From NCBI GenBank assembly GCA_937923735.1, contig CALDUJ010000182.1, forward strand, positions 1 through 33,689: DNA of 33,689 nucleotides, given 5' to 3'. Below, one piece after another: positions 1-33,689 of this stretch (position 1 is the stretch's first letter; every line of letters starts with the position of its first letter). The notes under the pieces were generated by a model that worked only from the letters and a program-made list of their open reading frames with translations, did not search any database and was not told the origin of the DNA. Position numbers and translations under genes: made by a program. Origin of the DNA: an uncultured Flavobacteriaceae bacterium. Lineage in GTDB: Bacteria > Bacteroidota > Bacteroidia > Flavobacteriales > Flavobacteriaceae.

Positions 1-315
1 GGAAATAACATAAATATCATCTGAGAATTTCTCGAAAAATTCTTTATTAGATTCAATAGACTTGGATATTTTTTGTCTCAGTTCTTTTACCAGACCATCT
101 AAGTCATCTTTATGAGCTTTTAAAAGTTTGATGCGGCGTTCTAATGATTCGGTGAAAGAAATGTCACCATCAATTCCCAAATTCGTGATTTCTTGAATTT
201 CATCAATCACTTCTTTTTTGTTTGATTTTCCTTCAAGAGTCATTTCTGCCAATACATCTAATGCCTCAACTCTTGTTAAGGTACTATCAAAATCGAATAC
301 ATATTTTCTGCTCAC
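1..315 (-). CDS. Phosphoserine phosphatase-type HAD domain, N-terminal part (probable SerB-SerA fusion), partial
   Basis: Partial gene running off the left edge; 105 codons are visible and the ORF track omits it. The start is GTG at 315, because an in-frame TAA lies five codons upstream with no ATG between. The protein opens SRKYVFDFDSTLT, the HAD motif I DxDxT, in which the first Asp is the phosphoryl acceptor. A helical cap-like segment follows (TLEGKSNKKEV, FTESLERRIKLL), as in SerB. In Flavobacteriaceae this opening usually belongs to a ~630-residue protein in which a SerB-like phosphatase precedes a D-3-phosphoglycerate dehydrogenase, so one chain would hold two steps of serine synthesis. 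The dehydrogenase half is outside the window, so the fusion is inference. A stand-alone SerB is the alternative. Confidence 0.8.
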   Translation of the reverse strand, partial: MSRKYVFDFDSTLTRVEALDVLAEMTLEGKSNKKEVIDEIQEITNLGIDGDISFTESLERRIKLLKAHKDDLDGLVKELRQKISKSIESNKEFFEKFSDDIYVIS

Positions 316-500
316 AAATTCTATTTATGGGATAAGGCATAAAAATAAATATAAATTACGATGAATAATTATTTTGAATTAAAATTTGCAAGTGATTTAA
401 GTAATCTTTGATATAATTATGAAATTGATTTTTTGAAGCAAAAAAACTGAAGATTTCACATTTTATTTTTTCAATCAATCGAGTAAATATTTCACAAAAT

Positions 501-938
501 TTAATTATTCGTCCAGAAATATTGCAAATCAGGGTCAATAGCAAAACCTGAACGTTCATATAACTTTTGCGCAGGATTATCTTTTGCCGTTTGTAGTCCT
601 AGACCTTTATAATTCAGGTTTATACATAACTCTTTAGCTTTATTAATTAGTGCCTCACCAACGCCTTCGCCACGGTAATCAGCATCTACATATAAATCAT
701 TCAGAATAAACATAGGTTCCATTGTTACAGATGAAAACAAAGGATAGAGTTGTGTGAAACCGATAGCCTTATCTTCTTTTAGTGCCAGATAAATAATTGA
801 CTCCTTATTTTTTAAACGCTCATGCAAAAAAGCCTTGCTGGTCTCAAGATTAGATGCTTGCTTGTAAAATACGCGATAGGCATCAAATAGTGGTGCTATC
901 ATGTTTAAGTGCTCGATATGTGCTTTGATTATGGTCAT
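501..938 (-). CDS. GNAT family N-acetyltransferase
   Basis: 145-residue single-domain GNAT. The acetyl-CoA pyrophosphate-binding motif A is visible as YRGEGVGEALINKA, preceded by the beta-4 strand LNDLYVDADY and followed by the GLGLQTAKDNPAQKLYERSGF signature (beta-5 and the C-terminal helix with Tyr). The family transfers acetyl from acetyl-CoA to amines; no substrate can be read from the sequence. The start at MTIIKAHIEHL supplies beta-1 and is kept. The start codon directly abuts the U-tract of a terminator hairpin (939-973), leaving no room for a normal leader. It is transcribed toward the serB-like gene, with about 185 bp between them in which I see no convincing gene or terminator. Confidence 0.88.
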   Translation of the reverse strand: MTIIKAHIEHLNMIAPLFDAYRVFYKQASNLETSKAFLHERLKNKESIIYLALKEDKAIGFTQLYPLFSSVTMEPMFILNDLYVDADYRGEGVGEALINKAKELCINLNYKGLGLQTAKDNPAQKLYERSGFAIDPDLQYFWTNN

Positions 939-973
939 AAAAAAATCCGTAAAGTCTAAATTTACGGATTTTT
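939..973 (-). terminator. Intrinsic terminator after the coiled-coil membrane protein gene
   Basis: A perfect 13-bp inverted repeat (AAAAATCCGTAAA / TTTACGGATTTTT) with a 7-nt loop. On the minus strand the stem runs into seven T, which touch the ATG of the GNAT gene. It sits 20 bp after the stop of the 994-1602 gene. Confidence 0.8.
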
Positions 974-993
974 CTCTTCGCAGATTGATTATG

Positions 994-1602
994 CTAACTC
1001 GTAGCTTTTTGCTTATTTAATTCGTCTTGCAAACGACGCATTACTTTTTGTTCACGCTCCAAAGCACGTTTTCTGTGCTCTTCGAATTCTTCTTCTGTTT
1101 CTGCTAGTTGTTTTTTGGCGTTCCTTGTTATAGCGTTACTATTATTAAATCTATATATGAAGAATAATAACATAGCTAAAAGCCCTCCAATAATGGACCA
1201 CATTAATACATTATAACCAGTTTTGCTCATTTGAATTCCGAATAAAGACATACTATCTTTTTCCAGATTGGTAGCGTCTAATGTACCTTTCGTGTCTGCT
1301 AAATTGGTTTTTAAAACGTTAATCTCATTACTCTGATTATTAACTATCTGTTTTGTATCTGCTAGTTGTTTATGTACAGCTTTAAGCGAATCAATAGTAT
1401 GTGATTTCAGTGTATATAGCCAATTTTTCTTAACAACCTTATATTCTTGATAATTGTTCGATTTCCTGATGACGTATTCAAATTGACTATCTATAGTACC
1501 ACTATTTAATGAAAGTTTATCGGTTTCAGTTTTGGTTTGAGCAGTTAAGAAAGAGAATGATAATAGTAAGGTAAATGCAATGATGTGTTTTGAATACTTC
1601 AT
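994..1602 (-). CDS. Membrane-anchored coiled-coil protein, function unknown
   Basis: The track gives 213 residues from 1635, but I prefer the ATG at 1602 (MKYSKHIIAFTLLL), which starts a clean signal peptide ending SFLTAQ; that gives 202 residues. After the signal come a short extracytoplasmic region, a coiled coil rich in Asp/Asn/Leu (about residues 75-115), one membrane segment (VLMWSIIGGLLAMLLFFIYRF) and a charged cytoplasmic coiled coil (QLAETEEEFEEHRKRALEREQK). Similar flavobacterial proteins sometimes carry a tRNA (guanine-N1)-methyltransferase name in databases, from memory; no SAM-binding motif or SPOUT knot is visible, so that name should not be used. It may be a structural or envelope-associated protein. 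It is monocistronic and ends at a strong terminator. Confidence 0.75.
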   Translation of the reverse strand: MKYSKHIIAFTLLLSFSFLTAQTKTETDKLSLNSGTIDSQFEYVIRKSNNYQEYKVVKKNWLYTLKSHTIDSLKAVHKQLADTKQIVNNQSNEINVLKTNLADTKGTLDATNLEKDSMSLFGIQMSKTGYNVLMWSIIGGLLAMLLFFIYRFNNSNAITRNAKKQLAETEEEFEEHRKRALEREQKVMRRLQDELNKQKATS

Positions 1603-1681
1603 TTGGGTCAGTTTATTATGGTTTGGTTTTAGCAAAATAACGAATTTATAAGCAATCTATTATAGATTATAGCATAACAAT

Positions 1682-1710
1682 TTTAGCCTCATAAAAACTA
1701 TGAGGCTAAA
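1682..1710. terminator. Hairpin downstream of the LVIVD operon, possible terminator
   Basis: A perfect 12-bp inverted repeat (TTTAGCCTCATA / TATGAGGCTAAA) with loop AAAAC, 25 bp after the end of the LVIVD gene. There is no long T-run on either strand (AATTG on minus, TTATA on plus), so termination would be weak or assisted. Confidence 0.5.
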
Positions 1711-1734
1711 TTATATACGCTAAAAACAAGCTTT

Positions 1735-2472
1735 TTAGATGTTAATTGTACTTAATTCTGTAATATTTTGAATGTCGTTATTATCTAACTGATATTGATA
1801 CAATCCACTAGTGCCAATTAATATAAGTAGGTCTTCTTGTATGATAACATCAAATGCACTCTTATTAATAGAATTCACTAATACGGTTTCTTCTGGATTG
1901 GACACATCAAAGATCTTGACTTCATCATCGCATACAAAAAGATAATCGCCATAAAGGCTTAATCCTTTGGGGCCGATAAGATTTCTTCGTGAAATAAAAA
2001 CAGGTTGTGTCGTATCTGTTACATCATAAATTTCTAAAGCACTAATAGTGCCTCCACAACCAATACCAGCATCTAAAGTAACATATGCATGAGTATCGTT
2101 TGCCACAACAGGGTCGCAAGCGGTAAAATGCTGAACTGATGATAGTTGATTAGGTAGTTCTGGATTTACTGTGTCATAAATAAACATACCGTTGCGAGAA
2201 CCTACATACAAGTAGTTTTTATATGCAAATAACGTTTCAATGTCAAAACCAATAAATACAGTATTTACTTGTACAGGATTTGTTGGGTCTACGATATTAA
2301 AAACATCTAACTCATTAGTATCTACAGTATATAGATAATCTCCTAATATGGTAAATCTTGCTAGAGAGCCTCCTTGTCCAGTATCTGAAGCGAATTCTTG
2401 GTTACCTGAATCGCTGTCCGAATCACAAGCTATTAGTATAACTGCTAATATTATATATATTTTTTTTTTCAT
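1735..2472 (-). CDS. LVIVD-repeat lipoprotein (second gene of a pair)
   Basis: 245 residues. A lipoprotein signal (MKKKIYIILAVILIAC) places the lipidated Cys at 16, followed by the acidic stretch DSDSDS. The mature part is a run of about five repeats of roughly 40 residues with the pattern 'YLYV...VFDI.DP..P' (for example YLYTVDTNELDVFNIVDPTNP, YLFVCDDEVKIFDVSNPEE), i.e. LVIVD repeats, which form beta-propeller blades. No catalytic residues are recognisable; a surface binding or structural role is inference. It starts 10 bp after the upstream LVIVD gene, so the two form an operon. Acidic residues just after the lipid Cys resemble the Bacteroidota lipoprotein export signal and suggest cell-surface display. 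Confidence 0.8.
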   Translation of the reverse strand: MKKKIYIILAVILIACDSDSDSGNQEFASDTGQGGSLARFTILGDYLYTVDTNELDVFNIVDPTNPVQVNTVFIGFDIETLFAYKNYLYVGSRNGMFIYDTVNPELPNQLSSVQHFTACDPVVANDTHAYVTLDAGIGCGGTISALEIYDVTDTTQPVFISRRNLIGPKGLSLYGDYLFVCDDEVKIFDVSNPEETVLVNSINKSAFDVIIQEDLLILIGTSGLYQYQLDNNDIQNITELSTINI

Positions 2473-2482
2473 GTCTTTTAAC

Positions 2483-3001
2483 TTAATTGATTAATGTCCA
2501 GTCTACAACTACTTCATTCTCTTCCAGATTAGGGTAAAATTGATCTGGCGATAACATTACTGGAAAAACATTCCTGATTCTTTTGGTGACTTCTATTTCA
2601 GAGAAATCTGAATTAAACGTTACAGCAATTAAGTCAACGGCATTATTAAAGTATAGCACGTTTCCTTTAATTGATATATCCGAGGATCCCAATACTTTTA
2701 AAAATTTAATTTTTTCTGGGCTAGAAGGATCGGAATTATCATACACATGAAATCCTTTGTTAGGTTCATTGATAATCAGGTAATTGTCTTTAACGTAGAT
2801 TTTACCAGTTTCTGCGAGTGCTTGATTCGCCACTAATTGAGTGGATGTTTCAAAATCATCCCTCTCCATGATAACTGGTTCGTAAGCGGAGGATTCAAAA
2901 GGTAGAACTGTATTTCCGCCATCGTCATCATTTACATCCCAAATACAGGACGTAAATAGCATTGTTATAGCAAAAAATGCTACTAGGTTTATTTTTTTCA
3001 T
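2483..3001 (-). CDS. LVIVD-type lipoprotein (first gene of a pair)
   Basis: 172 residues. The signal MKKINLVAFFAITMLFTSC places the lipidated Cys at 19, followed by IWDVNDDDGG, again acidic. The mature part has the blade-like pattern KIYVKDNYLIINEPNKGFHVYDNSDPSSPEKI and a second copy (DISIKGNVLYFNNAVDLIAV), then a C-terminal tail ending VVVDWTLIN. It belongs with the next gene, and the pair recurs in Flavobacteriaceae from memory. Both proteins are intact with their own signals and stops, so I do not read them as one broken gene. Its promoter must lie in the ~145 bp between it and the gapA terminator; I could not pick a convincing -7 box there. Confidence 0.72.
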   Translation of the reverse strand: MKKINLVAFFAITMLFTSCIWDVNDDDGGNTVLPFESSAYEPVIMERDDFETSTQLVANQALAETGKIYVKDNYLIINEPNKGFHVYDNSDPSSPEKIKFLKVLGSSDISIKGNVLYFNNAVDLIAVTFNSDFSEIEVTKRIRNVFPVMLSPDQFYPNLEENEVVVDWTLIN

Positions 3002-3144
3002 CTGTTTAAATTTTATTGTTTTTTATCTGTCAGATGTAATTTGCCATTAAACATTTCGGTAGATACAAAGAATTGTTATGGCTCATTTCATAGGATTAGT
3101 TTTTTAATAAGATGAGGGTTATTGAAAATGGTTGCGCCTACAAC

Positions 3145-3175
3145 AAAAAAAATCCCGCATTACTATGCAGGATTT
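3145..3175 (-). terminator. gapA intrinsic terminator
   Basis: On the minus strand a stem AAATCCTGCA / TGCGGGATTT (one A-C mismatch, 6-nt loop) runs into eight T, 22 bp after the gapA stop codon. Confidence 0.82.
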
Positions 3176-3196
3176 CAATATGAGAGTTTGAAGCTA

Positions 3197-4645
3197 CTAG
3201 TAATATGTGTAACGTCTTACTTTAGAAATATATTTGGCCAAACGAATAACCTGATGACTATAGCCATACTCGTTATCATACCAGATGTAGAGCAAAATCC
3301 CTTTACCATCTGGCCTCACTATCGTTGCTTTACTGTCATAAATTGAAGGTTGTAAACTACCAACAATATCACTTGAGACTAATTCATCGCTCAGCTCGTA
3401 CTTAATTTGTTCTACTAAGTCACCTTCTAATGCATACTTTTTCATTACAGTATTAATACCTTCAACCGTAGTTGGATTCTTTAGCTCAAGATTTAAAATA
3501 GCGAGTGAGCCATTTGGTACTGGGACACGAATTGCATTGGAAGTTAATTTTCCTTCTAAAGCTGGTAATGCCTTAGCAACGGCACTTCCTGCTCCAGTTT
3601 CAGTGATTACCATATTTAATGCAGCGGCACGTCCGCGTCTGTATTTTTTATGCATATTATCAACCAAGTTTTGGTCATTCGTATATGCGTGTATTGTTTC
3701 TAAGTGTCCGCTTTTAACACCATACGTATCTTCTATAACTTTTAAAATCGGCGTAATGGCATTCGTTGTACAAGAGGCAGCAGAGAATATATCAATCTTA
3801 TCTGGATTGTTCTCTAAATGATTAACACCATGAACAATATTTGGAACACCTTTACCAGGAGCGGTTAGTAAAACTTTGTCAACGCCTTTAGAAGCTAGAT
3901 GTCTTGAAAGTGCTTCTTTATCTCTAAACGCACCTGTATTGTCAATTACCAGAGCATTATTGATTCCGTATTTGGTATAATCAATATCTTCTGGAGCATT
4001 AGCCGAAATCATCTTAACAGTTGTACCGTTTATAATAAGCGCACTGTTTTTTGCATCTGGAATCACAGTACCAGAGAAATCACCGTGTACAGAATCATTT
4101 TGAAGCAATGAAGCACGTTTTTCTAGAACGGTTGTATCTATTTTACCACGGGTTACAATAGCTCTCAAACGCATTTGACTTCCCTTTCCAGTTCTGGCCA
4201 TTAGCTCTCTAGCGAGTAACCTACCAATTCTTCCAAAACCATATAGAACAACATCTTTCGGAGTTATGGATTCATTTTTACTAGCATCTTTCAACTTATC
4301 TACAACAAATGCTTTGGCATTATTGTATTTATCGTCTTCTAGATGATATTCGTAAGTCAGTTTTCCGATATCCAGTTTAGCAGGTGGAATATCCAATGTT
4401 TTAATAGCCTGAGCAATCTCAACAGAATCAAAAATTGAGATAGGCTTCTGAACAAATTCACCAGCATATTCATGCAGGTTTAAAATGTCACTAACGTTTT
4501 TATCAATTAACTGGTTTCTGAAAAGTACTAACTCGACAGATTTGTCATACCAAAGGTCACTTACTGTTTTGATGAATTCTACAGTAGCGCGTCTACGGTC
4601 TGCTTGAAAGGCTAATTCTTTTTCATAAGTTTCGTTAAAACTCAT
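3197..4645 (-). CDS. gapA: Glyceraldehyde-3-phosphate dehydrogenase, long form
   Basis: 482 residues, against ~335 for classical GAPDH. The NAD-binding Rossmann motif YGFGRIGR begins near residue 135 and the catalytic SCTTN is at 291-295 (nucleophile Cys292). The C-terminal signature WYDNEYGYSHQV is present. It oxidises glyceraldehyde 3-phosphate to 1,3-bisphosphoglycerate with NAD(P) in glycolysis or gluconeogenesis. The extra ~130 N-terminal residues are mainly helical and charged and match no domain I know; this long form is common in Bacteroidota. The gene is monocistronic, with its own -7 box (TACTTTTG) upstream and a strong terminator downstream. A TCCCGA/TCGGGA hairpin lies at the very start of the expected mRNA. 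Confidence 0.95.
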   Translation of the reverse strand: MSFNETYEKELAFQADRRRATVEFIKTVSDLWYDKSVELVLFRNQLIDKNVSDILNLHEYAGEFVQKPISIFDSVEIAQAIKTLDIPPAKLDIGKLTYEYHLEDDKYNNAKAFVVDKLKDASKNESITPKDVVLYGFGRIGRLLARELMARTGKGSQMRLRAIVTRGKIDTTVLEKRASLLQNDSVHGDFSGTVIPDAKNSALIINGTTVKMISANAPEDIDYTKYGINNALVIDNTGAFRDKEALSRHLASKGVDKVLLTAPGKGVPNIVHGVNHLENNPDKIDIFSAASCTTNAITPILKVIEDTYGVKSGHLETIHAYTNDQNLVDNMHKKYRRGRAAALNMVITETGAGSAVAKALPALEGKLTSNAIRVPVPNGSLAILNLELKNPTTVEGINTVMKKYALEGDLVEQIKYELSDELVSSDIVGSLQPSIYDSKATIVRPDGKGILLYIWYDNEYGYSHQVIRLAKYISKVRRYTYY

Positions 4646-4661
4646 TTGATGTTGTTTTTAG

Positions 4662-4677
4662 TCCCGAGGATTCGGGA
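4662..4677. repeat. Short palindrome in the gapA leader
   Basis: TCCCGA-GGAT-TCGGGA, a 6-bp stem with a 4-nt loop, between the gapA -7 box and the ATG. A similar TCCCGA...TTGGGA sits upstream of prmC (16258-16272), so it may be a dispersed motif rather than a gapA-specific control site. Confidence 0.5.
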
Positions 4678-4688
4678 GAAATTTTGCG

Positions 4689-4696
4689 CAAAAGTA
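4689..4696 (-). promoter_or_regulatory. gapA -7 promoter element
   Basis: TACTTTTG on the minus strand matches the Bacteroidota sigma-A -7 consensus TAnnTTTG exactly. A TTG lies about 24 bp upstream, somewhat farther than the usual ~19 bp. The predicted transcript would carry a leader of about 35 nt. Confidence 0.6.
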
Positions 4697-4738
4697 CCAT
4701 ATTTCAAACGTTTAAGTAAACAATTTTAACAAAAAAAT

Positions 4739-4774
4739 AAAACCCTCTTGAATTCATTAATCCAAGAGGGTTTT
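4739..4774. terminator. Intrinsic terminator after the HtrA gene
   Basis: A perfect 12-bp stem (AAAACCCTCTTG / CAAGAGGGTTTT) with a 12-nt loop, 18 bp after the protease stop. On the minus strand it continues as TTTTATTTTTTT, so it should end degP transcripts. It also sits just upstream of the gapA promoter and would insulate gapA from read-through. Confidence 0.85.
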
Positions 4775-4792
4775 ATATTAATTTAATGCTTT

Positions 4793-6214
4793 CTATTTAA
4801 AGATAAAACGTTCTTTTTGCCCACGTCTATTTATGACACCTATTTTGTAAATACTATTTTCTAATCCGTTTTTAATATTCTCTTTCTTGAACTTCAAGAT
4901 GTCATCTATATTTTTAATTGGTTCGTCATTAATGTGCGTTATTATATAACCATTTTGAAGACCTAACTTTTCAAACCATTCTCTATTTGTGGTTTTATAG
5001 ACATAAGCTCCTCCAGATATTCCGTAAGCTTTTTTAGCTTTACTTGGTATCTCTCTTAATTCAAGTCCCATAAAATCTACTTTCTCAACATCACGTTTCG
5101 ATAACTTTACAGGAATAATTTTTTCATTTCCACGTCTTATAATAGTGACTTTAATCACGTCGTTTGGACGTTTGGCATTGAGAAACCCACTCATATCAGC
5201 AAATTTGTTGATTTTTACATTATCTAGTTTTTTAATGATATCTCCACTTCTAATACCAGCCTCTGCAGCTCCAGAACTCTCTGTTACATCATCAACATAA
5301 AAGCCTTCGGTTTCTGCGATGCCTACCTTTTTGGCATATTCGCTATTAAGTGAGCCTCCTATAACACCAAGTATACCATTTTGCACATTTCCATACTCCA
5401 ATATGTCACCAACCACTTTACTTGCGATATTACTAGGTACAGCAAATGAATACCCGATATATGAACCCGTTTGAGACGTTATTGCGGTGTTAATGCCTAT
5501 AAGTTGTCCACTTGAATTTACTAGAGCGCCTCCAGAATTTCCTGGATTAACAGCAGCATCTGTTTGAATAAAGGACTGAAAGCTCTGCCCAGATAAGTCT
5601 CTAGATTTAGCACTAATAATTCCTGCCGTTACCGTTGATGTTAAGTTGAAGGGGTTGCCAACCGCCAACACCCATTCACCAATTTTAGCATTATCTGAGT
5701 TTCCAAAAGCGACAAAATCCAAATCTTCTTCAGCTTCAATCTTTAAAAGTGCAATATCTGTCTTTGGATCTGTACCAATAACAACAGCATCAAATGTTTT
5801 GTTATCATTAGTGGTAACACTAAGAGAATGGGATCCTTCAATCACATGGTTATTGGTAACGATGTAGCCATCGGGAGAAATAATAACTCCAGAACCGGAA
5901 CCAACTTGGGCACGTTGCGACGAACCACGTCCAAAAATAAGGTCTTGCATGGTTACTTGGTTATTTATAGTAGTATTCTTAACGTGTACCACGGCATGTA
6001 CTGTCTTTTCTGCTGCTTGTGTAAAATCCATTGCTTCAGAGGATAGTAATGCATTAGTAGTTTTTAGATTAGTTGGCACAAATACAGGAGTTTCGTCCTG
6101 AGATTCAACCACCACTTGAGGTTCTTTTTCTAAAAATGTTTTATAGGCGCCTAAAGTTATTGCGCCTCCTATCGCTGAAACCAAAACTAAAGTCAAAATC
6201 TTTTTCATATTCAT
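4793..6214 (-). CDS. degP: HtrA/DegP-family periplasmic serine protease
   Basis: 473 residues. A hydrophobic N-terminal segment (KKILTLVLVSAIGGAITLGAY) acts as signal or membrane anchor. The trypsin-like domain shows the catalytic triad in its usual settings: His123 (VTNNHVIEG), Asp153 (KTDIALLKIE) and Ser227 (VNPGNSGGAL). Two PDZ domains follow (about 275-370 and 385-470; the first has GFYVDDVTESSGAAEAGIRSGDII). The family degrades or refolds damaged envelope proteins. Two possible starts (Met1, Met3) differ little. It is monocistronic, divergent from dapF, and closed by a strong terminator. DegQ or DegS-like naming is equally possible; the two-PDZ layout favours DegP/DegQ. Confidence 0.93.
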   Translation of the reverse strand: MNMKKILTLVLVSAIGGAITLGAYKTFLEKEPQVVVESQDETPVFVPTNLKTTNALLSSEAMDFTQAAEKTVHAVVHVKNTTINNQVTMQDLIFGRGSSQRAQVGSGSGVIISPDGYIVTNNHVIEGSHSLSVTTNDNKTFDAVVIGTDPKTDIALLKIEAEEDLDFVAFGNSDNAKIGEWVLAVGNPFNLTSTVTAGIISAKSRDLSGQSFQSFIQTDAAVNPGNSGGALVNSSGQLIGINTAITSQTGSYIGYSFAVPSNIASKVVGDILEYGNVQNGILGVIGGSLNSEYAKKVGIAETEGFYVDDVTESSGAAEAGIRSGDIIKKLDNVKINKFADMSGFLNAKRPNDVIKVTIIRRGNEKIIPVKLSKRDVEKVDFMGLELREIPSKAKKAYGISGGAYVYKTTNREWFEKLGLQNGYIITHINDEPIKNIDDILKFKKENIKNGLENSIYKIGVINRRGQKERFIFK

Positions 6215-6321
6215 AATTATTAAGTTTAGATTAATTGGATAACGATTAAAATTAAATATTTATTGAATTACCTTTTTAACTTTAACGTGTATTTAACAAC
6301 ACTTTTACTTCTTAATATTTT

Positions 6322-6329
6322 TATCTTTA
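6322..6329 (+). promoter_or_regulatory. Candidate -7 element for the dapF operon
   Basis: TATCTTTA, one base from TAnnTTTG, ending 9 bp before the dapF ATG. If used, the mRNA would be nearly leaderless. No good -33 TTG at standard spacing was found. Confidence 0.4.
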
Positions 6330-6338
6330 CACTTAGAT

Positions 6339-7118
6339 ATGATGTACACATTTTATAAATATCAAGGAACTGGAAACGACTTTATCATGATTGATAATCG
6401 TCAGGGTATTTTCAACAAGAATAATACCAAATTAATATCTTTTTTATGTGACAGACGTTTTGGCATTGGGGCAGACGGTTTAATCTTATTAGAGAACCAT
6501 GATACCTACGATTTTAAAATGATATATTTTAACTCTGATGGTAATGAAAGTAGTATGTGCGGTAATGGTGGTCGTTGTATTGCTAGTTTTGCGCAATTTT
6601 TAAATGTTGTAGAAAACAAATGCACTTTTGAAGCTATCGACGGGATGCATAAAGCTATTTTACATGATGACCAAGTGAGTTTATTGATGCAAGATGTCTC
6701 GGGTATTGAGAATCATGGAAGTCATTTATTTTTAAACACTGGATCTCCTCATCATGTGCAATTAGAATCTATGCTAAAGGATTTAGATATTAAGGAAGAA
6801 GGCGCAAAAATTCGTTATGGTAAACCATATAATGAAGTAGGGACGAATGTTAATTTTGTAAAGAAGTTATCTGATAATAGCTTTGCAATCCGTACCTATG
6901 AACGTGGAGTAGAAGATGAAACTTTGTCATGTGGCACTGGAGTTACAGCTGTTGCATTGGCTATGAATTACATTGGGGAGACTGAAAAGAATTTGGTGCA
7001 GCTAGAGACAGAGGGAGGTAGGCTAGAAGTTGCGTTTAAAAAATCCGAAAATGGATTTGAAGATATTTGGCTAAAAGGACCGGCTAAACAAGTTTTTAAA
7101 GGTGAAATAGAATGGTAA
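6339..7118 (+). CDS. dapF: Diaminopimelate epimerase
   Basis: 259 residues, normal for the family. It converts LL- to meso-diaminopimelate, the precursor of both lysine and peptidoglycan cross-links. The two catalytic cysteines are present in their conserved settings: Cys74 (SSMCGNGGRC) and Cys198 (LSCGTGVTAVAL). The N-terminal KYQGTGNDF signature is intact. Tandem ATG codons leave the first residue uncertain. It overlaps the next gene by 7 bp and heads a four-gene plus-strand run (dapF, GNAT, mltG, DUF2279) that joins precursor supply to wall processing. dapA is in another operon of this window. Confidence 0.96.
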   Translation: MMYTFYKYQGTGNDFIMIDNRQGIFNKNNTKLISFLCDRRFGIGADGLILLENHDTYDFKMIYFNSDGNESSMCGNGGRCIASFAQFLNVVENKCTFEAIDGMHKAILHDDQVSLLMQDVSGIENHGSHLFLNTGSPHHVQLESMLKDLDIKEEGAKIRYGKPYNEVGTNVNFVKKLSDNSFAIRTYERGVEDETLSCGTGVTAVALAMNYIGETEKNLVQLETEGGRLEVAFKKSENGFEDIWLKGPAKQVFKGEIEW

Positions 7119-7636
7119 CTCTAGAAGGTGAGCATATTTATTTGAGAGCTTTGGAACCCGAAGATCTAGACTTTATTTATGAAATTGAAAATGATGAATC
7201 TATCTGGGAGCTAAGTAATACCCAAACACCTTATTCTAAATTTCTTATAAAACAATATCTCGATCATTCTCACAAAGACATTTACGAAGTTAAACAGTTA
7301 CGATTGGTAATCTCTAGTAAAGATGATAATGCTTTAGGCATGATAGACCTTTTTGATTTCGATTTTAAAAACAAAAGAGCTGGCATAGGTATTTTGGTTA
7401 AAAACGAAAAAGAAAGAAATAAAGGTATTGGGACTGAAGCTCTAATGCTTTTAGTGAACTATAGCTTTAAGAGATTGAATTTGCATCAGTTATATTGTCA
7501 TATTTCTGAGAACAATAAAGCGAGTATATCCTTGTTTACAAAACAAGGTTTTAAAAAAGTGGGCTTAAAGAAAGACTGGAACCTGGTAGATGGCCATTAC
7601 CAAAGTGAATTTATGTATCAACTAATTAAAGATTAA
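7112..7636 (+). CDS. GNAT acetyltransferase, RimJ/RimL-like
   Basis: 174 residues. The opening LEGEHIYLRALEPEDLDFIYEIEND is typical of the RimL/SpeG branch (Acetyltransf_3). Motif A is seen as KNEKERNKGIGTEALMLLVNYSF, and the late signature LHQLYCHISENNKASISLFTKQGFKKVG is complete. The family acetylates protein N-termini, polyamines or other amines; the substrate here is not readable. It overlaps dapF by 7 bp and its TAA directly abuts the mltG ATG, so translational coupling is likely. Presence between dapF and mltG is a recurring flavobacterial arrangement, from memory. Confidence 0.9.
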   Translation: MVTLEGEHIYLRALEPEDLDFIYEIENDESIWELSNTQTPYSKFLIKQYLDHSHKDIYEVKQLRLVISSKDDNALGMIDLFDFDFKNKRAGIGILVKNEKERNKGIGTEALMLLVNYSFKRLNLHQLYCHISENNKASISLFTKQGFKKVGLKKDWNLVDGHYQSEFMYQLIKD

Positions 7637-8680
7637 ATGTATTTTAAAAAGATTCTTTTGGCAATCGCCTTGATTGGACTTGTTGTAGCGGCTTATTTCG
7701 CTTACTTTGTTTACACCGCTATGTTGTCTCCAAATACAGCTTTTCAAAATGAAGAAGCATACATCTATATACCTACGGGAGCAAAATATCAAGAAGTAAG
7801 AGCAGATTTAGAACCACTTTTAAAGAATATAGATAAGTTTGATGCGCTAGCTGAAAGAAAAAAGTATACCACTAATGTAAAACCTGGTCGTTACGCAATT
7901 AAGAAAGATATGAGTAATAACGACATTATCAATTCTATAAGAAGCAATAATCTCCCTATAAAGGTGTCTTTTAATAATCAAGAAACTGTCATGGACTTAG
8001 CTGGTAGAATTGCCGCTCAAATCGAAGCAGATAGCTCTTCTCTTTACAAGGCAATGACAGATTCTGAATTCTTGAAAAAACAAAATTTAAACCAAGAAAC
8101 TGCAATTAGTATGTACGTCCCTAATAGTTATGAATTTTTCTGGAATACATCTTCGGAAAAATTCAGAAACCGGATGTTAAATGAGTACAATAAATTTTGG
8201 ACTGAGAAGCGCTTAACCAAGGCCAAAAATTTAAATCTTTCAGAAGAAGAAGTAATAACCCTAGCATCAATCGTACAAAAAGAAACTGCCAAAGTAGACG
8301 AGCGACCTCGAGTAGCAGGTGTTTATCTCAATAGATTAAAAAGAGGTATGCCCCTTCAGGCAGATCCTACAGTTATATACGCTATCAAAAAAGCTTCGGG
8401 AGATTTTAATCAAGTTATCAAACGTGTGCTTTATAAGGATTTAGAGATGAACTCTCCTTACAACACCTATAAAAACAGAGGATTGCCACCAGGACCGATT
8501 GCAATGCCAGACGTATCTTCAATAGATGCTGTTCTAAACTATGAAAAGCACGATTATATATATTTTGTAGCTAATGTTAAGAATTTTGGCTATCATAAAT
8601 TCGCTAAAACACTAGCACAACACAATCGAAACAAGCAAGAATACGTCCGCTGGATTAATAAACAAGGTATAAACAGATAA
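7637..8680 (+). CDS. mltG: Endolytic peptidoglycan transglycosylase MltG (YceG)
   Basis: 347 residues. One N-terminal membrane segment (ILLAIALIGLVVAAYFAYFVY) is followed by a LysM-like region and the YceG catalytic domain. The conserved catalytic Glu is Glu216 in ASIVQKETAKVDERPRVAGVYLNRL, followed by the family motifs PLQADPTVIYAI and SPYNTYKNRGLPPGPIAMP. It cleaves nascent glycan strands and is thought to set strand length at the inner membrane. It begins immediately after the stop of the GNAT gene (TAAATG), with no intergenic base, so it depends on upstream transcription and probably coupled translation. Confidence 0.95.
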   Translation: MYFKKILLAIALIGLVVAAYFAYFVYTAMLSPNTAFQNEEAYIYIPTGAKYQEVRADLEPLLKNIDKFDALAERKKYTTNVKPGRYAIKKDMSNNDIINSIRSNNLPIKVSFNNQETVMDLAGRIAAQIEADSSSLYKAMTDSEFLKKQNLNQETAISMYVPNSYEFFWNTSSEKFRNRMLNEYNKFWTEKRLTKAKNLNLSEEEVITLASIVQKETAKVDERPRVAGVYLNRLKRGMPLQADPTVIYAIKKASGDFNQVIKRVLYKDLEMNSPYNTYKNRGLPPGPIAMPDVSSIDAVLNYEKHDYIYFVANVKNFGYHKFAKTLAQHNRNKQEYVRWINKQGINR

Positions 8681-8682
8681 TT

Positions 8683-9603
8683 TTGATGGCCCCAAAACAT
8701 TTTGTCGCTCATCTTTTAATTACCTTATCGTTTGTCTCAGGTTTTTCGCAATCTGGATTAAACGATTTTCTGAAACCTTCTGATACTCTAAATACATCTA
8801 GGCGCAATGCGGTAATTATTACTGAAACATCATTAGCTGGTTTAACACTTATTGGTTTAGATCAATTATGGTATAGCGATTTTGAACGTTCTAAATTCCG
8901 AACAATTAATGATAATGATGAATGGCTCCAAATGGATAAGTTGGGACATGTAATGACTTCTTATTATGTAGGTAAAGTAGGAGCAGATGTTCTTAATTGG
9001 AGCGGTGTGAGTGAGAAGAATCAGTTAATATACGGTGCTACCTTGGGGTTTACATTCCTGACTGCTGTTGAGGTGTTTGATGGGTTTTCTGAAGAATGGG
9101 GTTTTTCTTGGGGCGATATGCTAGCTAACGCTTCTGGAACTGGATTGTATGTGGGTCAGGAATTGCTCTGGCAAGAACAACGAGTTGTTTTAAAATATTC
9201 GTTTCATCAAACTAGATATGCCAATGTGCGTCCAGAAAAATTAGGAGATGACTTTCTTCAAGAAGCTTTAAAAGATTATAATGGGCAGACTTATTGGTTA
9301 AGTGCTAACATACATTCTTTTTTTAGAGAGAGTAAAATACCTAAATGGTTGAATGTTGCAGTTGGTTATGGAGCTGATGGTATGTTGACTGGTAATTACG
9401 AAGCCCTTGACAGGGCTCTTTTTCCTAATCAAAACCGTATGCGCCAATATTATCTGAGTTTGGATATTGACTTATCAAGATTGAAAACGGATTCTAGATT
9501 TTTAAAAACAGTGTTTAATGTTATTAATTTTATAAAAATACCAGCTCCAACATTAGAAATTAACAGTAAAGGGAAGCTAAGATTTTATCCTTTGTACTTT
9601 TAA
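8683..9603 (+). CDS. DUF2279 (YfiM-like) envelope protein
   Basis: 306 residues with a signal peptide (FVAHLLITLSFVSGFSQ). The DUF2279 core is clear: MDKLGHVMTSYYVGK, then EVFDGFSEEWGFSWGDMLANASGTGLYVGQ. These His, Asp and Glu residues in hydrophobic helices are conserved across the family, whose biochemical function is unknown. The C-terminal half is beta-rich (NIHSFF...WLNVAVGYGADGM...YYLSLDIDLSRLK), ending in Phe like many outer-membrane-associated proteins. It lies 2 bp after mltG and closes the dapF operon. No terminator was found after it. Confidence 0.82.
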   Translation: MMAPKHFVAHLLITLSFVSGFSQSGLNDFLKPSDTLNTSRRNAVIITETSLAGLTLIGLDQLWYSDFERSKFRTINDNDEWLQMDKLGHVMTSYYVGKVGADVLNWSGVSEKNQLIYGATLGFTFLTAVEVFDGFSEEWGFSWGDMLANASGTGLYVGQELLWQEQRVVLKYSFHQTRYANVRPEKLGDDFLQEALKDYNGQTYWLSANIHSFFRESKIPKWLNVAVGYGADGMLTGNYEALDRALFPNQNRMRQYYLSLDIDLSRLKTDSRFLKTVFNVINFIKIPAPTLEINSKGKLRFYPLYF

Positions 9604-9645
9604 CGTTTATTAACATACTGGTTTACAGTTTATAGCAAAAAAGCT

Positions 9646-9653
9646 TATCTTTG
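9646..9653 (+). promoter_or_regulatory. -7 promoter element for the lysozyme-fold gene
   Basis: TATCTTTG is an exact match to TAnnTTTG, 55 bp before the ATG at 9709. A second TAAATTTG at 9697-9704 also fits but is too close to the start to serve normally. Confidence 0.5.
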
Positions 9654-9708
9654 CCGAAAATTTTAGTTACTGGCATAATTTGTGCCTTTAGTACTCTAAA
9701 TTTGTAAA

Positions 9709-10359
9709 ATGAAAAAGAGTTTAATAAGTCAATTATCAGTTCTGTTTGTAGTATCTGGACTTCTATATTTTTCACTTTTCAGAGGCTCATCCATAGACTC
9801 AAACCTAAACAGAGAGTTTGTTCATAACGCCAACTTTTCTGAGAATGATACTTTCAGCCAATCTGGTGATGAAAGCTTCATGACGTTCTCCATGGATTTA
9901 GGAAAATCTTATGTAGGCTTTAAAGAAGCACTTGCTTTTAAAGAATCTCAGGGAAATTATTTTAGAGTGAATGACTTTGGTTATCTGGGTAAATACCAAT
10001 TTGGTAAGGAGACGTTGAAACTTATTGGGGTATACACACCAAATCAATTTTTATATAATCCCGAGTTACAAGAAAAAGCGTTTATGGCTAACATGGAACG
10101 CAACAAATGGGTGCTACGAAGAGATATTGAACGTTTTGTTGGAAAAAAAATCAACGGAATAATAGTTACTGAATCTGGAATTTTAGCCGCAGCGCATTTA
10201 GCAGGTCCCGGAAGCGTAAAGAAATATTTAAGAAGTTATGGTCAAAATGGGTTTGCCGATGCATTTGGGACTTCTGTTTGTACCTACATGAAGAAGTTTT
10301 CTGGTTACGATACATCATTTATAAAACCAAATAAAAAGGCTAGAGTTTCTAAAGTGTAA
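9709..10359 (+). CDS. Secreted lysozyme-fold (SLT-like) wall protein
   Basis: 216 residues with an N-terminal signal or anchor (SQLSVLFVVSGLLYFSLF). The core ALAFKESQGNYFRVNDFGYLGKYQFGKETL has the Glu-Ser motif and the GxYQF run typical of transglycosylase/lysozyme-like folds, with Glu at the catalytic position. ESGILAAAHLAGPGSVKKYL is the second family signature. It probably cleaves or binds peptidoglycan in the periplasm; activity is inferred. Homologs in this family are often labelled peptidoglycan-binding LysM protein, but no LysM is visible here. It follows the dapF operon by 105 bp with its own -7 box, and its terminator lies inside the next, convergent gene. Confidence 0.72.
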   Translation: MKKSLISQLSVLFVVSGLLYFSLFRGSSIDSNLNREFVHNANFSENDTFSQSGDESFMTFSMDLGKSYVGFKEALAFKESQGNYFRVNDFGYLGKYQFGKETLKLIGVYTPNQFLYNPELQEKAFMANMERNKWVLRRDIERFVGKKINGIIVTESGILAAAHLAGPGSVKKYLRSYGQNGFADAFGTSVCTYMKKFSGYDTSFIKPNKKARVSKV

Positions 10360-10360
10360 T

Positions 10361-11077
10361 CTAGTCTTTATGAATTATAAATAGTGTAGGTCTTTTGTGA
10401 AGATCTACACTATTTTTTTTCCATTCTCCAATGGTTTGTGTTTTAATTAATTCTGTAGGCAGTGTAATATCACAAGCTACGCATAAGCGGGTGTTGGGGT
10501 GTAAAGCCAATAATGCATCTTCCATTAGTTTATTGTTTCTGTAAGGTGTCTCAATAAATAACTGCGATTGGTTTTTTTCGTAAGAATGTCTCTCTAGATC
10601 TCTGAGTACACTTTTTCTGTCTTTTTTATCAATAGGTAAGTAACCGTTAAAGGCAAAATTCTGGCCATTCATGCCTGAACTCATAAGCGCCATCAAAATA
10701 GAGGAAGGGCCAACTAACGGGACTACTCTTATATCTATTTCATGTGCTATCTTAACAACATCGGCACCAGGGTCAGCAATACCAGGACATCCGGCTTCAG
10801 ACATCAAGCCGACAGATTTCCCTTCTAAACATGCAGATAAAAAACTAGGCAATTCACTAGGCTCAGTATACTTGTTTATGAGATTGATATTCAGCTTAGG
10901 CTGTGATTTTTTGGCACTTACTTTTTTAATAAAACGGCGTGCTGTTTTTTCGTTTTCAACAATATAATCATCTACAAGCTCGATAATTTTCTTCACTGAA
11001 ATCGGCAATACTTCAAGAGGTGCATTATCACCTAAAGTTGTAGGAATTAAGTAAAGATTACCTTTTGGATTTTGCAT
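10361..11077 (-). CDS. Tetrapyrrole-methylase-family SAM-dependent methyltransferase (RsmI-like)
   Basis: 238 residues, shorter than E. coli RsmI (286). The family motifs are visible: LYLIPTTLGD at the N-terminus, GLMSEAGCPGIADPGADVV and VPLVGPSSILMALMSSGMNGQNFAFNGYLP. RsmI 2'-O-methylates C1402 of 16S rRNA, but Bacteroidota also carry a shorter paralog of unknown substrate and this one resembles that group, so no symbol is given. It is the last gene of the dnaA / phosphatase / methylase run, 8 bp after the LMW-PTP gene. Its 3' end contains the terminator hairpin of the convergent gene. Confidence 0.85.
   Translation of the reverse strand: MQNPKGNLYLIPTTLGDNAPLEVLPISVKKIIELVDDYIVENEKTARRFIKKVSAKKSQPKLNINLINKYTEPSELPSFLSACLEGKSVGLMSEAGCPGIADPGADVVKIAHEIDIRVVPLVGPSSILMALMSSGMNGQNFAFNGYLPIDKKDRKSVLRDLERHSYEKNQSQLFIETPYRNNKLMEDALLALHPNTRLCVACDITLPTELIKTQTIGEWKKNSVDLHKRPTLFIIHKD
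10379..10420 (+). terminator. Intrinsic terminator embedded in the convergent methylase coding sequence
   Basis: An 11-bp perfect stem (AAATAGTGTAG / CTACACTATTT) extends inward through a G-T pair and four more pairs to a 5-nt loop, and is followed on the plus strand by a run of eight T. It starts 20 bp after the stop of the lysozyme-fold gene and lies wholly within codons of the methylase gene (..KNSVDLHKRPTLF..). Confidence 0.85.
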
Positions 11078-11085
11078 TCTTAAAA

Positions 11086-11538
11086 TTAGGAAAGTTTTTC
11101 AACAAAAGAGTCACATGCTTTGTCTAACATGGTGTATACATAATCAAACCCACTATTACCACCATAATAAGGGTCTGGCACTTCAATGTTTTCATTGGGA
11201 TGAACTAAATCCATTATTAATGATACCTTAGACATATCCTCTGGATTTCTAGCGAGCTTAACAACATTTTCAAAGTTAGATGTATCCATAACGAAAATGT
11301 AGTCAAATCTATCAAAATCTTCGACAGAGAATTTTCTGCATTTTTGATTAGATATATCCAATCCGTTTTTTCTGGCAACAGCAATAGATCTAGGGTCTGG
11401 AGCATTGCCAATATGATACCCAGCCGTTCCAGCAGAATCTACTTGGGAAACATCTTCAGTAAGTTTAGACTTCATAATGCCTTCTGCCAATGGAGAACGA
11501 CAAATGTTTCCAAGGCAAACCATTAATACTTTAGTCAT
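11086..11538 (-). CDS. Low-molecular-weight protein tyrosine phosphatase
   Basis: 150 residues. The P-loop CLGNICRS (Cys8, Arg14) matches CX5R, and the general acid Asp122 sits in VPDPYYGG. The rest fits the family (AGTAGYHIGNAPDPR, DYIFVMDTSN). It hydrolyses phosphotyrosine through a Cys-phosphate intermediate; substrates are unknown. Such enzymes often act on tyrosine kinases for capsule or exopolysaccharide, but none is nearby. It sits 9 bp after dnaA and 8 bp before the methylase gene, so the three are one transcription unit, an arrangement I recall in other Flavobacteriaceae. Confidence 0.93.
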   Translation of the reverse strand: MTKVLMVCLGNICRSPLAEGIMKSKLTEDVSQVDSAGTAGYHIGNAPDPRSIAVARKNGLDISNQKCRKFSVEDFDRFDYIFVMDTSNFENVVKLARNPEDMSKVSLIMDLVHPNENIEVPDPYYGGNSGFDYVYTMLDKACDSFVEKLS

Positions 11539-11547
11539 GATTGAATT

Positions 11548-12975
11548 TTATAGAGACAATTTTTTCGAAAGATCTTCGACGTACTTTCTAAATTGTTTAT
11601 CTGTACTTGCTAAGTTGTCTACTGTTTTGCATGCGTGAAGTACAGTAGCATGGTCGCGTTGACCTATTTGAGAACCTATACTGGCTAGGGACGCTTTTGT
11701 AAATTTTTTGGCAAAGAACATGGCTAATTGTCTGGCTTGTACGATATGTCTTTTTCTAGTTTTAGATTGAAGTGTATCTACATCCATTTGGAAGTAATCT
11801 GATACCACTTTTTGAATATAATCTATGGAAACCTCTCTTTTGGTGTTCTTTACAAACTTCTCAACTATTTGCTTTGCAAGATCGATGGTGATTTCCTTCT
11901 TGTTGAAAGAGGATTGTGCAATTAAAGATATAATAGCACCTTCTAATTCACGTACGTTGGTCTTAATATTCTTAGCAACATAATCTATAATATCATCTGG
12001 CATTTCCACACCATCACGATACAATTTGTTTTTAAGTATGGATACGCGAGTTTCAAAATCTGGGCTTTGTAGCTCAGCAGATAAGCCCCATTTAAAACGA
12101 GACAATAAGCGTTGCTCAATATCTTGCATGTCAACAGGCGCCTTATCGCTCGTTAATATAACTTGCTTTCCGTTTTGATGTAAGTGGTTGAATATGTGGA
12201 AGAATACATCCTGTGTCCCAGATTTACCAGATAAAAATTGGACATCATCAATAATAAGGATATCTATTATCTGATAAAAATGAATAAAATCATTACGATT
12301 GTTCTTCTTTACAGAGTCTATATACTGTTGTGTGAATTTTTCTGCAGAGATATATAAAACCGTTTTTTCAGGATACTTATCTTTTATGTCTACACCAATA
12401 GCATGTGCTAAGTGGGTTTTCCCTAATCCAACGCCACCAAAAATAAGTAAGGGATTAAACGATGTGCCTCCTGGTTTCGCTGCAACTGCTAATCCTGCAT
12501 TCCTGGCTAGTCTATTAGAATCTCCTTCTAAGAAATTTTCAAAACTATAATTAGGATTAAGCTGAGATTCAATCTTTACATTTCTAATACCAGGAATCAC
12601 AAAAGGATTTTTTAGCTCTGGATTCTTGTTATTGAAAGGGATATCTACATCTTGAGGTTTTACACCAGCTCTGTTAGAGCTTGGAATTTTTTCCGTAAAT
12701 GGTTGTCTGTTACCATAAGTATTCTCCATCTTAATGACGTAAACCAATTTGGCGTCTTCACCCAATTCTCTTGTAAGGGAAACTTTAAGGATTTTAACAT
12801 AGTGTTCTTCAAGCCACTCATAGAAGAATTTGCTTGGCACTTGTATGCTAAGGGCATTATCTGTTAGCTTTACTGCTGTAATTGGTTCGAACCAAGTTTT
12901 GAAGGCTTGGGGCTGAATATTATCCTTTATAAAAGAGAGACAATTATTCCAGACCGATTGCGCAGTAATACTCAT
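11548..12975 (-). CDS. dnaA: Chromosomal replication initiator protein DnaA
   Basis: 475 residues, full length. Domain I (SVWNNCLSFIKDNIQPQAFKTWFEP) and a linker rich in Asn/Pro precede the AAA+ domain with Walker A GGVGLGKTH (180-188), Walker B LIIDDVQFL (Asp243-Asp244) and the arginine-finger region EQRLLSRFKWG. Domain IV ends with the DNA-binding signature GQRDHATVLHACKTV. It binds DnaA boxes at oriC and opens the origin. It is first in a three-gene operon. The upstream region has no TTATCCACA boxes, so oriC is probably elsewhere. A terminator-like hairpin precedes its start. Confidence 0.98.
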   Translation of the reverse strand: MSITAQSVWNNCLSFIKDNIQPQAFKTWFEPITAVKLTDNALSIQVPSKFFYEWLEEHYVKILKVSLTRELGEDAKLVYVIKMENTYGNRQPFTEKIPSSNRAGVKPQDVDIPFNNKNPELKNPFVIPGIRNVKIESQLNPNYSFENFLEGDSNRLARNAGLAVAAKPGGTSFNPLLIFGGVGLGKTHLAHAIGVDIKDKYPEKTVLYISAEKFTQQYIDSVKKNNRNDFIHFYQIIDILIIDDVQFLSGKSGTQDVFFHIFNHLHQNGKQVILTSDKAPVDMQDIEQRLLSRFKWGLSAELQSPDFETRVSILKNKLYRDGVEMPDDIIDYVAKNIKTNVRELEGAIISLIAQSSFNKKEITIDLAKQIVEKFVKNTKREVSIDYIQKVVSDYFQMDVDTLQSKTRKRHIVQARQLAMFFAKKFTKASLASIGSQIGQRDHATVLHACKTVDNLASTDKQFRKYVEDLSKKLSL

Positions 12976-13012
12976 TATTAATTCTTATGATTATCTAGTT
13001 AGTTAGTTTGGC

Positions 13013-13040
13013 AAAAAAAAGAGAAATCCGAGTTTCTCTT
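13013..13040 (-). terminator. Terminator-like hairpin in the dnaA leader
   Basis: On the minus strand AAGAGAAA-CTCGGA-TTTCTCTT (perfect 8-bp stem, 6-nt loop) runs into eight T, 37 nt before the dnaA ATG. It may be an attenuator, or it may block antisense transcription arriving from yigZ. Confidence 0.65.
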
Positions 13041-13182
13041 GGTTGCGTTTCTTGCATGACAAATATGTGAACAAAATTCTAAAAAAAAAAATGAAATTTG
13101 ATTGAATTTTAAGAATTTTTTTCTCATGTTTAATTATGGATGAATGTACAAAATATTTTTCTAAAACCGAATTTAAAAACAT

Positions 13183-13575
13183 ATGAAATCAAACGAAATT
13201 AAGATTCGTATTAGATATGGTGAAACTGATCAAATGGGAATTGTGTATCATGGCAATTACGCACAGTATCTCGAAATGGGACGAATTGAATGGTTAAGAA
13301 GTCTAGGGATTTCATATAAAAAAATGGAGGAAGATGGTATTATGCTTCCTGTAGTTTCCTTAAGTTTAAATTTCAAGAAGTCAGCACGTTATGATGACCT
13401 AATTAACGTAAAAACACAACTCAAGAAAATACCTACTGCAAAGATTGAATTTGTCTATGAGATTACAAACGAAAAAGGTGAGATTTTAACTACAGCAAAT
13501 ACAGTTTTAGCTTTTATAGATATGAAAACCAATAGACCAATGAGAGCTCCTAAATTTGTACTTGACAAGCTTTAG
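13183..13575 (+). CDS. Acyl-CoA thioesterase, 4HBT hotdog fold (YbgC-like)
   Basis: 130 residues, one hotdog domain. The 4HBT signature is intact: IRYGETDQMGIVYHGNYAQYLEMGRIEWL, with Asp16 as the presumed catalytic residue. The family hydrolyses acyl-CoA thioesters in the cytoplasm; YbgC itself works with the Tol-Pal envelope system in proteobacteria, but no tol genes are nearby, so substrate and role stay open. It is a single gene, divergent from dnaA, with an AT-rich 207-bp spacer. It converges on yigZ with only 9 bp between stops and no visible terminator. Confidence 0.9.
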   Translation: MKSNEIKIRIRYGETDQMGIVYHGNYAQYLEMGRIEWLRSLGISYKKMEEDGIMLPVVSLSLNFKKSARYDDLINVKTQLKKIPTAKIEFVYEITNEKGEILTTANTVLAFIDMKTNRPMRAPKFVLDKL

Positions 13576-13584
13576 TTTTTTAAT

Positions 13585-14187
13585 CTATATTTTTACTGTT
13601 ATGTTATGTAGTGACTTTAACTGTCTGAAAATCAAATCAAAATCTTTTAAACGCACTTCAATTGTTAGTTTGCAATTCAAATGCATTTCCTGATTAATGA
13701 TTTTTAAATTCTTTTCTTTGATAACCCGCATCACTTTATTGAGATGATCGTATGAACAAGAAACTTGAATATGTTTATTAATAGTTTTTTCTTTAATATT
13801 AGAGGCCTCCAGAGCCATTTGGGCTGTAGTTTTATAAGCGTTTATTAATCCACCAACCCCAAGTTTAGTGCCTCCAAAATAACGAACCACAACAATTAAA
13901 ATATTAGTTACTTCAAAAGATTGTATTTGCCCATAAATAGGCATGCCTGCACTATTATTAGGTTCACCGTCATCATTGGCACGATACGTAATCGTTTCTG
14001 TGCCTAGCTGATAAGCGTAACAAAAATGCCCTGCTGTATGGTGTTGTTTCTTTAATGTATCTATATGAATCTTAACATCATCGGTAGAAGAAATAGGAAA
14101 AGCATACGAGAAGAATTTACTATTTCGGTCTTTATACAGAACTTCTTCAGAGGGTTTTAGTATGGTTTTGTATACATCCTTTTCCAT
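13585..14187 (-). CDS. yigZ: YigZ/IMPACT family protein
   Basis: 200 residues. The UPF0029 (IMPACT) domain is complete: HFCYAYQLGTETITYRANDDGEPNNSAGMPI, then VVVRYFGGTKLGVGGLINAYKTTAQMAL. A C-terminal ferredoxin-like domain follows (VSCSYDHLNKVMRVIKEKNLKI). The family is near-universal; eukaryotic IMPACT modulates Gcn2, but the bacterial function is not settled. It is the last gene in the LEA14-like lipoprotein / ribD / yigZ operon, 5 bp after ribD. Confidence 0.92.
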   Translation of the reverse strand: MEKDVYKTILKPSEEVLYKDRNSKFFSYAFPISSTDDVKIHIDTLKKQHHTAGHFCYAYQLGTETITYRANDDGEPNNSAGMPIYGQIQSFEVTNILIVVVRYFGGTKLGVGGLINAYKTTAQMALEASNIKEKTINKHIQVSCSYDHLNKVMRVIKEKNLKIINQEMHLNCKLTIEVRLKDFDLIFRQLKSLHNITVKI

Positions 14188-14192
14188 AAAAT

Positions 14193-15203
14193 CTATCTAT
14201 TAGTGTTTTGATAGATTTTAAGATGATTTTTTAAGATGTGTTCTTCAGAAATTAAGTGACCAGAAAGTTTTGGAGCAATTACGCCATTTTTTAAAAAAAC
14301 ATCTCCAGTAAAGATGCGAGCTTCGTCCCAAAGGTTTTCATTTATAAAGGTTTGAAGTGTTTGCGCGCCTCCTTCAATAATAACAGATTGAATGTTTTTT
14401 TCATGAAGAACACTGCATATTTGACTAACTATTGGCTTATCGAAATCTATGATGTCTTCAGAAATGGTGATTGTTTCAGATAAATCATTAAAAACCTGTT
14501 GTTTTTTTGAAAGCTTATTAATTCTATCAATAACGACTCTAATTGGGTTGTTGCCTTTCCAATCGCGCGCTGTTAAACTAGGATTGTCTTCCAAAACCGT
14601 ATTGGTGCCTACCAAAATAGCATGCTCTTCGGTTCGCCATTTATGGACTAACTGACGAGAATACTCGTTCGAAAGCCAAACAGGTTTTTTCTCGTCTTTA
14701 GTTTTTGGAGCAATAAATCCATCTTGGGATTCTGCCCATTTTAATATAATGTAAGGACGTTTCTTGTTGTGAAAGCTTAGAAATCGCTTATGATGTTTTT
14801 TACATTCTTTCTCTAAAACTCCTACAGTTACTTTGCAACCAGCGTCTTTTAGTTTCTGAACCCCTTTTCCAGACACTTTGTTATTCGAATCCACAGTACC
14901 AATATATACTTCAGGTATTTTATGTTCAATTATTAAATCGGAGCACGGTGGTGTTTTTCCGTGATGGGAACAAGGTTCTAAGGTTACATATAAAGATGCG
15001 TTACTTAAAAGTGATTTGTCTTTAACCGAATTAATAGCGTTTACTTCTGCATGAGAGCCACCATAAGGACTCGTAAAACCCTCGCCAATTATGGTATTTT
15101 TATACACGATAACAGCACCAACTGATGGGTTTGGTCTTGTTGTGCCAATACCATAAGACGCCAATTCTAGGCATCTTTGCATGTATGTTTCGTGCTTGGT
15201 CAC
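14193..15203 (-). CDS. ribD: Bifunctional riboflavin biosynthesis deaminase/reductase
   Basis: 336 residues. The N-terminal cytidine-deaminase-like domain has the zinc site HAE (His51, Glu53) and PCSHHGKTPPC (Cys78, Cys87). The C-terminal reductase domain begins near residue 148 (RPYIILKWAESQDGFIA) and includes ILVGTNTVLEDNPSL and VIIEGGAQTLQTFI. It performs the second and third steps of riboflavin synthesis: deamination of the pyrimidinone and reduction of the ribosyl side chain with NADPH. It sits between a LEA14-like lipoprotein gene (2 bp) and yigZ (5 bp). No other rib gene is present and no FMN riboswitch was seen. Confidence 0.96.
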   Translation of the reverse strand: MTKHETYMQRCLELASYGIGTTRPNPSVGAVIVYKNTIIGEGFTSPYGGSHAEVNAINSVKDKSLLSNASLYVTLEPCSHHGKTPPCSDLIIEHKIPEVYIGTVDSNNKVSGKGVQKLKDAGCKVTVGVLEKECKKHHKRFLSFHNKKRPYIILKWAESQDGFIAPKTKDEKKPVWLSNEYSRQLVHKWRTEEHAILVGTNTVLEDNPSLTARDWKGNNPIRVVIDRINKLSKKQQVFNDLSETITISEDIIDFDKPIVSQICSVLHEKNIQSVIIEGGAQTLQTFINENLWDEARIFTGDVFLKNGVIAPKLSGHLISEEHILKNHLKIYQNTNR

Positions 15204-15205
15204 TA

Positions 15206-15661
15206 TTAAAGTTTGATTTTTACTTTTTCTGTTCTATCTACTTTATAGACATGAGAAAAACCAAACACTTTATATTTAATATCTCCTTTATATTGTACTT
15301 CTAGGCTTTTGTTAAGCAAACTTCCTAAAAGTCCGCTTAGGTTTTTGTTACTAAAAAGACTGTCTGTCGAAACTCTAGCCTTTAACGGAATAGAGAATTC
15401 TTTTTTAGCGGGCACTTTAAAGCTTTCTGATGATACATGTCCCATTTCATTCCCGTTCACAAAGACCTGTATGCCTTCAGTTTGTAATTCGCCACCAACG
15501 TTATTGTGATTCATAAAATAGGCATCTGCAGCTAATGTAACATGCTCTCGTGTAGATTCAAGAACTTCAATATTTTCAACTCTCAGGAATTCTGGTTTTT
15601 CATTCACTTTGCAACTAAAAACTGAAAGCAATATGATGGATAATAAAATTGTTTTCTTCAT
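15206..15661 (-). CDS. LEA14-like (WHy-domain) lipoprotein
   Basis: 151 residues. The signal MKKTILLSIILLSVFSC places the lipidated Cys at 17. The mature part has the LEA type 2/WHy layout: an N-terminal strand FLRVENIEVLEST, then LAADAYFMNHNNVGGELQTEGIQVFVNG (the 'N-N' turn of the WHy motif), then SFKVPAKKEFSIPLKARV. The fold is a small beta-sandwich, described in eukaryotic desiccation proteins; in bacteria the role is unknown. Residues after the Cys (KVNEKP) are not strongly acidic, so a periplasm-facing location is more likely than surface display. It is the first gene of the ribD operon, divergent from a GNAT gene 67 bp away. Confidence 0.8.
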   Translation of the reverse strand: MKKTILLSIILLSVFSCKVNEKPEFLRVENIEVLESTREHVTLAADAYFMNHNNVGGELQTEGIQVFVNGNEMGHVSSESFKVPAKKEFSIPLKARVSTDSLFSNKNLSGLLGSLLNKSLEVQYKGDIKYKVFGFSHVYKVDRTEKVKIKL

Positions 15662-15728
15662 TTTAAGAACTATATAATTAGCGTATCTTCACATTCACAA
15701 AAATAACTATTAAAAGAGTAATGATACC

Positions 15729-16205
15729 ATGACTATTCGCGAAATAAAGGAAGACGATAATTCTGCCATCGAATCCATTATCAAAGCAACACTTCCTGAA
15801 TTTGGACTGCCCACAGTTGGTACTGCTTACGAGGATATTGAAACTACTCGAATGTTTGAGTCTTATCAAGGAAATAAGGAAGTGTATTATATTCTTGAGG
15901 ATAACGGAAAGGTAGTTGGTGGCGGTGGCATAAAAAAACTAGCTAATACAGAAGATAACATATGCGAACTTCAAAAAATGTATTTTGCACCAGAAGCCAG
16001 AGGTAAGGGTTATGGTAAGAAAATGTTTAACAAGTGCATGTTATCGGCCAAAGAAATGGGGTACGAGCGCTGTTATCTGGAATCTGCTAGTGCTCTAAAA
16101 ACAGCGATTTCTATGTATGAGAAGAATGGATTTGAACATTTAGGAGGACCTATGGGTGGTACAGGACATTTTTCTTGTGGTGTATGGATGATAAAAAAAT
16201 TATAG
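15729..16205 (+). CDS. GNAT family N-acetyltransferase
   Basis: 158 residues. The GNAT core is readable: MTIREIKEDDNSAIESIIKATLPEF (beta-1/alpha-1), ELQKMYFAPEARGKGYGKKMFNKCMLSAKEMG (motif A with ARGKGYG) and CYLESASALKTAISMYEKNGFEHLG (motif B). The GGGGIK loop before motif A is unusual but consistent with a tight turn. Substrate unknown. It is upstream of prmC by 89 bp of repeat-containing DNA. A weak -7 box (TATCTTCA, 15684-15691) lies 37 bp upstream. Confidence 0.9.
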   Translation: MTIREIKEDDNSAIESIIKATLPEFGLPTVGTAYEDIETTRMFESYQGNKEVYYILEDNGKVVGGGGIKKLANTEDNICELQKMYFAPEARGKGYGKKMFNKCMLSAKEMGYERCYLESASALKTAISMYEKNGFEHLGGPMGGTGHFSCGVWMIKKL

Positions 16206-16209
16206 TTAC

Positions 16210-16239
16210 CAGTATTCAGTAGCAGTTGGCAGTAATTAG
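16210..16239. repeat. CAGT-rich short repeat
   Basis: Four CAGT units spaced 6-8 bp apart lie right after the GNAT stop. The composition differs from the surrounding AT-rich spacer and resembles short dispersed intergenic repeats of flavobacterial genomes, from memory. Confidence 0.4.
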
Positions 16240-16257
16240 CTTCTTCAACAAACAATA

Positions 16258-16272
16258 TCCCGACTTTTGGGA
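16258..16272. repeat. Short palindrome upstream of prmC
   Basis: TCCCGA-CTT-TTGGGA (6-bp stem with two G-T pairs), 22 bp before the prmC start. It shares TCCCGA..GGGA with the palindrome in the gapA leader. Confidence 0.4.
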
Positions 16273-16294
16273 GTAACATTAAAGAATAAATAGA

Positions 16295-17191
16295 TTGCTT
16301 TTAAAGGAGATTCAAAATATATATCATAAAGAACTGGATGCTATATATGGTATTAATGAAGTCGATAGTTTCTTCTATATTCTAATTGAACACTACTTTA
16401 ATTTGCCTAAGTATATTACTTCCTTAGAACCAGGCTATGTTATTTCAAAGAGAGATGAAAGTAAGATGTTTGATGCCCTTACTCAGTTAAATAACCAACG
16501 ACCCATACAATACATTGTCGGTGAAACCGAGTTTTATGGATTGCCTTTTAAGGTAAATGAGAATGTCTTGATTCCAAGACCAGAAACTGAAGAACTGGTT
16601 GAATGGATTATAAATTCTCTTGCTTCGAGCACTTCAACTTCGCTCAGTACAAGCTCCGTCGAGAAGTCTTTTAATATCCTAGATGTTGGGACTGGAAGTG
16701 GTTGTATCGCTATTTCACTTGCTAAAAATTTACCAGATGCTAATCTTGTTGCGCTAGATGTCTCACAAAATGCATTGACTATAGCAAAAGGTAATGCTGA
16801 AATAAATAAGGTTGCTATAGATTTTGTTGAACATAATATATTGATTAGTGATTTTTCTAGTGATAAGTACGACATCATAATATCCAATCCACCTTATGTT
16901 AGAAACCTCGAAAAGGAGCAAATGAAACCAAATGTCCTAGATAACGAACCGCATTTGGCTTTGTTTGTAGAGGATGATAATCCGCTTTTGTTTTATAAAG
17001 CTATTACAGAATTCGCAAAACACAACTTAAAAAAGGATGGGGTTCTTTATTTTGAAATCAACGAGCACTTTGGAAAAGAAATTTGTAACTTGTTGGTAGC
17101 GAATGATTTTAGTGATGTTGAATTAAAAAAGGACATCTACGAAAAAGATAGAATGGTGAAAGGGAGTTTGAAGCTAGAAGCACGAAGATAA
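16295..17191 (+). CDS. prmC: Peptide chain release factor N5-glutamine methyltransferase
   Basis: 298 residues. A helical N-terminal domain recognises the release factor, then comes the SAM-binding motif ILDVGTGSGCIAISLAK (128-144) and the catalytic NPPY (198-201). It methylates the GGQ glutamine of RF1/RF2. The start is TTG at 16295 (MLLKEIQNIYHKELD), which fits the usual N-terminus of flavobacterial homologs; no ATG is available nearby. Oddity: residues ~109-124 (LASSTSTSLSTSSVEK), between the PETEELVEWII helix and the SAM motif, are encoded by a dispersed repeat (16623-16666) and look like an in-frame insertion. Confidence 0.94.
   Translation: MLLKEIQNIYHKELDAIYGINEVDSFFYILIEHYFNLPKYITSLEPGYVISKRDESKMFDALTQLNNQRPIQYIVGETEFYGLPFKVNENVLIPRPETEELVEWIINSLASSTSTSLSTSSVEKSFNILDVGTGSGCIAISLAKNLPDANLVALDVSQNALTIAKGNAEINKVAIDFVEHNILISDFSSDKYDIIISNPPYVRNLEKEQMKPNVLDNEPHLALFVEDDNPLLFYKAITEFAKHNLKKDGVLYFEINEHFGKEICNLLVANDFSDVELKKDIYEKDRMVKGSLKLEARR
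16623..16666 (+). repeat. Dispersed repeat translated in frame inside prmC
   Basis: This 44-bp segment contains CTTCAACTTCGCTCAG and ends TCGAGAAG. Its core matches, on the opposite strand, the intergenic element at 17248-17283 (CTTCGACTGCACTCAG). It encodes a Ser/Thr-rich low-complexity stretch unlike the rest of PrmC. Confidence 0.65.
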
Positions 17192-17247
17192 TTAGGGTTT
17201 TCAAAGAATACATTTAGTAAAAGAATATTTTTCTGTCTTGTCGTGCA

Positions 17248-17283
17248 TGTCATGCTGAGTGCAGTCGAAGCAAAGTCGAGACA
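17248..17283 (-). repeat. Dispersed palindromic repeat between prmC and the LOG gene
   Basis: On the minus strand it reads TGTCTCGAC..CTTCGACTGCACTCAGC..GACA, with complementary ends (TGTC/GACA). It is the same family as the element inside prmC. The ORF track's GTG start for the next gene falls inside it and is probably spurious. Confidence 0.6.
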
Positions 17284-17297
17284 TAATTTGGTTAATT

Positions 17298-17888
17298 ATG
17301 AATACAATTAAAAGCATAACCGTTTTTTGCGGGAGTAGTGAAGGAAACGATACAGATGTTTTAGACCAGGCAGTTGTGTTAGGTCAAACCTTAGCGAACA
17401 ATAAGACAACTTTGGTTTATGGTGCCGCTAAAATTGGCGTGATGGGCAAGGTTGCTGAAGCAGCTTTAAATCAAGGCGGGAAAGTTATTGGTGTTATTCC
17501 AGAGTTTTTAAAACTTAAAGAAGTTGTGCATCTGGGGCTTTCGGAATTGGTTACTACTAATAATATGCACGAACGCAAGCTTAAAATGCATCAATTATCG
17601 GACGCATTTATTGCACTTCCTGGTGGGTTTGGGACCTTAGAAGAGTTGTTTGAAATCATTACTTGGGCACAATTAGGACTACATCAAAAACCCATAGGAT
17701 TATTAAATGTGAATGGCTTTTACGACGATTTGCTTAAACTACTAGAAAACATGGTGCGACGCGGTTTCTTAAAGATGTCTAACTACGAAATGCTCTTGGT
17801 GGATGATTCAGTTAAAGGTTTATTAGAAAAACTCAATAATTACAAACCAGAACCAGTGCCTAAATGGTTAAAGGCAGAGAGAACTTAA
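17298..17888 (+). CDS. LOG-family Rossmann protein (TIGR00730)
   Basis: 196 residues from the ATG at 17298. The track's longer version begins at a GTG within a dispersed repeat and adds 13 unrelated residues. The family motifs are complete: FCGSSEG at the start, LVYGAAKIGVMGKVA, MHERK (90-94) and PGGFGTLEE (108-116). Members are phosphoribohydrolases that release the base from nucleoside 5'-monophosphates; plant LOG enzymes activate cytokinins this way. The physiological substrate in flavobacteria is unknown. Its last 21 bp overlap the 3' end of cutC on the other strand. Confidence 0.92.
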   Translation: MNTIKSITVFCGSSEGNDTDVLDQAVVLGQTLANNKTTLVYGAAKIGVMGKVAEAALNQGGKVIGVIPEFLKLKEVVHLGLSELVTTNNMHERKLKMHQLSDAFIALPGGFGTLEELFEIITWAQLGLHQKPIGLLNVNGFYDDLLKLLENMVRRGFLKMSNYEMLLVDDSVKGLLEKLNNYKPEPVPKWLKAERT

Positions 17889-18527
17889 TTTTTTTATTTC
17901 TTCTAAATCTGAATGTTCTGAATCTGTAATTGCAGAACTGTGAACTTCATTAAAGCCCGCTTTTTTAAACTTTAAAATATTAGAAGACCTAACGCTTCCT
18001 CCTACCAAAATTTCAATTTTACCTTTAGCTTCCTTTTTTAGCCGTTTTAGGGTTTCCAGCCCTTCAAGTGCAGTTTCTGCTTGGCCAGAAGTTAATATAT
18101 AATCTGTTTTTAGATTAATTAATTGGTTAATTGCTATAATAGGATTTATAACGTTATCGAAAGCTCTATGAAATGTAAATGATAAGGGTTTGGAAGTTTC
18201 AATAAGTTGTTTTGTTCTTTCTATATCAATAGTGTTATTAGAATTAAGAACGCCAGAAACAATGCCATTACAGTCAATGGATTTGCAGAATTCTATATTG
18301 TTGAGCATTTGCTCAAATTCTTCATCATTATAAACAAAATCAGCACCTCTCGGGCGTATCAACACATTTACAGGAATTGAGAGTTCTTCAATAACGTGCT
18401 TTATCAAATCTCGATTAGGAGTTATACCACCAATAGATAGATTTTCACATAACTCAATACGGTTAGCACCACCTTTCTCAGCATTAATGGCAGATTGATA
18501 TGAGTTGGCGCAGATTTCTAGAAGCAT
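17868..18527 (-). CDS. cutC: CutC family protein
   Basis: 219 residues (E. coli CutC has 248). It is a TIM barrel with the family's opening LLEICANSYQSAINAEKGGANRIELCENLSIGGITP, the IRPRGADFVY motif and GGSVRSSNILKFKKAGF near the end. It was originally linked to copper tolerance in E. coli, a role later questioned, so the function should be treated as unsettled. No copper transport genes are nearby. It is convergent with the LOG gene, sharing 21 bp of coding sequence, and divergent from ligA across 92 bp. Confidence 0.9.
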   Translation of the reverse strand: MLLEICANSYQSAINAEKGGANRIELCENLSIGGITPNRDLIKHVIEELSIPVNVLIRPRGADFVYNDEEFEQMLNNIEFCKSIDCNGIVSGVLNSNNTIDIERTKQLIETSKPLSFTFHRAFDNVINPIIAINQLINLKTDYILTSGQAETALEGLETLKRLKKEAKGKIEILVGGSVRSSNILKFKKAGFNEVHSSAITDSEHSDLEEIKKLSSLCL

Positions 18528-18583
18528 TGATATGTCATGGATAAAAAAGGATTAGAGCTCATTTTTCTTGTAGGGCATTTTAG

Positions 18584-20611
<2,028 letters not shown>

Positions 20612-20638
20612 TAGTCATTCTGTTTTTATAAAAAAATC

Positions 20639-20660
20639 CGATAAAATGTATTTTTTATCG
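20639..20660. promoter_or_regulatory. Shared 22-bp element, copy 1 (before the first YhhN-like gene)
   Basis: Arms CGATAAAA and TTTTATCG form an 8-bp palindrome. This copy matches the element at 21905-21926 at 19 of 22 positions. It ends 20 bp before a TATATTAG -7-like box (20680-20687) and 47 bp before the GTG start, so it covers the expected -33 region, where an operator or activator site could act. Confidence 0.6.
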
Positions 20661-20707
20661 TTTAATTGTAATTTTTATTTATATTAGCCGTCCCAAACTA
20701 CAAATTT

Positions 20708-21436
20708 GTGAAGATAACCAAGACTTACATCTTGATGGCTATTATCATTCTGCTTACGGTTTTATTTATCGTCGGGCAGATAATGCAGTACGATGTTCTC
20801 TCTAATACAACTCGCTCATTAATATTGCCGTTGGCTACTACTTTCTACTTTTTAAAAGTAGAAAAGAGAAGTGTTTACTTTACTTTATTCTTAATTATAT
20901 TTAGCTTGTCTGAATTGATTGGGCTTCTTATTTATTCAGTGCCAAATAATTTTATTTTCTACATAGGTAATTTGCTTTGTATAGTTGGCTATATCTGTCT
21001 TATCATAGATATACTAACTCAAATAAAAGACTCCCCGGATTACAAAGGATTTTTCTTAAAATACACAATTCACATAGCTGTACTTGTTATGTTTGCTGTG
21101 TATTTGGTTATATTGTTGGGAGAGATAATGAGTCCACATCTAGATAGAGTGGAATATACAGTCTCAATGGTGTATTCTACAGCTATTATGGCTTTACTTA
21201 CTGTATCTTTACTTAACTTTATATGTAATGACAGCAAAAAAGCACTTATACTATTTTTGGCTTCTATGTGTATTGTTTTTTCTGAAATTGTACAAATAGC
21301 ATACTATTATCTATCTGAAACATATGGATTAAGTTTGATTTATTCCCTGTTATTGGTTATGGCTTTCTACCTATTCTATAAACAAGGGTTTTTAAAACAA
21401 GAGGCTAATAAAAATTTGAATCTTTTTAAATCTTAA
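20708..21436 (+). CDS. Polytopic membrane protein, YhhN/lysoplasmalogenase-like
   Basis: 242 residues, almost entirely hydrophobic, with about eight membrane segments. The start is GTG at 20708 (MKITKTYILMAIIILL); no closer ATG fits. The pattern 'TRSLILPLATTFYFLK' then a segment with Ser-Glu (SLSELIGLLIY) recalls the YhhN/TMEM86 layout (KPL.MPLL, then GD), whose members hydrolyse the vinyl-ether bond of lysoplasmalogens. The match is loose and the function is uncertain. It is a clear paralog of the 21978 gene, sharing the late segment ALLTVSLLNFI...IVFSEIVQ. Its 3' end overlaps doxX-like by 11 bp on the opposite strand. Confidence 0.65.
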   Translation: MKITKTYILMAIIILLTVLFIVGQIMQYDVLSNTTRSLILPLATTFYFLKVEKRSVYFTLFLIIFSLSELIGLLIYSVPNNFIFYIGNLLCIVGYICLIIDILTQIKDSPDYKGFFLKYTIHIAVLVMFAVYLVILLGEIMSPHLDRVEYTVSMVYSTAIMALLTVSLLNFICNDSKKALILFLASMCIVFSEIVQIAYYYLSETYGLSLIYSLLLVMAFYLFYKQGFLKQEANKNLNLFKS

Positions 21437-21815
21437 GCTTAGTGCCTAGGTAAGGTATATCTTTTCTGTAAATAAATAATAAAATAGCTGCCAAAACAAA
21501 AGTCACTACTGCGGTTATAAATAGTATACCTCCATCGCCTTTTACTTCTATGCCTAAATCTGTTAGGTGCATAAAAATAGCACCTCCAATAACCCCAAGA
21601 GTAAGTGTTGCTCCTAGCCATACTGTTCTAGGAATTAGTAATAATATACCACTTATTAACTCAACTATACCAATCCCTATTCGTCCTAGAGGCTCTAATC
21701 CAACTTGCTCAAAAATGTAAACACTATCTGGATGCGCAGTGAATTTAAAACGAAGTGTTTGTATTAAAATTAAGGCTACAATAATTCTTAGGGCTAGTAC
21801 GAGTTTTGATTTCAT
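21426..21815 (-). CDS. DoxX family membrane protein
   Basis: 129 residues with four membrane segments: LALRIIVALILIQTLRFKF, IGIGIVELISGILLLIP, LGATLTLGVIGGAIFMHL and GILFITAVVTFVLAAILLFIY. The order and the IxELxxGxLLLIP motif in helix 2 match the DoxX group. DoxX proteins have been linked to quinone-related redox and envelope stress, but the group is diverse and no function is assigned here. It lies on the minus strand between two paralogous plus-strand membrane genes and overlaps the first by 11 bp. Confidence 0.82.
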   Translation of the reverse strand: MKSKLVLALRIIVALILIQTLRFKFTAHPDSVYIFEQVGLEPLGRIGIGIVELISGILLLIPRTVWLGATLTLGVIGGAIFMHLTDLGIEVKGDGGILFITAVVTFVLAAILLFIYRKDIPYLGTKLKI

Positions 21816-21904
21816 TGTTAAATTTTTGGTTGTTAAGTTTAGACGAATTGCACATTGTATCTTACTAAGGTATTAAGTTCCTATCTCTAATTTAACATTT
21901 TCAT

Positions 21905-21926
21905 CGATTAAATACATTTTTTATCG
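21905..21926. promoter_or_regulatory. Shared 22-bp element, copy 2 (before the second YhhN-like gene)
   Basis: It differs from copy 1 (20639-20660) at three positions only: one in the left arm and two in the centre. Here the symmetry is extended, giving a 10-bp palindrome TTTCATCGAT / ATCGATGAAA (21899-21932). It ends 21 bp before a TATATTCG -7-like box (21947-21954) and 51 bp before the GTG start. Confidence 0.6.
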
Positions 21927-21977
21927 ATGAAATAAATATTATTTCATATATTCGAAAACCTACTTATAAATATTGTT

Positions 21978-22727
21978 GTGAAAAATTGGTTTAAATCTAC
22001 TACAAACAGAGCCATTGTAATTGTTCTGTCCGTGTTACTTATTTTTAATGGATACGCTTCATTTAATGAAAATGTTTTAATGCTTCAGGCGTCTAAGGCA
22101 TTGACTATTCCATTATTCTTTTCTCTTTATTTTATAAAGAACAGGTTTATCAATAACATATTCGTAGTCTTTTTGTTATTGACATTTGTTGGAGATTTGT
22201 TTTCTATGATGTCTGGGGATACTGGTCAACTAAAAGTAACCTCTGCTGCTTACTTTTGTTGTTATGCAACACTTATCCTCATTGGTTTTTTTAGGATTAA
22301 AAGATTTAAGTTTAAAGGGCTGATAGGAGGTTATCTTCTTGCTGTATTTTTGTTGAACGCCTATTTTATGTATTCCCTTTACGGAACGCTATCATACAGT
22401 ATTACAGATACAACCGAGTTGTTTTTTACTACTTTTCAAGTAATAGCCTTGTTGGTATTAGGTCTCGTTGCCTTTGCTGGCTATCTTAATGATGATGGGA
22501 GACAATCTATTGTTTTTTTAGTGATGAGTTTTTGCTTAATTTTTTCTCAGGTTTTAAACTTTGTTGAAACGTATTATGTAGTATACAATCAATTTGTGGT
22601 AATGGAGTGGGCGTCACATCTAGTAGGGCTTGTGTTGTTTTACAAATACCTTGAGGAAGATAACAGATTGAGCAAAAGAAAAGTTGTCCGAGACAGAATT
22701 TCTGTTTCAGAAAAAATGGCAGCTTAA
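21978..22727 (+). CDS. Polytopic membrane protein, YhhN/lysoplasmalogenase-like, paralog
   Basis: 249 residues with about eight membrane segments and a basic tail (LSKRKVVRDRISVSEKMAA). GTG start at 21978, like its paralog. It fits the YhhN pattern better: SKALTIPLFFSLYFIKN, then LLLTFVGDLFSMMSG, where the Gly-Asp of the second motif is retained. The late region (ALLVLGLVAFAGYLNDDGRQSIVFLVMSFCLIFSQVLNFVETYY) aligns with the 20708 product. Lysoplasmalogenase activity is possible but unproven. It converges on the 5'-nucleotidase-like gene with 2 bp between stop codons. Confidence 0.68.
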   Translation: MKNWFKSTTNRAIVIVLSVLLIFNGYASFNENVLMLQASKALTIPLFFSLYFIKNRFINNIFVVFLLLTFVGDLFSMMSGDTGQLKVTSAAYFCCYATLILIGFFRIKRFKFKGLIGGYLLAVFLLNAYFMYSLYGTLSYSITDTTELFFTTFQVIALLVLGLVAFAGYLNDDGRQSIVFLVMSFCLIFSQVLNFVETYYVVYNQFVVMEWASHLVGLVLFYKYLEEDNRLSKRKVVRDRISVSEKMAA

Positions 22728-22729
22728 TA

Positions 22730-23644
22730 CTATACAATTATAGTGGTTCCGTTGGCAGATTTTGTGTTATCAGAATCGAAATAAAAATCTATTTTCCCTA
22801 AATACAATCCATATGCACCAACTTGATTTACCAATACATTGTCACCATTTACATTTTGCGCAACAGTTGGCTTCGGTAAAAATGTATGTGTATGACCGCC
22901 AATAATTAAATCAATATTCATTGTAGCTTTAGCAAGATTAAGGTCACTAGCTTTTTCGGGATTATTTCTGTAATTGTATCCAAGATGGGATAGACAAATA
23001 ACTAGGTCGCACTTTTTTTCTTCTTTTAGTATACGACTCATATCTTGAGCTATCTCTACAGGGTTTAGATAAACTGTTTCTTTATATAGGCTTTTATCAA
23101 CGAGCCCTTCAAGAGTAATGCCTAAACCAAAAACCCCAATTTTTATCCCAGCCTTATTAAAAATCTTGTATGGTTTTACATGTCTATCCATAACCGTATT
23201 CTTAAAATCGTAATTGGCAGATATAAATTCAAAATTTGCATTTGGTAATTGTGCATACAAACCGTCGATTCCATTGTCAAAATCATGATTACCAATAGTA
23301 GCCGCGTCGTATTTAAGCATACTCATAAGTTTGAATTCCAGTTCCCCACCATAATAATTAAAATAAGGCGTGCCTTGAAAAATATCTCCCGCATCCAATA
23401 ATAATGTATTCGGATTTTCTTTCCTGAAGCCTTCAATTAATTTAGCACGTCTTGCTATTCCTCCTTTATTCGGATTTCTGGCATCATTAGGTCCAAATGG
23501 ATCAATATGACTGTGAACGTCGTTAGTATGCAGAATAGTAATTTTTTTACTGTTTAGAGATGCAAATGAAGACAGGCTTAAGCCACCTAAACCTATTAAT
23601 GATGAGGCTGTGGCTGTTTTTTGAATAAAGGATCTACGTTTCAT
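22730..23644 (-). CDS. 5'-nucleotidase/UshA-type metallophosphatase domain protein, Tat signal
   Basis: 304 residues. The N-terminus MKRRSFIQKTATASSLIGLGG is a twin-arginine signal. The metallophosphoesterase motifs of the UshA N-terminal domain are all present: ILHTNDVHSH, LLLDAGDIFQGTPYFNYYGG, ATIGNHDFDNG, ICLSHLGYN and GGHTHTFLPKP, giving the two-metal site. The substrate-binding C-terminal domain of UshA is missing here and is encoded by the adjacent upstream gene. The pair should act in the periplasm on nucleotides or related phosphoesters; activity is inferred. The ATG overlaps the stop of the upstream gene by one base. Confidence 0.9.
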   Translation of the reverse strand: MKRRSFIQKTATASSLIGLGGLSLSSFASLNSKKITILHTNDVHSHIDPFGPNDARNPNKGGIARRAKLIEGFRKENPNTLLLDAGDIFQGTPYFNYYGGELEFKLMSMLKYDAATIGNHDFDNGIDGLYAQLPNANFEFISANYDFKNTVMDRHVKPYKIFNKAGIKIGVFGLGITLEGLVDKSLYKETVYLNPVEIAQDMSRILKEEKKCDLVICLSHLGYNYRNNPEKASDLNLAKATMNIDLIIGGHTHTFLPKPTVAQNVNGDNVLVNQVGAYGLYLGKIDFYFDSDNTKSANGTTIIV

Positions 23645-24408
23645 TAATCTTCAAGTTTTATGAATCTATTATCAGTTTTCAAACGTATGGTGTCTACTTT
23701 TTTAAAGTAGTCAATTATAACATTTCTTAATTTATAGTCTAAAGCTATATAGTCATCTCCCTTTTTTAGGAAATGCATACCACTTCCTCCATTATACAGA
23801 TAATCTATACTAGCGACATTATAGGTTTTGTTATAGTCAATTGGTTTGCCATTTAACAACGCTTCTTTTACGGTGTTGTCGCTATTAAGTTTTAAACTGA
23901 GCCTAGAGAATGGATTTGCTCTCTTAGCTTTAGATAAGTAATCTATCATTTCCTTTATCTGTTCACCTTTAAGTTTAACTACTATCATTGAGTTTTCAAA
24001 AGGCATAATTTGGTAGGCACTCCTTGCTGTTAAAGCTCCTTTAGAGATGCCAGCTCGGATACCACCATGATTGAGGATGGCGATATCTATATCGTTACCT
24101 GTTCTTTGTTTGTAAACTGGGTTGGACTGCTCGTGAGCAATGTCAGCTAGGAAATTACCAATTGCAGTTTCCAACTTATCTGTTCTTGGTGAATAATCTC
24201 CAACAGAATAAGCAATTACACTATCGAGGTCTTTATTTATGTGATCTCTAAAGGGAGTGATAAACTCTTCAATTGCCTTATCTCCCTCTAGGGTTTCATC
24301 TATGGAAATACGTTTTCCTTCTATTTTGTTTAAATGGACTTCTTTGTTTTGTTTGCAATTAAAAGTCAATAAAAAAACAAAAACAAAAAAAAGGTGTTTA
24401 AAACTCAT
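23644..24408 (-). CDS. 5'-nucleotidase C-terminal-domain lipoprotein
   Basis: 254 residues. The signal MSFKHLFFVFVFLLTFNC makes it a lipoprotein (Cys18). The mature part matches the 5_nucleotid_C domain: IGNFLADIAHEQ, DIAILNHGGIRAGISKGALTARSAYQIMPFENSMIVVKLKGEQIKEMI, then VASIDYLYNGGSGMHFL. In UshA this domain binds the nucleoside base. Here it is a separate protein translated first, with the metallophosphatase following at a one-base stop/start overlap. Both halves are intact and each has its own export signal, so this is a stable split rather than a frameshift. Confidence 0.9.
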   Translation of the reverse strand: MSFKHLFFVFVFLLTFNCKQNKEVHLNKIEGKRISIDETLEGDKAIEEFITPFRDHINKDLDSVIAYSVGDYSPRTDKLETAIGNFLADIAHEQSNPVYKQRTGNDIDIAILNHGGIRAGISKGALTARSAYQIMPFENSMIVVKLKGEQIKEMIDYLSKAKRANPFSRLSLKLNSDNTVKEALLNGKPIDYNKTYNVASIDYLYNGGSGMHFLKKGDDYIALDYKLRNVIIDYFKKVDTIRLKTDNRFIKLED

Positions 24409-24449
24409 ATAAATCAGTTATAGTCGTATGCCTATGTCGGCTCTTTTTA

Positions 24450-24457
24450 TACTTTTG
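24450..24457 (+). promoter_or_regulatory. -7 promoter element for the DUF6913-dapA operon
   Basis: TACTTTTG, an exact TAnnTTTG match, 19 bp before the ATG. It runs into TTTGTACAAA, a perfect 10-bp palindrome shared with a reverse-strand -7-like box (TCACTTTG, 24460-24467) serving the divergent nucleotidase genes. Confidence 0.55.
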
Positions 24458-24476
24458 TACAAAGTGATAAAGATAA

Positions 24477-25001
24477 ATGATTTTAAAGAGCTTACGCGAA
24501 AAATCAAATCAAAAACATATTAACAAACTGTTAAACTCGCATCAACCTAAAGTCAGTGATGTTAAGATTGAGAGTATTGGCGTACTATTAAACAAAAGTG
24601 AGTTTAATGATTTTGAAGCTTTCAGGGATTTTTCAAAAGAATTAAATATACACCCTAATAAGATTAAGATTGTTGCTTTTACAGAAGATGATAAAGACGT
24701 CGAAGCTTCTCGAGAGCTACTTTTTAGTAAAAAGAGTATAGGTTGGCATGCTAAGATAAAAAGCCCAGAATTGGAAGACTTTTTGAAAAAGGATTTTGAT
24801 GCATTACTTTGCTATTACAACGAAAACAATGTAGAACTGGATTTAGCTACTTCGCTTTCCAAAGCAAACTTTAAGATTGGAATTTCTACTCATGATGAAC
24901 GCCTTTTTAATTTCATCATCGAAACTAAGAGCAAAGATTTTTCTATTTATAAGAAAGAACTAATTAAATATTTACGCATACTTAATAAATTAAAGGAATG
25001 A
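24477..25001 (+). CDS. DUF6913 family protein
   Basis: 174 residues, cytoplasmic, no signal or membrane segment. It opens [24 protein letters not shown], a basic helix, followed by an alpha/beta fold ([62 protein letters not shown]). Proteins of this type sit directly upstream of dapA in many Flavobacteriaceae, from memory, and carry the domain name DUF6913; function unknown. The stop overlaps the dapA start by 4 bp (ATGA), so the two are co-translated. The link to lysine or DAP synthesis is by position only. Confidence 0.78.
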
Positions 25002-25873
25002 ACAAATTTAAAGGCACTGGAGTCGCCTTAGTAACACCATTTAAGTCTGATTTTAGCGTGGATCATGAAGCGCTAACAAGAATTGTTAATTTTAATATAG
25101 ATAATGGTATAGATTATCTAGTAATTTCTGGTACGACTGGGGAAAGTGCGACAATTACCAAACAGGAAAAGAAGGACATTACTGAAACAATTAAGAAAGT
25201 AAATGGAGGTAGATTGCCTTTAGTTTTAGGTATTGGGGGGAATAATACGACAAGTATTATACAAGAAATGAAGGAAACCGATTTTTCTGGAATAGATGCT
25301 ATTCTCTCAGTATCTCCATATTATACCAAACCGACTCAAGAAGGTATTTATCAACATTATAAAGCTATTTCTGCAGCATCTCCGAGACCAATTATTCTTT
25401 ATAACGTGCCTGGTCGTACTATGAGTAATATGTTACCATCAACAACATTAAGATTAGCTAGAGATTTTGAGAATATCATTGCTGTTAAAGAAGCTGGTAA
25501 TAATCAGCAGCAGTATTATAGCCTTTTAAAAGATATACCAGATGATTTTTTGGTGATTTCTGGTGATGATGATTTGGTTTTAGGAGCTACTCTTGCTGGA
25601 GGAGCTGGTGTGATTTCGGTCATCGGTCAGGGTTTTCCTAAAGAATTCTCTAAAATGATTCAATTGGGATTGGAAGGTAAAGCAAAGGAGGCCTTCGCTA
25701 TTCATTACAAATTAATGGATGTTGTTGGTTATATATTTGCTGAGAATAACCCCGCTGGTATAAAAGCAGTGCTTTCAAATCTGGGTTTATGTGATGACAC
25801 AGTCAGGTTGCCTTTAGTGCCGGCTACAGAAGATTTGAAGCAAAAAATTGCTGATTTTATCAAGCAGCTATAG
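24998..25873 (+). CDS. dapA: 4-hydroxy-tetrahydrodipicolinate synthase
   Basis: 291 residues, normal length. It condenses pyruvate with aspartate semialdehyde at the entry to the lysine/DAP branch. The active-site residues are in place: SGTTGE (44-49), Tyr135 and Arg140 in YNVPGRT, and the Schiff-base Lys164 in AVKEAGNN. The glycine-rich end motif [13 protein letters not shown] is intact. An AAAGGA sequence just before the ATG is a rare clear Shine-Dalgarno match in this window. It is coupled to the DUF6913 gene by a 4-bp overlap; dapF is in a separate operon. Confidence 0.97.
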
Positions 25874-25967
25874 GCTCATGTTAAAGTTTGCATAAACCTA
25901 ACATTAGCAGGGAATCTTATACTATTTTCGTGTAAATTTTTTGTTTTTATAATCCGTTATTAATACG

Positions 25968-25975
25968 TAATTTTG
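25968..25975 (+). promoter_or_regulatory. -7 promoter element for the bamD-rpoZ-coaBC operon
   Basis: TAATTTTG, an exact TAnnTTTG match, 15 bp before the bamD ATG. A TTG at 25941-25943 could be the -33 element but with 24 bp spacing. Confidence 0.55.
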
Positions 25976-25990
25976 CAACTTGCTTAAAAT

Positions 25991-26794
25991 ATGAAGAACA
26001 GTTTATACATAGTGCTTTTAGGATTGTTGATAATAAGCTCTTGTAGCGATTATCAAAAAGCTCTTAAATCTGAAGATGTAGCCACCAAGTTTAAGATGGG
26101 AGATTCCCTTTTTAAGGCTGGTAAATTTTCTAAAGCTAATAGGCTGTTTGAGCAAATTCTTCCTCAGTATAGAGGGAAACCTCAAGCTCAGAAGCTAACT
26201 TACATGCATGCAAAGTCTTTCTACGAAACAAAGGACTATTATCTATCGGGATATCAATTTGAGAGATTTGCTAATGCATACCCTCAAAGTGAAAAACTTG
26301 AAGAAGCTTTGTTTTTAAGTGCTAAGAGTAAGTATATGCTATCACCAATTTATTCCAAGGATCAAGAAGAAACTAAAGAAGCTATTGACAAGCTACAGTT
26401 ATTCATCAACGATTATCCTAATTCAGAATATACTCAAGAAGCAAGTAAATTAGTACAAGAACTGGATTTTAAGCTTGAGAAAAAAGCCTACGAAATAGCA
26501 AGACAATATAATCGTATATATGACTATAGAGCCTCTATAAAAGCTTTTGATAATTTCTTTGTAGATTACCCCGGCTCTAAGCTCAGAGAAAAAGCAATGT
26601 ATTATAGACTACACTCTGCGTCAGAGTTGGCTATTAATAGTGTAACTTGGAAAAAAGAAGAAAGATTAAATAGTGCAAACGGATATCATGATGGCTTTAA
26701 AAAAGCTTATCCTAATTCAGAATTCATTAAAGAGGTTGACAAAATGAAGGTTAAATTAGACCAAGAAATGTCAGCATTTAATACAAAAAGCTAA
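25991..26794 (+). CDS. bamD: Outer membrane protein assembly factor BamD
   Basis: 267 residues. The lipoprotein signal MKNSLYIVLLGLLIISSC places the lipidated Cys at 18. The mature protein is a set of five TPR-like helix pairs: GDSLFKAGKFSKANRLFEQILPQYRGKPQAQK, YYLSGYQFERFANAYPQSEKLEEALFL, AIDKLQLFINDYPNSEYTQEA and so on, as in YfiO/BamD. It is the essential lipoprotein of the BAM complex, which folds beta-barrels into the outer membrane and contacts BamA from the periplasmic face. It heads an operon with rpoZ (10 bp), coaBC and the DUF4835 gene. Confidence 0.94.
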   Translation: MKNSLYIVLLGLLIISSCSDYQKALKSEDVATKFKMGDSLFKAGKFSKANRLFEQILPQYRGKPQAQKLTYMHAKSFYETKDYYLSGYQFERFANAYPQSEKLEEALFLSAKSKYMLSPIYSKDQEETKEAIDKLQLFINDYPNSEYTQEASKLVQELDFKLEKKAYEIARQYNRIYDYRASIKAFDNFFVDYPGSKLREKAMYYRLHSASELAINSVTWKKEERLNSANGYHDGFKKAYPNSEFIKEVDKMKVKLDQEMSAFNTKS

Positions 26795-26804
26795 ATAACA
26801 CGAA

Positions 26805-27143
26805 ATGAAAATAGACCTTAAAAAAACAACAGCTCCTGTAAATACAGTAACTTACAATAGAAATACGATTGATGCTTCTACTGAGAACATCTATGAGGCT
26901 ATTTCTGTTATCTCTAAAAGAGCTGAGCAAATCAATACAGAAATCAAAAAGGAACTTATCGATAAGTTAGAAGAGTTCGCTACTTTTAATGATAGTTTAG
27001 AGGAGATTTTTGAGAATAAAGAGCAGATTGAAGTTTCTAAGTTCTACGAAAAACTACCAAAACCACACTCTTTAGCTGTACAAGAGTGGTTAAACGATAA
27101 GATTTACTACAGAAATACTGAGGAGGATTCTTCTCAAGCATAA
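26805..27143 (+). CDS. rpoZ: RNA polymerase omega subunit (Rpb6-type)
   Basis: 112 residues. The N-terminal part NRNTIDASTENIYEAISVISKRAEQIN corresponds to the omega/Rpb6 helix that clamps the beta-prime C-terminus (the usual 'N.yeai.i..RA.qI' pattern). The C-terminal ~60 residues (FATFNDSLEEIFENKEQIEVSKFYEKLPKPHSLAVQEWL) are typical of Bacteroidota omega proteins and absent from the proteobacterial form. The place between bamD and coaBC is the conserved Bacteroidota arrangement; omega next to coaBC also recurs in Gram-positive bacteria. Confidence 0.87.
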   Translation: MKIDLKKTTAPVNTVTYNRNTIDASTENIYEAISVISKRAEQINTEIKKELIDKLEEFATFNDSLEEIFENKEQIEVSKFYEKLPKPHSLAVQEWLNDKIYYRNTEEDSSQA

Positions 27144-27150
27144 TACTTGG

Positions 27151-28362
27151 ATGTCAGTTTTAAGCGGCAAAAATATATTACTAGGCATAACTGCTGGTAT
27201 AGCTGCTTATAAAACAGCATCTCTTGTTAGGTTATTTATTAAGGCTGGAGCTCATGTAAAAGTCCTTATGACTCCTGCTTCTAAAGACTTCATTACACCT
27301 TTAACCTTATCAACACTTTCTAAAAACGCGGTATATTCATCCTTTACCAATGAAGAGGATGAAAATGCTACATGGAATAATCATGTAGAGTTAGGTCTTT
27401 GGGCAGATTTATTTTTAGTTGCTCCAGCAACAGCAAATACATTATCTAAAATGGCTAATGGGACGAGCGACAATTTATTACTCGCTACATATTTGTCAGC
27501 GAAATGTCCAGTGTATTTCGCTCCCGCAATGGATTTGGATATGTACAAGCACGAATCAACTAAAAATAGTTTCAACACATTAGAAGGTTATGGTAACGTC
27601 ATGATTCCTGCCACCAGCGGAGAGTTGGCAAGTGGTTTGGTTGGCGAAGGACGTATGGCTGAGCCAGAAGACATAGTGTCTTTTATAGAGAGTGACATTT
27701 TGAATAGCCTTCCTCTTAACAAAAAGAAATTTTTAATTACAGCTGGACCTACTTACGAAGCTTTAGACCCAGTGCGTTTTATTGGTAATCACTCTAGTGG
27801 TAAAATGGGTTTTGAGATAGCCAAAGCTGCCGCAAATTTAGGTGCTAAAGTTTTTCTAGTTACTGGTCCAACACACCAAGTAATAGAGCATAGTCTTGTT
27901 GAGGTTATTCCTGTAACCAGTGCTGATGAGATGTACGTTGAAGCGCATAAGTACTTTAATGATGTGGATGTGGCAATTTTATCGGCTGCTGTGGCGGATT
28001 ATAAACCAAAAAAAGCATCGGAGAAGAAAATAAAGAAGAAAGATTCGACGTTACTATTGGAGTTGGAAAAAACCAAAGATATTTTGGCTTCTTTAGGTGA
28101 GATTAAACAAAATCAAGTTCTAGTTGGATTCGCTTTAGAAACCAATAACGAATTGGAAAATGCTAAAGGAAAGCTTAAAAAGAAGAATTTAGATTTAATT
28201 GTTTTAAATTCGTTACAAGATAAAGGAGCAGGTTTTGGAGGTTCGACCAATAAAGTGACCATAATAAATAAGGATGGTTCTTTAAACGAATATGAATTAA
28301 AATCTAAAACAGAAGTAGCTCAAGACTTGTTAAACGAAATATTAACCCATATCAATGCGTAA
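27151..28362 (+). CDS. coaBC: Bifunctional CoaBC: phosphopantothenoylcysteine decarboxylase / phosphopantothenate-cysteine ligase
   Basis: 403 residues. The N-terminal flavoprotein domain (CoaC) has ITAGIAAYK, catalytic His78 (WNNHVELG) and the APATANT motif. The C-terminal ligase (CoaB, from ~190) has ITAGPTYEALDPVRFIGNHSSGKMG and AAVADYKPKK. It carries out two steps of coenzyme A synthesis. Oddity: the PxMNxxMW motif reads PAMDLDMY (Asp128 for Asn), and the substrate-flap Cys of E. coli CoaC (ACGxxGxGRM) is Ser161 here (ASGLVGEGRM). Decarboxylation may use a modified mechanism. It overlaps the DUF4835 gene by 8 bp. Confidence 0.95.
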   Translation: MSVLSGKNILLGITAGIAAYKTASLVRLFIKAGAHVKVLMTPASKDFITPLTLSTLSKNAVYSSFTNEEDENATWNNHVELGLWADLFLVAPATANTLSKMANGTSDNLLLATYLSAKCPVYFAPAMDLDMYKHESTKNSFNTLEGYGNVMIPATSGELASGLVGEGRMAEPEDIVSFIESDILNSLPLNKKKFLITAGPTYEALDPVRFIGNHSSGKMGFEIAKAAANLGAKVFLVTGPTHQVIEHSLVEVIPVTSADEMYVEAHKYFNDVDVAILSAAVADYKPKKASEKKIKKKDSTLLLELEKTKDILASLGEIKQNQVLVGFALETNNELENAKGKLKKKNLDLIVLNSLQDKGAGFGGSTNKVTIINKDGSLNEYELKSKTEVAQDLLNEILTHINA

Positions 28363-29242
28363 TATACTATATATACTTGTTTTTTTATTTTCAGTTACGG
28401 CTGTATCGCAAGAGCTTAATTGTACTGTAGTTGTCAATGCTCAGCAAACAGGAGACGAAAATTTACCTGTCTTTAAAACGCTTCAGCGACAAATTAATGA
28501 GTTTATAAACAAAACTAAGTGGACCGATAAAGGATATCTGCCTCAGGAGCGTATTAATTGCAGTATGTTTATTACCATACAGAGTTATTCCAGCGATTCG
28601 TTTACTGGCACTTTACAAGTGCAATCGTCGAGACCAGTTTATGGCTCGTCTTATGGTACACCAGTATATAATTATAATGACAAGGATTTTTCGTTTAGAT
28701 ATCTGGAGTTTCAGAATATGATATATAATCCAACTCAGTTTGAATCTAATTTAATTTCGGTACTAGCATTTCATGTTTATATGATTCTTGGTATGGATGC
28801 CGATAGTTTTTCACAAAAAGGAGGGGAGCCTTATTTTGAGCAGGCGCGAACTATTTTGCAATATTCTCAGCAAGAAAACTTTAAAGGATGGCAGCAAAAA
28901 GATGGTCTGCAAACACGATTTACTTTAATAGATAATGTACTGTCGCCTACCTACAAAGAGCTCAGAAACGTTATGTATTCTTATCACATTGGCGCATTAG
29001 ACCTTATGCATGAAAACCAAAAACTAGGCAAGGAAAAAATAATAAATGTTCTTCAACAGTTAGGAACCATGAATAGGAGACGCCCTAATTCTTATGTGTT
29101 AAGAGTTTTCTTTGATGCCAAATCAGACGAAATAGAACAGATGTTCAGCGCTGGGCCTAATGTTAATATCGTTTCACTTACCGAAACCCTTAACAAAATA
29201 GCACCAATGCACTCGTCCAAATGGCGTAATATTAAATTCTAA
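28355..29242 (+). CDS. DUF4835 family secreted protein
   Basis: 295 residues with a signal peptide (NILYILVFLFSVTAVSQ). The family pattern is recognisable: ELNCTVVVNAQQTG at the mature start, then FITIQSYSSDSFTGTLQVQSSRPVYGSSYGTPVYNYND, and a C-terminal half that is helical (YKELRNVMYSYHIGALDLMHENQKLGKEKIINVLQQL). Function unknown. It recurs between coaBC and recN in Bacteroidota, which suggests an envelope role alongside bamD, but that is inference. It overlaps coaBC by 8 bp and is co-transcribed with it. Confidence 0.85.
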   Translation: MRNILYILVFLFSVTAVSQELNCTVVVNAQQTGDENLPVFKTLQRQINEFINKTKWTDKGYLPQERINCSMFITIQSYSSDSFTGTLQVQSSRPVYGSSYGTPVYNYNDKDFSFRYLEFQNMIYNPTQFESNLISVLAFHVYMILGMDADSFSQKGGEPYFEQARTILQYSQQENFKGWQQKDGLQTRFTLIDNVLSPTYKELRNVMYSYHIGALDLMHENQKLGKEKIINVLQQLGTMNRRRPNSYVLRVFFDAKSDEIEQMFSAGPNVNIVSLTETLNKIAPMHSSKWRNIKF

Positions 29243-29260
29243 CACTTCCGATTTATTTCT

Positions 29261-29287
29261 TTACTTTGTAGTTACATTTTTAACTAC
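29261..29287 (+). promoter_or_regulatory. Candidate recN promoter region with small palindrome
   Basis: TTACTTTG (29261-29268) is one base off TAnnTTTG and is followed at once by GTAGTTA-cattt t-TAACTAC (7-bp arms, 29268-29287), which would span the transcription start. It could be an operator, but nothing identifies the regulator. Confidence 0.35.
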
Positions 29288-29295
29288 GCTATACA

Positions 29296-30948
29296 TTGCT
29301 GACTTCACTTTCCATAAAGAATTATGCACTGATTGATGATATACAAGTCGATTTTCATAACGGCTTGACTATTATCACAGGAGAAACTGGTGCAGGGAAA
29401 TCTATCCTTTTAGGAGGCTTATCTCTAATTTTAGGAAAACGCGCAGATTTAAGTAGCATTAAGGATACAGAAAAAAAATGTATTATCGAAGCGGTTTTTG
29501 ATATTGCAAATTATAATCTGAAAAGCTTATTCTCTGCTGAAGATTTGGATTATGAGGCACAAACAATAATACGAAGAGAGATATTGCCTTCGGGTAAATC
29601 TAGGGCTTTTGTCAACGATACGCCTGTTAATCTGGATAGTTTATCTAATCTTGGCAAACATCTTATTGATATACATTCTCAACACCAAACTCTGGAATTA
29701 GCGGATAATCAATTTCAATTTCAGATTATTGATGCTTTGGCTGATAATTCAAATGAGTTAGAAATATACAAGCGTAAATTATCCGAATATAAGTCAGTAA
29801 AACAAGAATTAGAAAACCTCTTAGTACTTCAATCAGAATCGATTAAAGAACAAGACTACAATAGCTTTTTGTTGAATGAATTAGTGGAAGCAAGATTGGT
29901 AAAGGGAGAACAAGAACAATTAGAGTCTGAGTATGAAACCCTGAACAATATTCAAGAAATCAAAGAACAATTAGCGCTCTCTAATCAATTGCTGTCCGAT
30001 GACCAGACAGGAGTCTTAAGCTTATTAACTGCAGTAAAACAGAGCCTTCAAAAGTTAAGGGATTATAATTCATCCTATAATGAATTATTCAGTAGAGTAG
30101 ATAGTAGTTTAATTGAATTGAATGATATTTTCTCTGAAGTCGAAACACATCAAGAAAACCTCGAAGCTGACCCTAACAGATTAGAAGCTGTTAATGCTAA
30201 ACTTCAAGTATTACATGGGTTACTTCAAAAACACCATTCTTCAAATATTGAAGAGCTGTTATCAATCCAGAATGAATTAACTGGCAAGGTTGAATTAACT
30301 GAGCAATTAGATGACAAAATCAGTTCAGCAGAAGCTTCTATTTCAGTATTAGAAAATGAATTGAATGCTATTGCAGCAAAAATTCATGAGAGTAGACAAA
30401 TGGCTATACCTAAATTAAAAGAGCAATTAGAAAGTATTCTAGCCAACCTTGAAATGTCTGAGGCTGAATTTAGCATAGATTTAGAGCAAAAAGACACGTT
30501 TTATACTAATGGTAAAGATGAGTTAAGCTTTTTACTTTCGGCAAATAAAGGTGGGAACTTCAATGAATTAAAAAAGGCAGCTTCTGGAGGCGAGTTATCG
30601 CGTATTATGCTGGCTATTAAATCTATTTTATCTAACTATATCAACCTACCAACAATTATGTTTGATGAGATAGATACTGGTGTTTCTGGAGAAATATCAA
30701 ATCAAATGGCGAATATTATGCAGAAAATGAGTAAGAGCATGCAAGTGTTTACAATTACCCATTTACCGCAAGTTGCAGCCAAAGGCGATACACATTTCAA
30801 GGTATATAAGGAGTCGCAAGGAAACATTACAACAACCGATATGAAGCGATTAAGCGAGGAAGAGCGTATCGTAGAGATTGCACAGATGCTAGGAGGTAAA
30901 CAAGTAACCGATTCTGCTGTTGCTCACGCAAAACAACTTTTAAATTAG
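29296..30948 (+). CDS. recN: DNA repair protein RecN
   Basis: 550 residues. This SMC-like ATPase has Walker A GETGAGKS (29-36), long coiled-coil arms (about 150-390, for example KQELENLLVLQSESIKEQ), the ABC signature ASGGELSRIMLAIKS and Walker B IMFDEIDTGVSGE (454-466), with DEIDTG as the RecN hallmark. It acts in double-strand break repair. The start is TTG at 29296 (MLTSLSIKNYALIDD), which gives the canonical N-terminus; no ATG lies in frame nearby. It follows the DUF4835 gene by 53 bp and precedes fabI by 48 bp. Confidence 0.96.
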   Translation: MLTSLSIKNYALIDDIQVDFHNGLTIITGETGAGKSILLGGLSLILGKRADLSSIKDTEKKCIIEAVFDIANYNLKSLFSAEDLDYEAQTIIRREILPSGKSRAFVNDTPVNLDSLSNLGKHLIDIHSQHQTLELADNQFQFQIIDALADNSNELEIYKRKLSEYKSVKQELENLLVLQSESIKEQDYNSFLLNELVEARLVKGEQEQLESEYETLNNIQEIKEQLALSNQLLSDDQTGVLSLLTAVKQSLQKLRDYNSSYNELFSRVDSSLIELNDIFSEVETHQENLEADPNRLEAVNAKLQVLHGLLQKHHSSNIEELLSIQNELTGKVELTEQLDDKISSAEASISVLENELNAIAAKIHESRQMAIPKLKEQLESILANLEMSEAEFSIDLEQKDTFYTNGKDELSFLLSANKGGNFNELKKAASGGELSRIMLAIKSILSNYINLPTIMFDEIDTGVSGEISNQMANIMQKMSKSMQVFTITHLPQVAAKGDTHFKVYKESQGNITTTDMKRLSEEERIVEIAQMLGGKQVTDSAVAHAKQLLN

Positions 30949-30957
30949 AGTTGTTTT
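30930..30957 (+). terminator. Hairpin over the recN stop codon, weak terminator candidate
   Basis: AAAACAACT / AGTTGTTTT, a 9-bp stem with a 10-nt loop that contains the recN TAG. Only four T end the stem before ACTAAAATG, so it may only reduce read-through into fabI. Confidence 0.4.
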
Positions 30958-30996
30958 ACTAAAATGTACTAACAAACAAATCAATAAAATTTATAT

Positions 30997-31809
30997 ATGT
31001 CACATAATTTACTCAAAGGAAAAAGAGGAATCATATTTGGAGCTTTGGACAAAAATTCTATAGCATGGAAAACCGCTGAACGTGTCCACGAAGAAGGCGG
31101 AACGTTTGTATTGACTAATGCACCTGTCGCTATGAGAATGGGGCAGATTAATGAGTTAGCTGAGAAAACAGGTTCGGAAATTATTCCAGCTGATGCTACA
31201 TCTGAGGAGGATTTACAAAATCTGGTAGATAAATCCATGGAAATCCTTGGTGGTAAATTGGACTTCGTGCTACATTCTATAGGAATGTCTATAAACGTAA
31301 GAAAAGGAAAAGCCTACACAGACCAAAATTATGCTTGGACGCAAAAGGGAACAGATGTCTCTGCAATGTCATTTCATAAAGTAATGCAAACCTTATACAA
31401 AGTCGATGCAATGAACGAGTGGGGAAGTATAGTTGCATTAACCTATATGGCTGCGCAGCGGGTATTTCCTGACTATAATGACATGGCTGATAATAAAGCT
31501 TATTTAGAAAGCATAGCACGTAGTTTTGGGTATTTCTTTGGGAGAGATAAAAAAGTAAGAGTAAATACCATTTCGCAATCACCAACACCAACAACAGCAG
31601 GAAGTGGTGTTAAGGGATTTGATGGTTTTTTAGCTTATGCGGATAAAATGTCGCCACTTGGTAATGCTACTGCCTTAGATTGCGCTAATTATACTGTAAC
31701 GTTATTTAGTGACCTCACTAAACGTGTAACACTTCAAAACCTATTTAATGATGGAGGCTTCAGTAGTATGGGTGTGAGTGATGCTGTGATGGACAGGTTC
31801 ACAGAATAA
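30997..31809 (+). CDS. fabI: Enoyl-[acyl-carrier-protein] reductase (NADH), FabI type
   Basis: 270 residues. This short-chain dehydrogenase fold has the FabI nucleotide-binding start KGKRGIIFGALDKNSIAWK. The catalytic residues Tyr150, Tyr160 and Lys167 keep the 10- and 7-residue spacing of E. coli Tyr146/Tyr156/Lys163. SQSPTPTTAGSGVKGF is the flexible substrate-binding loop. It reduces enoyl-ACP in the last step of each fatty-acid elongation cycle and is the target class of triclosan. It lies 48 bp after recN, probably partly co-transcribed, and is followed by a strong terminator 108 bp downstream. Confidence 0.96.
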   Translation: MSHNLLKGKRGIIFGALDKNSIAWKTAERVHEEGGTFVLTNAPVAMRMGQINELAEKTGSEIIPADATSEEDLQNLVDKSMEILGGKLDFVLHSIGMSINVRKGKAYTDQNYAWTQKGTDVSAMSFHKVMQTLYKVDAMNEWGSIVALTYMAAQRVFPDYNDMADNKAYLESIARSFGYFFGRDKKVRVNTISQSPTPTTAGSGVKGFDGFLAYADKMSPLGNATALDCANYTVTLFSDLTKRVTLQNLFNDGGFSSMGVSDAVMDRFTE

Positions 31810-31917
31810 ATATGTTAAACTCATGTTAATAAGCAGTGTTTTTTTGCACTTTAACGTTTTATCAATAATTTCTTATGCTATTATTATTGAGTAAATAGAA
31901 TTAAGATATATATTACT

Positions 31918-31960
31918 AAACCCCGAATTTTTTCTTTAAAAAATTCGGGGTTTTTATTTT
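31918..31960 (+). terminator. Strong intrinsic terminator between fabI and the FnIII gene
   Basis: A perfect 16-bp stem (AAACCCCGAATTTTTT / AAAAAATTCGGGGTTT) with a CTTT loop, then TTATTTTTT. It is the most stable hairpin seen in the window and lies only 27 bp before the next start codon. Confidence 0.9.
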
Positions 31961-31980
31961 TTAACCAAAACCTAACTAAT

Positions 31981-33689
31981 ATGAAAAAAATTACTTTACT
32001 ATTATTTTTTCTAATATCTATTGCTCTCACTTGGCAAACAAATGCGCAAAGCACAATTAATATCACAACATCTGGGGGTAGCTATCCAGGTGAAAAATGG
32101 GTAAGTATTACAACAGAAGCTGATGGCGCAGGAACTCAAGTCTGGGGTCAAGGAGACGGAACCCAATGTAACGGTAGTGGTCTAATTAACGAAAATATTA
32201 TGATAGCTCCGGGTACGTATTATGTTAATTGTTATGATCAATATGATGACGGTTGGGATGGTACTCTCATATCTGTTACAGCATATGGAGCAGTTATAGG
32301 GGATAATGGAGGTACTTCACCTAGTGATGGGGAAGATACTGATGCAGCTTCTTCTTGCGAAGGTACAGCCGAAGAATTTGAAGCATCATTTGTTATTGTA
32401 GTACCCAATCCACCAGCATGTTCACCACCAATTAGTATAGTATCTACTCCTTCCACCACAACAGATACTACTATTACTTGGTCTGCAGGAGGAACAGAAA
32501 CTATGTGGGGCTACGAATGGGGGGCGACAGGTTTTGTGCAAGGAACTGGTACAACTGGTTCTGTGATGACTACTCCAAGTATTGACCTTACAGGTCTTAC
32601 ACCTGGTGCAGATTATGATATTTACATTCAAGCTAATTGTGGAGGAGCTAATGGTGACAGTACATTCGCAGGTCCAATTACATGGAGACAACCAAACATT
32701 GGAGACACTTGCGATTTTCCAATTTCGGCTACAGTTGAGGCAGATTGTAGTGCTGCGACTCAGAATGTTATAGACTATACTACTGCTGTAGATCTTGGAC
32801 CTTTTTCTTGTGACACTACTGCCAACAATATAGGTGCATGGTTTGAAATCACTAGCCCTGCTAGCGGAGCGATAAAGTTTATAACAACTGGTAGTATGAC
32901 TGATTTGGCTATTTTTGAAACATGTGGTTCAGAACTATATTGTAATGGTTCACTTCCGGCTGAGTTTTCATTATCAGGCCTTACACCTAGCACAGTTTAC
33001 CGTATTGCTATATGGAAAGATAGTGCTACAACTGGAACTTCTGATGTTTGCTTCGAAGAAGTAAATTGTCTATTTCCAACGGGTTTAACGGCTAATGCGA
33101 CTGGGGAAACAACAGCTGATTTAACATGGACAGCTGGAGGCACAGAATCAGCATGGGAATATGTTGTTCAAGTAGATGGAACAGGAACTCCTACAGGTGC
33201 TGGGACAGCTTCGGCAACACCTTCAGCATCTGCAACAGGTCTTGTAAGTGATACTGCATACGAAGTTTATGTGAGAGCTGATTGTGGTGGAGGTTCTTAT
33301 AGTGAGTGGTTTGGACCAGTAGATTTTACGACACCTGCTACACCAGCATCTGTTCCTTATTCTTATGATTTCTCAGGATTTCCAGACATGGGTTGGACTC
33401 AAGCAGGAAGTGGTAATCCAACCACAGGTCCAACTGGAACGACAAGTGGTTGGAGTACACAAAACTATGCCAATGATGCTGCTAGCTCAAATGGATTGGC
33501 TGCTTCGGTGAATCTTTGGTCTTCAAACAATCAACAAGAATGGCTTATAAGTGCGCCCATAGATTTAATGGCAGCTGGAACATATTATTTGAATATGGAC
33601 GTAGCAGTTACAGCTTGGAATGCCGCTGGACCAAGTGCTATGGGGTCTGATGATGAGGTTCAAGTTCTCATCAGTACAGATGGAGGAAC
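31981..33689 (+). CDS. Large secreted protein with fibronectin type III domains (type IX secretion candidate), partial
   Basis: The ORF track misses this gene because it has no stop inside the window; 569 codons from the ATG at 31981 are open without interruption. A signal peptide (KKITLLLFFLISIALTW..NAQ) is followed by a beta-rich first domain (WDGTLISVTAYG). Then come an FnIII domain (about 146-238, ITWSAGGTETMWGYEWG ... YDIYIQANCGG), a beta-sandwich domain with paired Cys (DTCDFPISATVEADC), a second FnIII (about 358-448, LTWTAGGTESAWEYVV ... AYEVYVRADCGGGSYSEW) and the start of a cleaved-adhesin/MAM-like domain (YSYDFSGFPDMGWTQ). This architecture is typical of type IX substrates with a C-terminal sorting domain, which would lie beyond the edge. 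Likely an adhesin or other surface protein; no catalytic site is visible. Confidence 0.85.
   Translation, partial: MKKITLLLFFLISIALTWQTNAQSTINITTSGGSYPGEKWVSITTEADGAGTQVWGQGDGTQCNGSGLINENIMIAPGTYYVNCYDQYDDGWDGTLISVTAYGAVIGDNGGTSPSDGEDTDAASSCEGTAEEFEASFVIVVPNPPACSPPISIVSTPSTTTDTTITWSAGGTETMWGYEWGATGFVQGTGTTGSVMTTPSIDLTGLTPGADYDIYIQANCGGANGDSTFAGPITWRQPNIGDTCDFPISATVEADCSAATQNVIDYTTAVDLGPFSCDTTANNIGAWFEITSPASGAIKFITTGSMTDLAIFETCGSELYCNGSLPAEFSLSGLTPSTVYRIAIWKDSATTGTSDVCFEEVNCLFPTGLTANATGETTADLTWTAGGTESAWEYVVQVDGTGTPTGAGTASATPSASATGLVSDTAYEVYVRADCGGGSYSEWFGPVDFTTPATPASVPYSYDFSGFPDMGWTQAGSGNPTTGPTGTTSGWSTQNYANDAASSNGLAASVNLWSSNNQQEWLISAPIDLMAAGTYYLNMDVAVTAWNAAGPSAMGSDDEVQVLISTDGG

Follow-up and report, generated by a model that had tools for sequence, protein, structure and literature searches.

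To our knowledge, few transcription-factor binding motifs have been described in Bacteroidota. The general consensus of LytTR boxes is [TA][AC][CA]GTTN[AG][TG]. LytTR operators consist of 9-bp direct repeats located 11-13 bp apart, just upstream of -35, and these repeats often depart from the consensus (PMC6193735). In the window, that is, the whole stretch of 33,689 nucleotides from an uncultured Flavobacteriaceae bacterium that was analysed, two similar elements precede two paralogous genes, here called P1 and P2 (Table 1). Judged from sequence comparison, with a probability of about 0.73, both elements would serve as operators for a single transcription factor, and this factor is most likely the orphan REC-LytTR response regulator whose gene lies beside rpsF. 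The corresponding regulon is probably an undescribed one of the LytTR type; a search of open-access papers found no published description of the motif or the regulon.

Two similar elements upstream of P1 and P2

The first element (CGATAAAATGTATTTTTTATCG, 20639-20660) and the second (CGATTAAATACATTTTTTATCG, 21905-21926) are identical at 19 of 22 bases, and both the coordinates and the agreement reported in an earlier note on this DNA are exact. The two elements lie approx. 20 bp 5' of TATATTNG. In particular, the -7 boxes TATATTAG and TATATTCG start 20 and 21 bp after the end of the respective element, and the gaps between element and GTG start are 47 and 51 bp, in agreement with the spacings of 20-21 bp and about 50 bp that had been noticed. 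In dinucleotide shuffles of the window, 0.05 matches with at most three mismatches are expected, whereas three are observed, one of them being the first element read on the reverse strand. Moreover, the surroundings of the two elements agree at only 15 of 50 bases upstream and 9 of 20 bases downstream. The similarity is thus greater than an old duplication would lead one to expect, as had been claimed, and selection on an operator common to P1 and P2 is supported.

A whole-genome search with the 22-bp pattern, proposed in the earlier note as a check, returned the two window elements as the only exact matches. The exact pattern CGATNAAA-N6-TTTNATCG occurs in four places in the genome, every one of them intergenic. 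All genome-wide counts come from pattern and model searches of a draft genome of 209 contigs that is 87% complete. The model, R1, is a sequence-only covariance model trained only on the P1 and P2 sites of other genomes; its matches, too, are few and mostly intergenic (see below).

Table 1. Features of the P1-P2 region of the window
Feature	Position	Strand	Remarks
Box A of the P1 operator, CGATAAAATGTA	20639..20650	+	R1 match 20638-20673, E 6e-6
Box B of the P1 operator, CGTTTAATTGTA	20659..20670	+	20 bp after box A; predicted at about -33 to -22
-7 box of P1, TATATTAG	20680..20687	+	TATATTTG in most orthologs; consensus TAnnTTTG at -12 to -5 (main text of PMC9723704)
P1, GTG start; predicted membrane protein, family undescribed	20708..21436	+	directly downstream of ligA
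DoxX-family membrane protein	21426..21815	-	between P1 and P2; P2 site in the region upstream of this divergent gene
Box A of the P2 operator, CGATTAAATACA	21905..21916	+	R1 match 21903-21939, E 1.9e-5
Box B of the P2 operator, CGATGAAATAAA	21925..21936	+	20 bp after box A
Weaker direct repeat at the P2 site, other strand, facing the DoxX gene	21895..21928	-	R1 match, E 0.0016
-7 box of P2, TATATTCG	21947..21954	+	
P2, paralog of P1, 249 aa, GTG start	21978..22727	+	low-confidence model: 8 helices

Direct-repeat architecture and its conservation

Alignment of the regions upstream of P1 and P2 orthologs, which had also been suggested in the earlier note, revealed that other genera keep the site at approximately the same distance from the -7 box. 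A reading of the element as a palindrome was rejected, since the ortholog alignment showed direct repeats. What is conserved is a pair of 12-bp boxes in direct repeat, each (T)CG(A/T)TNAAATG(C/T)A, with a period of 20-21 bp and a total length of 32-33 bp. The 22-bp unit is therefore real and conserved but incomplete, as it starts with box A, runs through the spacer, and stops two bases into box B. Likewise, the proposal that both genes share one repressor or activator site near -33 is supported by the conservation and by the few genome matches; however, the unit of this site is the longer direct repeat.

Across many genera, the tandem layout TCGWTNAAATGYA-(7/8 bp)-TCGWTNAAATGYA stands at a near-constant distance from the -7 box of P1 or P2. 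The pair is retained upstream of 20 of the 22 testable P1 and P2 orthologs from other genomes, although the proteins are mostly only 30-40% identical. In these orthologs, a box TCGATNAAATGYA is followed, 20 or 21 bp on, by a second box near TCGTTNAATTGTA; two P1 orthologs (L070 and L071) have no clear box pair. A -7 box resembling TATATTTG begins 21-23 bp after the start of box B in 17 of 22 pair-bearing sites, the window's own copies included. The aligned segments, which also served to train R1, were chosen by eye; the later regulator and genome tests used other loci.

A dyad with at least 7 of 8 pairs is present in only 11 of 22 sites, so the conserved dyad that would mark a terminator or hairpin is not found. 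The conserved ATGYA tail lies on one side only, and the bases before box A are not a complement of the box. Because half of the orthologs lack the dyad and the ATGYA tail is one-sided, the unit is best read as a direct repeat. If the transcription start is placed according to the mapped flavobacterial -7 box (-12 to -5; main text of PMC9723704), box A would span approx. -53 to -42 and box B approx. -33 to -22. With the start so placed, the repeats adjoin the -35/-33 region, as those of LytTR-type operators do, and their period, 20 or 21 bp at the P1 and P2 orthologs and at the LytTR loci, falls within the 20-22 bp or so of such operators. Neither window copy has a clear TTTG at -33. A direct repeat of this geometry suggests a binder of the LytTR family. 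When compared by eye with the general LytTR consensus, the box agrees only in its core, CGWTNA.

An orphan REC-LytTR protein as the candidate regulator

The candidate gene (G000:C143:6310-7002) lies outside the window and is divergent from rpsF. Its product combines a receiver domain (PF00072, E 3.3e-19) with a LytTR domain (PF04397, E 7e-19), both above the cut-off. The genome encodes six LytTR proteins, and the box pair is found upstream of this gene only (p 0.003, compared with 0.28-0.94 for the other five). The association extends to other species. A box matrix trained on P1 and P2 sites only was scored up to 220 bp upstream of the LytTR ortholog (p <=0.05) at 80 loci from public genomes, mostly of Flavobacteriaceae (Winogradskyella, Gelidibacter, Algibacter, Olleya, Flagellimonas, Maribacter, Flavobacterium, and others). 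A pair was detected in 34 of 36 close species, in which the ortholog is 89-96% identical to the query, and in 29 of 44 distant ones, i.e., in 63 of 80, whereas each of four control regions contained a pair in 3-7 of 80 (4-9%). In Flavobacterium, the pair has the opposite orientation; thus, the upstream array was not simply inherited as a block.

Alignment of the sequences upstream of the LytTR gene shows a conserved promoter-like block, and the boxes at this locus overlie the predicted -33 and -7 elements of the gene. Such a position suggests that the LytTR gene would be negatively autoregulated. The box array (G000:C143:7002-7142) separates the LytTR gene from the rpsF operon and could also affect ribosomal-protein expression.

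The motif and the regulator also tend to occur in the same genomes. Among 40 genomes, the motif is present in 18 of 19 that have the LytTR ortholog (59% identity or more) and in 2 of 21 that lack it (Fisher 6e-8), a comparison that is confounded by shared ancestry; within the family only, the corresponding counts are 18 of 19 and 0 of 6 (Fisher 4e-5). Shared ancestry weakens the co-occurrence but does not remove it. As exceptions, one genome (G012) has the ortholog and zero R1 matches, and two others (G038 and G039) have one match each without a close ortholog.

It is unlikely, though more probable than the other alternatives, that the conserved operator is bound by a different transcription factor (for example, another LytTR protein, or a CRP/FNR-like or MerR-like one) and that the LytTR gene is merely one of its targets. 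Autoregulation and co-occurrence are indirect evidence, the four zero-mismatch sites in the genome also resemble a dyad, and an array of three to four boxes adjoins the LytTR gene on contig C199. Moreover, with the genome 87% complete, its assembly may lack the gene of a further regulator. However, among the six LytTR genes, the array lies upstream of the C143 gene alone. The C199 LytTR protein was considered as the regulator and rejected, as it does not co-vary with the motif (p 0.3) and has no array upstream of its own gene. Dyad-binding factors are at odds with the loss of the dyad in half of the orthologs and with the absence of a box complement before box A, while spacings of 20-21 and approx. 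30 bp in combination with a single box orientation fit a direct-repeat binder. The orphan REC-LytTR protein is hence retained as the most likely binder.

Sites elsewhere in the genome

In the genome to which the window belongs, R1 gave 20 matches at E <=0.01, corresponding to approx. 16 distinct sites, namely both window sites and about 14 others. Almost every site is intergenic, with two or three inside a coding sequence or at its start. The R1 E-values are rough, and the best control is provided by genomes of the same family without the LytTR ortholog, in which there are zero matches. The sites are found at gldK (GldK confirmed, 600 bits), an ECF sigma-factor operon, rpsA, and the gene for a PAS histidine kinase, as well as at genes for secreted proteins, namely a type A-sorted protein (C31), a second such protein with a pectate-lyase-like region (C10), and a type B-sorted protein of 1657 aa (C199). 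Some targets recur in other genera, namely the ECF sigma operon in three genomes, an alpha/beta hydrolase gene also in three, and gldK in two. An R1 match (E <=10) within 400 bp upstream was counted by hand for 5 of 38 type A-sorted proteins, compared with 0.4 expected under a uniform distribution (p 8e-5); as p rises to 0.03 if matches favour intergenic DNA fourfold, this enrichment is suggestive only.

Several of these sites have an arrangement of their own. The box pair at gldK (G000:C87:2315-2352) lies approx. 90-130 bp upstream of the gene and is kept in another genus (L167 in G016), which suggests that the core operon of the type IX secretion system (T9SS) may be under direct control through this pair. 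The C199 array (G000:C199, approx. 21040-21128; L027 7040-7130) consists of three to four boxes with a period of 20 and is located between a TPR-histidine-kinase/LytTR pair and the 1657-aa type B-sorted T9SS adhesin gene, which is followed by PorP/SprF-like and OmpA-like genes. Three boxes with spacings of 31 and 29 bp (three helical turns) and a weaker R1 match are present upstream of the gene for a 690-aa TPR histidine kinase (G000:C149 9137-9209; L092 4138-4209). The rpsA site (C146:4973) also carries a box pair. Finally, good box pairs also stand at two places between convergent genes, at which one would not expect a promoter (G000:C55:44943-44986 and G000:C90:10026-10272); these count against the operator reading and perhaps belong to small RNAs or unannotated short genes.

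That the elements act in RNA, as hairpin terminators or structured leaders, is very improbable. Both window copies are foldable (z -2.7 and -5.8), ligA ends 27 bp before the P1 copy, and two groups of sites stand between convergent genes. However, the site is upstream of the predicted transcription start at both P1 and P2, no gene closely precedes the P2 copy on its strand, the boxes are kept but the dyad is not, and an Rfam search gave no match. Least probable of all is that the elements are mobile repeats or remnants of the old duplication without any function. P1 and P2 are indeed paralogs, and chance matches come easily in AT-rich DNA; but the non-coding flanks are dissimilar, the site is kept by distant orthologs, unrelated genes bear it at the same spacing, and the genomic copies inspected share no flanks of the kind expected of a mobile repeat.

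The P1 and P2 proteins

P1 and P2 had been described as clear but distant paralogs, which is borne out by BLASTP (22% identity, E 2e-7) and by profile-profile comparison (probability 98%, E 5.5e-14). The proteins gave no consistent Pfam or NCBIfam match and, in structure comparison, no useful PDB match (model pLDDT 59); according to this model of low confidence, they appear to be eight-helix membrane proteins. Membership in the YhhN family, suspected from sequence, was rejected, as profile comparison gave a probability of 1%.

The gene order ligA, P1, DoxX (reverse strand), P2 is partly kept in several genera, and at least 15 further genomes of the same family contain an ortholog of P1 or P2. 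Among 60 genomes searched, P1 and P2 are limited to those whose LytTR protein is at least 90% identical, aside from three weak P2-like matches (E 3e-5 to 2e-4), one of which is the P1 ortholog itself. The LytTR ortholog is present in many genomes without P1 and P2. The two proteins define a membrane-protein family that has no Pfam or NCBIfam model and that, in these 60 genomes, is essentially confined to the clade with a near-identical LytTR protein. As the weaker minus-strand repeat at the P2 site points toward the divergent DoxX gene, the latter may be co-regulated through this site.

Proposed mechanism

A dimer of the LytTR protein would grip two boxes that are two turns apart on the same side of the helix. 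At P1 and P2, the dimer would cover about -54 to -22, thereby replacing or masking a -33 element that has no clear TTTG, and both genes would be switched together upon phosphorylation of the receiver domain. Because P1 and P2 have no good -33 element, the regulator is slightly more likely to act at these promoters as a class-II-like activator than as a repressor. As gldK and several type IX-secreted proteins are among the putative targets, the site probably links the P1 and P2 membrane proteins to a cell-surface and secretion programme. A broader and rather doubtful idea is that the almost invariant orphan LytTR protein would be an undescribed, Flavobacteriaceae-wide master regulator of gldK and type IX-secreted surface proteins, the ECF sigma factor, and ribosomal-protein genes, and that P1 and P2, its membrane partners specific to one clade, would act on it by feedback. 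The analysis yields a precise and portable motif, names a candidate regulator, and lists putative targets, among them the T9SS core gene gldK and secreted proteins; as a result, the control of surface secretion in marine flavobacteria becomes directly testable.

Comparison with known systems

The -7 boxes of P1 and P2 fit the primary-sigma motif TAnnTTTG of Flavobacterium psychrophilum (PMC9723704). In contrast, none of the six sigma motifs described in the main text of that paper corresponds to the direct-repeat box, and this text mentions neither LytTR nor direct repeats.

The LytTR Regulatory Systems (LRS; PMC6193735) likewise combine membrane proteins with a LytTR regulator and have a direct repeat close to the promoter. 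Unlike in LRS, however, P1 and P2, located by ligA, are not in an operon with the regulator gene, located by rpsF; moreover, the regulator has a receiver domain and occurs in many genomes without P1 and P2.

The candidate is similar to AgrA, YpdB, and HdrR/BrsR (PMC4227749, PMC4847170, PMC6193735) in that it has a receiver and a LytTR domain, that tandem direct repeats approx. two helical turns apart lie beside the -35/-33 region, and that such repeats are also found upstream of the regulator's own gene. It differs from them in that the box TCGWTNAAATGYA, as judged by eye, departs from the general consensus outside its core and in that arrays of three to four boxes and spacings of approx. 30 bp occur. 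Box B overlaps -33, whereas the repeats in those systems end 4-11 bp upstream of -35. Finally, the regulator here is an orphan beside rpsF, with boxes that lie over its own predicted promoter.
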